Assembly: GCA_018399285.1 (NCBI GenBank)
Contig: JAGYOW010000002.1
Span: 1 to 64,000 of the forward strand
Source: Desulfotignum sp.
GTDB lineage: Bacteria; Desulfobacterota; Desulfobacteria; Desulfobacterales; Desulfobacteraceae
Direction of reading: 5' to 3'
DNA: 64,000 nucleotides
Positions 1 through 64,000 of the stretch are shown piece after piece. Under the pieces are notes generated by a model, which did no database searches, had not been told where the DNA came from, and saw only the letters and a list, made by a program, of their open reading frames with translations. Within the stretch, counting starts at the first letter, position 1. The number at the start of each line of letters is the position of its first letter. Both the position numbers and the translations under genes were made by a program.

Positions 1-271
1 TATAATAACGCGTCAGCGGTTCAGTGTAATCGGCAAAACGCTTTATGACTTCGCGCTCCCCGTCTGAGTTGCCATGGCCGAGGTGGTCCAGCCCGTAGAC
101 GGCGTAACCCAGCGGCACAAAGTGGTTTATATGGTTCGCGTACCGTCCGCAGTATTCACCGAGCCCATGGACAAGAAACAGAATGGCCTTCACGCTTCCA
201 TCCGGAAGCCAAGCCTGATAATAAATGTTGGCGTTGCCTACGCCCTTGAAATGACCATCAACATGTTTCAT
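1..271 (-). CDS. alpha/beta hydrolase (lysophospholipase/monoacylglycerol lipase-like), 3' end beyond window
   Basis: The first 90 codons are present and the gene runs off the left edge of the window. The start is the ATG at 271, preceded four bases upstream by a GGAGG ribosome site. The translation shows the two N-terminal hallmarks of the Hydrolase_4 family: an oxyanion-hole segment LVHGLGEYCGRY near residue 32, and the stretch GLDHLGHGNSDGER near residue 60, equivalent to the DxRGHGxSxG strand-loop of monoglyceride lipases. The nucleophile Ser and the Asp/His of the triad would lie outside the window. The product would hydrolyse an ester, probably a lysophospholipid or monoacylglycerol; the substrate is inferred from the family only. 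Confidence 0.8.
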   Translation of the reverse strand, partial: MKHVDGHFKGVGNANIYYQAWLPDGSVKAILFLVHGLGEYCGRYANHINHFVPLGYAVYGLDHLGHGNSDGEREVIKRFADYTEPLTRYY

Positions 272-446
272 TGGGCCTCCCTGCATCTTTGGATTATGCC
301 GGACATAGGCTATTTTCAACCCTCTCTGACCGAGCCGGTTGTTCCGACTTGTATTTATCGCATACTATCTAAGAAGGGCAATGTCAACATAGGTCAACCT
401 ACAGAATTTTGAAAACACCCGCAATAAATGCCAATTTCCCACGTCT

Positions 447-1303
447 CTACCTGATTTGCCCCTCATCGATCATCTGGATTTTTCTCACACGCGGGAGAAC
501 CTGAATATCGATGACCTGCTCTTCCCCGCCCTTTAACTCAACCTGATAGGATTCTTTTTCAACATAATGGTAGGCAGGCAGGTTGTCGGCAGCCACCTTC
601 ACCGTCCATATGCCCGGCCTCAGATCATAAAACGAGAATCGTCCCTTGTCATCGGTCACCCGGCACGACGGCGTGATCCTGATCGATACCTGTGACGTCT
701 CTCCGCCCCTTACCTCTATGGGACGGGGCGTTTTTTCGCTGGTGATTCTTCCCATCCCGATGGAACCCTGGGCCACTCCCAGATAATAGGTTCCCGGTTT
801 AAAGCCCGGAAAGGTAAATTCGCCTGCGTTGTCTGTCACCGCGGTCAGACCTCCCACCTCGACCACTACCTGCTGCAATGGTTTTCCTTGGCCGTCTAAG
901 ACCGTCCCCCGGATGCCGCCGATGCCTTTCTTTTTTTTGAACGGTATGCCCAGCGGGATAGTATAGCTCAACAAAAATGATGTTTCCTGAAACGATCCAC
1001 CCTCATTCCGGTTGTTGATCCAATAACCCCTGATGGAGAAGATATGATCATTTTGCAAGGTATAGTTCGGCGTATTTCTGCTCCCTGTCAGGTTGTTATC
1101 CATAACCCCTCTGTTCATGTAGCATTGCAGACTGGCCCATTTAAAGGTTTACCCGACCCCTAAAGTGAAAAACCGTTCCTGGAAATTGAACTGATTGAAA
1201 GGCGTCATTCTATCTTTTTTTTGAAAATCCTCGTAGGCAAGGGAAAGATGGGTTCCGGTCGGCAAAGGCAGGTTGATCATGCCATGAAATGATTCTTCAT
1301 CTG
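447..1303 (-). pseudogene. remnant of a large carboxypeptidase-regulatory-like / outer-membrane barrel protein
   Basis: One minus-strand frame runs from the 3' end of the tRNA-Arg gene to a stop at 447, broken by an in-frame TAA near 1150. The 5' part (after the tRNA) reads like beta-barrel strands (for example THLSLAYEDF). The 3' part (ATG at 1118, 223 residues) carries a carboxypeptidase-regulatory-like Ig-type repeat (GIRGTVLDGQGKPLQQV, then TDNAGEFTFPGFKPGTYYL) and half of a second one (TDDKGRFSFYDLRPG). The second repeat lacks its first strands, so there is an internal deletion as well as loss of the whole N-terminus. No start codon with a ribosome site is seen. It is best read as the tail of a large secreted or usher-like protein truncated at the tRNA gene. 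Confidence 0.7.
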
Positions 1304-1380
1304 TGGCGCGCCCGGAGAGATTCGAACTCCCGACACCTTGATTCGTAGTCAAGTACTCTATCCAGCTGAGCTACGGGCGC
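1304..1380 (-). tRNA. tRNA-Arg(ACG)
   Basis: A 77-nt cloverleaf. The acceptor arm GCGCCCG pairs with CGGGCGC, the discriminator is G and CCA is encoded. The anticodon stem TTGA/TCAA encloses the loop CTACGAA, giving anticodon ACG. The T-arm GGGAG-TTCGAAT-CTCTC is canonical. A34 of this tRNA is the substrate for TadA, whose gene begins 108 bases away on the opposite strand. Confidence 0.97.
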
Positions 1381-1395
1381 CCATAAGACCCAAAG

Positions 1396-1424
1396 TTTAT
1401 ATCAGCAATTTATTCATATTTCAA
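1396..1424 (-). promoter_or_regulatory. sigma70-type promoter of tRNA-Arg(ACG)
   Basis: On the minus strand TTGAAA (1424-1419) and TATAAA (1401-1396) are separated by 17 bases, about 16 bases upstream of the tRNA 5' end at 1380. Confidence 0.65.
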
Positions 1425-1446
1425 GACTTTTATATGCAATAACCAT

Positions 1447-1475
1447 TTGACCTTGCCCCAAAAGGTTTATATAAG
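1447..1475 (+). promoter_or_regulatory. sigma70-type promoter of tadA-purA
   Basis: TTGACC (1447-1452) and TATAAG (1470-1475) are separated by 17 bases. The expected transcription start is near 1482, only about seven bases before the tadA ATG, and no Shine-Dalgarno sequence precedes that ATG, so the message may be nearly leaderless. Confidence 0.6.
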
Positions 1476-1488
1476 TATAGCCTGAATT

Positions 1489-3230
<1,742 letters not shown>

Positions 3231-3231
3231 T

Positions 3232-3260
3232 TTGACTTTTAAAAATTTTTAGTATATTTA
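3232..3260 (+). promoter_or_regulatory. sigma70-type promoter of tRNA-Pro(CGG)
   Basis: TTGACT (3232-3237), a 17-base AT-rich spacer and TATTTA (3255-3260) lie immediately after the purA stop and 18 bases before the mature tRNA 5' end. Confidence 0.6.
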
Positions 3261-3278
3261 GTACAGGTTTTTCAGAGT

Positions 3279-3355
3279 CGGGATGTGGCTCAGTCTGGTA
3301 GAGCACAGCGTTCGGGACGCTGGGGTCGGAGGTTCAAATCCTCTCATCCCGACCA
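3279..3355 (+). tRNA. tRNA-Pro(CGG)
   Basis: A 77-nt cloverleaf. The acceptor CGGGATG pairs with CATCCCG, the discriminator is A and CCA is encoded. The anticodon loop TTCGGGA in a CAGCG/CGCTG stem gives CGG, and the T-arm GGAGG-TTCAAAT-CCTCT is canonical. It closely resembles bacterial proK-type tRNAs. Confidence 0.97.
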
Positions 3356-3461
3356 TTTTTTCTCAAGATTTTTACTGTACAATACGCACTGCTTTTTCAT
3401 TTTATCCCACCACCTGATTCAGACCCCAGCAAGGGTCTGCCCGCATATTCCTTATGAATGT

Positions 3462-4298
3462 TTAGTCGGGCTGAAAAAAGGTCACATCCACCGGGGATGT
3501 CAGGATTTTTTTCCGGTACAAAATATCGAAAAACCGGGTCATGGCCTGAATTTTGGGGACATCCATATCACAGAACAGATGCTGGTAATAGGTGCTGACC
3601 AGGGATGCCGGCAACCCCAGCTTGGCCTGTCCCGCGGCGATGACGGCATCCAGATGGTCGTATCCGGATTTCCGGCTGGCCCATAACAGTTCCAGAGCCC
3701 GGGTCACGGTTTTCGGATGCGCGGCTGCCACTTCTTTTCGCACAGCCCACACGGCAAACACAAACGGCATTTGTGTCATGTCATGCCAGATTTCGCCCAG
3801 ATCAAAGCAGAAAGCAAACCGTTGATCCCAGGGCTGGGTCAATGCCGCATCCCCGATGACCAGCACGGCATCCACATCCGATGGAATCTGATGGATATTT
3901 CCCACATCTTTTGTCACATATCTGGGTGTCACGCCGCGCTGGGCAAAAATCATTTTCATGAACGAGGCAGCTGTGGCGGATTCTTTTGTCAGCATCACGG
4001 TTTTTCCGGCAAGCGCATCCAAAGGGAGATTGGAAGCGCACAACACACTCATCACGGGTCCGTGACAGGAGATGGACAGATCCGGCAAAAGCAGCAGAGA
4101 CGTATGATTCATGGCATAATGGGCGGCGGATATGGGGCTGAGATCCACGGATCCATCCATGATCTGCCGGTTCAGGACGGCCGGCACATCTGTCACCAGC
4201 GTGAGCCAGGACGGGGCCAGGCCGTGATCCAGGCCGTAATATATGGGAGACGCATTGATATAGCTGATTCTCCCCATACGAAGATTAACGTGTTCCAT
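3462..4298 (-). CDS. mqnA: chorismate dehydratase MqnA (futalosine menaquinone pathway)
   Basis: This 278-residue protein belongs to the MqnA/MqnD family, which has a periplasmic-binding-protein-like fold but acts in the cytosol. The opening RMGRISYINASPIYYGL and the PISAAHYAMN segment near residue 55 are characteristic of MqnA, which removes water from chorismate to give 3-enolpyruvylbenzoate. It is the last gene of the minus-strand mqnE-mqnC-mqnX-mqnA run and its start overlaps the end of mqnX by 14 bases, so coupled translation is likely. MqnD, its paralogue acting later in the pathway, is not in this window. Confidence 0.88.
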   Translation of the reverse strand: MEHVNLRMGRISYINASPIYYGLDHGLAPSWLTLVTDVPAVLNRQIMDGSVDLSPISAAHYAMNHTSLLLLPDLSISCHGPVMSVLCASNLPLDALAGKTVMLTKESATAASFMKMIFAQRGVTPRYVTKDVGNIHQIPSDVDAVLVIGDAALTQPWDQRFAFCFDLGEIWHDMTQMPFVFAVWAVRKEVAAAHPKTVTRALELLWASRKSGYDHLDAVIAAGQAKLGLPASLVSTYYQHLFCDMDVPKIQAMTRFFDILYRKKILTSPVDVTFFQPD

Positions 4299-5499
4299 AA
4301 CAGATTACCTTTTCCAGCACCTGGTCCCGGGAAGATACACCCGTATCCAGATAAATGAATTCTGATTGTTTTCCCGGATCCAGCGTACCGAACCGATCTG
4401 CCAGCCCCAGGGCGGTGGCCCCGTTTTTCGTGGCCATGGCAAAAATATCAGCCGGTGACACCCCCGGACAAAGATGCCGCACAAACGCCATTTCATCAAA
4501 CAGAGACAAAGACGCGCAGGATGCCAGGCTGTCCGTGCCCAGTGCGGGTCTCAAATGTCGTTTCAACAGGGCCGGAAGATCGGGAATCCGGTTGTGCAGG
4601 TTTTGATTGCTTCTCGGGCACAGGCAGATACAGGTTTTGGTATCTGCCAGCAGATCCAGGTCCGGGTCCGTGACCTGGAGCAGATGAACGGCCAGGGTAT
4701 CCGGTCCCAGGACACCCAGATCCTTGAGATATTTTACCGGGGTTTTGTTGCCCACGGGCCAGTCTTTCGGATCAATGCCCCGTTGCATCAGAAAATCTTG
4801 CCATGGTCTGTTATTCCCTTCAATAAACCGCATCTCGGCATCGGATTCCGCCACATGGATGGAAAATACCAGGCCTGCTTTTTGGGTGCGGTTTTTCAGA
4901 TATCTCAGCAGATCCGGGGATGTGGTGTGAGGGGCGTGCCCGGCTGCGGAAACAGACAATGGAAAATCTGCCGCCAGATCCGGCTCTGGATATCCAGTCC
5001 CCAGATATTCCTGGAACCACACCCCGGCCATGCCCTGGTCGGTGAGCAGAGACCGGGTGAGACCTAAGGTGGAGACCTCGCCCACCAGGCCGGTGCCCTG
5101 CCCCGGCAATGCCTGAACTGCGTGACGGGCCGCCCGGACCAGGGTCGACGCGCCCAGGGAATCCCGTTCGGTGAGCAGGGCCTTTACCCAGGGTTCAAAT
5201 CCCTTTCCCAGGGGCAGGCGGTTGATCAGGGCCGACAGTTCCAGGTGCATATGGGCATTGACCAGGGGCGGCATCAGAATGCCGGGGCCGCAGTCGGTCA
5301 CGGATGGCCCTGACGGAACGGTCTCCAGCACGGCGGTGATTCGCCCGGCTGCCACGGCAATGCCGGCATTTTCCAGAATGGTCCAGGGGTCTTTGATCAC
5401 CCATTTGGCTTTGAAAACCGCCGGTTCATCCCCGGCCCGGATATATTGGATACGGGTGTCCGGCACGAAAGTTTTTCCGGAAGTGTTGTATGACGTCAT
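4285..5499 (-). CDS. mqnX: amidohydrolase, probable aminodeoxyfutalosine deaminase MqnX
   Basis: The 404-residue protein is a metal-dependent amidohydrolase of the deaminase branch. The metal-binding NAHMHLEL motif is near residue 82. Other expected elements are an HVAES histidine strand, an LAVHLLQV segment and the late GTDSLAS aspartate. Between the last two lies CPRSNQNLHNR, typical of adenosine/aminofutalosine deaminases. Its place between mqnC and mqnA points to conversion of 6-amino-6-deoxyfutalosine to futalosine. That route then needs the futalosine hydrolase MqnB, which is not seen here and should be elsewhere. The start codon overlaps the mqnC stop (ATGA). Confidence 0.85.
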   Translation of the reverse strand: MTSYNTSGKTFVPDTRIQYIRAGDEPAVFKAKWVIKDPWTILENAGIAVAAGRITAVLETVPSGPSVTDCGPGILMPPLVNAHMHLELSALINRLPLGKGFEPWVKALLTERDSLGASTLVRAARHAVQALPGQGTGLVGEVSTLGLTRSLLTDQGMAGVWFQEYLGTGYPEPDLAADFPLSVSAAGHAPHTTSPDLLRYLKNRTQKAGLVFSIHVAESDAEMRFIEGNNRPWQDFLMQRGIDPKDWPVGNKTPVKYLKDLGVLGPDTLAVHLLQVTDPDLDLLADTKTCICLCPRSNQNLHNRIPDLPALLKRHLRPALGTDSLASCASLSLFDEMAFVRHLCPGVSPADIFAMATKNGATALGLADRFGTLDPGKQSEFIYLDTGVSSRDQVLEKVICYGTR

Positions 5500-6554
5500 A
5501 CCGGGTTGTAGAAACAGTCCCGCTGGCGCGGGGTGAACCCGGCCGTGGCAATGAGCCGCTGCAATGATTCAAGCGGCATCATGAAAGACACCCCGGCTGC
5601 GGCCACCACGTTTTCCTCGATCATGGTGGAGCCCATATCGTTGGCCCCGAAAAACAGGGCGGTCTGGGCGATTTTATCTCCCTGGGTCACCCAGGAAGCC
5701 TGAATATTGTCCACATTGTCCAGAAAAATCCGGCTCAACGCCAGCACTTTGAGATATTCCACCCCGGTTTTTTTCTCCACCTGAATCCGGGTGTTCTCCG
5801 GCTGAAACGTCCAGGGAATGAACGCGGTAAACCCGTGGGTGTCATCCTGGAGCTGCCGGATCCGGTCCAGGTGTTCGATCACATGATCCATGGTATCCAG
5901 ATGACCGAACATCATGGTGGCGGATGACCGCATGCCGGTCCCATGGGCCTGGCGCATCACTTCCAGCCATTCATTGGCATTGCATTTGTTGGGGGACACC
6001 TTTGTCCGGATCTCGTCGCACAGAATTTCAGCCCCGCCCCCGGGGATGGAATCCAGCCCCGCCTGTTTCAGGCATTGGATCGTGTCTGCCACGGACATAT
6101 TGAATTTTTCAGCCATGAAATGGATTTCCGGCGGGGAAAATCCATGGATGTGAATCCCGAATTCCTCTTTGATGAACCCAAGCATGTCAGTATAAAAATT
6201 TAAGTCCAGATCCGGGTTCATACCCCCCTGGAGCAGGATCTGCGTGCCGCCCAGATCCAGAGTTTCCTGAATTTTATCGGCCAGATCCTTCCGGGAGATC
6301 ACATACCCCCCGCTTGCGCCGGGAGCTCTGAAAAATGCACAGAACCGGCACCCGGACACACAGATATTGGTATAATTGATATTTCGGTCGATCACATATG
6401 TCACCACGGGGTCGGGATGTAAATGTAACCGTTTTGCATTGGCAAGCCGGCCCAAGGTCAGCAGGTCCGCCTGTTTGAACAGTATGCCGGCTTCGTGTGT
6501 GTCGATTCGCTGATGACCCTGTATTTTTTCTATGATTTCAGATAATTCATTCAT
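5496..6554 (-). CDS. mqnC: cyclic dehypoxanthinyl futalosine synthase MqnC (radical SAM)
   Basis: The 352-residue radical SAM enzyme closes the second ring of the naphthoquinone precursor. The cluster motif is CVSGCRFCAF (Cx3Cx2C) near residue 66. Other family blocks are GGTQILLQGGMNPDL near residue 102, SPPEIHFMAE and a GGGAEIL block that MqnC shares with MqnE and the F420 enzymes CofG/CofH. The CVSGC spacing and following FFRAPG favour MqnC over MqnE. Two adjacent ATG codons start the gene three bases after the mqnE stop. It overlaps mqnX by four bases. Confidence 0.92.
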   Translation of the reverse strand: MNELSEIIEKIQGHQRIDTHEAGILFKQADLLTLGRLANAKRLHLHPDPVVTYVIDRNINYTNICVSGCRFCAFFRAPGASGGYVISRKDLADKIQETLDLGGTQILLQGGMNPDLDLNFYTDMLGFIKEEFGIHIHGFSPPEIHFMAEKFNMSVADTIQCLKQAGLDSIPGGGAEILCDEIRTKVSPNKCNANEWLEVMRQAHGTGMRSSATMMFGHLDTMDHVIEHLDRIRQLQDDTHGFTAFIPWTFQPENTRIQVEKKTGVEYLKVLALSRIFLDNVDNIQASWVTQGDKIAQTALFFGANDMGSTMIEENVVAAAGVSFMMPLESLQRLIATAGFTPRQRDCFYNPV

Positions 6555-6557
6555 TGT

Positions 6558-7658
6558 TCAACTGCCTGTACCGGTTTTGGGATTATAAAAAGAATCCCGC
6601 TGTACCGGCTCAAAACCGGCTTTGCGGATCATGTTCTCCATCTGTTCCCGGGTCAGCCCTTTGGCGGAACTGGCCCCGGCCGTGTGGGTGATGCGCTCTT
6701 CAATAATGGTGCCGTCCAGGTCATCGGCCCCGAAACTCAAGGCCACCTGGGACAGCGGTTCTCCGATCATCACCCAGTAGGCTTTGATATGATCGAAATT
6801 GTCCAGCATCAGCCGGGCCGCTGCCACGGACTTAAGATCATCCACCGCCGTGGTGGGCGGCAGTTCAGGCATTCGGGTATTTTTTGAATGAAATGCCAGA
6901 GGCACAAATGCGGAAAAGCCATGGGTCTCATCCTGGATCTCCCGCAGGGTGATCAGATGGTCCACCCGTTCTTCAATGGTTTCGATATGGCCGTACAGCA
7001 TGGTGGCATTGGTGGTGATTCCGGCTTTGTGTACGGCTTTGACGATCTCAATCCACCGGGTATGATCGATTTTTTTGGGAAACAGGGTATCATGAATCCG
7101 GGTATTGAGTATCTCAGCCCCGCCCCCGGGCATCATATCCAGGCCGGCCCCTTTGAGCTGTGCAATGGTTTCATCCACGCCCAGGCCGGACAACCGGGAC
7201 AGATAATCGATCTCCACACAGGTGAACGCCTTGATGGCGGCTTGGGGCCGGATCTGTTTCACGGTTTTCAGCAGATCGATGTAATAATCAAACCCCAGCG
7301 TTTCATTGAGCCCGCCCACGATATGCAGTTCATCCACAGGTTCGTCAATCCGGTCCATCAGACGTCGGGAGATTTCCTCCAGAGACCAGGCATAGGCACC
7401 GGATTCCTGCCGGTCTTTGGCATATGCGCAGAATCGGCACCGGTTCTTGCAGATATTGGTGTAGTTCAGATGCTGATTGTATACATAAAAAGCGGTGTTG
7501 CCGTGCCGGGCGCATCGGGCCGCATGGGCGATCATTCCTGCGCCCAGCAGATCCGGTGTCTGGTAAATACAAATCCCGTCTTCCTTTGAAAGACGGGTTC
7601 CCTGTCTGACCTTGGCATAAATCTGCTTGAGCCGTTCATCCATAAATATCGGGTCCAT
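6558..7658 (-). CDS. mqnE: aminofutalosine synthase MqnE (radical SAM)
   Basis: This radical SAM protein of about 366 residues joins 3-enolpyruvylbenzoate to SAM to form aminofutalosine. The iron-sulfur motif CKNRCRFCAYAKD near residue 71, IVGGLNETLGFDYY near residue 115 and PGGGAEIL near residue 173 are diagnostic of MqnE. I place the start at the ATG at 7658 because AGAGG lies five to six bases upstream; a TTG one codon earlier is the alternative. It is the first mqn gene of the operon and follows the ParA-like gene by under 30 bases. Confidence 0.92.
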   Translation of the reverse strand: MDPIFMDERLKQIYAKVRQGTRLSKEDGICIYQTPDLLGAGMIAHAARCARHGNTAFYVYNQHLNYTNICKNRCRFCAYAKDRQESGAYAWSLEEISRRLMDRIDEPVDELHIVGGLNETLGFDYYIDLLKTVKQIRPQAAIKAFTCVEIDYLSRLSGLGVDETIAQLKGAGLDMMPGGGAEILNTRIHDTLFPKKIDHTRWIEIVKAVHKAGITTNATMLYGHIETIEERVDHLITLREIQDETHGFSAFVPLAFHSKNTRMPELPPTTAVDDLKSVAAARLMLDNFDHIKAYWVMIGEPLSQVALSFGADDLDGTIIEERITHTAGASSAKGLTREQMENMIRKAGFEPVQRDSFYNPKTGTGS

Positions 7659-7685
7659 CAATGCCTCTTGTGCGTATTTGTATCA

Positions 7686-8621
7686 TCAGGCCTGCTCGCT
7701 CTGATTGATTTCATTGATCATGTCCGCAATGTTTGCGGCCAGCTGTTCCACTTTTTCACTGCTGCGTTCCCGGATCTCCACCATTTTTGGGGGCGATGCC
7801 TTTGCCGTGGATCCCTCATCCGGACCCGGTCGGGTTTCAGGGTATTCTTTCTGACGGCTGAAAATCGAATCGATTTCTGTTGCAAACTGCAAAAACGCTT
7901 TTCCCGCCGGGGAGTTGATATCCTCTAAAACCACAGGCACCTGATGATCCATGGCCCGGATCACGGTATGATCTTCCGGAATCCTGGTAAGAAAAACCAG
8001 ATCCGACAACCGGTTGAAACGCTTTTTTTCCCGAAAGGCCTGAATATCTGATGAATTTTCACAGGCATTGACAACAAATCCAGCGATGCGCAATGGAGTA
8101 TGATGAATTTTACGGATATAATGGATCAGCTTGAGCAGACACTGGCAATCCGTGTCTGAAGTTCGGTGCAAACTGATGGGAACAATGAGCCCGTGTCCCG
8201 CCGTCAGGGCCATAATATTTAAAAACCCGAAACCAGGCGGTGCATCCAGGATGATATAATCATATAGCGAACCGACTTGTTGATGCAGCATCTGTTTCAA
8301 CAGCACGGGGCCGGCCGCTTTTCCGGACAGGGACCGGGCCGCAGTAAACAGGTTGAAATCAGCCGGAACCAGATCCAGCCAGGGAAGACGGGTTTTTACG
8401 ATGGCATCGGCAAGAAACGTCTTTTTTTTCAAAACCGATGATAAGCTGCGGCCATGGGTTGCATCGGTTTTTCCCAGCCATGACGTGGCACTTGCCTTGG
8501 GATCGCAATCAATGATCAGCACTTTTTTTTCATACAATGCCAGTGCCGCACAAAGATTGACGGCCACGGTTGTTTTACCGATACCACCGGTCACACCTGA
8601 AACTGTCAATATCGTACCCAT
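7686..8621 (-). CDS. ParA/MinD-family ATPase with altered Walker A motif
   Basis: The 311-residue protein has the deviant-Walker fold: a P-loop SGVTGGIGKTTVAVNL near residue 8, the Walker A' segment VLIIDCDPKASATSWLG near residue 34, and the Walker B strand YIILDAPPGFG near residue 125. The usual signature lysine just before GGxGKTT is a threonine here, which is unusual, because that lysine reaches across the dimer to the other ATP. The C-terminal 50 residues are a charged tail with helix potential. No ParB gene is adjacent, so a simple partition locus is unlikely. The gene leads the mqn operon with a 27-base gap to mqnE. Its cargo is unknown. Confidence 0.82.
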   Translation of the reverse strand: MGTILTVSGVTGGIGKTTVAVNLCAALALYEKKVLIIDCDPKASATSWLGKTDATHGRSLSSVLKKKTFLADAIVKTRLPWLDLVPADFNLFTAARSLSGKAAGPVLLKQMLHQQVGSLYDYIILDAPPGFGFLNIMALTAGHGLIVPISLHRTSDTDCQCLLKLIHYIRKIHHTPLRIAGFVVNACENSSDIQAFREKKRFNRLSDLVFLTRIPEDHTVIRAMDHQVPVVLEDINSPAGKAFLQFATEIDSIFSRQKEYPETRPGPDEGSTAKASPPKMVEIRERSSEKVEQLAANIADMINEINQSEQA

Positions 8622-8640
8622 AATTTATCTTATGTAACAC
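8613..8640. other. dif-like Xer recombination site candidate
   Basis: The core reads CATAA (8619-8623), a six-base centre TTTATC, then TTATG (8630-8634), which is the exact arm-centre-arm spacing of bacterial dif sites. Against the Escherichia coli dif arms I count about 8 of 11 matches on each side. It lies 109 bases upstream of a Xer-type recombinase gene but also overlaps the start codon of the ParA-like gene. Only the core is strongly matched; an operator or chance is possible. Confidence 0.35.
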
Positions 8641-8748
8641 AATTTGAAAAAAGATCAATCCCCATCCTTGATGTCCGGTTGAAATAATCGCACAAATATA
8701 TGATACTTGATTTTTTTACGCCCACGGCTCACAGGAGGTCTTTTTAAC

Positions 8749-9654
8749 TTGGCCCTCACATCTGAAACCCGGAACCGGGTTCAGGCATACCTTGATTTTC
8801 TGGTGGTGGAAAAAGGATTGTCCGCAAACAGTCTTACTGCCTATGGAACGGATTTAACCCGGTTTCTGGATTTTCTGGAATCCCAGCAGATGTCATCTTT
8901 GGATCAGGTGGATCTCACCGTGATCCTGGCATGGCTGGTTCATTTGACCCGCAGCGGCCTGGCCCCCAAATCCCGGGCCAGACACCTGATCACCCTCAGG
9001 GGATTGTTTCGGTTTTTAGTGACTGAAAAATATCTGTCCATCAATCCGGTCAAAGAAGTGGACCTCCCCAGATCCGGCCGGTCCCTGCCCGAAATCATCA
9101 CCATTCCCGAGGTGACCGCACTGCTGGATACCATCGATACCACGCATCCCAGAGAATTGCGCAATGCCGCCATGCTTGAAGTCATGTACGGGGCCGGGCT
9201 CCGGGTATCTGAACTCATTTTCCTCAAAATCCAGGATGTGAATCTGGATGCCAACCTGGTGCGGGTGACGGGCAAAGGGGACAAGGAACGGATGGTGCCC
9301 ATCGGCACGAAGGCCGCGGACATCACCCGCCAGTGGAAAGACCGGGGCCGGCCCCGGATGCTTAAAACCCTTAACAGTCCCTACCTGTTTGTGGCCCGGG
9401 CGGGAAAACCCATGACCCGCCAGGGGTTCTGGAAAATCATCAAAAAATACGCGGTCCAGGCCGGCATTTTCCGCAATGTCACCCCGCATACTTTGCGGCA
9501 TTCTTTTGCCACCCATCTGCTGGAAGGCGGGGCTGATCTCAGATCCGTCCAGACCCTGCTGGGGCACACGGATATTTCCACCACCCAGATTTATACCCAT
9601 ATTTCCAGAGATTATCTGCTGCGCATGCATCAACGATATCATCCCCGGCGGTAA
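8749..9654 (+). CDS. xerD: XerC/XerD-family tyrosine recombinase
   Basis: The protein has about 301 residues if translation starts at the TTG at 8749, which has AGGAGG at 8733-8738; an upstream in-frame start would add 14 residues unlike the family. The N-terminal SAM-like core-binding domain (VQAYLDFLVVEKGLS) spans residues 10-95. The catalytic domain follows with all six active-site positions visible: Arg in GAGLRVSELI, Lys in GKGDKER, the HTLRHSFATHLL His-Arg pair, the second His in LLGHTDISTTQIY, and the Tyr nucleophile in QIYTH. Length and motifs fit chromosome-dimer resolvases rather than phage integrases. XerC versus XerD cannot be settled here. Confidence 0.88.
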   Translation: MALTSETRNRVQAYLDFLVVEKGLSANSLTAYGTDLTRFLDFLESQQMSSLDQVDLTVILAWLVHLTRSGLAPKSRARHLITLRGLFRFLVTEKYLSINPVKEVDLPRSGRSLPEIITIPEVTALLDTIDTTHPRELRNAAMLEVMYGAGLRVSELIFLKIQDVNLDANLVRVTGKGDKERMVPIGTKAADITRQWKDRGRPRMLKTLNSPYLFVARAGKPMTRQGFWKIIKKYAVQAGIFRNVTPHTLRHSFATHLLEGGADLRSVQTLLGHTDISTTQIYTHISRDYLLRMHQRYHPRR

Positions 9655-9739
9655 GGTTTTTCAAACCGGCAACAGGTCTTGATTGTTCCAGCGGGTTTAT
9701 GGTAAGACAGGCGGTCAACACTACCTTAAAACACCCGAT

Positions 9740-11377
9740 ATGGAATATCAGCTTATGACCCGACCGGACCCTGTCAGATCCGCCCTGTTTCAGATATCCA
9801 GGCCCATTTTTGTCACCCAAAAAAACAACGGGCCGCTCATGTCCCATGACCTGCCCGGTCCGCGTTCAGGAAAAGCAGAAAAATCCCAAGCACTTCCTTT
9901 TGATGGGTTTGCACCGGCAATCCCTTTGTCTGCGCTGGGAGACCCCGCATTCACGGCCCGGCACCATCTGAAGTATCCCTATGTGGCCGGTGCCATGGCC
10001 AACGGGATTGCTTCCGTGGAAATGGTACAGGCCATGGCAAAAAACGGGATGATCGGTTTTTTCGGAGCCGGCGGGCTGTCTTTATCAAAGATTGAACAGG
10101 CCGTCATCACCCTGACGTCCCGATTAAAAGACGCGCCTTTTGGTTTCAACCTGATCCATTCCCCGACGGATTCAGACCTTGAAACCGCCACCGTGCAATT
10201 ATACCTGAAACACGGCATCCGGCGGATCAGTGCCGCCGCATTCATGCGCATGACCCCAGCTCTCGTTTATTATCGGGTCAAGGGTCTTCACAAAGGCTTG
10301 GACGGACAGGTGAAAGCCCTGAATCAGGTGATTGCCAAAGTTTCCCGGATCGAGGTGGCCCGGCAGTTTTTCGCTCCCCCGCCCCGGAAACTGGTACACA
10401 TGTTACTGGAAAAAAAATGGATCACCCAGGAAGAAGCGGATCTGTCCCGGTTCATTCCCATGGCCCGGGATTTGACCGCAGAAGCCGATTCCGGGGGACA
10501 TACAGACAACCGCCCGGCACTGGCACTTCTTCCCACCATGCTGGCCTTGAAACAACAGTGCATGGATGAATATCATTATACGGACCCTTTGTGTGTGGGA
10601 CTGGCCGGCGGCATTGCCACGCCGGAATCCGCAGCAGCGGCCTTTGCCATGGGTGCGGCCTATATCCTCACCGGATCCATCAATCAGTCCTGCGTGGAGG
10701 CGGATATCAGCGATGATGTAAAAACGCTTTTGTGCCAGGCGGAACAGGCGGATGTGGCCATGGCTCCGGCAGCCGACATGTTTGAAATCGGTGCCCGGGT
10801 CCAGGTGTTGAAACGCGGGACTCTGTTTGCCATGCGGGCTGAAAAACTGTATCAGTTGTACCGGACCTATGCCCGGTTTGAAGATATTCCTGAAAAACAG
10901 CGTCAGGAAATTGAGACCCAGTTGCTGAAAACCGATTTTGAGCGCGCATGGCAGTCCACCCGCGCGTTTTTTGAATCCAGACACCAGCCGGCACAGATAC
11001 AGAAAGCCCAAACGGATCCCAAACACAAAATGGCGTTGGTGTTCCGTTCCTATCTGGGGCAAAGTTCCCGCTGGGCCATCCAGGGAATACTGGAACGCAA
11101 AATGGATTACCAGATCTGGTGCGGCCCGGCCATGGGCGCATTCAACCAGTGGGCAAAAAACAGTTTTCTGGCCGGACCGGAACACCGGAAAACTTCTGAT
11201 CTGGCGTTGAATCTGCTGTTTGGTGCCAGTGTCACCCTTCGGGCCATGATGCTGAAAACCCAGGGCGTGGTCCTGCCCCCTTCGGCCACGGCCGTCTATC
11301 CCATGAAAAAAAACGACATCCTGGCTTTGGCCGGATCGTTGCCTCAAAGCGATTCCATGGCAGCGGATCCCATGTAA
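9740..11377 (+). CDS. pfaD: PfaD-type trans-acting enoyl reductase (FMN, nitronate monooxygenase fold)
   Basis: This protein of about 545 residues belongs to the PfaD family, which supplies the enoyl-reductase step to polyunsaturated fatty acid or polyketide synthases in trans. Visible hallmarks are YPYVAGAMANGIAS and GFFGAGGLSLSKIEQ near the N-terminus, FGFNLIHSPTD, the FMN/phosphate-binding VGLAGGIATPESAAAAFAMGA, and the C-terminal helical region MFEIGARVQVLKRGTLFAMRA. The start is uncertain: in-frame candidates are TTG 9683, ATG 9740 and ATG 9755, and none has a strong ribosome site. It precedes the fused megasynthase gene by about 100 bases on the same strand, and the two presumably work together. 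Confidence 0.9.
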   Translation: MEYQLMTRPDPVRSALFQISRPIFVTQKNNGPLMSHDLPGPRSGKAEKSQALPFDGFAPAIPLSALGDPAFTARHHLKYPYVAGAMANGIASVEMVQAMAKNGMIGFFGAGGLSLSKIEQAVITLTSRLKDAPFGFNLIHSPTDSDLETATVQLYLKHGIRRISAAAFMRMTPALVYYRVKGLHKGLDGQVKALNQVIAKVSRIEVARQFFAPPPRKLVHMLLEKKWITQEEADLSRFIPMARDLTAEADSGGHTDNRPALALLPTMLALKQQCMDEYHYTDPLCVGLAGGIATPESAAAAFAMGAAYILTGSINQSCVEADISDDVKTLLCQAEQADVAMAPAADMFEIGARVQVLKRGTLFAMRAEKLYQLYRTYARFEDIPEKQRQEIETQLLKTDFERAWQSTRAFFESRHQPAQIQKAQTDPKHKMALVFRSYLGQSSRWAIQGILERKMDYQIWCGPAMGAFNQWAKNSFLAGPEHRKTSDLALNLLFGASVTLRAMMLKTQGVVLPPSATAVYPMKKNDILALAGSLPQSDSMAADPM

Positions 11378-11475
11378 AAGTTTTGTCAAATCCTTTGTCA
11401 TCGCATGATTTCTTTGTATCAGATCCGTATATTTCGCAATGAACCCAAAAAAATCTTAGGTTGATACCAGCGTTT

Positions 11476-14400
11476 ATGACACAGCAAATAAAAAATACCG
11501 ACATCGCCATTATCGGCATGGGATGCATCTTTCCCGGATCCGTCAATCTCAAGGCGTTCTGGCACCTGCTATACCAGGGTGTGGATGCCATCGAGCCGAT
11601 CCCGGCAGACACCCACTGGCCGGTTAAAGACTATTTTGATGAAGATCCATCCCGGCCGGACCATGTATATTGTTCCCGGGGCGGATTTATTCCGAAAATC
11701 AATTTTGATCCCACGGTTTTCGGCATCCCTCCCAACAACATCAACGCCACGGACACAGCCCAGCTGCTGGGACTTCAGGTGGCTAAAATGGCGCTGGAAG
11801 ATGCCGGGTATCCCAAAGAACACCCGTTTCTTTCCTCGGCCCGGGTCAATGTGATTTTAGGGGTGACCGGCACCCAGGAGCTGGTGATTCCGCTGGGCGC
11901 CAGACTGGGATATCCCATCTGGGAACACGCCCTGGACGATGAAGGTATTTCACCGGAACAAAAAGACAGGATCTGCCGCCGGATTCAGTCATCTTATGCC
12001 TCCTGGCAGGAAAACTCTTTTCCCGGACTGCTGGGCAATGTGGTGGCCGGCCGCATCGCCAACCGGTTCAACCTGTCCGGCACCAACAGTGTCAGTGATG
12101 CCGCCTGTGCCAGTTCTCTGTCCGCGCTGCATTCCGCTGTCATGGAGCTGTCCGCCGGCAAATGCGACATGTCCATCACCGGCGGGGTGGACTGCCTGAA
12201 CGATATTTTCATGCACATGTGTTTCGCCAAAACCGGAGTGTTGTCCCATACCAGTGATGCCCGGCCTTTTTCCAAAGATGCGGACGGCACTGTTTTAGGG
12301 GAAGGCATCGGCATGCTGGTGCTCAAGCGATTGCCTGACGCCCGGAAAGCCGGGGACCGGATCTATGCGGTCATCAAGGGTGTGGGCACTTCCAGTGACG
12401 GGAAAACATCGGCTATTTATGCGCCGGATGCCGCCGGCCAGATCAAGGCACTCAAGGATGCGTATCAGCAGGCAGATATTGATCCGGCCAGTGTGGGTCT
12501 GCTGGAGGCCCACGGCACGGGGACCCGGGTGGGGGACAAGGTGGAATTCACGGCATTGAACGCCTGCTTTACCCCGGAAACAACTCCTTCAAGGATTGCC
12601 ATCGGATCCGTGAAATCCATGATCGGGCATACCAAAGCCGCTGCCGGGGCCGCCGGGATCATCAAGGCTGCACTGGCCCTTCACCACAAAGTGATCCTGC
12701 CCACCCTCAAAGCCCAGGATCCCGACCCGGAACTTGCCATCAACCAGTCTGCTTTTTATCTCAACCACCGGTCCAAACCCTGGGTTGCCGGCACAAACGC
12801 CATGACTCCCCGCCGGGCCGGTGTGTCCGCGTTCGGTTTCGGGGGCAGCAATTTTCATGTGATTTTAGAAGAACAGACGTCAAAGAAAGCCCATGTTTCC
12901 TGGGATGGCTCCGTTCAGATTGCCGCATTTTCAGCCAATGACACAACCACGCTGCTGAAAAACCTGGAAACGTTTAAAAACAGTCTCACGCCCGATTTTT
13001 CACCGGATGAGGATGAAATGCAGCATCTTGTTTCCCGGGCATGTGCCGACTCCAGGAACACCTTTGATACCCGGGATGATTTTCGCCTGCTCATGGTCCT
13101 GGAGAAATCAGATGATCCCGTTGCGTTGACAGCAAAGGCCCGGGATCAGGTTGAACAAAAAAAACCGGGGACCGGACCCATATATTTTGAATCCGACCCG
13201 GTTCAGGGAAAACTGGGTTTTCTGTTCCCCGGACAGGGCAGCCAGTACCCGGATATGGGCAAAGACCTGTTTGCAGCTTTTCCTGAAGCCATGGCCGCGC
13301 TGGATCTGGCACAGGACATCTTCAAAGCCCATTCCCCGGACCCTGGGGATCCGGCCACCCCTTTTCCGGATCTGGCTGAACTGATGTTTGCACCGCCGTT
13401 GCATCTCCAGGAAAAATCAGTAACCGAATCCCGGCTCAGACAAACCCATGCGGCCCAGATGAGCATTGGGGTCGTATCTCTTGCCATGATCCAGGTACTC
13501 AAACGGTTCAATGTTTTGCCGCACATGACCTGTGGCCACAGTTTCGGGGAACTGCCGGCCCTGCATGCCGCCGGATGGATGGATGACTCCACCCTGCTGA
13601 ACCTGGCGGCGGTCCGGGGAAAGCACATGGCCCATGCCGGTGACACGGGAACGGACCGCGGCAGCATGCTGGCGGTTCAGGCCCCTTTGACCGACATTGA
13701 AACCTGGATCAAGGACCGGTTTTCCGACCTGGTTCTGGCCAATCAGAACAGCCCGGATCAAGGCGTTCTGTCCGGCCCGACTCCGGCAATTGACCAGGCC
13801 GTGACATGGTGCCGGAAAAACAAGATCCGATGTGTCAAACTGCCCGTGGCAGCCGCGTTTCACAGCCGTCTGGTGGCAGATGCCGCAGCCCCGTTTTACG
13901 AGTTTGTGGCGGATCAGCCCATTGCCCCCACAAAAGTTTCCGTGCTGTCCAATACCACGGGAACCTTGTATGACACCGACCCTGACACTGTTAAATCGCT
14001 GTTGGGGCATCAACTCATGCACCCGGTATGTTTCAAGCAGAACATTGAAACCATGCGCGACAAAAACGTGCGGTTTTTCATGGAGATCGGTCCCAAAACT
14101 GTGTTAACCGGGCTGACAAAAAAAATACTGGCATCTGATCCAGTCACTGTGATTGGGCTGGATGGCTCCAGCGGAAAAAAATCCGGGCTCACGGATCTGG
14201 CCCATGCATTGTGTCATCTGGCAGCCAAAGGCTTTGCCGTGGATTTGACCCCATGGGAAGACCCCGTGCCGTCACTGGCCTTGAAACGCATGCGCATAAA
14301 ACTATCCGGTGCTAACCCCAAATCTGTGGTTGAAAAGACATTGCCCCGGCCTTTGAATCATTCTGAGCCCCGGACGGGATGTTGCGCCTGCAAAACCGAT

Positions 14401-17400
14401 GTCCCGTCTTTGCCCGGGTCTGCCCAAACCATGAAACAACACCGGCCGGAAACAACTCCGGCGGATCAACAAGGACCTGTTATGCACCCGTTGTCATCAT
14501 CGTCACCTGCCCCGCAACAAGAATCAAACACAAAAGCCTCCGCCCGGTCCGGGGCATATGCCGGACAGGCCATGCACCTGGTTCACAAAGGGCTTGAAGC
14601 CATGCAGGCATTGCAGGCTCAGACCGCCCGGGCCCATGAAAAATTTCTGGATACCCAGGCCCGGGCCACCCAGACCCTGGCAGCCATGATGTCACACTCC
14701 CGTGAATTAGTTGATGGTATTTCTCCGGTGCCGGACAATAATCCTGTGATGACCCGGCCGGCGGACATCCCCGCACCCCGGCCGTCGGACAGCCCCGCGC
14801 TCCAACCGGCAGCGCCTTTGCCGGAGCAACCGCCCTTGCGTGAAAAAGTGAATACTACCGCGGTCCCCCGGCACACGCATTCAGACCCGCCTGTGACTGC
14901 AGCCCCCTCCCCGGCCCGGGCGTCCGCAAAAATTCAGTCTGTTTTGTTTGACATCGTGAGCCGTCTGACCGGGTTCCCCGAAGAAATGCTGGAACCGGAC
15001 ATGGACATTGAATCGGATTTAGGGGTGGATTCCATCAAAAAAGTGGAAATCATTTCCGAACTGGAAAAACAACTGCCCGACACCCGGGGGCTGACCACGG
15101 AAAACATCGGCACATCCAGAACCCTGGCCGATATCTGCCGGGCCATTTCATCCGCAGGTTCTGAAACATCTGATGCACAATCTTTGGACACGGTATTTTC
15201 CGACACACCGGGCTCATGTGAATCTGACATATCTGATTCTGACATACCTGGCCCCGCTGCCGGAACCGCTGCCGTGACTGATACCCAGACCGCTGGGACG
15301 TCGTGTTCAGACCCGAGCGCTGATTCCCGGGTGATGGATGTGATTGTCACCATCATCAGTGAACTGACCGGGTTCCCCCAAGAAATGCTGGAACCGGGTA
15401 TGGACCTGGAATCGGATCTGGGGGTGGATTCCATCAAACGGGTGGAAATTTTATCCCGGCTGGAACAAACGCTGGGAGACACGGCATCCCGCCTGTCCGG
15501 AGATGACATGGCCGGGTTGAAAACCATCCGGGATATGGTTTCCTTTCTGGATCAGGCCCCGTGTTCGCCGGAACCTGACGTAAAAAAAAACGCTTCACCC
15601 GGGGATGATGCCCCAAAACCGCTTGAAAACCCGGACCTGACCCGTCAGACCATCCATCTGGAAAAGATTCCCATCCAACAGGTCCGTTTTTTTAACGGCT
15701 CAAAAATCCAGGTGCCAGACACCGGAAAAATCTATATCACCCGGGATCAGGCAGGCATGGCAGACCGGTTGATACAGGCATTTCACAAACAGGGCCAGAA
15801 CGCGGAACTCCTGGATTTTTCATCTGAAAACATCCCGGATCTGACCGATGCCGCCGGTCTGGTGATTGTCCAGAATCAATTGTCTCAGACTGACACGGCT
15901 GACGCCATTGCATTTTTAAAGACCGCTTTTGCCCTGGTCCATAAAAACGGCCGCCATCTTCAGACCTCTGCCGCTCAAAAAGGGGCATTTCTGGCAACCG
16001 TCACCTTTTCCGGCGGGGGGTTCGGGATTCCGCCCTACCGGTTTGACACCCTGCCTGAGTTTGGGGGCCTGGCCGGTCTGGCCAAAACCGCGGCCCTGGA
16101 ATGGAAAGACGTGCTGTGCCATGCCCTGGACCTGCCCAATGTTCCGGATGCCTGGGTTGAATGCGCCGATGCAGCCGCCGCATTGATGATGACCAAAGGC
16201 CCTGTGGAGATGGGGCTGGGCAGGGAACATTGCCGCATTCCCACCCTGGAGACGGTACCTGTCCAGCCGGGCCGTTTGAACTTTTCACCCCATGACGTGG
16301 TGGTGATCACCGGCGGTGCCAGAGGGGTGACCGCCGCCTGTGCCGAAGAACTGGCAAAAACCGGTCCCTTGACCCTTGTTTTGCTGGGAAGATCCGCCCC
16401 TCCTTTTGATGAACCGGACTGGGCCGAATCCCTGTCTGATCCGGGTGAATTGAAAAAAGCGATCCTCATCCATGAATTTGCCGGAAAAAAGCCCACCCCG
16501 GCCGACCTGGAAAAAAGATTTCAAGCCATTTGTGCCAATCGGCAGATTCAGCAGACCCTGGCACAAATCCGGTCCCATGGATCCGACGGGGTGTATGTTT
16601 CCACGGACATCCGGCAGCCCGACGCGGTTCAAACGGCCCTGGATCAGATCCGCAGCCGGTTCAACACGCCCATTGCCGGGATTATTCACGGAGCCGGGGT
16701 GCTGGAAGACAAATGGATTGTGGATAAACATCCGGACCAGTTCAACCGGGTGTTTGACACCAAAGTCGACGGATTGAACGCATTGATTCAGGCCACACAG
16801 ACCGATCCGTTGAAATATATGATCGTGTTTTCATCCATTGCGGCCCGAACAGGAAATCCGGGCCAGTGCGATTACGCCATGGCCAATGAAGTGCTCAACA
16901 AATGCATGGGGGACATGGCTGCAAAAAAACCTGACTGCAAATGCCTGGCCATCAACTGGGGGCCCTGGGACGGGGGCATGGTCCATGACGGGCTCAAACA
17001 GGTGTTTGCCAAAAAAGGGGTGGGCCTGATTTCCATATCCGCCGGTGCCCGGCAGCTGATCCGGGAGATGGCAAACCCGGAGCCCAATCACACGGAAATT
17101 GTCATTACCGCGCCGACAATAGATCTGAAACAGAAAAAATCCCCGAAGCTGTCTTTGGTCAGCCAGATGGTGATCAGCCGTAGAACCGTTCCCATCATCA
17201 CAGCCCACCGGATCAATCATGAACCCGTGGTACCGTTTGCCCTGATGGCTGAAATCATGGCCCATGCAGCGGAAAAAAACCATCCGGGTCTGTTGTTGAC
17301 CGGACTGGATGACCTGCGGCTGTTAAAAGGCATCCGGCCTGCCAACCGGGACGTCCGGCTGGCCGTGAACGTAAGCCGATGCACCTGCACAGATACCCGA

Positions 17401-19170
17401 TACCTTGTTTTAGTCTCTTTGACATCTGTGTCTGACGATAACGATTGTGTCACCCATGCCACGGCCACGGCCGTGTTGAAAAACACCCTGCCGGATCCGC
17501 CCGTGTTGTCCGGCAAAAACCGCATGGACTTAGGCCCCTGTCAATTGAGCGTAAAAGCCGCATATGAAACCGTTTTGTTTCACGGCAAAGCCCTTCAGGC
17601 CATTACCGCGATTTCCGGCATCTCTGAAAAAGGGATCCAGGTCACGGCCTCAATGGCCCCTTCCCCGGACCACTGGTTTGACACACCCGTTCAAACCGGC
17701 TGGACCACGGACCCGCTTTTGGTGGATGCCGCGTTTCAGGCGGCCATCCTCTGGACCTGGGAAACCCGGAAACAGGTTTGTCTGCCCAGCTTTGTGGCCG
17801 GACTTCGGATTTATTCCTCGTTTCGGCAGAAGCCGGCTGAAAATACAGGCATCCAGATCCGGTTTACCGTCAATGAAAACACGGACCATCAGATCAAGGG
17901 ATATTTCACCTTTTGCGATGATCGCGGCAATGTGACAGCCAGTATCATGGGATTTGAAGCCGTGGTGGACTCGGCCCTGCATGACAAGTTCAAGCCTGAA
18001 CCGTTGTTTGACAAAAAATCCATCCTGGCCTTTGCCCAGGGAAACCCGTCCGACGCATTTGGTGCCAGATACCAGATTTTTGACAAAGACCGTCAGATCG
18101 CCCGCCTGCCCAGGCCCCCCTATTTTTTCATGGACCGGGTGTTGACGGCGGATCATGTCCCCTGGCAGATGCAGCCGGGCGGATGGATTGAAACGGCATA
18201 CGATGTGCCGGCCGATGCCTGGTATTTCACGGCCAACCACACCTCCACCCTGCCGTTTTGTATTCTGCTGGAGATCGCGTTGCAGCCCTGCGGTTGGCTG
18301 GCTGCCTATGCCGGCTCCGCACTGCACAGTGAGGACAGGCTGCATTTTCGAAACCTGGGCGGCACGGCCCGATGCATTCAGGAAATACCCCGGGACGCCG
18401 GCACCCTTTTGGTCCGGGTCCGGATGACCGATGTATCCAAGGCCGGGGACATGATTCTTCAGTCATTTGACATGCAGGTGACCAACCATGGCCAAACAGT
18501 CTATGAAGGCACCACCCGTTTCGGATTTTTCACGGCCCAGGCCCTGGCCAGTCAAAAAGGCATCCAGAACTGCGCGCTGGTTTCCGACACCCCCGCTGTG
18601 CCCCGGGAACCCTTTAAGGTATTTCCATCCGTTTCTCCCCGGACACCGGCGGATCTTTCCATGGACCCGGACACGGGCATGCCTGCGGATGCCCTGCGCA
18701 TGATCGATGCCATTGAGGTGATGGATCCATCCGGCGGCAAATTCAACCATGGATATGTCCGTGCCAAAAAAACCGTGGATCCCAAAGAATGGTTCTTTGA
18801 CGCGCATTTTTATCAGGACCCGGTCTGCCCGGGATCTCTGGGCATTGAATCGTTTTTGCAGACATTGCGGTATTATTTACTGGAAACCTTTTCCATGGAT
18901 CCGTCCACCCATGCCGTGTCACCGGTTTTGGGGGATACCCATGAATGGGTGTACCGGGGGCAGATCATCCCGACCCACAAAGAGGTCACCATTCACACCC
19001 ATATCCGTCAGGTATCACAGGAAAACGATATCTATGCAATAAAGGCGGACGGAGCCCTTTGCGTGGATGGCCGGGTGATCTATGAAATGAAAAATTTCGG
19101 ACTGGCCTTTGCGCCCGTGGGGCTTAAAAAAACCAGGGATCACCTGACCCGCATTTTTGCCCCCGTATAG
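11476..19170 (+). CDS. fused PfaA/PfaC-like polyunsaturated lipid synthase (KS-AT-ACP-ACP-KR-DH-DH-DH)
   Basis: The 2,564-residue iterative type I synthase probably builds a polyunsaturated acyl or polyketide chain in the cytosol. Domains in order: ketosynthase, residues 8-455 (active Cys in DAACASS near 211, His in EAHGTG and IGHTKAAAG); acyltransferase, 580-900 (Ser in GHSFGE near 689); a Pro/Ala-rich linker; two carrier domains with LGVDSIKK (Ser near 1186) and LGVDSIKR (Ser near 1319); ketoreductase, about 1400-1890 (GGARGVT, YxxxN in DYAMAN); a polyketide-type dehydratase, 1900-2180 (His in TAHRINHEPVVPF, Asp in LVDAAFQ); then two FabA-like hotdog domains, 2190-2370 and 2400-2564. The last keeps AHFYQDPVCPGSLG. 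The second ketosynthase and chain-length factor of PfaC and a PfaB acyltransferase are absent, as is a phosphopantetheinyl transferase gene. The start is the ATG at 11476. Confidence 0.9.
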   Translation: MTQQIKNTDIAIIGMGCIFPGSVNLKAFWHLLYQGVDAIEPIPADTHWPVKDYFDEDPSRPDHVYCSRGGFIPKINFDPTVFGIPPNNINATDTAQLLGLQVAKMALEDAGYPKEHPFLSSARVNVILGVTGTQELVIPLGARLGYPIWEHALDDEGISPEQKDRICRRIQSSYASWQENSFPGLLGNVVAGRIANRFNLSGTNSVSDAACASSLSALHSAVMELSAGKCDMSITGGVDCLNDIFMHMCFAKTGVLSHTSDARPFSKDADGTVLGEGIGMLVLKRLPDARKAGDRIYAVIKGVGTSSDGKTSAIYAPDAAGQIKALKDAYQQADIDPASVGLLEAHGTGTRVGDKVEFTALNACFTPETTPSRIAIGSVKSMIGHTKAAAGAAGIIKAALALHHKVILPTLKAQDPDPELAINQSAFYLNHRSKPWVAGTNAMTPRRAGVSAFGFGGSNFHVILEEQTSKKAHVSWDGSVQIAAFSANDTTTLLKNLETFKNSLTPDFSPDEDEMQHLVSRACADSRNTFDTRDDFRLLMVLEKSDDPVALTAKARDQVEQKKPGTGPIYFESDPVQGKLGFLFPGQGSQYPDMGKDLFAAFPEAMAALDLAQDIFKAHSPDPGDPATPFPDLAELMFAPPLHLQEKSVTESRLRQTHAAQMSIGVVSLAMIQVLKRFNVLPHMTCGHSFGELPALHAAGWMDDSTLLNLAAVRGKHMAHAGDTGTDRGSMLAVQAPLTDIETWIKDRFSDLVLANQNSPDQGVLSGPTPAIDQAVTWCRKNKIRCVKLPVAAAFHSRLVADAAAPFYEFVADQPIAPTKVSVLSNTTGTLYDTDPDTVKSLLGHQLMHPVCFKQNIETMRDKNVRFFMEIGPKTVLTGLTKKILASDPVTVIGLDGSSGKKSGLTDLAHALCHLAAKGFAVDLTPWEDPVPSLALKRMRIKLSGANPKSVVEKTLPRPLNHSEPRTGCCACKTDVPSLPGSAQTMKQHRPETTPADQQGPVMHPLSSSSPAPQQESNTKASARSGAYAGQAMHLVHKGLEAMQALQAQTARAHEKFLDTQARATQTLAAMMSHSRELVDGISPVPDNNPVMTRPADIPAPRPSDSPALQPAAPLPEQPPLREKVNTTAVPRHTHSDPPVTAAPSPARASAKIQSVLFDIVSRLTGFPEEMLEPDMDIESDLGVDSIKKVEIISELEKQLPDTRGLTTENIGTSRTLADICRAISSAGSETSDAQSLDTVFSDTPGSCESDISDSDIPGPAAGTAAVTDTQTAGTSCSDPSADSRVMDVIVTIISELTGFPQEMLEPGMDLESDLGVDSIKRVEILSRLEQTLGDTASRLSGDDMAGLKTIRDMVSFLDQAPCSPEPDVKKNASPGDDAPKPLENPDLTRQTIHLEKIPIQQVRFFNGSKIQVPDTGKIYITRDQAGMADRLIQAFHKQGQNAELLDFSSENIPDLTDAAGLVIVQNQLSQTDTADAIAFLKTAFALVHKNGRHLQTSAAQKGAFLATVTFSGGGFGIPPYRFDTLPEFGGLAGLAKTAALEWKDVLCHALDLPNVPDAWVECADAAAALMMTKGPVEMGLGREHCRIPTLETVPVQPGRLNFSPHDVVVITGGARGVTAACAEELAKTGPLTLVLLGRSAPPFDEPDWAESLSDPGELKKAILIHEFAGKKPTPADLEKRFQAICANRQIQQTLAQIRSHGSDGVYVSTDIRQPDAVQTALDQIRSRFNTPIAGIIHGAGVLEDKWIVDKHPDQFNRVFDTKVDGLNALIQATQTDPLKYMIVFSSIAARTGNPGQCDYAMANEVLNKCMGDMAAKKPDCKCLAINWGPWDGGMVHDGLKQVFAKKGVGLISISAGARQLIREMANPEPNHTEIVITAPTIDLKQKKSPKLSLVSQMVISRRTVPIITAHRINHEPVVPFALMAEIMAHAAEKNHPGLLLTGLDDLRLLKGIRPANRDVRLAVNVSRCTCTDTRYLVLVSLTSVSDDNDCVTHATATAVLKNTLPDPPVLSGKNRMDLGPCQLSVKAAYETVLFHGKALQAITAISGISEKGIQVTASMAPSPDHWFDTPVQTGWTTDPLLVDAAFQAAILWTWETRKQVCLPSFVAGLRIYSSFRQKPAENTGIQIRFTVNENTDHQIKGYFTFCDDRGNVTASIMGFEAVVDSALHDKFKPEPLFDKKSILAFAQGNPSDAFGARYQIFDKDRQIARLPRPPYFFMDRVLTADHVPWQMQPGGWIETAYDVPADAWYFTANHTSTLPFCILLEIALQPCGWLAAYAGSALHSEDRLHFRNLGGTARCIQEIPRDAGTLLVRVRMTDVSKAGDMILQSFDMQVTNHGQTVYEGTTRFGFFTAQALASQKGIQNCALVSDTPAVPREPFKVFPSVSPRTPADLSMDPDTGMPADALRMIDAIEVMDPSGGKFNHGYVRAKKTVDPKEWFFDAHFYQDPVCPGSLGIESFLQTLRYYLLETFSMDPSTHAVSPVLGDTHEWVYRGQIIPTHKEVTIHTHIRQVSQENDIYAIKADGALCVDGRVIYEMKNFGLAFAPVGLKKTRDHLTRIFAPV

Positions 19171-19835
19171 ATATCCGCATCCGGGGCCAGGTTGTTTAAC
19201 CGGCGCAACCGGTCAACGGTGATGTCATATTTCTGGGAAATACGCCACAGGGTTTCCCCTTTTTGAACCGTATGATACAACGCATCCGTCTCATCGGTTT
19301 GCGCCGGAGCCGCGGGTTTTTCAAGGGCCTTTTTTTCTTTAATTTCCGGACTCGCCGTAAGGACCGGCGCTTTTGCCTCGGTCAGTTGTTTTTCCAGACC
19401 CGCCACCTGACGGGTCAATGTATCACTTTAACCTGAACGCCGGACTCTAAAGCGGCGACCTGTCTGCGGATCTGTGCCAGGGCCGCACCATATCCATGTC
19501 TGGACGTGCTGCCTGGTCCGCGATTGCAGCAGTTGAGTGTCCATTTTGAGGTCAAGGCAGCAAGCGTTGGTCAGGGCTGCCAGACGGGTTTCCATCTCCT
19601 GAATCCGGCTGGTTTCAGGAGAGACGATGCCTGTTCGTTTCGGGATCTGATGACGGGAAAAAAACAAAAAAATACGATCAGGGTCACGATCAAAGCCCCG
19701 GCAATAATCAGGGGTGGAATCGTTTTTAAACATCGCGATGCTGACACCCGGGCCGGCACTGGGTTCCGCTTTTTCAGTTTGGTATTGGTCTGGGTGGTGG
19801 GAATTTTTAGGCGGGTTTTTCCTTTTTTGTTTCAT
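19140..19835 (-). pseudogene. membrane-anchored LysM-domain protein, frameshifted
   Basis: Pieces of one protein lie in different minus-strand frames. A Lys-rich N-terminus (ATG at 19835) leads into a membrane helix readable only in another frame (IIAGALIVTLIVFFCFFPV), then a helical stretch back in the first frame (RIQEMETRLAALTN). An intact C-terminal LysM domain closes it (HTVQKGETLWRISQKYDITV, RLNNLAPD, IYTGAKMRV). At least three indels are needed to join them. The complete protein would be an inner-membrane-anchored, periplasmic peptidoglycan binder. Its stop lies inside the end of the convergent synthase gene by 31 bases. Either real decay or local sequence error would explain it. Confidence 0.75.
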
Positions 19836-20115
19836 TTTCTCTCCTCACCTGTGACATCAGGTTGTCCAGCGTTGTCAGATGGTGTGTGGTCCACCATAGT
19901 TTTAACCAGTCTTCGACAGAGCGGTCAAACGATTTTACTGTTTACGGGTTTTTTTCTGCCAAAAGGGTTTCAGCCGGCGGCACCGGCCAACATCCGTGTC
20001 GTTTCCCTGAAATTTTGGTCCAGCTGTGTATAGATATCAGTGCCTGCCTGTAATACCCTTGGGCTTCATAGGTTTTTGCCAGTTCCCGGGTATGATACGC
20101 ATGGTCCATGTCCAT
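19807..20115 (-). pseudogene. small TPR-like protein, frameshifted
   Basis: From the ATG at 20115 one frame gives a TPR-like helix pair (HTRELAKTYEAQGYYRQAL). A shift then continues DIYTQLDQNFRETTRML, and a third frame gives SVEDWLKLWWTTHHLTTLDNL near the end, stopping at 19807 just inside the start of the LysM gene. The pieces make a plausible protein of about 100 residues ending in a Trp-rich helix, translationally linked to the LysM gene. I do not know its function. Three frames over 300 bases match the indel-rich state of its neighbour. Confidence 0.5.
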
Positions 20116-21120
20116 TTCCTTTATTTATTTTTTTCTGTTTGAAAATCAATTCATCCAGTGCTGCCATACCCTGTTCATGTTTTGCCAGATGTCTGATGTG
20201 TATTCAATACTGTTTCAACCGCAGGATCTGATTTTTTTCTATCCGCTGGTTTTCCTGTTTCACAATATCGATCTGGGCGGATACGGATGCTTTTGCCGGT
20301 TAAGCTGACGAAAATCATACGTGGGTGGAAAAATAAACCCACAGCCCCCAATGCATATAACCTTTAATGCCGAACTTTTTCTATGATTCAGCCTGATCCT
20401 TGGCAGACGCGAATGGCCCCTGCCACACAACAATCTTTGTATGCTGTCTATCATTACTCGTTCACCCGATAATCCAGACATTCGATCTTGAATACAAATC
20501 TTTGAAAAATGACGAAAAGCCTCGAAAACTCCACAATCGTGCGACGGCCGTATCCTGTTCTCGGCAACGTTGGGTGGATTTATCCAAAACTCAATCATTG
20601 GATTGGTCTTTACCCCTTTGGCCATCGTTTGATGATTTTTAATGATTGAAGACAATTTGTAAGAGTTTTTTTTTTCTAATTGGCTTTGATTACCCTATCA
20701 CAATCTTTTGATCCTGTACTTTCATTTTTTTGATTATAGTTCGGAATTTTTCCATTATATAATAGTTTAAGCCGACAGACAACATATATCTCATGTTCTG
20801 ATTGATGACAAGTACATAGCGGACAAAGCCTTCCTTTTGGTGCGATGGACACTTTGGATTTTTGTTTTGGCACCGTTTTTTCTAATCGAGGGTAAACATT
20901 GCCTGTAAAGCCCGGGTAACAACCCCACCACCCCAAATTATGATCATGGAGATACGTGACATTTTCTATCTTTTTGCCGTTTTTATGGTGTCGTCTACAA
21001 AGCTTTTGGTTCTCTTTTTTTAACCTGTTAGTGTTTACCGATAAGTGTTCTGAAGACCACTTTCCACTGTTTCAATGAGTACAATATGAAGGAGATTCCC
21101 CTCTTTTTGCGCGACAGACT
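20116..21120. other. about 1 kb without a recognisable intact gene
   Basis: Only a short minus-strand coiled-coil-like fragment (SAQIDIVKQENQRIEKNQ, around 20235-20300) upstream of the TPR remnant looks coding. Open frames of 80-130 residues on both strands elsewhere (for example minus 20260-20655 and minus 20676-20936) have no ribosome site, no recognisable motif and unusual composition. The stretch is AT-richer than its surroundings and has T-runs. I see no transposase, tRNA or terminator that I would defend. Confidence 0.5.
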
Positions 21121-21213
21121 TCACTTTCCGTGGGGGGAGAAAAAAATAAAGACCAGAAACAGCCCCATCAGAAACAGTGTCAGATATAAACCGAATTTTT
21201 CAATGCGCCCCAT
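21121..21213 (-). CDS. 30-residue single-pass membrane microprotein overlapping murJ
   Basis: An ATG at 21213, preceded by AAAAGAGGATTCCC, opens a 30-codon frame inside the last codons of murJ and stops at 21121. The peptide begins MGRIEKFGLYLTLF, continues through one long hydrophobic helix (residues 8-25) and ends FFSPHGK. The overlap with murJ and the good ribosome site suggest coupled translation. The positive N-terminus and hydrophobic core predict an inner-membrane peptide, possibly a partner of the flippase; this is inference from position only. Confidence 0.5.
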   Translation of the reverse strand: MGRIEKFGLYLTLFLMGLFLVFIFFSPHGK

Positions 21214-22768
21214 GGGAATCCTCTTTTTTCATATGGTCATTCAGCCTGTGCCCGATCATGCTCAGTTCCGGCAGACGCAGAATTTTGGCCCCGGTCCATA
21301 CAATGGCCATGCCCAGCAACACACAAACCATCACTTTTATCCCCAATAACAGCTTTCCTTGGGTATCAAAGAAAAGGTGCTGTTTCACCCACTGAATTGA
21401 AAATATCATTATAACAGATAAGAAAAAGGCTCTGCAAGCTGAAACCAGAATACCTGTTTTTGAGACAACCACCCCTGCCAGAGGCCGGCTCATCAAAAAA
21501 AAGAACCCGGCCATGGAAGACATCGTCACGGCCAGTGCCAGGCCCTGTGCTTCCATATAATACATCAGTACGGGGGCACACACCAGATTGGTGGTCATGG
21601 ATATGATTCCGGCATAAAAAGGATCCCGGGAACTGTTCAAGGCATAATGCAGGGTCACGAACAGCCGGGTGCCGATAAATGCGCCGATGCCCAAGGCCAG
21701 ATACCACAGGCATTCCGCCGTCTTGATCACGGCGGATGTATCAAAAGCACCCTGGCCGAACAGCAGCCGGACAATGGGTTCGCGTAACACCATCAGTCCG
21801 GCCATGGCCGGGACGGCCACAAACACGGCCAGCCGGACCCCGGCATCAAACACGTCGCTGATGCCCTCCATGTCTCCGGCCGCCGCTTTTCTGGAAAAAA
21901 AAGGCAGCAGCACCGTGGAAATTGACACCGCGATCAAGGCCACGGGAAACTGGACCAGGCGGTCGGCATAATACAGAAACGACACACTGCCATCCACCAG
22001 AAAAGAAGCAAGAAAAGAGATCGCCAGCATATTGATCTGATACGGGGCCGCCCCCACCATACAGGGCACCATGTTTTTGATACTGTCCATGACCGGGGGA
22101 TGACACCAGACAAACCGGGCCGGTTGAAACAATTTGTACCGGATCATGAAAGGGATCTGAAACATAAGCTGAATCCCGCCCCCTGCCATCACTCCGACGG
22201 CCAGCCAGATCACGGGGTCAAACACCTGCTCTGGCATGGTCAATGCAAACGCAATCACCACCAGGTTAAAAACAAGGGGTGTGGCCCCGGGCACACAAAA
22301 ATGACCCAGGGTGTTCAACACGGCCATGCACAAAGAAATCATCATAATGACCCAGAGATACGGCATCATGATTTTAAACAGGGTCAGGGTCAAAGCAAAC
22401 CGATCCCCGCCGGGCGCAAATCCCGGCGCCATGAGATGCAGCAACCAGGGGGCCAGCAACCATCCGGCCAGAATCAGAAATGCGCTCAAGGCGGACAGGA
22501 TTCCTAACGCACTGGTCACCATTGTCACGGCCTCATCTTGTTGACCGGTTTGAATGGACCGGGAAAAAGGGAGCACAAAAGAGATGCTGAAAATGCCGTC
22601 GCTGAACATTTTTCTGAGCAGGTCAAAGGGCCGGAATGCGATAAAAAAAGCGTCACTTGCGGCCGTGGTTCCGATCATCATGGCGATGAACGCATCCCGG
22701 ATTACCCCGAATATCCGGCTTAAAAGCGTTAAACCGCTGATTGCGGCCGTATGTTTGATCAGGGCCAT
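21200..22768 (-). CDS. murJ: lipid II flippase MurJ (MviN)
   Basis: The 522-residue polytopic protein of the MOP exporter superfamily moves lipid II across the inner membrane for peptidoglycan synthesis. The family opening ISGLTLLSRIFGVIRDAFIA (about residues 10-29) is followed by FFIAFRPFDLLRKMFSDGIF, where MurJ proteins carry the A..PNLLRRLFAEGAF motif; this copy has diverged at that site. About 14 membrane helices fit the hydropathy, and the length is normal. The start is the ATG at 22768. Divergent rpsT is transcribed from a promoter 14 bases beyond the start. A membrane microprotein overlaps its 3' end. Confidence 0.93.
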   Translation of the reverse strand: MALIKHTAAISGLTLLSRIFGVIRDAFIAMMIGTTAASDAFFIAFRPFDLLRKMFSDGIFSISFVLPFSRSIQTGQQDEAVTMVTSALGILSALSAFLILAGWLLAPWLLHLMAPGFAPGGDRFALTLTLFKIMMPYLWVIMMISLCMAVLNTLGHFCVPGATPLVFNLVVIAFALTMPEQVFDPVIWLAVGVMAGGGIQLMFQIPFMIRYKLFQPARFVWCHPPVMDSIKNMVPCMVGAAPYQINMLAISFLASFLVDGSVSFLYYADRLVQFPVALIAVSISTVLLPFFSRKAAAGDMEGISDVFDAGVRLAVFVAVPAMAGLMVLREPIVRLLFGQGAFDTSAVIKTAECLWYLALGIGAFIGTRLFVTLHYALNSSRDPFYAGIISMTTNLVCAPVLMYYMEAQGLALAVTMSSMAGFFFLMSRPLAGVVVSKTGILVSACRAFFLSVIMIFSIQWVKQHLFFDTQGKLLLGIKVMVCVLLGMAIVWTGAKILRLPELSMIGHRLNDHMKKEDSHGAH

Positions 22769-22781
22769 GACAAAATTATCC

Positions 22782-22810
22782 TTGACAGGAAAGCAAAATT
22801 TTTGTAGATA
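22782..22810 (+). promoter_or_regulatory. strong sigma70-type promoter of rpsT
   Basis: A perfect TTGACA (22782-22787), a 17-base spacer and TAGATA (22805-22810) give a leader of about 55 bases to the rpsT start. Confidence 0.75.
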
Positions 22811-22872
22811 TTTGGTTTTGAAATATCTAATTTTTTAAAATTCAACCGACGAATACAAGGAGTGAACGTAAA

Positions 22873-23127
22873 TTGGCCAACCACAAATCCGCAAAAAAAC
22901 GGGCAAAACAGAACCTGGTCAGACGACAGAGAAACAGATCTGTAAAATCCACACTGAAAACATTGGAAAAAAAGTTGCGTGCGGCCAAGGCATCGGGGGA
23001 TGATGCCACCATGGAATTGATGCGGCAAAACCAGTCCGCCCTTCAAAAAGCCTCCCAAAAAGGCATTATTCATAAAAATACCGCTTCCAGAAAAATTTCA
23101 AGACTTTCCAAACTTGTGCACGCATAA
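22873..23127 (+). CDS. rpsT: 30S ribosomal protein S20
   Basis: The 84-residue basic protein starts MANHKSAKKRAKQN and ends with the typical IIHKNTASRKISRLSKLV helix; it binds 16S rRNA early in 30S assembly. The start is a TTG at 22873 with AAGGAGTG about ten bases upstream. A non-ATG start in rpsT is also known in other bacteria, where it helps autoregulation. The gene is monocistronic between a strong promoter and a clear terminator. Confidence 0.97.
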   Translation: MANHKSAKKRAKQNLVRRQRNRSVKSTLKTLEKKLRAAKASGDDATMELMRQNQSALQKASQKGIIHKNTASRKISRLSKLVHA

Positions 23128-23133
23128 ATAACA

Positions 23134-23171
23134 AAGACAGGATTTACCCGGGGTAGATCCTGTCTTGTTTT
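23134..23171 (+). terminator. rho-independent terminator of rpsT
   Basis: The ten-base arms AAGACAGGAT (23134-23143) and ATCCTGTCTT (23157-23166) enclose a second small TACCC/GGGTA stem and are followed by GTTTTC. The hairpin begins six bases after the rpsT stop. Confidence 0.8.
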
Positions 23172-23189
23172 CAATCGTTTTTCTCTCGT

Positions 23190-23696
23190 TCAAAAGTTGG
23201 CTGACATCTGGCTGACAAGCCGTTCCGCCATTCGTTCCGCAATGATTTTCAGGGCATCTCTGATATTGGACTCATCATCGATGTTGTCCGAACCCACCGT
23301 GAAAGACTCTAACGCGGAAAAATTATTCACCGACCATATCATTTTTTTATCGGGTGACAGCAACTCAAGATCCACCCTGGCGTTAACCCGCCTTTCAGTC
23401 ACTCTTTCCGTGGAAGATCGGGACACGGTCGAAAACGTGATGGAAGTTATTTTCCCTTTGATCAGATAGGCGGCATCTGCCGGACTCACAACGGTTGTAT
23501 CGGTTCTGTTTTGAATTTCACGGATCAATTCATTGGTAAAATCGATACCGGCGTAAGTATAAGAGGTTTGATTGGCAAACATTTCCACGCCCACCCGGGC
23601 AACACCGGGATGAACCGGGCCGCCTCCTTCCAGGCGATACCCGCAGGCGGACAGCACAAGCAGCCCGCCTGCGAAAAAAACCATCAATGATTTCAT
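23190..23696 (-). CDS. lptE: LptE-like LPS-assembly lipoprotein
   Basis: With the ATG at 23696 the protein has 168 residues. A classical lipoprotein signal peptide (MKSLMVFFAGGLLVLSAC) gives lipidation at Cys18 and is followed by GYRLEGGG, the usual LptE start. The body matches the LptE fold (VGVEMFANQTSYTYAG, LTNELIREIQNR-like helix, INARVDLEL-type strand) and ends in an amphipathic helix. LptE plugs the LptD barrel that inserts LPS in the outer membrane. An earlier ATG (23708) touches the leuS stop, so the gene is co-transcribed behind leuS, an arrangement also seen in other proteobacteria. Confidence 0.82.
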   Translation of the reverse strand: MKSLMVFFAGGLLVLSACGYRLEGGGPVHPGVARVGVEMFANQTSYTYAGIDFTNELIREIQNRTDTTVVSPADAAYLIKGKITSITFSTVSRSSTERVTERRVNARVDLELLSPDKKMIWSVNNFSALESFTVGSDNIDDESNIRDALKIIAERMAERLVSQMSANF

Positions 23697-23709
23697 GGAA
23701 CAGGTCATA

Positions 23710-26318
23710 TCACACCACAATGTTTACAAGAATTTGTTTTTTGTTGACCAGAATGATTTTTTTAACGGGCTGATCCTGAATATGTCTGACCACATTTTCA
23801 TCCGCCAGCGCCGTTTCTTTGATGACCGCCTCACTGGTGCCTGCGGCCACGCTGAATTTGGCGCGCAGCTTGCCGTTGACCTGGACCACCACCAGGGCCT
23901 CATCAGTTTCCAGGCTGTCTTTGCGGAATTTTGGCCAGGATTGCGCCAGCACACTGCCCTTGTGTCCCATTTTTTCAAACAGCTCTTCACAGAAATGCGG
24001 CACAAACGGGCTGAGCAGCAGCACCATGTTGTTGATGGCAGCCAGCACCACGGCGTTTGTTTCCGGGTCTGATGTATCCAGATCAATGGTGTACAAAGTG
24101 TTCACCAGCTCCATGACCGCAGCGATGGCCGTATTGAAATGAAAGCTTTCATCAATATCTGCCGTGACTTTTTGAATGGTCTGGTGGGTTTTGATGTACA
24201 AGGCTTTGGCCGCCGGGTTTTTCAAATCCCCGGCCGGTCCGCTGAACGGGGCCACCTGTTGGGTGTCGATTTTTTCCATGCATTCCAGGACCAGGCGCCA
24301 CACCCGGTTGATGAACCGGTGGCTGCCATCCACCCCGTCTTCACTCCATTCCAGGTCCCGCTCCGGCGGGGCCGCAAACAAACAGAAGAGCCGGGTGATA
24401 TCTGCCCCGTATTTTTCCAGCAGGTCATCGGGGTCCACCACGTTTTTCTTGGACTTGGACATCTTGATGACCCGGCCGACTTCCACATCCTTGCCGCAAC
24501 GGGTGCAGACAAAGGCATCATCCCCTTTTTTCCGGGCCTGTTCCGGAAACAGGTATCCGTGCTCGGGACAGGTCATGGTCTCTTTGCACACCATGCCCTG
24601 GGTGAGCAGCCGGGTGAACGGTTCCTTAAAGTCCACCATGCCGAAGTGATGCAGCACCGCATAAAATATCTGGAATACAAAAGATGCAGCACAGCATGCT
24701 CCACCCCGCCGATGTACTGGTCCACGGGGGCCCAGTATTTAACGGCATCCGGATCAAACATGCCGCTTTCATACCGGGGAGAACAATACCGCAGATAATA
24801 CCAGGACGATTCCACAAATGTGTCCATGGTATCCGTGTCCCGCCGGGCATCTTCTCTGCCGCATGCCGGACAAATGGTCTGCTTGAAATAATCCAGGGTG
24901 GGCAAAGGAGAGCCGCCTTTGGCCAGCAGGTTGGCATCTTCAGGCAGGGTAATGGGCAGATCCGTTTCCGGGACGGGCACCACCCCGCAGTCCGGGCAGT
25001 GGATCACGGGGATGGGTGCGCCCCAGTAACGCTGTCTGGAGATGCCCCAGTCCCGCAGCCGATAGGAAATCGCTTTTTTCCCTCTGCCCTGCTCTGCCAG
25101 CCAGTCCGTGATCGCTTCCATGGCCGTGTCATTGTCCATGCCGTTAAACCGGCCGGAATTGACCATCACCCCGGGGCCGGCATATGCGGCTTCCATGGTG
25201 TCCGGGTCCAGGGTCTCGCCCTGGGGCTGCACCACCACCCGGATCTCAAGATTGTATTTTCTGGCAAAGTCAAAGTCCCGCTGGTCTCCGCAGGGCACGG
25301 ACATGATGGCACCCGTGCCATATCCCATGAGCACGAAATTGGCCGTATAGATGGGAATTTTTTCGCCCGTGGCTGGATTGATGCAAAACCGTCCGATGAA
25401 CACCCCTTCTTTTTCATATTTTTCCAGGCCTTCCAGAGACCGTTCCTGGGTGGCCACTTTTTCCACGAAATCCGCCACAGCTGCGGCCTGATCCGTTCCC
25501 TGACACAGGGTTTCCACCAGGGGGTGTTCCGGTGCCAGGCACATGAACGTGGCCCCGAAAATCGTGTCCGGCCGGGTGGTAAACACCTCGATTTCTTCAT
25601 CCATGTCCGCGACCTGAAACTTGAGTTCAGAGCCGACGCTTTTGCCGATCCAGTTTTTCTGCATCACCGTGACCTTGTCCGGCCATCCCGGCAACAGGTC
25701 GCAGTGCACCAGAAGATCTTCGGCAAAATCCGTGATTTTAAAAAACCACTGCCACAGTTTTTTCTGGTGAACAGGCTGGGAACACCGCCAGCACTTGTCC
25801 TGCTCCACCTGTTCATTGGCCAGAACGGTCTGGCATTTTTCACACCAGTTGACAAATGATTCCTTGCGGTATGCCATGCCGTTTTCCAGCATCTTTAAAA
25901 ACAGCCACTGCTCCCATTTATAATATTCCGGCCGGCAGGTGGCGATCTCCCGGTCCCAGTCATAGGAAAATCCCATTTTTTTGAGCTGGGCCCGCATGGC
26001 CCGGATGTTGTCATAGGTCCAGGCCGCCGGATGGGTGTTGTTGTCAATAGCCGCGTTTTCCGCAGGCATGCCGAATGCGTCCCATCCCATGGGGTGAAGT
26101 ACGTTGTATCCCTGCATTCTCTTGTACCGCACCACCACATCGCCGATGGTATAGTTGCGCACATGACCGATATGAATTTTTCCGGACGGATAGGGAAACA
26201 TCTCCAGCAAATAATATTTTTCCTTAGAAGGGTCTTCAGTAACCTTGAAAAGCCCCCGGTCTTTCCAGAAAGCCTGCCATTTGGGTTCCACATCCGCAGG
26301 GTTGTACCGTTCCTCCAT
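23710..26318 (-). pseudogene. leuS: leucyl-tRNA synthetase LeuS, one frameshift as sequenced
   Basis: Together the two frames encode a full-length class Ia synthetase of about 868 residues. The first (ATG at 26318, with AAGGA upstream) holds the HIGH motif ([14 protein letters not shown]), the zinc-binding [14 protein letters not shown] insert and the editing domain ([13 protein letters not shown]). It ends correctly at HLLYSRYFM, then derails near 24658-24662. The second frame resumes with [13 protein letters not shown] and holds KMSKSKKNVVDP, the anticodon-binding domain and the C-terminal domain. One missing base explains the break. Because LeuS is essential and both halves are otherwise perfect, a sequence error is the likeliest cause. 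Confidence 0.9.
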
Positions 26319-26567
26319 GTTTCTTTTTTCCTTTCGCACGCATCTTAAACATCTGTTTACATATTAAAACCCAATAGATGCCACAACCTTGGTCAAATAG
26401 CAAGGGATAGAAAACCTCGTTTGATATTCTCTTTTTGCCTTTGTCATTGGAACGAATGATCCTTGACGGGCTGATATTGGCAGGGGGACGGCAGGTGCTT
26501 GACCATTAATTAAAAAAGCATGACGGCAAGCAGCGATTAATAGTTGCACTCATTTTTAGCAAACGGG

Positions 26568-26711
26568 TTAATCTTCAGACGAAGATGTGTTCTCATTGTC
26601 CGCGACAGAATTGTTTTTTTTCTCCAGTTTGCGTTGTTTTTTTTCTTCTTTTTTCTTTTTCTTTGCCATTTCTTTTTGGCGCTTTTCAAATGAATAGTTT
26701 GGCTTGAACAA
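26568..26711 (-). CDS. small basic Lys/Glu-rich conserved protein (47 residues)
   Basis: A TTG at 26711, with TGAGG about nine bases upstream, opens a 47-codon frame. It starts FKPNYSFEKRQKEMAKKKKK, continues with an EEKKQRKLEKK helix and ends in an acidic tail (ENTSSSED). A short family of bacterial proteins beginning KPNYxFEKRQKExAKxxKKEEK is known to me by appearance, with no established function. It probably forms a single charged helix. It is the only intact gene between leuS and rarD. The start could be a few codons different. Confidence 0.6.
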   Translation of the reverse strand: MFKPNYSFEKRQKEMAKKKKKEEKKQRKLEKKNNSVADNENTSSSED

Positions 26712-27036
26712 GATTAAGTCCTCATTAATATTTTGTGTTTGACGTAAAAAAGACTGTGATTTAACATGTGTTCTACAGGCATGGGGTTATTTTTCAAGAA
26801 TTATGGCAAAGTGCCCAATAAAATCAGGATGAACCGGTTTTGAACTCTAATTATCTTATTTAGATAACCTGATTCACCCATAATGTCAAATCTCGAATAA
26901 GGAATTCCAAATTGAAGCCTATCCTCTGGATATTAACATTGATGAAATCAAAATAAAGGCATGTATTGATAACATCACGGATAGCTGAAAAATAAAAAAA
27001 GGGGCACAACCGTGATTGCAACCCCTTGATTTTATT

Positions 27037-27102
27037 TGGTACCTGGGACGAGAATTGAACTCGTACAGCCAATTTGGCCGAGGGATTTTAAGTCCCTTGC
27101 TG
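27037..27102 (-). pseudogene. 3' fragment of a tRNA-Leu(TAA) gene
   Basis: On the minus strand the anticodon arm GGGA-CTTAAAA-TCCC, a long variable arm (CTCGGCCAAATTGGCTG), the T-arm ACGAG-TTCAATT-CTCGT and CCCAGGTACCA are intact and closely resemble bacterial tRNA-Leu(TAA). The 5' acceptor strand that should read about ACCTGGG and most of the D-arm are missing; the sequence turns unrelated just upstream of the anticodon arm. A 3' tRNA piece of this kind is what site-specific integration or deletion at a tRNA gene leaves behind. Confidence 0.7.
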
Positions 27103-27109
27103 TCATCAC

Positions 27110-28285
27110 TTAAACGCTGTTTTTTCATTGGTTTACGGCTTTTGCAATGGGGATGCGCATCCCGTTTTCTGCATCCGATATGTTTTCAAGACCAAAATCG
27201 GCAACACTAAATTTGAATAAAAACTCAGGCAAAAAGCTTCTTCTCCCTATTTCTTTTGGAAAAAATAAAAAACAATTTTCTGTAACCGAAATGTATCCAA
27301 TTCTCGATTATTTTAAAAAAACTTCAACAGCCGGCATCTAATGAATGAAATTCATAACCAGCTGTTTTGAACAGATCAACTTCATTAAAACGGCCGTCTC
27401 TGAATAGCGCCCAATGCAGATATCCTGGAGGCCTTTTTAAAAAAGGAGGGGTATGATGAAAGTGTTTTCAGAATTAAAAAAATTCTTAACACCGTCACCA
27501 GTTATTTAAAAAGGAATCCCTGAAACGTAATCGTACGATTCTGGAGGAAATAAAACGAACCGGGAGGTACATATGATAAAAAATACCATTTCATGACAAC
27601 CGTTCAACCTTGAACCGGCGGTGGACAGATATCTTCAAAATCAATTCATTCCATTTTCAGGAACTATCAGAACTGCTTGAAACATGCAATGAGCTTGGAA
27701 AAGAGGAACGCTTTGAATTAAAGCGGATAATAGAAAAAAGCTATCGTTGTTCCGTGTATGAGAAATACACATGTGTTTTTCATGATTAACAGATGTTTCA
27801 TAATTCAAGGGTGAAAAATGGAAAGTGTGCCCACTGTCATAAAGCAGGAAATGACAAAAAACCTGGAAAAGCTTTATTGCCAGATATCATGAAGTTGAGA
27901 TTCGTCATTTTGTCTGTCCGCAATGTGATGCATTACCATTTCCCAAATTCTACCGGCTTTATGAGGATTCATCTCAACCATGCATACCTGCTGAACCCAG
28001 GATATCCTGATGAACAGAGATTTCATTCAAGGCAAAAAAATCATGCTTTTATGGCGGAGAATTGCCCTGTGCCGGCTGCCCCTGAGAAAAACACATTGAC
28101 ACCGGATCTGTGAGAAGTTTAAAACATGATGTACGAAGAAAAAGGTTGCGCCGTAAAATTTAGATTAAGCAACATACTATCAGCTGCCGGGTAAATTTCT
28201 GCACAAATTCTTTCTTTACTGGACCTGAATCTCCCAATCTTGCCCTGACATATGCTAGACCATGTGAAAAACCCAATGGCTAAAA
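27110..28285. other. decayed region with coding-like debris
   Basis: No intact gene is seen. Short plus-strand fragments look once-coding: GGYDESVFRIKKILNTV near 27460, a 55-codon piece with SELLETCNELGKEERFELK near 27665-27790, and a Cys-containing piece HFVCPQCDALPFPKFYRLY near 27905-27965 continuing SSQPCIPAEPRIS. They are in different frames with stops between them, so one or more genes have degraded. I cannot name the original proteins. Confidence 0.45.
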
Positions 28286-28289
28286 GACC

Positions 28290-28523
28290 GGTGATGCATT
28301 TATTGTCTGGACAGACATCCGTGCCTTTGCATCCTGCTGTTCTAAAGTTGACAAGGATATTGGGAAACAGGAGTGTCTGGAAACTGCCTTGCAATTGTTA
28401 AATGAATTTCTTTTGCTGTATCGTGGTCCATTTCTTCATGAAGAACAGTCTTCCTGAGTGATCCAGGAACATGAACAAGCGATATTACAGGCCGAACTGG
28501 GTGCTTCACCGCCGGAAAGAATG
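28290..28523 (+). pseudogene. remnant of a bacterial transcriptional activator domain (BTAD)
   Basis: A plus-strand frame from 28290 reads GDAFIVWTDIRAFASCCSKV, then CLETALQLLNEFLLLYRGPF and LHEEQSS before a stop at 28455. A similar frame continues VIQEHEQ beyond it. The VWTDIRAF...LYRGPFLHEE pattern matches the TPR-like BTAD domain found in SARP and large LuxR-type regulators (typically DxxAFE...LYRGxFLxxE). The DNA-binding part is absent. It is probably the tail of a dead regulator gene. Confidence 0.45.
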
Positions 28524-28541
28524 CGAATGCTAAGAAAAAGC

Positions 28542-29414
28542 TTATGGACGGTGATGTTTTAAAAATTCCAGAGTATACAGTGCCACGCCGGCCCAGATGA
28601 ATCCGAAAGTAACCAGACTGTGAATGGAGAACGGTTCTTTGTACACAAACACCCCCAGTGTAAAGGCAATGGACGGGGCCAGGTATTGAAGAATGCCGAT
28701 GGTGGACAGCTTGAGCCGTTTGGCGGCCGCGGCAAACCACAAAAGCGGCAGAGAAGTGACCACGCCGGCACCGATCATCCACAGGGTGAGTCCGGGATCT
28801 TTGAAAAACAAGGAGTCTCCTTTTCCCATCAAAAACAGGATATATGCCAGGGCCGGGACCATCAGAATCAGGGTTTCCACAAACAGGCCGGGCAGTGGTG
28901 CCACCTGGATGCGTTTGCGGCAATACCCGTAAAAGGCAAAAGAAACCGCCAGGGTCAGGCCGAACAAAGGCAGTTTCCCATATGCCAGAAGCGAATAGAT
29001 CACCCCGGTCAGGGCAAAGCCCAGAGAGATACACTGCATGCGGGTGAAGGTTTCGTTGAGCAGCACAAAACCCAGCAGGACGTTGATCATGGGATTGATA
29101 TAGTACCCCAGGCTGGTTTCCAACACCCGGCCGGAGTTGACGGCCCAGATATAGACAAACCAGTTGGCCGCAATCAACGTGCTGCTGATTGCCAGCCCTT
29201 TGACCTGGGCCGGGGATTTGAACACCTGGACCACTTCTTTGCCCCGTTTCTGGACACACAGGATGACAAAAACAAATGCACAGGACCAGACAATGCGGTG
29301 GCACAGAATTTCAAAGGGCTGAGCCGCCTGCATCTGTTTCCAGTAGGCCGGCAGAAATCCCCAGGAGGCAAATGCGGCCAGGCCGAACAATACACCGGAT
29401 AACGACGGGTTCAT
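28542..29414 (-). CDS. rarD: EamA-family transporter RarD
   Basis: From the ATG at 29414 the protein has 290 residues and about ten membrane helices. The first repeat has the RarD-specific FASWGFLPAYWKQM and EILCHRIVWS segments, followed by ANWFVYIWAVNSGRVLETSLGYY, a diagnostic block of this subfamily. The C-terminal repeat includes LSTIGILQYLAPSIAFTLGVF. RarD proteins are drug/metabolite-type permeases named for chloramphenicol sensitivity; the natural substrate is unknown. An upstream in-frame start would add 21 non-conserved residues. The gene is transcribed away from maf. Confidence 0.9.
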   Translation of the reverse strand: MNPSLSGVLFGLAAFASWGFLPAYWKQMQAAQPFEILCHRIVWSCAFVFVILCVQKRGKEVVQVFKSPAQVKGLAISSTLIAANWFVYIWAVNSGRVLETSLGYYINPMINVLLGFVLLNETFTRMQCISLGFALTGVIYSLLAYGKLPLFGLTLAVSFAFYGYCRKRIQVAPLPGLFVETLILMVPALAYILFLMGKGDSLFFKDPGLTLWMIGAGVVTSLPLLWFAAAAKRLKLSTIGILQYLAPSIAFTLGVFVYKEPFSIHSLVTFGFIWAGVALYTLEFLKHHRP

Positions 29415-29542
29415 TTCAATGTTTCCTTTATGGTTGACCGGCCCAGTGTAGCACGCTGTCTGGGATTGGCAACTCAAAAATTACCTTTGGCCCAAAACCC
29501 GGGCATTGTCAAAATCCGGATTTTCTGTTACACCTTCCCTCC

Positions 29543-30148
29543 ATGAAATGGATGGATGAACACAGACTGGTGCTGGCATCCCAATCTCCCCGGCGCAGAC
29601 ACCTGCTGACACAGATGGGACTGGACCTGGAGATTCTGCCGGCGGATGTGGATGAGACCCCGGCACCCGGTCTGTCACCGGAAGCCGTGGTCAAAACACT
29701 GGCTGAAAACAAAGCGTGTCATGTGATGCAGCAGCGCAGGCAGGCCTGGGTGCTCGGGGCCGACACCATTGTGGTCAAAGACGGCCGGATACTGGGGAAG
29801 CCGGAAAATCCCGGCCAGGCCGTCTCCATGCTTGAAAATCTCAGTGGTGCCACCCATTCGGTGTTCACCGGATATGCCGTGGGCCATCATACAAAGGGTA
29901 AAATCATCACCTGTGCCATTGAAACTTCAGTGGTGTTCAAGACTTTGACAAAACAGGAAATTCTCTGGTACACTGGCACCCATGAACCCTATGACAAGGC
30001 CGGGGGATACGCCGTTCAAGGGCTGGGCGCGTTCATGGTCAAAGAAATCCGCGGCTCCTGGGCCAATGTGGTGGGCCTGCCGGTGTGCGAAGTGATACAG
30101 ACCCTGGTCTCTTTGGGGGTGATACAATTTCAAGGACATGAGTCATGA
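29543..30148 (+). CDS. maf: Maf-family nucleotide pyrophosphatase
   Basis: The 201-residue protein has the Maf signature LVLASQSPRRRHLLTQMGL at the N-terminus, the VLGADTIVVKDGRILGKPEN block, and YDKAGGYAVQGLGA near residue 147. It hydrolyses non-canonical nucleoside triphosphates (dTTP/UTP-type substrates in this clade) in the cytosol, a house-cleaning role. It overlaps yggS by four bases (ATGA), so the three genes maf-yggS-queH form one operon. Confidence 0.94.
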   Translation: MKWMDEHRLVLASQSPRRRHLLTQMGLDLEILPADVDETPAPGLSPEAVVKTLAENKACHVMQQRRQAWVLGADTIVVKDGRILGKPENPGQAVSMLENLSGATHSVFTGYAVGHHTKGKIITCAIETSVVFKTLTKQEILWYTGTHEPYDKAGGYAVQGLGAFMVKEIRGSWANVVGLPVCEVIQTLVSLGVIQFQGHES

Positions 30149-30837
30149 CAAACATCCGAGAGAACCTGGCTGAAATTCAGGAAAAAATACATACCGCGGC
30201 CGCTAACTGCGGCAGAAATCCGGCGGATATCACCCTGGTGGGGGTGAGCAAAAAACATGGGGCTGAAAAAATGCACCAGGCCATTGAAGCCGGTCTCACC
30301 GATCTGGGGGAAAACTATATCCAGGAGGCCGTGGACAAAATCGATGCCATCGGCCGACAGGCGGCAAGGTGGCATTTTATCGGTCATCTTCAGTCCAACA
30401 AAGCCCGGTTTGCAGTTCAGTATTTTGATCTGATCCACACAGTGGACAAACTCAAGCTGGCCAAAGAGATTGACAAGCAGGCCAGAAAAATTGAAAAACG
30501 CCAGAAAATCCTGCTCCAGGTGAATATCGCAGAAGAAGAAACCAAATCCGGGGCCGGGGCCCATGAGGTCATTGATCTGGCCGGGGAAGTAACCAAATTT
30601 GAGCATCTTGAACTGCACGGGCTGATGTGTATGCCCCCCTATTTTGATGATCCCGAACATGCCCGGCCCTATTTCAGGCATCTGGCAAAGATCCGGGAAC
30701 AGATGCTGGATGCCGGTGTGGACAAAAACGCCATGACTCATCTGTCCATGGGCATGAGCCATGATTTTTGCGTGGCCATCCAGGAAGGGGCCACCCTGGT
30801 GCGGGTGGGTACCTCTATTTTCGGTACCCGGTCATGA
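30145..30837 (+). CDS. yggS: YggS/PLPBP pyridoxal-phosphate homeostasis protein
   Basis: The 230-residue TIM-barrel protein binds PLP without known catalysis and balances vitamin B6 and amino-acid pools. The PLP lysine lies in VGVSKKHGAEKM near residue 36; WHFIGHLQSNKAR, VNIAEEETKSG, GLMCMPPY, LSMGMSHDF and VRVGTSIFGTR are all family blocks. The length is normal. It is coupled to maf upstream and queH downstream by ATGA overlaps. Confidence 0.95.
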   Translation: MTNIRENLAEIQEKIHTAAANCGRNPADITLVGVSKKHGAEKMHQAIEAGLTDLGENYIQEAVDKIDAIGRQAARWHFIGHLQSNKARFAVQYFDLIHTVDKLKLAKEIDKQARKIEKRQKILLQVNIAEEETKSGAGAHEVIDLAGEVTKFEHLELHGLMCMPPYFDDPEHARPYFRHLAKIREQMLDAGVDKNAMTHLSMGMSHDFCVAIQEGATLVRVGTSIFGTRS

Positions 30838-31382
30838 AGCTGTTGCTGCACACCTGCTGCGGACCCTGCACCATTTATCCGTTGCGGGTACTCAGAGAGA
30901 TGGACATCCAGGTCATGGGTTTTTTTTATCGGCACAACATCCATCCCTATACCGAATGTCTTAAAAGAGAAGATACCTTACGTCAATATGCGGATGATCA
31001 GGGGATGAAAATGATCTGGCAGCCGGATTATCAGCTGGAAAACTTTTTACAGTCCGTGGTTTTCAGAGAAAAAGACCGGTGCCGGTACTGTTACCATGCC
31101 CGGCTTTTTGCCACAGCCAAAGTGGCCCGAAAAGGAAAATTTGATGCATTCTCCTCCACCCTGCTCTACAGCAAGTTCCAGAACCATTCTCTGATACAGG
31201 AGATCGGTGCGGCCGTGGCAAAAGAAACCGGAGTGGATTTTTTCTACCATGATTTCAGGCCGGGCTGGAAACAGGCAATTGAGGAATCAAAAGCCCTGCG
31301 TATGTACCGGCAGTCCTACTGCGGCTGCATCTACAGTGAAAAAGACCGGTTTTACAAACCGGTAAAAAACAGTTCAATTTAA
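30834..31382 (+). CDS. queH: epoxyqueuosine reductase QueH
   Basis: From the ATG at 30834, which overlaps the yggS stop, the protein has 182 residues. It contains the paired cysteine motifs of QueH (DUF208): HTCCGPCTIYP at residues 6-16, DRCRYCYHARL near residue 80, and YCGCIYSEKDR near residue 163. These bind an iron-sulfur cluster and a second metal in the enzyme that reduces epoxyqueuosine to queuosine at the tRNA wobble position, replacing the cobalamin-dependent QueG. No other queuosine gene lies in the window. Confidence 0.93.
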   Translation: MKLLLHTCCGPCTIYPLRVLREMDIQVMGFFYRHNIHPYTECLKREDTLRQYADDQGMKMIWQPDYQLENFLQSVVFREKDRCRYCYHARLFATAKVARKGKFDAFSSTLLYSKFQNHSLIQEIGAAVAKETGVDFFYHDFRPGWKQAIEESKALRMYRQSYCGCIYSEKDRFYKPVKNSSI

Positions 31383-31409
31383 ATAGCGACAGAATAATAT
31401 TCAAGTCTA

Positions 31410-33626
31410 TCAGGGCACGGGCTTTCTGATCTGGTTGATCATAGATACCAGGCGCCGGTCGGTTTGATGGAGCCGGGCCGCCAGAACGGTGAACAGATGT
31501 TTGGCCACTTCCGGATATTTCTCGATCACTTCTTCCAGTTTGTCACCGGGAAACCGTTTGATTTTGGAACGACCCTTGGAGATGATGGACGCAGACCGGG
31601 CATCCCTGGTAATGGCGGCCATTTCACCGAAGTACTCTCCCGGCTGGGTAATTTCGGCAATTTTTTTCCCTCCTTTGACCACATACACAGCCCCCTGAAT
31701 CAGTTTGAAAAAATCGATGTCCTTATTGTTTTCCCGGATGATCACATCCTTATCCTCATAGATTTCCAGATCCGGATTCACCAGATAGGCAGGAAGTGAT
31801 TCTTTGGTAATCACGGTTTTTTTCATCACTTCATCAAAAGAGGTTTCCCCCTCTTTGATCTTGTGAAGTCCGGCGTCTCTCAATGTGACCATGCCTTCCT
31901 GAACCGCCACCTTGCGCAGCTGGTCCTCGGACACCTCCGCACTGATGGCCTTGGCCACCTCATCGGTGACCTCCATGAGCTCATACAGCCCGACCCGGCC
32001 CTTGTGCCCTGTGCCATTGCAATGGGGACATCCATTGGGCCCCATGATCCTAAGATCCGGGATCTCATTTTTTGAAAATCCTTCCGTCTCCAGCATGGCC
32101 GGGTCATATCCGGTGACTTCTTTCTTACATTCCGGGCACAGCCGCCGGGCCAGTCGCTGGGACAGCACCATAGTCACAGAAGCGGCCAGCATATAAGAAG
32201 GAATGCCGATATCCACCAGACGACCGATGGTGGAGGGACAGTCATTGGTGTGCAGGGTGGCAAAAACCAGATGGCCGGTCATGGCCGCCTTAATGGCGAT
32301 TTCCGCAGTTTCCAGATCACGGATCTCTCCGACCATGATAATGTCCGGATCCTGTCTCAGAAAGGCTCTCAGAGCTGCGGCAAAGGTCATGCCAATTTCT
32401 TCTCTCACCGGCACCTGGTTGATGCCTTTGAAATTGAACTCCACCGGATCTTCAGCAGTGAGAATTTTAATATCGTCTTTGTTAAGCCGGTTGAGTATGG
32501 AATACAGCGTGGTGGTTTTTCCGGATCCAGTGGGGCCGGTGACCAGCAGAAGGCCATAAGGGCGGGAGATACATCGCTTGAGCATTTCAAACGTGGTGGA
32601 TTCAAATCCCAGGCGGGTCAGATCAATACTTAACGCACTCTGATCCAGAATACGCATGACAATGCTTTCCCCGAACAGGGTGGGCAATGAAGACACCCGG
32701 AAATCCACAGATTTTTTTTTGCCTAAGCGCAGTTTGATGCGGCCGTCCTGGGGGACCCGTCTTTCAGCAATGTCCAGGGATGCCAGAATCTTGATCCGGG
32801 ACACCACAGCGCTTTTGATGGAAACAGGCAGGTTCATGGCTTTATACATGCTTCCGTCCAGGCGGTATCTCACCTGGAACGATTTTTCAAAGGGCTCGAT
32901 GTGAATGTCTGATACCCCGTCATTGATGGCCTTGGTCAAAATCCCGTTTACCAGCTTGATGATGGGGGCATCTGAAGCCAGAAATTCATCCTGATCATCA
33001 TCTTTTTCAGCTAAGCTGACCTCCACCTCCTCAGCAGCTTCCGATACCAGAGATCCGAAATCCTCCACTGAAGTAACCTGGGAGTCGTCTTCTGTTTCTT
33101 CTTCAAAATGCAGAAATTTTTTGTACTCATCGTCACTGATTTTGTAAAAATCCCGGTACGCCTGAATGATATCATTCTCAGTGGTTACATACACATGGAT
33201 ATTTTTTTTTGTTTTATTGTGCAGGTCTGTCACCACCCGGGTGTCGGTGGGTTCCACCATGGCCACAGACAGATCATCTTCTTTAAGGCTCAAAGGAAAC
33301 ACCATGTAATTTCTGGCCAATTCAAACGGAAGAATTTTTTGAGCCCTGGGATCAGATCTCATTTCTGAAAAGCGGATTACATTATAATTATATAATCGGC
33401 CCAGGACATTAATGATAGTATCCGGGTCGATATATCCTTTGGCCAGTAAAATGGTGCTAAGGCGCTCACCGGATCTTTTCTGAACTTTAAGGGCTTCTTC
33501 CAGCTGAAGGCTGGTGATCTGGCCTTCTTTAGAAAGGATTTCACCGATCCGTATTTTTCCAGCCTCTGACTGGTCTTTGATGGTGGAGGTGAGGCTGGAT
33601 TTCTTTTTTGCAAATGACGTCACCAT
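31410..33626 (-). CDS. pilB: PilB/GspE-type ATPase with N-terminal MshEN and C-terminal cyclic-nucleotide-binding domain
   Basis: The 738-residue protein would power assembly of type IV pili or a related secretion filament from the cytosolic face. An MshEN domain (residues 26-165; RIGEILSKEGQITSLQLEEAL and RLSTILLAKGYID) may bind c-di-GMP. The ATPase core follows: Walker A GPTGSGKTTT near 360, Asp box, Walker B DPDIIMVGEIRD, His box GHLVFATLHTN, and a four-Cys zinc site (CPEC...CPHC). An extra C-terminal domain (about 610-725) reads as a cyclic-nucleotide-binding fold with an intact phosphate-binding cassette, GEYFGEMAAITRDARSA. Known family members usually end after the ATPase domain. The gene is convergent with queH. 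Confidence 0.92.
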   Translation of the reverse strand: MVTSFAKKKSSLTSTIKDQSEAGKIRIGEILSKEGQITSLQLEEALKVQKRSGERLSTILLAKGYIDPDTIINVLGRLYNYNVIRFSEMRSDPRAQKILPFELARNYMVFPLSLKEDDLSVAMVEPTDTRVVTDLHNKTKKNIHVYVTTENDIIQAYRDFYKISDDEYKKFLHFEEETEDDSQVTSVEDFGSLVSEAAEEVEVSLAEKDDDQDEFLASDAPIIKLVNGILTKAINDGVSDIHIEPFEKSFQVRYRLDGSMYKAMNLPVSIKSAVVSRIKILASLDIAERRVPQDGRIKLRLGKKKSVDFRVSSLPTLFGESIVMRILDQSALSIDLTRLGFESTTFEMLKRCISRPYGLLLVTGPTGSGKTTTLYSILNRLNKDDIKILTAEDPVEFNFKGINQVPVREEIGMTFAAALRAFLRQDPDIIMVGEIRDLETAEIAIKAAMTGHLVFATLHTNDCPSTIGRLVDIGIPSYMLAASVTMVLSQRLARRLCPECKKEVTGYDPAMLETEGFSKNEIPDLRIMGPNGCPHCNGTGHKGRVGLYELMEVTDEVAKAISAEVSEDQLRKVAVQEGMVTLRDAGLHKIKEGETSFDEVMKKTVITKESLPAYLVNPDLEIYEDKDVIIRENNKDIDFFKLIQGAVYVVKGGKKIAEITQPGEYFGEMAAITRDARSASIISKGRSKIKRFPGDKLEEVIEKYPEVAKHLFTVLAARLHQTDRRLVSMINQIRKPVP

Positions 33627-33654
33627 TTAATGCCCCTGTTTCACAAGCTTGAAT

Positions 33655-33864
33655 TTATTTGTAATTTTTATATACCCGCATGGCACCGGCAGTGACCAGA
33701 AAGATTCCCAGTACATAGAAACAGAATTTCACCAGGCCCAGTTTGTTGCTGAAAAATTCAATGGTCGCCACCTGGGGCATGACCGTTGGTATCCGATAAA
33801 ATACGCCCAGTCCCACGGCAATGAGAATAATACCATAATAAAATGTGAATTTTTTTTTGTCCAT
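33655..33864 (-). CDS. small two-helix membrane protein
   Basis: The 69-residue protein starts MDKKKFTFYYGIILIAVG and has two hydrophobic helices (about residues 9-27 and 42-62), with an extracytoplasmic loop and a basic C-terminus (RVYKNYK). It sits six bases after the ABC-F stop and 28 bases before the PilB-like gene on the same strand, so it is probably in their transcript. I do not recognise a family or function. Confidence 0.7.
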   Translation of the reverse strand: MDKKKFTFYYGIILIAVGLGVFYRIPTVMPQVATIEFFSNKLGLVKFCFYVLGIFLVTAGAMRVYKNYK

Positions 33865-33870
33865 CTAAAA

Positions 33871-35712
33871 TCACAGCCTTTCCAGTTCTTTGAGTTGATT
33901 TTCAAACGGTTGATTCATTGAATCCAGTTTCCGGGTTTCTTTTTCCAGGTCCAGAAAAAAAGCCTCCACCCGGGCCTCAAGATCGGCCAGTTGTTTGGAA
34001 AATGTTTGAATGGCATCGCCATCCCCTTCCTGAGATGCGGTCAACAACGATTCATTGACGGATTTGATTTCGATTTCACATGCTTCAATGGCATCTTCGA
34101 TCCCGGTGATTTTCTTTTGTATGGGGCCTGTCACCCGGGAACGCTCCGCAATAATTTCCGATTTTTTCTGGCGCAGCGCTTTTTTGCTCAATCCCGGAGA
34201 CCGGGGTCCTGCGGCACCGGTGTCAGTGGTTTCTTCCCACCCGTCTTTGTCTAAAAATTCCTGATAACTGCCTTCAAACAATTTGATCTGATCCTGTTTA
34301 AATACCACCAGTCGATTGGCCAGGGTATGCAGAAACATCTCATTATGGGTAACCAGAATCACAGCCCCTTCAAAGGCGTTCAATGCGTCGATAAACGCAT
34401 CGCAGGCCTCGATATCCAGATGGTTGGAGGGTTCGTCCAGCAACAGCAGGTTCAGCGGAGTCAGCAACAGCTTGCCCAGCATGACCCGGGATTTTTCTCC
34501 GCCGGACAGCACGCCGATTTTTTTCAATGCCGCATCTTTTTCAAACATCATGGCCCCGCAGATGTTTCGGGCCGCCTGGCGGTCAAAATCCGGATGGGCA
34601 TCAATGAGGGTTTCCTCGATGGTCTGATTGTCATTCAACGAAGAGACATTGGTCTGTTCAAAATATCCGGGAGACACCCCGGGATTGTAGGTCACCGTTC
34701 CGGACACGGGATCAAGCTGCCGGGTGAGCAGTTTGACCAGGGTGGTCTTTCCCTTGCCGTTCTGGCCGATGATACCGATCCGGTCCCCGGGCTGCACGGT
34801 CAAAGAAAAATGATGGATCAATGGGCGGTCCGGGATATAGCTGAAGTTCAATTTTTCCACACGCAGCAGCTGTTTGCCGGCAAAGGGCAGGTAATTAAAA
34901 GAAAATGCCAGGTTTTTGAGTTTTTCCAGTTTTTCCTTTGACTGCTGTTTTTCCAAAGTCTTGATCCGGGACTGGACCATGCTGGCCAGTCGGGCTTTGG
35001 CCCGGAACCGGGTGATAAAGGTTTCGATCTCTTTTTTGCGTTTTTCTTCATTTTGTCTGGTTTTTTCATACACCTCTTCATCCTGGGCCACCTGGTCGTA
35101 GTATTTGGCGGTATTTCCGGCAATTTTCCGGATTTTACAGCGGTGGATCCCGGCAATATGCGTGACCACATGGTCCATGAATCCCCGGTCATGGGTCACC
35201 AAAAGCACTTCTCTGGGCCAGGCGGTCAGAAACTGGGTGATCCAGCGGATGGAGGTGATATCCAGATAATTGGTGGGTTCATCTAAAATCAGCAGGTCCG
35301 GTTCAGCCACCAGCACTTTTGCCAGATTCAGGCGCACCTGAAATCCCCCGGAAAACTCTTTTGGATCCCGGTCCATGTCCGAGTCGGAAAACCCCAGTCC
35401 TGCCAAAATTTTTTCCGCTTTCCAGTACTGGTCTCTTTCATGGGGCGGCAGCCCGGTCATGGCTTCATCCCGCACGCTGTTTTGAGAAAACTGAATTTTC
35501 TGGGGCAGAATCCCCAGCCGGTATCCGGAGGGGTAAGTGATTTTCCCGTCATCCGGATGATCGATGCCTGCAATTATATTTAACAACGTGGTTTTTCCAT
35601 GGCCGTTTCTGCCCACCAGCCCGACCCGTTCCCCGGGGTTGATCTGCAGACTGGTATGATCAAACAGCTCCTGGTTGCCAAATCCCTTGACAATGGATTC
35701 AATGCTCAGCAT
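33871..35712 (-). CDS. ABC-F family ATPase (YheS/Uup-like)
   Basis: The 613-residue soluble protein has two ABC cassettes and no membrane segment, the mark of ABC-F ribosome-associated translation factors. Cassette one has Walker A GRNGHGKTTL near residue 39, signature EFSGGFQVRL and Walker B LLILDEPTNYLD. Cassette two has GQNGKGKTTL, VLSGGEKSRVML and LLLLDEPSNHLD. A charged inter-domain linker (YEKTRQNEEKRKKEIETFI) and a C-terminal coiled coil of about 80 residues follow the Uup/YheS plan. The role is likely rescue of stalled ribosomes or DNA/ribosome maintenance; the exact paralogue cannot be fixed. Confidence 0.9.
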   Translation of the reverse strand: MLSIESIVKGFGNQELFDHTSLQINPGERVGLVGRNGHGKTTLLNIIAGIDHPDDGKITYPSGYRLGILPQKIQFSQNSVRDEAMTGLPPHERDQYWKAEKILAGLGFSDSDMDRDPKEFSGGFQVRLNLAKVLVAEPDLLILDEPTNYLDITSIRWITQFLTAWPREVLLVTHDRGFMDHVVTHIAGIHRCKIRKIAGNTAKYYDQVAQDEEVYEKTRQNEEKRKKEIETFITRFRAKARLASMVQSRIKTLEKQQSKEKLEKLKNLAFSFNYLPFAGKQLLRVEKLNFSYIPDRPLIHHFSLTVQPGDRIGIIGQNGKGKTTLVKLLTRQLDPVSGTVTYNPGVSPGYFEQTNVSSLNDNQTIEETLIDAHPDFDRQAARNICGAMMFEKDAALKKIGVLSGGEKSRVMLGKLLLTPLNLLLLDEPSNHLDIEACDAFIDALNAFEGAVILVTHNEMFLHTLANRLVVFKQDQIKLFEGSYQEFLDKDGWEETTDTGAAGPRSPGLSKKALRQKKSEIIAERSRVTGPIQKKITGIEDAIEACEIEIKSVNESLLTASQEGDGDAIQTFSKQLADLEARVEAFFLDLEKETRKLDSMNQPFENQLKELERL

Positions 35713-35815
35713 GTATGGTATCTTGTCCCAATTCTGACGATTTTGACTTCTCTTGTTTTAAATTAAGCAACGCATCATAGCATTGGTGAAGATTTTTATA
35801 AATATGAGATTTCTC

Positions 35816-35844
35816 TTGACTTGATTTTTCAATATTGCATAGTT
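35816..35844 (+). promoter_or_regulatory. possible promoter of ppdK
   Basis: TTGACT (35816-35821) is followed after 16-17 bases by CATAGT/ATAGTT, a weak -10. It lies in the divergent interval between the ABC-F gene and ppdK. Confidence 0.35.
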
Positions 35845-35895
35845 ACATCATCACGTTCATTCATTAACACGGATATTATACAATACGAGGAAATC

Positions 35896-38610
35896 ATGAC
35901 CAGATATATTTATGAATTCGGCCCCGGGAAAACAGACGGGGATGCTTCCATGAAAAACCTTTTGGGGGGAAAAGGAGCCAATCTGGCTGAAATGGCCCGG
36001 CTGGGCCTGCCGGTTCCTCCGGGATTCACCATTTCTACTGAATGCTGCAACCATTATTTTGATCTGGGGTGGCGGTTTCCGGATACGCTTGAATCGGAAA
36101 TCAGGACCGCCATGGGCCATGTTGAAACCCAAATGAAAATGACATTCGGTGATCCGGAAGCTCCTTTGCTGGTTTCCTGCCGGTCCGGAGCCAGAAGTTC
36201 CATGCCCGGGATGATGGAAACCATCCTCAATGTGGGACTGTGTTCCACCACCATTCCCGGGCTGGTGGAAAAAACCGGCAATGAATGGTTTGTGTATGAT
36301 GCTTACCGCCGTCTGATCATGATGTATTCGGACGTGGTCATGGAAAAAGCGGATCAGGTGGTGCCCGAAGATGGTATGGGCATCCGCCTGAACCTGGAAA
36401 TGATGATGAACAACCTGAAAAACGACAAAGGGTATGAGCATGATACTGATATCTCGCTTCAAGACATGCAGGCCCTGTGTGACCGGTTTAAAAAGAAAAT
36501 TTCCCAGTATCTGAAAAAAGAATTTCCGGATGACCCCTGGGAACAGCTTATGGGAGCCATCGGGGCCGTGTTTAAAAGCTGGAACGGCAAACGGGCCGTG
36601 TCCTACCGCCGTATCGAGCATATTCCCGATGCCTGGGGAACCGCGGTCAATGTTCAGGCCATGGTGTTCGGTAACATGGGGGATACGTCCGCCACGGGCG
36701 TGGCATTTACCAGAGATCCGTCCACCGGCAAAAACCATTTTTTCGGCGAATGGCTGGTCAATGCCCAGGGGGAGGATGTGGTGGCCGGTATCCGGACCCC
36801 CAATCCCTTGAACAAAGACACCAAAAACATGCAGAACCAGCATCTGCCATCCCTGGAAGAAGCCATGCCCGGTCTGTATGACCAGTTGTATGATATCCGA
36901 AACACCCTGGAATCCCATTACAAAGACATGCAGGACATCGAGTTCACCATCCAGGAAGGCATTTTGTACATGCTCCAGTGCCGGGTGGGCAAACGCACGG
37001 CCACGGCTGCGTTGAACATGGCCATGGACATGTATGAACAAGGCATGATCGATGAAAAAACCATGATCTGCCGCCTCAATCCCAAATCCTTAGATGAAAT
37101 GCTGCACCCCATTGTGGACCCCCGGGAGGAAAAAACAGCGGTTCAGGTGGCGGAAGGCCTGCCGGCCGGTCCGGGAGGCGCCTGGGGCAAAATTGTTTTC
37201 ACGGCCGAAGATGCCGTGCAGATGGCCAAAATCGGGGAAAATGTCATCCTGGTCAGGGAAGAAACCAGTCCGGAAGACATTGAAGGCATGAGGGCCGCGT
37301 CTGCCATTCTCACGGCCCGGGGCGGCATGACCAGCCATGCGGCCCTGGTGGCGAGAGGCTGGGGTAAATGCTGCATCGTTGGGGCCGGGGCCATGAAAAT
37401 CAATGCAAAAAACCGCCAGGTACAGGTGGGAACCCGGGTATTTAATGAAGGGGACGTGTTTACGTTGAACGGCACCAAAGGCATTGTGTATGACGGCCGG
37501 CTCAAAATGAAAGACGCATTGGAAAACCCCAAGTTCAAAAAATTCATGGCCATTGCGGACCAGCACCGGACCATGGGGGTGCGGACCAATGCCGATACAC
37601 CGGAAGATGCGGCCACCGCTTTGAAATTCGGGGCCCAGGGCATCGGCCTGTTCAGAACCGAACACATGTTTTATGGGGCTGATTCAGACCGGCCGTTGTT
37701 TCTGCTGCGGAAAATGATTTTAAGCAAATCAACGGAAGAACGCCAGGCATCCCTGGATGAACTGTTTCCGTTCGTCAAGCAGGAAATTAAAAACACGTTG
37801 GAAGTGATGGACAACCTGCCCGTGACCCTGCGGCTGTTGGATCCGCCCCTGCATGAATTTGTGCCCGAATCGGAAGCCAACCAGATGGAAATCGCCAAAG
37901 CCCTGGGCATTGACCTGGAAGAGGTGAATAAACGAAGCCGGCTGCTCAAAGAATCCAATCCCATGATCGGTCACCGGGGGGTACGTCTGGGAATCACATT
38001 TCCGGAAATTACGCAGATGCAGGTGAATGCGATTTTCACGGCGGCCGCTGAATTGATCGTTTCAGGAAACCAGCCGTTGCCTGAAATCATGGTGCCGGTC
38101 ACCTGCAATGAAAAAGAGCTGACTTTTGTCAAAAAAATAGTGGATGACTCTTATCACAATGTCTTGAAAGCCCACAATCTGGAACAGATCCCATTTTTGT
38201 TCGGCACCATGATTGAAATTCCCAGAGCGGCGTTGATTGCGGACAAAATGGCGAAGGATGCCCAGTTCTTTTCATTCGGCACCAATGATCTGACCCAGAT
38301 GACGTTCGGGTTTTCCAGAGATGATATCGGATCTTTCATGAATGACTATATCGACCATGCCATTTTAGACTCGGATCCGTTTGAAACCCTGGATCAGGAA
38401 GCTGTGGGCAGTCTGATTGAAATTGCTGTTGAGCGCGGCAGAAAAACCCGGCCTGAGATCAAGCTGGGAATCTGTGGCGAACATGGCGGGGATCCGGCAT
38501 CTGTGACGTTCTGCCATAAGGCCGGACTGACCTATGTGTCCTGTTCTCCCTACCGGGTGCCGATCGCGCGGCTGGCTGCGGCCCAGGCCGCTATTCAGGA
38601 GAATGATTAA
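35896..38610 (+). CDS. ppdK: pyruvate, phosphate dikinase
   Basis: From the ATG at 35896 (GAGG five bases upstream) the protein has 904 residues. It interconverts pyruvate + ATP + phosphate with PEP + AMP + PPi and in anaerobes serves gluconeogenesis or PPi-linked glycolysis. The N-terminal nucleotide-grasp domain has LLGGKGANLAEMARLGLPVP and SCRSGARSSMPGMM. The swivelling domain carries the phospho-His in GGMTSHAALVARGWGK near residue 480, with the regulatory Thr two residues before it. The C-terminal PEP barrel has GLFRTEHMF, FFSFGTNDLTQMTFG and GICGEHGGDP. Its dedicated regulator is encoded convergently right after it. Confidence 0.97.
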   Translation: MTRYIYEFGPGKTDGDASMKNLLGGKGANLAEMARLGLPVPPGFTISTECCNHYFDLGWRFPDTLESEIRTAMGHVETQMKMTFGDPEAPLLVSCRSGARSSMPGMMETILNVGLCSTTIPGLVEKTGNEWFVYDAYRRLIMMYSDVVMEKADQVVPEDGMGIRLNLEMMMNNLKNDKGYEHDTDISLQDMQALCDRFKKKISQYLKKEFPDDPWEQLMGAIGAVFKSWNGKRAVSYRRIEHIPDAWGTAVNVQAMVFGNMGDTSATGVAFTRDPSTGKNHFFGEWLVNAQGEDVVAGIRTPNPLNKDTKNMQNQHLPSLEEAMPGLYDQLYDIRNTLESHYKDMQDIEFTIQEGILYMLQCRVGKRTATAALNMAMDMYEQGMIDEKTMICRLNPKSLDEMLHPIVDPREEKTAVQVAEGLPAGPGGAWGKIVFTAEDAVQMAKIGENVILVREETSPEDIEGMRAASAILTARGGMTSHAALVARGWGKCCIVGAGAMKINAKNRQVQVGTRVFNEGDVFTLNGTKGIVYDGRLKMKDALENPKFKKFMAIADQHRTMGVRTNADTPEDAATALKFGAQGIGLFRTEHMFYGADSDRPLFLLRKMILSKSTEERQASLDELFPFVKQEIKNTLEVMDNLPVTLRLLDPPLHEFVPESEANQMEIAKALGIDLEEVNKRSRLLKESNPMIGHRGVRLGITFPEITQMQVNAIFTAAAELIVSGNQPLPEIMVPVTCNEKELTFVKKIVDDSYHNVLKAHNLEQIPFLFGTMIEIPRAALIADKMAKDAQFFSFGTNDLTQMTFGFSRDDIGSFMNDYIDHAILDSDPFETLDQEAVGSLIEIAVERGRKTRPEIKLGICGEHGGDPASVTFCHKAGLTYVSCSPYRVPIARLAAAQAAIQEND

Positions 38611-39459
38611 CTCAAATGGGCCGCTGCCTTGAGAGCGCCGGGTGATCATTTCAATGATTTCCTCGGCGCTGGTTTCCAACGGGTTTGTCGCTGATATCCA
38701 GAATGGAGTATCCTTTGGCAATGTAATACCGGTGGGCGGTAAAAATTTCCTCTTCGATTTTTTCTGGACGCATACGCGGATTTCATTTCCGACACCCCTA
38801 AGCTTTCCTGCCGCATTTTGCGGTGGGAAAGCAGCTGTTTGGCATTGATGTTCAATGCAAAGATCCGGCGCCGGTCCACCTCATCCAGGATGGCCGGCAA
38901 CGGGACTCCCGGCACGAACGGCACATTGGCCACTTTCCATCCCAGCACGGCCATATACATGGACAACGGGGTTTTGCCGGCCCTGGACAGGCCCAGAAGG
39001 ATGATTTCCGCTTGATCCAGGCTTTCCGGGCTCAAGCCGTCATCATGGGCCAGCGCAAAATCAATGGCAGACACCTGCTTGAGGTCCACCTGATGACTTT
39101 CCCGGTACAGCCCCGGTTTCTCCAGAGGGGCCTGGTTCAGAAAAGACTGAATCTTTGACAGCACCGAGCCCATCAGATCAATGGTCACAATTTTATGTTC
39201 CATACCCCTTGCGGGTGAGGTACTGCCGCAGATCCGACTTGACAATGGTATGCACAATAATGCTTTCCATGTCTTTGACCTTGTCGATGAGTTCGTCCAC
39301 CTGAACTTCAGACCGGATATGGGGTACCTTGACAATGGTGATTTTGTTGTGAGGAAACTGAATCAGGGTGGATTCCACCAGGTGAAAGGCATTGATCCCC
39401 TCCCCGCAGGAAGCGATATAGATCACCTGAAACCCGGAATTGGAAACTGACTGTGCCAT
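38607..39459 (-). pseudogene. PPDK regulatory kinase/phosphorylase (DUF299), frameshifted
   Basis: One protein is spread over three frames. The first (ATG at 39459) holds the N-terminal IYIASCGEGINAF region and ends at LTRKGYGT. One extra G shifts to the frame with MEHKIVTIDLMG, the P-loop GLSRAGKTPLSMYMA and VPFVPGVPLP. A later shift near 38770 leads to IEEEIFTAHRYYIAKGYSILDIS, and another near 38690 to ETSAEEIIEMITRR; the exact stop is uncertain. The family phosphorylates and dephosphorylates the Thr next to the catalytic His of PPDK in an ADP/Pi-dependent way. The convergent partner ppdK carries the matching TSH site. Decay and sequencing error are both possible. Confidence 0.85.
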
Positions 39460-39543
39460 ATGAATGATAATCCTTTATTGTCCACTAATTTTATTTTATA
39501 ATCAGTTTTTATACACCAACCATAACCCATTGGGAAGATAAAC

Positions 39544-39975
39544 ATGACACACGAAGATAGAGGGAATTATGCCGGCAAACACCCACAGCGGAAAATAGAT
39601 CCGGTTGTGGTGGAAAAACTGGAAAAACTCAAAGACAAAAACCAGATCACCTGTGCCGCGGCCCACCGGGTGGCCTCCGATCTTAACATATCCCCCAAAG
39701 AGGTCGGTGTTCAGGTGGATTTAATGGAACTGCGCCTTGTCCAGTGTCAGCTGGGGCTTTTTGGACATACGCCCGGATCCGGACAAAACGATAAAGATAT
39801 CCAGGTGTCGGATGATCTGAAACTGCGCCTGGAAAAAGCGACCAAAGAGGGCCGGATATCCTGCAAATCCTGCTGGGATATTGCCAAAGAATTTAAAATG
39901 AGCCGCATGGATATCGGATCTGTCTGTAAAAAGATCGATTTGCGCATCAAGCCCTGTCAGCTGGGAACGTTTTAG
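39544..39975 (+). CDS. small protein of two tandem helical (HTH-like) repeats
   Basis: The 143-residue protein consists of two copies of one unit of about 55 residues. Copy one (18-76) reads VVEKLEKLKDKNQITCAAAH, then RVASDLNISPKEVG, then LRLVQCQLGLFG. Copy two (86-143) reads LKLRLEKATKEGRISCKSCW, then DIAKEFKMSRMDIG, then LRIKPCQLGTF. Each contains a Cys after (I)(T/S), a helix-turn-helix-like AxxLxxSxxxVG segment and a closing CQLG motif. A DNA-binding or small regulatory role is possible but unproven. It is followed nine bases later by the DUF503 gene. Confidence 0.75.
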   Translation: MTHEDRGNYAGKHPQRKIDPVVVEKLEKLKDKNQITCAAAHRVASDLNISPKEVGVQVDLMELRLVQCQLGLFGHTPGSGQNDKDIQVSDDLKLRLEKATKEGRISCKSCWDIAKEFKMSRMDIGSVCKKIDLRIKPCQLGTF

Positions 39976-39983
39976 AAGCTGCC

Positions 39984-40271
39984 ATGGTGGTGGGATGCGG
40001 CCGGATCCGGTTTCGCCTGTTTGAAGTGCACTCGCTCAAGGCCAAACGAAGTATTGTCAGATCCACTGTGGCCCGGATTCAGAACCAGTTCCAGGCAGCC
40101 GCAGCAGAAACCGGGCTGAACGACAGCCATGAATGGGCTGAGATCGGTTTTGCCGTGGTGGGCAATGACGTGGCCCTGATCAACTCCCGGGTGGACAAGA
40201 TCTTCAACTGTGTGGATGCCATGGGACTGGCCATGATTGCAGATACCAATATGGAAATTATTCATCTTTGA
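39984..40271 (+). CDS. DUF503 (YlxP-like) family protein
   Basis: The 95-residue protein has the family pattern: an N-terminal strand ending in HSLKAKRSIVRSTVARIQNQF, a middle AEIGFAVVGND block and a C-terminal helix leading to an amphipathic strand. In other bacteria DUF503 genes sit near translation genes such as infB/rbfA. Here it follows the tandem-repeat protein gene closely and its end overlaps the convergent GGQ-protein gene by 14 bases. The biochemical function is unknown. Confidence 0.85.
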   Translation: MVVGCGRIRFRLFEVHSLKAKRSIVRSTVARIQNQFQAAAAETGLNDSHEWAEIGFAVVGNDVALINSRVDKIFNCVDAMGLAMIADTNMEIIHL

Positions 40272-40653
40272 TCTTCTTTTTTTTTGATTCAGCCAGTTTT
40301 TTCCGGGTCTTGTGCCGGCGCCGGCGTTTCTGTTTTTGAATTTTTCTGTCTGAATCCGACATATCCGAGGATTGTCTGCCGGATTGAAGGGCTTCGATTT
40401 TTTCCGCTAAAGCCCGCAGTGCCAAAAACCGGTTCAGGTGCAGGGATCTATGCTTGCCTACCTTGACCGACAGCCCGGTAACTTTGTGCCGAAGGAACAC
40501 GGCGGAAGAAGATTTGTTCACCTTCTGCCCGCCCCGGCCGGATGATTTGATGAATTTTTCCTCCAGATCGGTTTTGCGGATCCCCAGGTTTTCCAATTTC
40601 TGATCCAGGGCCGCCTGTTTTTTTTCACTGGGTCCGCAATTTCTTGATGCCAT
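40258..40653 (-). CDS. peptide chain release factor-like protein (GGQ domain only)
   Basis: From the ATG at 40653 the protein has 131 residues. It contains the RF-1 domain with SSGRGGQKVNKSSSAV near residue 42, including the universal GGQ that triggers peptidyl-tRNA hydrolysis, and a long Lys/Arg-rich C-terminal tail (KQKRRRRHKTRKKL). It lacks the codon-recognition domains of RF1 and RF2. The layout resembles ArfB/YaeJ and the RF-H-like rescue factors, so a role in ribosome rescue, parallel to the tmRNA system found 3 kb away, is plausible. Confidence 0.85.
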   Translation of the reverse strand: MASRNCGPSEKKQAALDQKLENLGIRKTDLEEKFIKSSGRGGQKVNKSSSAVFLRHKVTGLSVKVGKHRSLHLNRFLALRALAEKIEALQSGRQSSDMSDSDRKIQKQKRRRRHKTRKKLAESKKKKIKDE

Positions 40654-40810
40654 ATTTTTACACGTATTTTCTGCGATTAGTTTCCGGGTTTCATGAAAGA
40701 GATGCCTGTTCCCTGTCCGGGTTGTCATCCACCAGCCGGCTCAAACGTTTCCCCCGCATGCACCATCTTTTTAACAGCTGCTTCATAGGAATCAGTTGTG
40801 TTCCGCCAGT

Positions 40811-42742
40811 TCATCGCAGTAAGCTTTGGTCAGCCCGGCCGGGCAGATCCAGGCGGTCCAGGGTGTCCGGCAGCTGCACCCCGGTATCCGGGTCCCATCC
40901 GCGCAGTTGATAAAACTCTCTGCGCATGGCGGCAAACGACTCTTTGCCCAGGGTCATGCCTTTGCGGGTGAGCACCTGGTCTTCCGGCCCCGGCACCAGT
41001 ACTTCGGGATTCATGAACACGGTCTGAACCGGTTCGGTATAGTTGTATGCAGCCACATCATCGTCCACAAGGGGTTGATGTCCCTCCCGGACATGGATCA
41101 GCCGTTCCAGGTTGAAAATCCGTTCGCCCACGGCATGGAGTTTCGCATCATCCATGTCCATGCCGGTGACCGCGCTGAACGTGCGGGCCTCCAGATCCGG
41201 ATCACCCACATGATCCGGGGTATGCCAGGATATCATTAAAGGCCAGCAGGAATCGCACAGTCCCAGACTGTCCTTGACAAGGGTCCGGTCCATGATCTTG
41301 ACCGCGGCATGGGCCTTGCCCTCATGGGTCATCAGGTCCCAGGCCCGGTCATGGCCCCAGAACCGGGCCGCGGCCTTTCGGAACACGTCATTGGAGACCG
41401 GTGAGGTTTTCGGATCATTCCGGTGCATCACCCACAGCCCGGTGAGCCGGCTGATCTCGTGGAGCATGGCAATGGGCTGCCGGGGGGAAAACGCATACAG
41501 CAGCCCGTTCATGAGATATTCCCTGGCGGAATAGGTGGCCCCGTCCCCCACCCCGGAGACCTCCGGAGCAAACCGGGCTCTGGCTTCCGGTCCCAGGGTT
41601 TCCCCGGCCCGGAGCAGTCCTTCGGCCAGGATGTCCCCGAACCCCCGCCGGCGGCTGATCATGTCTGTCAGATCCGTGAAAAATTCCAGGGTGCCCAGTT
41701 GGGACATATCCAGGCCGGTCTGTTTTTCCGTCAAAACCCCGGCTTTGTGACAGGCGGTCAGCCAGTGAATGATATTGGTCATCTCCATGGTGCAAAGGGA
41801 CCGGTCGTTGCAGATACCGGTGGCTGTCACCGCGATCTCAGAAGACAGATCCGGCCGCCCCGCCACCCAGGGGAAATACACGAACATGGACTGGCATTTT
41901 CTTACCAGGGTCTGTCCGGATGCGGTCTGAAGACGGTTCCGGTACATGCAGTCCAGCCCGCACTGAAAACAGCCTGATTTTCCAGTCCGCCACACCTGGT
42001 CAGAATTGAACGGCAGAAACATGGGGTCTTTGCGGTTCAGTTCAACCGCCTTCCGGCTCAGTTCTTTGAGCCGTTCCGGATGGGCTGCCCTGATGGTACC
42101 GGAACCGTTCACCGCCACCGCCTTGAGACGTTTGGACCCCATAACCGCACCGAATCCGCCGGTGGCGCTGCCTTCATTGTCGGTCATGATGTTGGCGGAC
42201 CGGCACCGGTTCTCGCCTGCAATACCGGTGGTAATCATGCGGGTGGCATTGCCGTGGATGTTCTTGAGCCGTTCCTGAACCGCCGATACCCCCTGTCCCC
42301 AGAGATCGGCCCCATCCCTGATCTGAACATCGCCGTCATCAATGTACAGGTAAACCGGCCAGTCGGCCCGGCCAGTGATCACCAGGCCGTCAAACCCGGC
42401 CCGCTTGAGATAAGGCCCGAAATACCCGCCCAGGTTGCCGCAGCAAAACTTTTCAGGCAGAGTCATGGGAGATTTGCCCACCGCCACGAACCGGGAAGCG
42501 CCCTGGGCCCCGGTGGCCCCCAGGGGGCCGGTCATGAAAATCAGATGGTTGTCCGGTGCCAAAGCATCGGTGTCCGGTGAAACCATCTCCCAATACAACC
42601 GGGTGGCAATGCCCCGGCCCCCCAGATATTTGTCCGAATAAGCCGGGGTGGCCAGCCGGGTGACGGCGCCATCAGACAGATTGACATGCAGAATTTTGCC
42701 GGTCCATCCGAAAGAAGTGGTTGTCTGGTTGTGGGATATCAT
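40811..42742 (-). CDS. tungsten-type aldehyde:ferredoxin oxidoreductase family protein
   Basis: The 643-residue protein has the AOR plan: an N-terminal domain with WTGKILHVNLSDGAVTRL, YLGGRGIATRLYW and a GPLGATGAQGASRF pterin-binding block, and GSATGGFGAVMGSKRLKAV. The 4Fe-4S cluster ligands are in SGCFQCGLDC (Cx2Cx3C) near residue 280 with the fourth Cys in LGLCDSCW near residue 495. Such enzymes oxidise aldehydes or reduce carboxylic acids using a bis-pterin tungsten centre and ferredoxin. No electron-transfer partner or cofactor gene is adjacent, so the substrate cannot be inferred. It lies upstream of the GGQ-protein gene on the same strand. Confidence 0.93.
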   Translation of the reverse strand: MISHNQTTTSFGWTGKILHVNLSDGAVTRLATPAYSDKYLGGRGIATRLYWEMVSPDTDALAPDNHLIFMTGPLGATGAQGASRFVAVGKSPMTLPEKFCCGNLGGYFGPYLKRAGFDGLVITGRADWPVYLYIDDGDVQIRDGADLWGQGVSAVQERLKNIHGNATRMITTGIAGENRCRSANIMTDNEGSATGGFGAVMGSKRLKAVAVNGSGTIRAAHPERLKELSRKAVELNRKDPMFLPFNSDQVWRTGKSGCFQCGLDCMYRNRLQTASGQTLVRKCQSMFVYFPWVAGRPDLSSEIAVTATGICNDRSLCTMEMTNIIHWLTACHKAGVLTEKQTGLDMSQLGTLEFFTDLTDMISRRRGFGDILAEGLLRAGETLGPEARARFAPEVSGVGDGATYSAREYLMNGLLYAFSPRQPIAMLHEISRLTGLWVMHRNDPKTSPVSNDVFRKAAARFWGHDRAWDLMTHEGKAHAAVKIMDRTLVKDSLGLCDSCWPLMISWHTPDHVGDPDLEARTFSAVTGMDMDDAKLHAVGERIFNLERLIHVREGHQPLVDDDVAAYNYTEPVQTVFMNPEVLVPGPEDQVLTRKGMTLGKESFAAMRREFYQLRGWDPDTGVQLPDTLDRLDLPGRADQSLLR

Positions 42743-42790
42743 GGGTTGCCTCCCCTGTGTTGTGTTTCCATGAAGGATATTACATAAAAA

Positions 42791-43504
42791 TCATTGCGCG
42801 TCATTATCCGGATGCTGCTGTTTTTTATCTTGTTGCAGCCGCTGCCATACCTGGTTCACCTGTTCCCGGGTATGAGAGCGATCCTGGCTGTTATCAATCA
42901 CATAATGGGCATAGGGTTTTTTCTCATGGGCGGACAGCTGGGAGCCCATGATGGCAGCCGCCTTGTCCACAGAGATATTGTCCCGGGCCGCCAGTCGTTT
43001 AAGCTGGATTTCTTCGGGCAGATACACCACGATCACCCGGTCGAACAGGTGCTGGATGTTCATTTCGATCAGCAGGGGAACGGCTGCCTGGATCACGCTG
43101 TCCGGCCGGATCTTTGACAGTTGGGTCAATTTTTCCACAAACCGGTCAAAGATCAATGGATGGGTGATCCGTTCCAGATGTCTTCGCTTTGTTTCATCGG
43201 CAAACACGATCCCGGACAGGGCTTTGCGATCCAGGGTCCCGTCCGGTTGCACCACGCCGGCACCAAATGCTGAAATGATCCGGTCATATCCCGGAGAACC
43301 CGGCATCACCACCTCCCGGGCGATTTGATCCATATCAATGAGAGGGGCCCCTAATTCCTCGAGCATCCCGGATACCGTGGTTTTGCCGCAGGCAATGCTG
43401 CCGGTGACCGCCACAATCAGGCAGTGATATGTGCGTCGAATCTTTTCAAGGGCCGCCCGGGTCCGGCCAATCATGTCCGCCGGGGTGTTACCGGTGTGAG
43501 CCAT
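42791..43504 (-). CDS. coaE: dephospho-CoA kinase CoaE with N-terminal extension
   Basis: The kinase adds the 3'-phosphate in the last step of CoA synthesis. The CoaE core begins at LIVAVTGSIACGKTTV with its P-loop; PLIDMDQIAREVV, THPLIFDRF and AAVPLLIEMNIQHLFDRVIVV complete the family pattern. The core is preceded by roughly 27 residues (MAHTGNTPADMIGRTRAALE...) if translation starts at the ATG at 43504, which has AAAAGG directly before it. ATG 43474 is an alternative. The extension could be an annotation artefact if a non-ATG start lies closer to the core. Confidence 0.9.
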   Translation of the reverse strand: MAHTGNTPADMIGRTRAALEKIRRTYHCLIVAVTGSIACGKTTVSGMLEELGAPLIDMDQIAREVVMPGSPGYDRIISAFGAGVVQPDGTLDRKALSGIVFADETKRRHLERITHPLIFDRFVEKLTQLSKIRPDSVIQAAVPLLIEMNIQHLFDRVIVVYLPEEIQLKRLAARDNISVDKAAAIMGSQLSAHEKKPYAHYVIDNSQDRSHTREQVNQVWQRLQQDKKQQHPDNDAQ

Positions 43505-43621
43505 CCTTTTCCCAGCCAAGAATCCGGTCACTTATTGTTGCACCTCCCCTTATTATGGGTCAACCGCGTTCCCATTTCACGTCCCGTTCAAACGCCTGCC
43601 TTAAGTTAAAGCGTTTCCAAT

Positions 43622-43759
43622 ATGACACAGGGTGCTTTGCCGTTCAAGCATGAACAGGAAAAAAATCCGGAAACGGAGGACCGAATGGCAAGACAAATTA
43701 AAAAAACCGAAATCGGCCGTCCGGCTGCTTCGGATTTTTTAAATTCAGAAATATTTTAA
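43622..43759 (+). other. short ORF resembling the first residues of an IS4/IS1380-type transposase
   Basis: In the 360-base gap between coaE and the tmRNA terminator, an ATG at 43622 opens 45 codons beginning MTQGALPFKHEQEK and ending PAASDFLNSEIF. The QGxLPFKxE opening resembles the start of some DDE transposases, but nothing after it does. An internal ATG at 43685 has a good GGAGG. It could be transposon debris or a small gene; nothing else is recognised in the gap. Confidence 0.25.
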
Positions 43760-43871
43760 GCGGCACAGGGATAATGCCTGTAAAGACTTAGGGGAGAAAG
43801 GCTGGACCTGTATGGCGGCACCAGTGCACACCAGCACATACCCAGCATTTTTTTGACGCTTTCCTGTAAAC

Positions 43872-43903
43872 AAAAAAACCTTGAAAACATCGTGTTTTCA
43901 AGG
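43872..43903 (-). terminator. rho-independent terminator of tmRNA
   Basis: The ten-base arms CCTTGAAAAC and GTTTTCAAGG (43879-43888 and 43894-43903) with a five-base loop are followed, on the minus strand, by a run of seven T. It lies eight bases beyond the tmRNA 3' end. Confidence 0.85.
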
Positions 43904-43911
43904 TCTATAGT

Positions 43912-44262
43912 TGGAGGCGGCGGGAGGGAACCCGCGTCCGAAACCATCATCCCAGCTTCTACATGCTTATCCTGAACTTTAAAATTGGCCCTGTTGTCTC
44001 CTTCAGGAGGGATACCTCAGGGTGTAGCCTGATAATTCAACAGATCAGGTTCAGGCAACCGATCAGCGGTCTTGCAAAGTCGACGCCCTGGCCTGAGATT
44101 TGCAAGAGGAATCTCAGCAGGACGGCAGCTGGTGTTAAGCAGCTACAGCGTAATTATAACCGTCTGCGATTATGTTTAAGACTTTGCCAGGTTTACGAGC
44201 TGACAAAAGACTCGGCATGCTACCTTGGGCTTCAAAATCTCCGTCGAAACCATTTCGCCCCC
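43912..44262 (-). ncRNA. ssrA: transfer-messenger RNA (SsrA), tag ADGYNYAVAA
   Basis: The 351-nt RNA starts GGGGGCGAAATGGTTTCGACGG and pairs with CGCCTCC at the 3' end, including the G3-U70 wobble read by alanyl-tRNA synthetase. CCCAAGGTAGCATGCCGAG follows near the 5' end as in other tmRNAs. The tag frame GCA-GAC-GGT-TAT-AAT-TAC-GCT-GTA-GCT-GCT-TAA encodes ADGYNYAVAA; the resume codon is placed by the preceding TAATC. Two oddities: the T-loop reads TTCCCT instead of TTCGATT, one base short, and CCA is not encoded (the 3' sequence is CCA-ACT, where A is the discriminator). SmpB is encoded directly upstream. Confidence 0.93.
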
Positions 44263-44302
44263 AGATTGTCAAAGATCATTTATTCATATCTGAATTAGCT
44301 AT

Positions 44303-44330
44303 ATTATAATAATTGCCCGTCAAAAGTCAA
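44303..44330 (-). promoter_or_regulatory. sigma70-type promoter of tmRNA
   Basis: On the minus strand TTGACT (44330-44325), a 16-base spacer and a perfect TATAAT (44308-44303) lie just after the smpB stop and 40 bases before the mature tmRNA 5' end, so the primary transcript needs 5' trimming. Confidence 0.75.
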
Positions 44331-44338
44331 TATGGATC

Positions 44339-44803
44339 TTAAGTGGAATACTTTTTGCGTTCCCGGTCCAGGTCCCGTTTGACATCCCGTTCTTTGATAT
44401 CCTGGCGCTTGTCATACAATTTTTTGCCTTTGCCAAGTCCCAGCAGGACCTTAATCTTGTCATTTTTGAAATAAATTTTCAGCGGCACCAGAGTGTAGCC
44501 TCGTTCCTTAATCTTTCCGATAAGTTTGGAGATTTCTCTTTTGTGAAGCAGCAGCTTTCTGGTTCGCAACGGCTCATGGTTGTCATTGTAGGCAAATTTA
44601 TAAGGAGAAATATGCAGCTGACGGAGAAATACCTCTCCGCGTTTTATATCTGCATACGCATCCTGAAAACTGACCCGGCCTTCACGGATCGCTTTGACTT
44701 CCGATCCGACCAGAACCATGCCGGCCTCATATTCTTCATCAATGTGATAATTATGCCGGGCTTTCTTGTTGGTGGCGATCAGTTTGATATAGTCAGCAGG
44801 CAT
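44339..44803 (-). CDS. smpB: SsrA-binding protein SmpB
   Basis: The 154-residue basic protein carries tmRNA to stalled ribosomes. The OB-fold core shows ATNKKARHNYHIDEEYEAGM, VLVGSEVKAIREGRVSFQDAY and HISPYKFAYNDNHEP, followed by RERGYTLVPLKIYFKNDKIKV. The C-terminal DKRQDIKERDVKRDLDRE tail enters the mRNA channel. The start is the ATG at 44803, two bases from the ptsI stop, and ssrA follows on the same strand. Confidence 0.97.
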   Translation of the reverse strand: MPADYIKLIATNKKARHNYHIDEEYEAGMVLVGSEVKAIREGRVSFQDAYADIKRGEVFLRQLHISPYKFAYNDNHEPLRTRKLLLHKREISKLIGKIKERGYTLVPLKIYFKNDKIKVLLGLGKGKKLYDKRQDIKERDVKRDLDRERKKYST

Positions 44804-44805
44804 GG

Positions 44806-46574
44806 CTAATCCTCCGTTTCTTTGTAAGGCAGAATATCTTTGTATTCTTCCTGGATAAACCGGATGATTTCCTGAACAGTGGTGAATTGAATCAGTTCTT
44901 CAGATATTTTTCGGGCTTTTTCAATGTCTATGTCCCTGACCATTTTCTTGATGACGGGTATGGAAGCGGGGTTCATGGACAGATGTCTGATTCCGATTCC
45001 CAGCAATACCGGTATGTTGATGGGATCTCCTGCCATTTCACCACACATGACCACTTCGATATTGTTTTTCCGGGCCGCTTCAAACGTCATTTTGATCATT
45101 TTAAGCACCGCAGGATTCAATGCCTGATATAAATGTGCCACCCGGCGGTTGCGCCGGTCAATGGCCATGGAATACTGGATCAGGTCATTGGTGCCGATAC
45201 TGAAAAAATTCACCTGTCCGGCCAGTTCATCAGCCATGAGCACGGCGGACGGTACCTCGATCATGATGCCCAAAGGAATGTCCTTGTTAAACACCTTTTC
45301 ATCGCGCTCCAGCTCTGCCACAGCCTGGCGGATAACCGCTTTGACCTGGACCAGTTCCTCCATGCATGAAATCATGGGAATCAGCAGCTTGATATGCCCG
45401 AATGCACCGGCCCGGAGAATGGCCTTGATCTGGGTGATAAAAATATCTTTATTCTCCAGACAGAAACGGACCGCCCGAAGCCCCAAGGCGGGATTGGCTT
45501 CTTCCACCGGATCGATATACGGGTTGAATTTATCTCCGTTGATGTCCAGGGTTCGGATGGTCACAGACTGAGGCGTCATCAGTTCCGCCAGTTCCTTGTA
45601 TTTGATCAGCAGTTCTTCTTCTGTGGGAAACCGTTTCAGATCCAGGTACAAAAATTCAGTCCTGAAAAGCCCGATGCCCGACGCCCCGTTGTCTTTGGCA
45701 GACACCACTTCTTCAACCAGCTCGATATTGGCCATCAGGTTCAGTTCCACCCCGTCCCGGGTGATAGCCGGCAAATGACTTTCCCGTTCGATATCGGCCC
45801 GATAGGCTTCAAACCGGGCCAGCCGCTCTTCATACCTGAACAGCGTATCTTCTTCCGGATTGATGATGATCAGTCCCGGAAGAACCACATCCACAATCAG
45901 AATATCATCGTTGTTGATACTGGCCGTGGCCCGGGCCAGACCGAAAACCGAAGGAATTTTCAGTGATTTGGCCACAATCCCGGTATGGGAATCTTTGCCG
46001 CCCCGGTCCGTGACAAAGCCTTTTATAAGCTCCAGCTGGATCTGGCTGGCATCGGCCGGGGTCAGATCATGGGCCACAATGATGACCCGTTTGTTGATGT
46101 CGGCTATTTTGATATTGTGCACCCAGCAGGTTGGCCATGATTTTGTCGGAAACCTGGACAATGTCGTTGACACGGGACTGCAGTATAGGTCATCCACACC
46201 TGCTGAAACATCAGTTTGATCTGGCGGGAAATTTTTCTCAACGCCCATTCCGCATTGATCTGTTCATTTTTGTATGGTTTCAATGGTCCTGCCGTAAAGC
46301 ATTTTATCCTTGAACAGCGCCATGTGGGTTTCAGGATATTCAGGGTGTCACTGACATCCTTGTCCAGGGATTTGATGATCCGGGCATGTTCTTTTGGCTT
46401 TTCCAACGGCATGTTTAAACCGATCGATTTCCTTGGGCAGCATGGTTTGGAAATCGGATATCGTTCAATGATATTGACCCCTTCCTGGTCCACCACATAG
46501 GCTTTGCCGATGCAGATGCCCGGGGAACCACTGATCCCTTTGAGGACCAGTTCACGGGGTTTTTTTTGCGTCAT
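44806..46574 (-). pseudogene. ptsI: PTS enzyme I (phosphoenolpyruvate-protein phosphotransferase), several frameshifts in the first third
   Basis: Enzyme I passes phosphate from PEP to HPr. The gene starts at the ATG at 46574, overlapping the ptsH stop, and its first 40 residues are clean (GISGSPGICIGKAYVVDQ). Between about 46450 and 46110 the frame changes several times, although each piece is recognisable (EHARIIKSLDKDVSDTLNIL, NEQINAEWALRKISRQI). From about 46110 the frame is intact: phospho-His in GGKDSHTGIVAKSL, GIGLFRTEFLYL, FFSIGTNDLIQY, and VVMCGEMAGDP at the active-site Cys. The clustered indels spare both catalytic sites. Real decay or a poor-quality patch are both possible. Confidence 0.88.
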
Positions 46575-46858
46575 GGTGTCAATTCTCCAAACCCATTGTC
46601 GAAAAAGGCTTTTATCTGGTCCAGAATCGTTGCATCCTCCCGGGATTCCGCCTGAATGTGGATGTGAGTGCCTTTTTTGGCGCACAAAGTCAAAATATCA
46701 ATAATACTGGATGCATCCACCTGGGTATTTCCATCGTACAGCCATATGGTTTTTTCAGCGGTCATGGCTATTTGTGCGATTTTGGCCGCCGGCCGGGCAT
46801 GCATTCCCAAATCGTTCAAGACAATGGTTTGATGGGAAATTTCTATCTGTTTGTTCAA
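46571..46858 (-). CDS. ptsH: phosphocarrier protein HPr
   Basis: The 95-residue protein has the active-site histidine in LNDLGMHARPAAKIAQIA near residue 20 and the regulatory Ser in TQVDASSIIDILTLCAKKG near residue 51, equivalent to Ser46. The start appears to be a TTG at 46858. No EIIA, EIIB or EIIC gene is nearby, so this HPr/EI pair probably works in regulation rather than sugar uptake. A possible promoter (TTGACT...TAAAAG) lies about 60 bases upstream. Its stop overlaps the ptsI start. Confidence 0.93.
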   Translation of the reverse strand: MNKQIEISHQTIVLNDLGMHARPAAKIAQIAMTAEKTIWLYDGNTQVDASSIIDILTLCAKKGTHIHIQAESREDATILDQIKAFFDNGFGELTP

Positions 46859-47134
46859 TCTGGCCGTCTTTCCATCCTTCCTTAAAAAAATTTTCTTCTT
46901 TTATATGATTCCATGTTAAAAGTCAATCAACCCGATGAAGGGTGTTTTTATATCGATTATGATATACCATACTATCCGTAGGTTTTGCCAGTTGGTTTTG
47001 CCTGTTACCCAATGAGTGATAAAAGCTTTGCCGGTCGTGTTTTTGTGTGATATAGAAAATGATTCCGGTTTTTTTGAAAAAAATTGGAATAAAAAAATAA
47101 TTCAGGATCTGACACATATGATTGAAATTCAAGT

Positions 47135-49069
47135 ATGAACCTGTTTGAGTTGAAGCCCGATCCTCCGGGAAATCCGGGTCGGTATGATGCCCGGTCCATT
47201 GAAATTCTCAAAGGTCTGGATCCGGTCAAACGCCGGCCGGGCATGTATACGGACACCACCAGTCCGGACCACCTGGTATTTGAAGTCATTGACAACAGTG
47301 TGGATGAAGCCATAGCCGGATTTGCCGACACCATCGAGGTCGTTTTGAATTCAGACGGCAGTGTGGAAGTGACCGACAACGGCCGGGGCATGCCCGTGGA
47401 CGTGCATCCCGAAGAAGGCATCTCCGGGGTGGAACTGATCATGACCCGGCTTCATGCCGGGGCCAAATTTTCCAACAAAGATTATGCGTTTTCCGGCGGG
47501 CTTCACGGCGTGGGAGTTTCGGTGGTCAATGCCCTGTCATCCCGTCTGGACATTACCATTTACCGGAACGGCCACGAATATGTCATCGGGTTTGAAAACG
47601 GCATCAAAACAAAAGATCTGGAACAGGTGAACGATACGGAACCCAAAGGATCCGGCACATCCGTTCATTTTTTCCCCAATCCAAAATTTTTTGAGCGCAC
47701 GTTTTTTTCAAAGACCGCCATTCAAACCGCCTTGAAATCAAAAGCGGTTCTGTGCCCCGGGCTGAAAACCCGTTTTTTGGATGAGGCCAGTGGTGAAGAA
47801 AATACATGGACTTATGAACAGGGTCTGGATGAATATCTGACGGAAAGTCTCAAAAACCAGGAAACCCTGTTTGACAAACCCTTTACCGGTGAATGCCGGA
47901 CAGACGATTTTCAAGCCATGTGGGCGGTCAACTGGATGATTGAACCCGGACACACCCTGGAAGAAAGCTATGTCAACCTGATTCCCACGCGCCTGGGCGG
48001 CACCCATGTCAACGGGTTTAGGTCCGGGCTTCTGGAATCGTTGCGCGAATTTTGTAAGTTCCGGAATCTGCTGCCCAAAGGCCTGTTTCTGGCACCTGAA
48101 GACATCTGGAACACGGTGGGATATGTGCTGTCGGTCAAACTGTCCGAAGCCCAGTTTTCCGGCCAGACCAAAGAACGGTTGTCATCCCGCCACTGTGCAG
48201 GCCTGGTGAATCTCCAGGTGCGGGATGCCTTCAGTCTGTGGCTCAACCAGCATGTGGACCGGGGTGAAGCTCTGGCAAAACTGGTTATGGATCAGGCCCG
48301 GGCCCGGGTGAGAAAATCCAGAAAAGTCATCCGCAAGCCCGCAGCCAACGGCGGGGTCATGCCGGCCAAGCTGTCAGACTGCACCAGTGATGATCAGCAG
48401 CGGCGGGAACTGTTTTTCGTGGAGGGGGACTCTGCCGGCGGATCCGCCAAACAGGCCAGAGATAGGCGGTTCCAGGCCATTATGCCGTTGCGGGGAAAAA
48501 TCTTGAACACCTGGGACATGGCACCGGCCGCTATCATGGAATCCAGGGAGATCCGGGATATCGTCCAGGTGCTGGGGGTCCTGCCCGGAGAAGCGGATCT
48601 GTCCCGGCTGCGGTACAGTAAAATCTGTATCCTGGCGGATGCGGATTCCGACGGCCTGCACATTGCCACCCTTTTGTGTGCCCTGTTTCTCAGACATTTT
48701 CCCGACATTGTGAAAACCGGTCATGTATTCATGGCCATGCCGCCTTTATACCGGATCGATGTGGGCAAAGAGGTGTTTTATGCCCTGGACGACGAGGAAA
48801 GGCAAAGCATTGTCAAACGCATCAACCGCCGGAAAAAACCGGGCAAAATCCATGTGCAGCGGTTCAAGGGACTGGGAGAGATGAATCCGGCCCAGCTCAA
48901 GGAAACCACCATTGCACCGGATTCAAGGCGCCTGGTGCAGCTGACCGTGGATGCGGCAGATACCCTGGCAGATGTCTACGAAACCATGGACATGCTTCTG
49001 GGGAAAAAACGGGCCAAAGACAGAAAAGAATGGATCGAGGCACAAGGTGACATCAAAGAGATCGAATAA
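47135..49069 (+). CDS. parE: DNA topoisomerase IV subunit B (ParE)
   Basis: The 644-residue ATPase subunit has the GHKL motifs [21 protein letters not shown] and [15 protein letters not shown]. The transducer domain follows, then the TOPRIM domain with [21 protein letters not shown] near residue 428 and [13 protein letters not shown]. The [13 protein letters not shown] block and [13 protein letters not shown] follow the E. coli ParE pattern, not GyrB. It pairs with ParC, encoded next, to decatenate daughter chromosomes. GyrA/GyrB are not in the window. Confidence 0.95.
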
Positions 49070-49097
49070 CGTCATAAAAAACCAGCAGGATCCTGAA

Positions 49098-51338
49098 ATG
49101 GACGGGCATGAGCAGATCGCTTTTCAGGAATTTGCCAGAAAAGCGTATCTCAATTATTCCATGTATGTGATTCTGGACCGGGCCCTGCCCCATATCGGGG
49201 ACGGGTTGAAACCGGTGCAGCGGCGCATTGTGTATGCCATGAGTCAACTGGGACTTTCTTCCACAGCCAAATTCAAAAAATCCGCCCGGACAGTGGGCGA
49301 TGTGCTGGGTAAATTTCATCCCCACGGGGACACGGCCTGTTATGAAGCCATGGTGCTCATGGCCCAGCCGTTTTCATTGAGATACCCTCTGGTACAGGGC
49401 CAGGGCAACTGGGGAGACCCCAATGATCCCAAATCTTTTGCTGCCATGCGGTATACCGAATCCCGGCTTTCCAGATACGCGGACCTTCTGCTGGATGAAC
49501 TGGATCAGGGCACGGTGGAATGGGTACCCAATTTCGACGGCACATTGAATGAACCCCGGCAGCTGCCGGCCCGGCTGCCAAACCTGCTGCTCAACGGCAC
49601 CACCGGGATTGCCGTGGGCATGGCCACCAGTATTCTGCCCCACAATCTCAGGGAGGTGGCCAAAGCCCTGGTGCTGCTCATAGAAGATGATACCGCTTCT
49701 CTGGATGAACTGATCAAGCATATCAAAGGACCTGATTTTCCCACTGCTGCTGAAATCATCACCCCGGCCGAAGATATCAGGGCCATTTATGAAACCGGTT
49801 CCGGACGGATCAAAATGCGGGCCCGGTTCCGCATCGAGGACGGGGATATCGTTTACCATGCCCTGCCCTATCATGCCTCGGCTGAAAAGATTTATGAACA
49901 GATTGCAACCCAGATGGCAGATAAAAAACTGCCCATGGTCAGTGATATCAGGGATGAATCCGACCATGAAGACCCTACCCGTTTGGTGGTGATTCCCAAG
50001 TCCGGCCGGGTGGATCTGTCTGCGTTGACCGATCATCTGTTTGCCACCACGGATCTGGAAAAATCTTATTCATTCAATATGAACATGATCGGGATCAACG
50101 GCCGGCCTGCGGTAAAAAATTTAAAAACCCTGCTCAAGGAATGGCTGGTGTTCCGATTCCAGACCGTCAGAAACAAATTGTCGTTTCAGCTGGAAAAAGT
50201 GGTAACCCGGCTTCACATCCTGGAAGGCTTCCGCACGGTATTTCTGAATCTGGACCAGGTGATTCAAATCATCCGGGAGTCTGATCACCCTAAACAGGAC
50301 CTGATCAAGGCCTTTGATCTGACCCGTGAACAGGCGGATGCGATTCTGGAGATCCGTTTACGTCAGCTGGCCCGGCTGGAAGAGATCAAAATTCTTTCTG
50401 AAATCAAAGCGCTGGAAACCCGAAAAAAAGAGATAGATACGCTATTGAACGATGAAACAGCCTTCAGGGCTTATATAGTGGAAGAAATACAATCCGATGC
50501 GAAAAAATACGGGGATAAGCGCCTGTCTCCCATCAAGAAACGAAAGGAAGCAGAAGCATTTTCCGTGACCGATGTCATCGAAGTGGAACCGGTGACCATT
50601 ATTTTATCTGAAAACGGATGGATCCGGTCGGCCAAGGGCCATGACATCGACCCGGAAAACGTCAAATTCCGGTCCGGAGATTCCCTGCGCTGCCATTTGC
50701 GGACCCGCAGTGACAACCCCATCGTCTTTCTGGACAGTTCCGGGCGCAGCTACACTTTGTATTCCCATGTACTGCCGTCAGCCAGAAGCAACGGTGAACC
50801 ATTGACCGGTCACCTGTCATTGCAGAACAACGCCCGGATCTGTTACATGCTCTCGGAAACCATGGCGTCCCATTTTCTAATGGGATCGGACAACGGATAC
50901 GGGTTTGTCATTCAATTTTCCGATTTTCTGACCCATTTCAAAAACGGTAAATCAGTGATCACCCTTAAAAATGATGCAGACCTGATGCCCCCCTGCCCTG
51001 TGACGATGCTTGAAACCGATGCAGTGGTGGCAATCACCACCAAGGGCCGGATGCTGATTTTTCCTTTAAGTGAACTGCCCCGGTTGAAAAAAGGTCAGGG
51101 AAATAAACTGATCACCATCCCTAAAAAAGAACGACTGTCTTCTGACCCGGAAAAACTCAAATTTCTGATAACATTGCCTTTATATGCCAATATTGTTATA
51201 CATTCAAAAAAACATTCTTTGATGCTCAATCCGGGCAATCAGGCGGATTATGTCAAAAAGCGCGGAACCCGGGGAAAATTGCTGCCCCGGGGATATCGCA
51301 TCGTGGATAAATTGGAGGTCGTACTGAATGAAGCATAA
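49098..51338 (+). CDS. parC: DNA topoisomerase IV subunit A (ParC)
   Basis: From the ATG at 49098 (AGGA upstream) the protein has 746 residues. The breakage-reunion domain shows [42 protein letters not shown] and [24 protein letters not shown] with the catalytic Tyr near residue 118. The sequence matches ParC rather than GyrA. The quinolone-determining position equivalent to E. coli Ser80 is Thr. A coiled-coil tower ([20 protein letters not shown]) and a degenerate beta-pinwheel follow. It starts 28 bases after parE. Confidence 0.95.
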
Positions 51339-51347
51339 AGCGAGTCA

Positions 51348-52734
51348 ATGAAGTCGTTTTATTTAAAAAATTTTATTTTTTTGAATCTGCTGATTCTTTG
51401 CGGTTATTTTGTTTATCTGAGTTATCTGCTCCAGCACAGGGACCTGGGGTATTCACCTGGTACGCTGGAACGCATCCAGAATTCCGGCGTGCTGCGACTG
51501 ATCACAACCCAGTCGTTGAACAATTTTTATCTATACAGGGGAGAACCCACCGGATTCGAATACGAACTGGCCCGGGAATTTGCTCGATATCTGCATGTGG
51601 ATCTGGATGTGGTTACACCGGGCTGGAACAATCTGCTGGTTTATCTGGACCAGGGAAAAGGGGATTTTGTCGGCGCCAGCATGACCATCAATCGGGAACG
51701 TCTGGAAAAAGTCAAATTTTCAATACCCTACATGGATGGTTCAGCAGAAGGTGATTCATCGCCGCCCTGGTTTTTGGCCCTAAAGACATCGAAGACCTGG
51801 CTTTGCGGACCATTCATGTCAGACGCGACACTTCCTATCATTATCGGCTGAAAGAAATTCAGTCACTTGGCATTGATGTTCGTTATATCCTGCATGACAA
51901 TGTCCCCACCGAGGATCTGATTGCCATGGTCCACGACCGGGAAATCAAATTCACGATTGCCGATTCAATATAGCCCGGCTCAATCAAAAGACACATGCCT
52001 GATATCCGTGTCGGTATCCCCATCTACAAAAAAGAATCTGTGGCCCTGGGCCGTGCGCAAAAGATGATCCGGAAATCCTTGAGGAAATAAACCGGTTTTT
52101 TCTGTATGCCAGAGAATCAGGAATGCTCCAGAAAATTGTCAACAAAATACTATGGTCATCCCAAAGAGTTTAATGTCTTTGAATTAAAAACATTTCATGA
52201 ACGGATTCAGAATCATCTGCCTAAATATCAGGACATCATTGAAAGCCAAGTCTAAAAAATACGGATTTGACTGGCGCCTGGTGGCGGCCGTGGTGTACCA
52301 GGAGTCCCGGTTCGATCCGGGGCAAAAAGCATTACCCACGTGAGAGGGCTGATGCAGGTGACAAGGGCCGCTGCCAGAGAAATGGGGATTCAGGACCGGC
52401 GGGATCCGGTCCAGAGTGTCAAGGCCGGCATTAATTACTTGAACAGATGTATGATCGATTTGAAAGATATTGACGATGACTATAGCGGCTGTTGTTTGCT
52501 CTGGCCAGTTACAATGTGGGATTGGGACACGTTCTGGATGCCATGAAAATTGCCGAAGACAAAGGACTGGACCCCCGGTTCTGGAATTCAATTAAAACAA
52601 CGCTGCCGTTGCTGTCCAAACCTGACGTGTATAAAAAAACCAAACATGGATATGCCCGGGGATGGGAACCCGTACAATACGTGGAACGGATTCTCACCTG
52701 GTATGATATCCTCAAACAAATAGATTTTTCCTGA
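51348..52734 (+). pseudogene. mltF: membrane-bound lytic transglycosylase MltF-like, multiple frameshifts
   Basis: A signal-anchor helix (IFLNLLILCGYFVYLSYLL) is followed by a periplasmic amino-acid-binding-like domain (GVLRLITTQSLNNFYLYRG, GFEYELAREFARYLHVDLD, FVGASMTINRERL). The frame is lost near 51745 and changes about six times before 52520. The soluble-lytic-transglycosylase domain is recognisable across frames: FDWRLVAAVVYQESRFDP with the catalytic Glu, VRGLMQVTRAAAREMG, ALASYNVGLGHVLDAM and a clean C-terminus. The two-domain order is that of MltF, which cleaves peptidoglycan and is tuned by muropeptide binding. It follows parC by nine bases. Unlike its broken neighbours it need not be essential, so real decay is possible. 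Confidence 0.85.
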
Positions 52735-52795
52735 AATTCTGTTGTCAATATCGACGGCATTCAGGAACCAACCCGATTTTAAAAAGAGTGAAACC

Positions 52796-54262
52796 ATGAC
52801 AAGAAAAATTCTAATCAATGCAATGGATCCGGATGTCAGCCGGATTGCAGCTGTCATAGACAGCAAACTGGACCAGTTTCACATTGAAACCAGGGCCAGA
52901 GAAGTCACACAGGGCAACATTTACAAAGGAGTTGTCACCCGGGTCGAGCAAAGTCTTCAGGCGGTATTTGTGGATTATGGGGCGGAAAAAAATGGGTTTT
53001 TGCAAAAAAATGAAATCCATTCCGACTATTTCCAGGACGTGGAAACCCGGGACAAAGCGTTGTTCAACCTGATCAAAAAAGGCCAGGAGCTTATTGTCCA
53101 GGTGGTCAAAGATCCCATCAGCCAGAAAGGGGCCATGCTCACCACCTTTATCTCCCTGCCCGGCCGTCTGGCAGTACTCATGCCCGGCAGTAGCACCAAA
53201 GGCGTGTCCCGGAAAATCAGTGAGGAAGATGAGAGAAAACGGTTGGTCGGCGTGCTGAAAACCATGGATATTCCGGAAGGGTTCGGTATGATCGTGAGAA
53301 CTGCGGGTAAAAATTCCACCAAAACCCAGCTGACCGCTGATTTGAAATATTTGATGCGGATGTGGAAAAATATCGACAAGCTGGCCATTGACAACCCCGC
53401 TCCGTCTCTGCTCTATAAAGAACAAAACCTGGCGGTGCGCTCGTTGAGAGATTATTTTACCACGGATATCACTGAAATTTTGATTGACAACCCGGACATC
53501 TATCGGGAAGTCAAGGAATTCATGGCCATGATCGCCCCTAAACAGAAAAAAATTGTCAAACTGTTCAAGGGGGAAAAACCCATTTTCACCAAATATCAGC
53601 TGGAGGAACAAATTGCCTCCATCTTTAAAAGGGACGTGCCGCTGAAATCCGGTGGATTTCTGGTGATCGAGCAGACCGAAGCCCTGGTCTCCATTGATGT
53701 GAACTCGGGCAAATCTACCAAGCGGAAAAATATTGAAGAAACCGCGTATCATACCAACCTGGAAGCGGCTGAAGAAGTGGCCAGACAATTGCGGCTGAGG
53801 GATATGGGCGGTCTGATTGTGGTAGATTTCATCGATATGCGGGAAAGACGGCATAAGGCGGATATCACTAAATGTCTGAAAAAAAACTTAAAAACAGACA
53901 AGGCCAAAACAAAGGTCGGAGGCGTCACCACCTTTGGATTGCTGGAAATGTCCAGGCAACGCATCCGGCACTCCATCACCTTTGGCAGCTATGAAACCTG
54001 CCGCCACTGTAACGGCCGGGGACAGATTCCATCTGTGGAAACGCAGGGTCTGGCGGTTATGCGCCAATTGAATCTGAAAACCCTGAAAGCGGAAAACAAA
54101 CAATTCCAGGTGCACCTGCCCCGGGAAGTGGCGTACTATCTTCTTAACAAAAAAAGAGAGGATATTCTTGAAATCGAAACCAAGCGGGAGGTTTCCATTG
54201 CCATTGAGATCGATCCGGAACTGGTTCCGGGCCAGAGCCGGATTACCAACTGCGGTCAATGA
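52796..54262 (+). CDS. rng: ribonuclease G (Rne/Rng family)
   Basis: From the ATG at 52796 the protein has 488 residues, the length of RNase G rather than RNase E. The S1 domain is near residues 35-120 (GNIYKGVVTRVEQSLQAVFVDYG). The catalytic aspartates sit in LVSIDVNSGKST and GGLIVVDFIDMR, and the dimer zinc-link Cys pair is in CRHCNGRG near residue 403. It trims 16S rRNA and decays selected mRNAs. An upstream in-frame start would add 18 residues without a ribosome site. Confidence 0.95.
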   Translation: MTRKILINAMDPDVSRIAAVIDSKLDQFHIETRAREVTQGNIYKGVVTRVEQSLQAVFVDYGAEKNGFLQKNEIHSDYFQDVETRDKALFNLIKKGQELIVQVVKDPISQKGAMLTTFISLPGRLAVLMPGSSTKGVSRKISEEDERKRLVGVLKTMDIPEGFGMIVRTAGKNSTKTQLTADLKYLMRMWKNIDKLAIDNPAPSLLYKEQNLAVRSLRDYFTTDITEILIDNPDIYREVKEFMAMIAPKQKKIVKLFKGEKPIFTKYQLEEQIASIFKRDVPLKSGGFLVIEQTEALVSIDVNSGKSTKRKNIEETAYHTNLEAAEEVARQLRLRDMGGLIVVDFIDMRERRHKADITKCLKKNLKTDKAKTKVGGVTTFGLLEMSRQRIRHSITFGSYETCRHCNGRGQIPSVETQGLAVMRQLNLKTLKAENKQFQVHLPREVAYYLLNKKREDILEIETKREVSIAIEIDPELVPGQSRITNCGQ

Positions 54263-54280
54263 TTAACCGTGTAGCGTTTC

Positions 54281-54309
54281 TTGACATCTGTTCCTGTTTT
54301 GTGTATCTA
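54281..54309 (+). promoter_or_regulatory. sigma70-type promoter of yajC-secD-secF
   Basis: A perfect TTGACA (54281-54286), a 17-base spacer and TATCTA (54304-54309) give a leader of about 50 bases before yajC. Confidence 0.7.
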
Positions 54310-54365
54310 AATCCATTTGATATGCGTTTTCCAGGATTTCATCACATTTAATTTTTGAAGGAGGA

Positions 54366-54707
54366 ATGACATTGATTAGTACAGCATTTGCAATGGGAGC
54401 CAGCGAAGGACAGGCAGCCGGCGGTTTGGCCGGATTTCTGCCCATTATTATTCTTTTTGCCATTTTCTATTTTCTTCTGATCCGTCCCCAGCAGAAAAAA
54501 GCCAAAGAGCACCGGGAAATGATTTCGAATTTAAAAAAAGGAAACCGGATTATCACTTCCGGCGGAATTTTCGGTACCATCACATCTATTGATGATACCA
54601 GTATCGGTCTTGAAATTGCCGAAAAAGTCAAAATCAAAGTGTCCCGAGGAAATGTGGCAGCCCTGGTTTCAGAAAGTGAAGCCGCCGTCAAATCCGAAAA
54701 AAAATAA
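54366..54707 (+). CDS. yajC: preprotein translocase subunit YajC
   Basis: The 113-residue protein has one membrane helix (LAGFLPIIILFAIFYFLLI) followed by the family signature RPQQKKAKEHREMISNLKKG and a small beta domain (GGIFGTITSIDDTSIGLEIA). YajC associates with SecDF at the inner membrane. The gene opens the yajC-secD-secF unit behind its own promoter and GAAGGAGGAATG ribosome site. Confidence 0.95.
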   Translation: MTLISTAFAMGASEGQAAGGLAGFLPIIILFAIFYFLLIRPQQKKAKEHREMISNLKKGNRIITSGGIFGTITSIDDTSIGLEIAEKVKIKVSRGNVAALVSESEAAVKSEKK

Positions 54708-54730
54708 TCCTTTGTGCTGGAGCTTGAAGA

Positions 54731-56299
54731 TTGAAATTATTTACCTTAAAGCACGGATTGGTCCTCATCGTCATTCTGGCTGCCATCGTCTGGTTGTTGC
54801 CTACGTTTACAAACACGTGGCCCCATAAAAAAATCAATCTGGGGCTGGATCTGCAAGGCGGGATGCATCTGGTGCTCGAAGTCCAGAATATCAAGGCCGT
54901 GGAAGCGGAGCTGGAACGGACAGCCGATGAAATCAAAAAGGAGTTGCGCCGGAACAACACCCTGCATCAGGGTGTCAACCGCCAGGGAAACATGCTGGTA
55001 GCACAACTGCCGGATCAGGAATCCAGGGCCGCGTTTGAGCAGATCATTTCCAAAGAATTTTCAAACCTGAAAGTGACAACCGCTGCGGTTCAGGATGGAT
55101 CTATCGGATTTCAGCTGAAGCTGCCCGAAGATGAAATGGATATGATTCGAAAAATGGCCACGGACCAGGCGCTTGAAACCATTCGAAACCGGATTGATGA
55201 GTTCGGTGTCAGCGAACCGGATATACGGATTCAAGGTAAGAACCGTATTCTTCTCCAGTTGCCGGGGATCAATGATCCGGACCGGGCCAAAGAACTGATC
55301 GGAAAAACCGCTCAGTTGACATTTCAGCTGGTGGATGAAGATGCCGGAATTGACGCGGCCCTTAAAGGGAACCTGCCTGTGGGAAGCATGCTCTTGTACG
55401 AAAAAAGGATAGACCCGACTAGCGGAAACACCACAGAAGTTCCTCATGTCATCAAAAAACAGGTGCTGCTGGACGGCAGTCTGCTGGTCAATGCCCGGGT
55501 GGAGTTTGACCAGTTTCAGCAACCCCAGGTCGGTATTGAGTTCAACCGCAAAGGTGCCCATATTTTTGACCGGATCACCGGGGAAAATATCAAAAAACGC
55601 CTGGCCATCATTCTGGACAACACCGTTTACTCCGCCCCGGTCATCCAGGACCGGATCGCCGGGGGAAAAGCCGTGATCACCGGTAATTTCACCATGAACG
55701 AAGCCAAGGACCTGGCCATTGCCCTGCGGGCCGGTTCGTTACCCGCGCCCGTGACCATCATAGAAGAAAGAACGGTCGGACCGACCCTGGGCGCGGATTC
55801 CATCCGCATGGGCATGATATCCATGCTGGTGGGCGGGGCATTGATCCTTTTGTTCATGACGATCTATTACAAAAAATCCGGGTTGATCGCCAACCTGGCC
55901 CTGATATTGAATATCATTCTCATCGGCGGGGGACTGGCTGCATTTCAGGCGACATTAACCCTGCCCGGCATTGCCGGCATCATTCTGACCATCGGGATGG
56001 CCGTGGATGCCAACGTGATTATTTTTGAGCGGATCAGAGAAGAGCTCCGGTGGGGTAAGACCGCGTCTGCTGCGGTGCATGCCGGTTTTGATAGAGCTGC
56101 ATTGACCATTCTGGATGCCAATGTCACGACATTGATCGCCGCCATCGTGCTGTTTCAGTTCGGCACCGGGCCGATCAAGGGGTTTGCCGTGACTTTGGGG
56201 CTGGGGATCGTTGCCAGCCTGTTCACGGCTCTGGTTTTGTCCAGATCCATTTTCGATCTTGTCTTGCAGAAAAAAACCACTTCATCATTGAGCATATAA
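54731..56299 (+). CDS. secD: protein translocase subunit SecD
   Basis: The 522-residue RND-like subunit uses the proton gradient to pull secreted proteins into the periplasm. It has an N-terminal helix followed by NLGLDLQGGMHLVLEV, the large periplasmic P1 domain with IRNRIDEFGVSEPDI and RILLQLPGI, and five C-terminal helices with GAVAAFQATLTLPG-like and AVDANVIIFERIREELR motifs carrying the conserved Asp and Arg. The start is a TTG at 54731, 23 bases after yajC. It is followed by secF after 13 bases. Confidence 0.96.
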   Translation: MKLFTLKHGLVLIVILAAIVWLLPTFTNTWPHKKINLGLDLQGGMHLVLEVQNIKAVEAELERTADEIKKELRRNNTLHQGVNRQGNMLVAQLPDQESRAAFEQIISKEFSNLKVTTAAVQDGSIGFQLKLPEDEMDMIRKMATDQALETIRNRIDEFGVSEPDIRIQGKNRILLQLPGINDPDRAKELIGKTAQLTFQLVDEDAGIDAALKGNLPVGSMLLYEKRIDPTSGNTTEVPHVIKKQVLLDGSLLVNARVEFDQFQQPQVGIEFNRKGAHIFDRITGENIKKRLAIILDNTVYSAPVIQDRIAGGKAVITGNFTMNEAKDLAIALRAGSLPAPVTIIEERTVGPTLGADSIRMGMISMLVGGALILLFMTIYYKKSGLIANLALILNIILIGGGLAAFQATLTLPGIAGIILTIGMAVDANVIIFERIREELRWGKTASAAVHAGFDRAALTILDANVTTLIAAIVLFQFGTGPIKGFAVTLGLGIVASLFTALVLSRSIFDLVLQKKTTSSLSI

Positions 56300-56331
56300 A
56301 GGAATTGTCATTATGCAGCTGATCAAGTCTG

Positions 56332-57356
56332 ATATCAATATCGACTTTCTGGGAAAACGAAAAATCGCAATGGTTTTTTCCGGCCTGCTGATCCTGGCCA
56401 GTATCATTGGCCTGGTCATCCATAAAGGACCCAATTACGGCATTGATTTTGCCGGTGGCGCATTGGTCCAGGTCAAGTTCAACCAGGACGTATCCATTGG
56501 ACAGGTGCGGGACAGTCTGGCCGGACTGAATCTCAAAGATTTGTCTGTTCAGGATTTCGGTGAAGCCGATACCCATGAATTTTTAATCCGGACCGCCAAT
56601 ACCGGATCTCAAGGTACTGGTCTGGCCCAGGCGGTTTCCGCCGCCATTGAAAAAGAAACCGGAATCGCGCCTGAAATCCGGCGTATGGAAATGGTCGGCC
56701 CTCAAGTGGGAGATGACCTGAAAAAACAGGCCCTTCTGGCCATTTTTTATTCTTTGCTGTTCATTACCATCTATATTTCCGGCCGGTTTGAACTCAAGTG
56801 GATCCTGTCCGGTGTCACTGCCGGGACCATGATGGCCGTGGTTTATTTTTTGTCGGTGTTCAATGTCAGTATGCCGATATTGATCACCGGGGCACTTGTG
56901 GTGTCTTTAGGCCTGTTCTGGCGGCTTCGGCTCAAATATGCCATGGGCGCCATGATCGCCCTGATTCATGATGTGTTTATCACGGTCGGTATTTTCTGCA
57001 TATTTGACATGGATTTTTCCTTACCCATTATTGCGGCTTTGTTGACCATTATCGGGTATTCCCTGAATGACACCATCATCGTGTTTGACAGGATCCGTGA
57101 AAATATCAAGGGGGAATCCGATAAAACCGGGTTGCCTGCTCTTTTCAATCAGAGCATCAACCAGACATTGTCCCGGACCATTTTAACGTCTGTCACCACC
57201 TTGATTGTCCTGCTGGCATTGTTTTTTCTGGGTGGAGAGATCATTCATAATTTTGCCTTTGCCATGATCGTAGGCGTGCTGATCGGGACCTATTCATCTG
57301 TTTTTGTGGCAACCCCCATTGTTCTTTTTGCTTCTTTAAAACGGATGAATGGATGA
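56332..57356 (+). CDS. secF: protein translocase subunit SecF
   Basis: The protein has about 341-347 residues, partner of SecD. It has the first helix, the periplasmic P4 domain with IDFAGGALVQVKFN, the IRRMEMVGPQVGDDL segment and five further helices with GYSLNDTIIVFDRIRENIK carrying the conserved Asp-Arg pair. ATG 56313 with AAAGGAATTG upstream is also in frame and perhaps the better start; either leaves the family domains intact. Its TGA overlaps the ATG of a 15-codon mini-ORF leading to dprA. Confidence 0.93.
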
Positions 57357-57400
57357 TATCTATGTTGAAAAAAATCAGCCCGACTTTTGAATTGGAATGA
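57353..57400 (+). CDS. possible 15-codon linking mini-ORF between secF and dprA
   Basis: ATG at 57353 overlaps the secF stop as ATGA, and the TGA at 57398-57400 overlaps the dprA ATG as ATGA. The peptide would be MISMLKKISPTFELE. The double overlap could couple dprA translation to secF. There is no independent evidence that the peptide is made; coincidence is possible. Confidence 0.25.
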   Translation: MISMLKKISPTFELE

Positions 57401-58521
57401 ATTCGGATGCTGACAAATACCTGCCCTGGTTTATTCTAAGAGAAGTTCCCGGTGTGGGACACCAGATGTATTTTCGCCTGCTCCAGGCCTTTGACGGCCC
57501 GGAGCAGGCTCTTTCAGCCGATTCTGACGCCCTGGCCAATATTCCCGGTATTCACCACAAAACCATCGCCGGAATCAGACATCTCAAACCCTGTATGGCT
57601 GCTGCAAAAAAAGAGCTGCAAAAAACCCTGGATCAAGGGTTTTCCATTCTGACGATCCATGATGAACGATTCCCTGTATTTTTAAAAAACATTCCTGATC
57701 CACCGGCATTACTGACCTGTTCAGGTGTCTGGGAACCGGATATTCCCTGTATTGCCATCGTGGGGTCCCGGGCTGCGTCGAGCTACGGCATCTCCACAGC
57801 CAGACGTCTGGCATTCAAACTGGCGGAAAAAGGATTCTGCATTGTCAGCGGCATGGCCAGGGGCATTGACACGGCCGCCCATGAAGGCGCCCTGGACAGC
57901 ACCGGGAAAACCATTGCCGTGCTGGGGTCCGGCCTGAACAACATTTATCCCCGGGAAAACAAGGCGTTGTTTCATAAAATTCAAAAACGCGGTGCCGTGT
58001 TCTCGGAATTTAAACTTGACACCGACCCGTTTCCGTATCATTTTCCTGTCAGAAACCGGATCATTGCCGGTCTGTCCTGCGGAACCATCGTGGTGGAAGC
58101 AGCCAGAAAAAGCGGTTCATTGATTACAGCCAGGCTGGCGGCTGAGTATAACCGGGAAGTGTTTGCAGTCCCGGGAAGCATTGCGTCACAAAAAAGTCAG
58201 GGAACCCATTTTTTATTGAAACAGGGGGCCAAGCTGGTGGAAAATGAAACCGATGTGATGGAGGAGTTATCTCATCTGGTTCATGTTGAACCGGCATCAG
58301 GAATATCCTGTGAAAACGCTTCTGCAAAACCGGACGCGCCCCAGGACCTGGATTGTGACAAAAAACATGTTTTACAGATTCTGGATGCCTATCCCCAGCA
58401 TATCGACCAGATTATTGAAATCAGCCGGATGCCCAGTGATGCGGTATCTGCCATTTTACTGGAACTTGAATTGATGGGACAGATCACGCATCATCCCGGC
58501 AATTATTTTTCGTTATCATAA
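57397..58521 (+). CDS. dprA: DNA-processing protein DprA
   Basis: The 374-residue protein protects incoming single-stranded DNA and loads RecA in transformation. An N-terminal helix-hairpin region (LREVPGVGHQMYFRLLQAF) precedes the Rossmann core with IAIVGSRAASSYGISTARRLA, SGMARGIDTAAHEGALD, AVLGSGLNNIYPREN and VVEAARKSGSLITARLAAEY. A winged-helix-like C-terminal domain follows (ISRMPSDAVSAILLELELMGQI). topA follows 11 bases downstream. Confidence 0.94.
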   Translation: MNSDADKYLPWFILREVPGVGHQMYFRLLQAFDGPEQALSADSDALANIPGIHHKTIAGIRHLKPCMAAAKKELQKTLDQGFSILTIHDERFPVFLKNIPDPPALLTCSGVWEPDIPCIAIVGSRAASSYGISTARRLAFKLAEKGFCIVSGMARGIDTAAHEGALDSTGKTIAVLGSGLNNIYPRENKALFHKIQKRGAVFSEFKLDTDPFPYHFPVRNRIIAGLSCGTIVVEAARKSGSLITARLAAEYNREVFAVPGSIASQKSQGTHFLLKQGAKLVENETDVMEELSHLVHVEPASGISCENASAKPDAPQDLDCDKKHVLQILDAYPQHIDQIIEISRMPSDAVSAILLELELMGQITHHPGNYFSLS

Positions 58522-58532
58522 AAGGAGTTGTT

Positions 58533-60798
58533 TTGGCTAAACCGCTTATCATTGTCGAATCCCCGACCAAAATCAAAACGTTGAAAAAATATGTGGGAAA
58601 AGATTTCCAGGTGGCTGCCAGTTCCGGTCATATCCGGGATTTGCCCGTGAAAAAGCTGGGGATTGATGTGGAAAACAATTTTACAGCCGAATATGTCAAT
58701 ATCAAAGACAAAACCAATGTCATCTCCCAGTTGAAAAAAATTGCCAGAGACTGTGATGATATTTACCTGGCGCCTGACCCGGACCGTGAAGGCGAGGCGA
58801 TTGCGTTTCATATCATGGATATTCTGAAAAAAAAGAATCGCCGGTTTCACCGGGTCCTCATCCATGAACTCACGAAAAAAGGCATTGAAGATGCCTTGAA
58901 AAAACCGCTGGAACCCGACGAAGACAAATACAATGCCCAACAGGCCCGGCGGAAGCTGGACCGACTGGTGGGATATCAGATCTCTCCTCTGCTGTGGCAG
59001 AAAATCCAGCGGGGGTTGAGTGCCGGCCGGGTTCAGTCCGTGGCCGTGAAAATCATCTGTGACCGGGAACGGGAGATCCGCAGTTTTGTTCCGGAAGAAT
59101 ACTGGACCATCACTGCGGACTTGATGGCCCAGGTCCCGCCCGGTTTTAACGCGGCCCTGGTGAAAATCCGCCAGAAAAAACCCAAGATCCAGAATGAGAC
59201 CCAGGCACAAAAAATTGTCGCCGACCTTCAAGCGGCCCGATTTCAGGTGGATGAAATCAAGAACAAAACAGTGAATCGCAATCCACAGCCCCCGTTTATC
59301 ACCAGTAAGCTGCAGCAGGATGCCATCAATCGATTGCGGTTTTCCGCCAAAAAAACCATGGTGGTGGCCCAGCAGTTGTATGAAGGCATTGACATCGGTA
59401 CCGGCGGGCCGGAGGGGTTGATCACCTATATGCGTACCGATTCCACCCGGATCGCGCCGGAAGCGGCCCAGGAGGCCCTGTCCCTGGTGACCCAGACCTA
59501 TGGCAGGGAATATGCCATGGCCAGGCCCCGGTATTTTAAAAATAAAAACAAGGCCCAGGATGCCCATGAGGCCATTCGCCCCACATCGGTGTTCAATGTT
59601 CCTGATAAGATCAAGGCCCATTTGACCGATGATCAGTATGCTTTGTATGACCTGATCTGGAAACGGTTTGTGGCTTCCCAGATGGCCCGGGCAGAGATCG
59701 ATCAGAAAGCCATTCTCATCAAAGCAGGGGATTACCTGTTTTCCGTGAGCGGTTCCACGGTGAAATTCAGTGGTTTCATGGCATTGTATGATACCCAGGA
59801 AACCAAATCAGAAAACGACATCCAGACCCTTCCCCAGGTTGAGGAAAAAGAATGGCTGACATGTGAAAAAATAAATCCCAAACAGCATTTCACCAAACCT
59901 TTGCCCCGGTTTTCCGAAGCATCGCTGGTCAAGGAACTGGAAAAAAACGGCATTGGCCGGCCCAGCACTTATGCCTCCATTATCAGCGTGATCCAGGACA
60001 AGGGATATGTGGAACTGGTGAAACGCTATTTTTATCCCAGTGAACTCGGATTTATTGTCAACGACCTTCTGGTGGCATCGTTCCCCGATCTGCTGGATAT
60101 CTCATTCACGGCCCAGATGGAAACCAATCTGGACAATGTGGAGAGCGGCACTTTAGATGAAGTGGAATTGCTCTCCCGGTTTTACGATGATTTCAGCCAA
60201 ACCCTGGAAACAGCCAAACAGGAGATGGTCAGCGTCAAAGGCGTGGGGATCAAGACTGAACTTTGCTGTCCTTCTTGCGGACAGCCGCTGCATATTAAAA
60301 TCGGGAAAAACGGCCATTTTCTGGCATGTTCCGCTTACCCGGACTGCACGTTCACCAGCAATTACACCCGGGACGAGAAAGGCCAGATCGTTATTGTCGA
60401 AAAACAGGTGGATGATACCCCGGTCAAGGACTGTCCCAAATGCGGCAAACCCATGGTTCAGAAAGACGGCCGGTTCGGGCTGTTTCTGGCCTGTACCGGA
60501 TATCCGAATGCACCCACACGGAATCGTTGATGTCTGAAAATGACAACAAAGATATCGGAGTCGACTGCCCGGAGCCCGGATGTTCAGGCCGGATTGTTGA
60601 AAAAGATCCAAACGCGGTAAAGTTTTTTATGGATGTTCACGGTATCCGGATTGTAAGTTTGCCAGCTGGGACAAAACCCGTGGCCAAAACTCCCGTCCCC
60701 AATGCAAGGCATTGTTTCTGGTTGAAAAGAAACCAAGCGGGACGGCCGGTTTCCTCAAGTGCAACACTTCCGGATGCGGATATAAGGAAAAAGCATAG
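58533..60798 (+). pseudogene. topA: DNA topoisomerase I, intact core with frameshifts in the C-terminal zinc region
   Basis: The start is a TTG at 58533 with AAAGGAG upstream. The catalytic core is clean: TOPRIM Glu in IVESPTKIKTL, DPDREGEAIAFH, AGRVQSVAVKII and the active-site Tyr in TYMRTDSTR near residue 305. Two Cys4 zinc ribbons are readable (CCPSCG...CSAYPDC and CPKCGKPMV...). The frame breaks near 60505 where one G appears missing; adding it restores ECTHTESLMSENDN. Two more indels (near 60605 and 60690) restore further ribbons and a natural stop at 60798. As topoisomerase I is essential, error is likelier than decay, though a protein truncated at 60530 might still work. Confidence 0.9.
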
Positions 60799-60810
60799 TC
60801 TGATTTCAGA

Positions 60811-61369
60811 TCATGCATTGACCCGTTCCACATAAGTTTTGGTACGGGTATCGATTTTAACCATCTGTCCTTCATCCACAAATGGTGGAACCTGCACCTC
60901 AAACCCGGTCTCCAGGGCAGGTTTGGTGCTGCCCGTTGCGGTGTCTCCCTTGGCCCAGGGTTCGGTTTTGGTGATGATCAGGTTGATGAATGGGGAAGGG
61001 TCACACCAATGGGTTTCTGGTTGTGCAGCAACACGGTGCAGACGGTGTTTTCTTTCAACAGATCGATCACATCTTCCAGCTGATCCCGGGTCAGAAAAAT
61101 CTGTTCATAGTTGGTGGTGTTCATGAAACAAAAGGAATCTTTGTCGCATAAATATTCCATTTCCTGTTCTTCCAGGTCCGCTTTTTCAAACTTGTCACCC
61201 GACCGGTAGGTTCTTTCAAACTGAGACCCGGTAATCATGTTCTTGGAGCTTGCATTTATACAGAGACTGGCCTTTCCCCGGGTTTTTTAAACTCAAAGTC
61301 GACAATGATATAGGGCTCGCCGTCGATTTCGAATTTCAATCCCTTTCTTAAATCAGATGCTAAATACAT
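60811..61369 (-). pseudogene. efp: translation elongation factor P, frameshifted
   Basis: The gene starts at the ATG at 61369 with MYLASDLRKGLKFEIDG and loses frame near 61285, where the GKGQ-coding G run has one extra base. A second extra base sits near 61240. It is then clean through MITGSQFERTYRSGDKFEKA and [20 protein letters not shown], and shifts again near 60985 before ending [18 protein letters not shown]...ERVNA at 60811. The whole is a normal EF-P of about 186 residues, which relieves stalling at polyproline. The N-terminal tip carries the KxGKGQ-type loop usual in EF-P. Three indels in 560 bases of a conserved gene suggest a poor-quality patch. Confidence 0.88.
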
Positions 61370-61546
61370 GCCTGTTTCTCCTGTCTGGTTATAAATTGGG
61401 CTTTAAAATTTTGTGATGATGATTGGGCTAATAAAGCACAATAACGATCTTATGGCAAGATCCAGATAAAAAACACCTTTGCATTTTAAAGCGATTTATA
61501 GGAAAATTATGATTTAGAAAATTTTATTCATGAGGAAAACAAAACC

Positions 61547-63076
61547 ATGATTGTTGTCATTGATTTCGGTTCCCAGTTCAATCAGCTGATTGCCAGACGG
61601 GTCAGGGAACATAATGTTTACTGCCAGGTGGAGCCGGCAAATATCCTCATTGACCGGATCAAGGCCCTGAATCCCAAAGGCATTATTCTGTCCGGCGGGC
61701 CGTCCAGTATTTATGAAAAAGACAGCCCGGCCGTGGACAAATCCTCTGTTTGAACTGGGCTTGCCGGTGTTGGGGATCTGCTATGGAATGCATTCCATGA
61801 TCCATGCCCTGGGTGGAGAGATCCGTCGGGCCAAAAAAAGAGAATATGGATTTGCCCGATTGCAGATCAAAGCGGATTCTTGTTGTTCAAGGATATGCCC
61901 TCGGAATTTCAGTGCTGGATGAGCCATGGAGATTCCGCCGGAACCCTGCCGGAGGGATTTGAAGTGACGGCTGCAACGGAAAACACGCCGATTGCGGCAG
62001 TGGCGCATCCTGAAAAACAATTTTACGGGCTTCAGTTTCATCCGGAAGTGGAACATTCCATCAACGGATCATTGATGATCAAACATTTTTTGTTTGATGT
62101 CTGCAACTGTGAAAAAAACTGGACCATGGACTCTTTTTCAGAAGGGGCCGTTGAACAGATCAAAGATGCGGTTAAAGACAAAAAAGTGATCATGGGGCTT
62201 TCAGGGGGGGTGGATTCATCCGTGGCCGCCACCCTGATCCACAAGGCCATCGGTAAAAACCTGCACTGTATTTTTGTGGATAACGGACTGTTGCGGCACA
62301 ATGAAAAAACCCAGCTGGAAAAACGACTCGGCAACAACCTGGACATGAATATCCGGTTCGTAGATGCGGCTCAAACCTTTCTGGATGCCCTCAAAGGGGT
62401 CACGGATCCGGAAACCAAACGAAAAATCATCGGCAATGAATTCATCAAGGTCTTTGAAGCCGAGGCCCGCAAAATCCCGGGGGCCGCATTTCTGGGACAA
62501 GGCACCCTGTATCCGGATATCATTGAATCCAAGTCCGCTTTTGGCGGCCCCACGTCCATTATTAAATCCCATCACAATGTGGGAGGGCTGCCGGAAAAAA
62601 TGCAACTCAAGCTCATTGAGCCGCTGCAGTTGCTGTTCAAGGACGAGGTCAGAAAACTGGGCCTGGCTTTGGGCATTCATGAAGACCTGGTCTGGCGCCA
62701 GCCTTTTCCCGGTCCCGGACTGGCCATCCGCATCATGGGCGAAATCACCGCAAAGCGCCTGGATATATTAAGACAGACCGATGTGATTTTGTTGGAAGAA
62801 ATCCGGAACGCCGGTCTTTACCGCAAATTATGGCAGTCGTTTGCCGTGCTGTTACCCATCAAAAGCGTGGGTGTCATGGGAGACAAAAGAACGTTTGCCC
62901 ATTGCGTGGCCATCCGGGCGGTGACCAGTAACGATGCCATGACTGCAGACTGGGCCAGACTGCCCCATGATCTTTTGGGAAAAATTTCCAATCGGATGAT
63001 CAATGAGGTGGAAGACATCAATCGCGTGGTATACGATATCACCTCCAAACCACCGGGCACCATTGAATGGGAATAG
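61547..63076 (+). pseudogene. guaA: GMP synthase (glutamine-hydrolysing), two compensating frameshifts
   Basis: GuaA converts XMP to GMP. The first 64 residues are clean ([29 protein letters not shown]). Near 61743 an extra C shifts the frame into [18 protein letters not shown], which contains the glutaminase Cys. Near 61880 a missing base restores the frame at [10 protein letters not shown]. The rest is intact: HPEVEHS of the glutaminase triad, the ATP-pyrophosphatase loop [27 protein letters not shown] and the C-terminal dimer domain ending KPPGTIEWE. The residue after YGM is His where the family has Gln. Two opposite indels 140 bases apart in an essential gene point to error. Confidence 0.9.
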
Positions 63077-63124
63077 GCTGGCCCATGTTTCAGAAACCCG
63101 GAAAATCAAAGAGGTACGGATCTG

Positions 63125-64000
63125 ATGAGCCTGAAAGACTATAGGACCGATGCATCGGATCTTCCCCAAGAGGATCCGGATACCTTGCCCTCGCCCGCCT
63201 TGTACCAAAAGGATCGGAATGCGTTGAAAATAGACAAATTATCCACCCGGGTGAGCATTATCACCATTATTCTGCCGGTTCTCATCGGTGCGGTTTTGTT
63301 TTTCATCTACCTGGACATGAAAGATCAGGTCATGGATGTGGATACGGCCAAAAACACCTGGGTGGAGCAACTGTCCCGTGACATGGAAGAGAAAATGAAC
63401 GCCCTGGACATCCGCATTGCCAAAAACCGGTTTGATCTGGATGAGAAACTGCCGTTGATAGAACAAAAAACCGGTTCTCTGGAGCAGCAGCTGGGAAAAC
63501 TGGCAGCATCCAAGGCCGATGTCTCAACACTGGATGCAGAATTGGCAAAACTGGAAGATCACCTGGCCCGACAGGATCGCCGGATCCAGAACAATGCCGA
63601 CCAGGATCAGGCCAATCTGGCGGAACTGGAACGGATCAATTCATCATTGCGTTCTGCCATGGATGAAAACCTGGCCCAATTTGAAAAAGAGGTCCGGACC
63701 CTGAAACAGGAAATGACATCTTTTCAGGCCTTGAAACAGGAAGTGGCCTCCCTTCAGACCCAGAGGCAGGAGCTGATTTCTCTTCAGGAACAATTGGACG
63801 ACAAGCGTCTTGACCTGGAACAGCTTCGAAATCAAGTAAGCCTTTTGGAAAAACTGCACAAAGAACTGGAAAATCAATTCATGACCCAAAAAGAGGTCGA
63901 ACGGCGATTGACCGAACTTCAGAACAATGTCAACCAAACGCTGAAAAATCTGGAAAATCAGATCAAATCCCCCCCGCTTCAGATTCCGGACAGCATCTCG
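63125..64000 (+). CDS. membrane-anchored coiled-coil protein, 3' end beyond window
   Basis: The 292 visible codons begin at the ATG at 63125 (AAGAGGT about ten bases upstream), 48 bases after guaA. About 45 cytosolic residues are followed by one membrane helix (VSIITIILPVLIGAVLFFIYL, about residues 45-65). More than 200 residues of heptad-patterned coiled coil rich in Leu, Glu and Gln follow (for example LEQLRNQVSLLEKLHKELEN), so the rod is probably periplasmic. I recognise no family; the layout resembles envelope-spanning or chemoreceptor-like scaffolds but no signalling domain is seen. Confidence 0.75.
   Translation, partial: MSLKDYRTDASDLPQEDPDTLPSPALYQKDRNALKIDKLSTRVSIITIILPVLIGAVLFFIYLDMKDQVMDVDTAKNTWVEQLSRDMEEKMNALDIRIAKNRFDLDEKLPLIEQKTGSLEQQLGKLAASKADVSTLDAELAKLEDHLARQDRRIQNNADQDQANLAELERINSSLRSAMDENLAQFEKEVRTLKQEMTSFQALKQEVASLQTQRQELISLQEQLDDKRLDLEQLRNQVSLLEKLHKELENQFMTQKEVERRLTELQNNVNQTLKNLENQIKSPPLQIPDSIS

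Follow-up and report, generated by a model that had tools for sequence, protein, structure and literature searches.

The pfaD and pfaA genes described here encode two parts of a Pfa synthase that is probably split and rearranged: it would act with a separate KS-CLF-DH partner protein and most likely provide a C16-class polyunsaturated acyl group for hydrocarbon synthesis. They lie in the window, by which we mean the whole 64,000-nucleotide stretch of DNA that was analyzed (G000:C112:1-64000), taken from a metagenome-assembled genome (MAG) of 3.50 Mb in 199 contigs that is 86.5% complete. Judged from its sequences, the organism is Desulfotignum-like; among the named loci that come closest to the large PfaA protein (the best 80 of 215 candidates) are Desulfotignum MAGs with 71-94% identity.

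Domain organization and distribution of the PfaA fusion

Both genes are on the + strand, pfaD first. The pfaD gene (9741..11377) encodes a FabK/NMO-type enoyl reductase that matches TIGR02814 with 625.6 bits (cut-off 449.25) and is the sole match to this model in its genome. Its reading frame is open from a TTG at 9683, and 9741, the first in-frame ATG, is the putative start. The pfaA-DH2 fusion follows (11476..19170; frame open from TTG 11461), and its 2,564-residue product scores 1306.9 bits against TIGR02813 (cut-off 1010.1). From reading of the translations, the flanking genes are a XerC-like recombinase (8707-9654) upstream of pfaD and a MurJ-like gene (21200-22768) downstream of pfaA. 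The G+C content is 55-56% in pfaD and pfaA (9683-19170) versus 50% in the rest of the window.

A Pfam and NCBIfam domain search confirmed what a sequence-only reading of this DNA had claimed, namely a KS-AT-ACP-ACP-KR-DH protein that runs on into a FabA-like pair, with PfaD adjoining. The Pfam order is KS, KS C-extension, AT, two ACPs, KR, PS-DH and two FabA stretches, all encoded on the + strand. The KS domain (11497..12711, residues 8-412; PF00109, PF02801) carries Cys211, His346 and His385, and the malonyl transferase-like AT (13219..14136, residues 582-887; PF00698) carries Ser689 and His796. Beyond a helical linker with an AHxxFL motif (14590..14727, at about residue 1053), PF00550 matches in two stretches: the first ACP has its phosphopantetheine serine, Ser1186 (codon 15031..15033), in a DSIK motif, and the second covers residues 1289-1358 (15340..15549; Ser1319). 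These are followed by the KR domain (16300..16971, residues 1609-1832; PF08659), by a PKS-type dehydratase (PS-DH; 17155..17958, residues 1894-2161; PF14765, with a weak PF21089 match below cut-off) with His1912 and Asp2085, and by a FabA-type dehydratase unit, DH2 (18043..19167, residues 2190-2564), recognized by PF07977, a tree, an AlphaFold model and Foldseek. When the window's protein was aligned with 11 of its 17 fused relatives, the KS Cys/His/His, the AT Ser/His, both ACP serines, the KR motifs and the PS-DH His/Asp were conserved in all 12 proteins. By curated cut-offs, domains and residues, the PfaA (KS-MAT-tandem ACP-KR-DH) and the PfaD of a Pfa synthase are both present. A PPTase search of the genome, which the sequence-only reading had called for, gave two PF01648 matches above cut-off.

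The fusion is not a chance event, since 17 of the 79 named loci surveyed (from the best 80 of the 215 candidates) encode KS, KR and FabA unit in a single ORF, and a further five (Desulfobacter, Desulfamplus) have a two-ORF form broken between ACP and KR. PfaA ends after the PS-DH in 31 loci and after the KR in one, the KS piece is absent in two, and contig ends or frameshifts truncate the remaining 23. The 31 unfused PfaA proteins come from records of Desulfobacterales or of unclassified deltaproteobacteria, apart from one in a planctomycete MAG. In 14 of the 17 single-ORF fusions PfaD is 54-317 bases upstream of PfaA; no pfaD occurs within the flank examined in Desulfospira (L018), and the sequences of L020 and L059 begin too close to pfaA for pfaD to be scored. 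Within the family Desulfobacteraceae, 81 of 86 genomes match the window's PfaA protein at E<=1e-80.

The KS-CLF-DH partner and the division of PfaC

The second KS and the CLF had been described as missing. This is true of the whole 146.8-kb contig C112, on which PfaA's own KS is the only KS match, but not of the lineage. Our survey with PF00109 and PF07977 covered 24 genomes, 14 of them fusion-type. Nine of the 14 have a separate ORF of 1,341-1,538 aa with KS and FabA, three have a longer partner form (1,967-2,123 aa), and two, G004 and the window's own genome, have partner pieces only. The Desulfospira partner reads KS-KS/CLF-FabA-FabA. In G273, a genome of the same genus, PfaA shares 97% identity with the window's protein and the partner is complete at 1,420 aa, with a KS that has its Cys (182) and a CLF half without Cys, and the partner locus is about 670 kb from the PfaA locus. 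In the window's MAG, the partner gene is cut by the end of contig C144, which leaves a tail of 352 codons with a FabA fold; because of this break, the genome-wide KS search of the assembly does not find the partner's KS-CLF.

Other KS-bearing loci of the MAG were considered as the missing part and rejected. On C116, C134 and C130 the KS model has weak matches over 40-45 positions (E 1e-5 to 1e-6) that are probably not KS enzymes. The C2 (L008) and C159 (L011) loci are other type I synthases, C2 having a Desulfospira relative with an ER-KS-KS-AT-ACP-KR-DH set of its own. L011, a third type I synthase of this genome (KS-AT ... KR-DH), has a PPTase, an ABC transporter, a radical SAM protein and an AONS-type gene on its 3' side, these names being taken from translations except for KS and PPTase.

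At E<=1e-60, the partner is present at least in part in 10 of the 13 genomes of the window's own genus, with no match in G277, G280 and G282 (77-83% complete), and in 77 of the 86 family genomes. Three of the 77 matches (G219, G224, G229) are weak, 6.8e-62 to 1.3e-65, and probably come from another PKS. For the 42 good genomes of the family (>=90% complete, <=5% contaminated) we applied thresholds of E<=1e-150 for the partner and E<=1e-80 for PfaA: both are present in 41, and G229 has neither. Among less complete genomes, seven at 56-83% (G227, G234, G246, G262, G277, G280, G282) have PfaA without a partner match, G224 (63%) has PfaA with a weak partner match only, and in G220 (89%) the partner is present and PfaA does not reach the threshold.

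A stand-alone KS-CLF, which the sequence-only reading had named as evidence that would count against its own proposal, thus exists as far as structure goes, in 41 of 42 good genomes and clustered with PfaA in three loci (see below). That proposal was a compact synthase that is self-sufficient without KS-CLF. It fits the lack of another KS on the window's contig and of a KS-CLF in the incomplete assembly; given the co-occurrence of partner and PfaA, their clustering and the partner tail in the window's own MAG, we consider it very improbable. Clustering, co-occurrence and complementary domains suggest instead that the partner probably acts together with PfaA.

AlphaFold models residues 2190-2564 of PfaA, the FabA pair at its end, as two hotdog folds (pLDDT 83.8, pTM 0.85). 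A FabA Pfam stretch (2403-2538) contains His2444; the second fold keeps an invariant His in all 12 aligned proteins, and the His of the first fold is not conserved. In Foldseek the model's top PDB match is the fatty acid synthase DH in 2cf2 (chain C), and further matches include double-hotdog ones and single FabA chains with about 145 columns covered. Two hotdog folds, a His kept in the second only and these Foldseek matches indicate that the PfaA tail is one dehydratase unit. Calling it the two FabA-like domains of PfaC was therefore correct in that it is PfaC dehydratase material, but it amounts to one unit and not to the whole PfaC set.

That set is seen in unfused Desulfobacterales such as Desulfosarcina alkanivorans (L090/L102), which have pfaD-pfaA, homologous to the window's, and a KS-CLF-AT-DH-DH protein. 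Unlike the window's lineage, they keep both dehydratase units (four FabA stretches) and a PfaB-like AT in one PfaC of 2,374 aa (L102), together with KS and CLF; the AT scores 93 bits against TIGR02816, under the cut-off of 144.3. This arrangement is similar to the pfaBC fusions that the text of PMC3098273 describes for Types C and I. In a tree of 48 dehydratase units, chosen from 67 distinct ones by thinning close copies of partner units, a single split with 100/100 support separates second-type from first-type units. The second side holds the window's unit, all 23 tails of fused or split PfaA proteins and eight second PfaC units; the first side holds the partner's nine units and eight first PfaC units. 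As the tree is rooted by midpoint only and does not join the fused tails in one clade, it gives the correspondence of units and not the direction of change. By these comparisons PfaC is split rather than lost, with DH2 on PfaA and DH1 on the KS-CLF partner, so that PfaC is not found as one KS-CLF-DH-DH protein. DH2 would have moved from PfaC to PfaA, because the PfaC with four FabA stretches is more widely spread.

The AHxxFL motif of the PfaA linker also occurs in the partner. By strict pattern it is found between AT and ACP in 44 of 72 PfaA ORFs, between CLF/AT and DH1 in 34 of 39 partner or PfaC proteins, and in 7 of 728 other ORFs of the loci, six of which are PfaA or PfaC pieces. A profile of the PfaA AHxxFL windows reaches 10 of the 39 partners at E<=0.01. 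The motif is suggestive as a candidate docking helix between PfaA and partner; a literature search on such a helix gave nothing on it among the matches listed.

Ole genes, PfaB and the predicted product

We examined the 30 best-scoring partner loci, of which 24 contain the gene end and 1.5 kb beyond it; the others (L121, L131-L135) are uncountable owing to contig ends or partial matches. OleA and OleB are directly downstream of the partner in all 24. Three loci, L082 (Desulfobacter latus), L140 and L141, join both halves of the synthase in the order partner-oleA-oleB-x-oleC-(small opposite ORF)-pfaD-pfaA, with the named genes on the same strand and pfaA in its two-ORF form, whose second ORF lies past the end of L082. 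The partner is followed by oleA-oleB-oleC in G273, and homologues of oleA, oleB and oleC come after the partner tail on contig C144 of the window's MAG. The MAG's OleA scores 424 bits against PRK09258 (cut-off 285). Its OleC is above the PRK09274 cut-off and below both olefin beta-lactone synthetase equivalog cut-offs (604 bits versus a 900-bit equivalog cut-off), and OleB is assigned by position and a/b hydrolase fold, with no equivalog above cut-off. In the family clusters L140, L141 and L142, no OleD adjoins oleC; in the outgroup locus L102 an OleD follows OleC, at 416 bits versus a 580-bit cut-off.

As in the window's lineage, ole genes come after PfaC in the loci of unfused Desulfobacterales that were checked. 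OleA, OleB and OleC adjoin PfaC in L035, L044 and L062, and OleA is near PfaC at the edge of the stretch examined in L056 and L057. Unlike the other loci, L102 and L103 have OleB and OleC after PfaC without OleA.

The absence of PfaB, already pointed out from the sequence alone, is borne out for the genus: none of its 13 genomes matches TIGR02816 at E<=1e-3. Across the family, 30 of 86 genomes have any match to this model and only two (G270, G271) are above its cut-off, on contigs other than the partner's. A PfaB-like AT inside or beside the partner, compared by contig, occurs in 14 of the 86. As several of these 14 already have a fused PfaA, the DH2 change seems to have preceded loss of the AT. 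In one published case, a gammaproteobacterial gene set, after deletion of pfaB from the Moritella marina genes in E. coli no PUFA of greater chain length was made, and PfaB is described there as needed beyond C18 (PMC12895367).

From these parts we propose the following route. The AT of PfaA would load malonate onto the two ACPs, and the PfaA KS would start elongation, with KR, PS-DH and PfaD completing the cycles that saturate the chain. Cis double bonds would be set by the FabA-type dehydratases, PfaA's DH2 and the partner's DH1, and the partner's KS-CLF would take over elongation at a medium-chain step and set the length. In characterized synthases, PfaA-KS and KS-CLF are reported to alternate, KS-CLF acting from C8 to C10 and in late steps (PMC13311796, PMC9702510); the Schizochytrium KS-CLF takes C8 to C10, which is said to mirror gammaproteobacteria (PMC13311796). 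FabA-type dehydratases are reported to isomerize to cis double bonds, and the PKS-type dehydratase with ER to saturate (PMC9702510). Without PfaB there would be no extension past C18, which would leave the acyl group to OleA. OleA would take it from the ACP and join two, and OleB, OleC and a putative OleD would finish a C31-type polyene; were OleD absent, a ketone would result instead.

There is experimental precedent: E. coli with a Pfa set and OleA formed a 31:8 ketone, for which OleA was proposed to take 16:4 directly from the PfaA ACPs (PMC6463001). On the simplest interpretation of the gene content, the synthase would be dedicated to C31-type polyunsaturated hydrocarbons, and its product probably differs from EPA/DHA, as the sequence-only reading had supposed. 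The chain length, the number of double bonds and the end product given here are predictions. Geobacter bemidjiensis is reported to make hentriacontanonaene (PMC3098273), and the sulfate reducer Desulfotalea psychrophila C31:8 and C31:9 (PMC2649909). Because the authors of the latter paper report no polyketide-type PUFA route in the Desulfotalea psychrophila genome, a C31 product alone is no proof of a Pfa route.

Alternatively, the genes could encode a membrane PUFA (C18-C22) synthase with OleA as a side branch only, as in Shewanella. The KS-CLF, DH and ER content is the same as in EPA/DHA synthases, and the PfaB-like AT of the 14 family genomes points the same way. As no PfaB match occurs in the window's genus and the one published pfaB deletion gave no PUFA of greater chain length, we judge this quite unlikely and prefer the hydrocarbon route.

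Gammaproteobacterial Pfa synthases (Type A/B in the text of PMC3098273) share with the present system a PfaA with KS-MAT-ACPn-KR, a stand-alone PfaD ER, KS-CLF and FabA-type dehydratases. They differ in that here PfaC is split, DH2 is on PfaA, KS-CLF-DH1 is in the ole operon, the ACPs number two and PfaB has no match. The Shewanella hentriacontanonaene system has Ole genes that work with a Pfa synthase, as they probably do here; its synthase, as reported in PMC6463001, is complete and also makes EPA, whereas here PfaB was not found and KS-CLF is inside the ole operon. The Type R synthase (KS-MAT-CLF-ACP-KR plus PPTase) shares the compact type I arrangement, but its domain order differs and neither PfaD nor a FabA unit appears in its text description in PMC3098273. 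Types A-T of Shulse & Allen 2011 (PMC3098273) were compared by their text descriptions. The text of the literature searched has no description of the fused architecture or of pfa/ole in this family. The components are all known, and that text likewise describes no PfaC split in this way, no fusion of DH2 to PfaA and no CLF in an ole operon.

Core fatty acid synthesis in Desulfobacteraceae

FabF above the NCBIfam cut-off was found in none of the 86 family genomes. In a survey of the order it was present in 155 of 194 sampled genomes, 0/6 from the family and 155/188 from outside it. Near-FabF proteins do exist in the Desulfobacula group, as G253, G244 and G264 reach 474-486 bits versus the cut-off of 493.75. 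FabZ is above cut-off in none of the 86 either (best G238, 153.1 versus 155.15), and FabH is above cut-off in 80. No other fab gene was recognized by eye in the 16 kb around fabH in the window's genome. In a second family of the order (f18), all six sampled genomes have weak FabF matches only (best E 1e-74 to 1e-88), compared with about 1e-190 in genomes that have FabF. With neither FabF nor FabZ above cut-off in any of the 86 family genomes, the question arises how membranes are synthesized, and we found no earlier description of this family-wide pattern in the literature searched.

One answer would be that the Pfa system is itself the core fatty acid synthase, taking the place of the type II enzymes for elongation and dehydration, with the double bond of 16:1 and 18:1 coming from its FabA units. 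We favored this for the window's genes when FabF and FabZ were not found in the family and FabF proved common in the order outside it, and there is a precedent in the Type S synthase of Desulfobacterium autotrophicum, without fabA/fabZ, for which a core role was proposed in the text of PMC3098273. Our estimate was lowered by G229, a 99% complete genome with no PfaA, partner, FabF or FabZ above the thresholds used, so that something other than Pfa must make its membrane lipids. The retention of FabH in 80 of 86 genomes also speaks against a core role, the ole linkage points elsewhere, and a separate synthase of about 3,900 aa is a better candidate. We thus regard a core role of the Pfa genes as unlikely.

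A KS in an open frame of 3,722-4,212 aa occurs in 11 of the 14 fusion-type genomes, and a similar long frame in the unfused genomes G020 and G021, which do have FabF. The Desulfospira copy (L105:4663-16407, about 3,900 aa), the only one scanned, has two NMO, three KS, one AT, four ACP, one KR and one PS-DH domains in the order ER-KS-KS-AT-KS-ACP4-KR-DH. In the window's MAG the gene (L008 on C2) is spread over several frames, through assembly errors or decay. We tentatively suggest, at somewhat less than even odds, that Desulfobacteraceae depend on type I megasynthases: FabF and FabZ would have been lost, the enzyme of about 3,900 aa (ER-KS-CLF-AT-ACP-KR-DH) would make the membrane acids, and Pfa would be a hydrocarbon line with its CLF in the ole operon and a chain kept near C16 as PfaB was discarded. 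The idea is not wholly new, because PMC3098273 had suggested the core role of Type S in Desulfobacterium autotrophicum.

The literature searched holds no lipid data on Desulfotignum, and neither fatty acid synthesis nor PUFA comes up in the passages of PMC11887813 searched on Desulfobacteraceae. What was suspected to be an incomplete enzyme becomes a natural domain-shuffling experiment: the partner has a PfaB-like AT in part of the family (Desulfamplus, for example) and lacks it in the window's genus, both with DH2 on PfaA. This contrast bears on whether PfaB sets a PUFA or a hydrocarbon fate, and on the role of each dehydratase. If the proposed product is right, these marine sulfate reducers, which PMC11887813 calls cosmopolitan, would contribute C31 polyenes to anoxic sediment.
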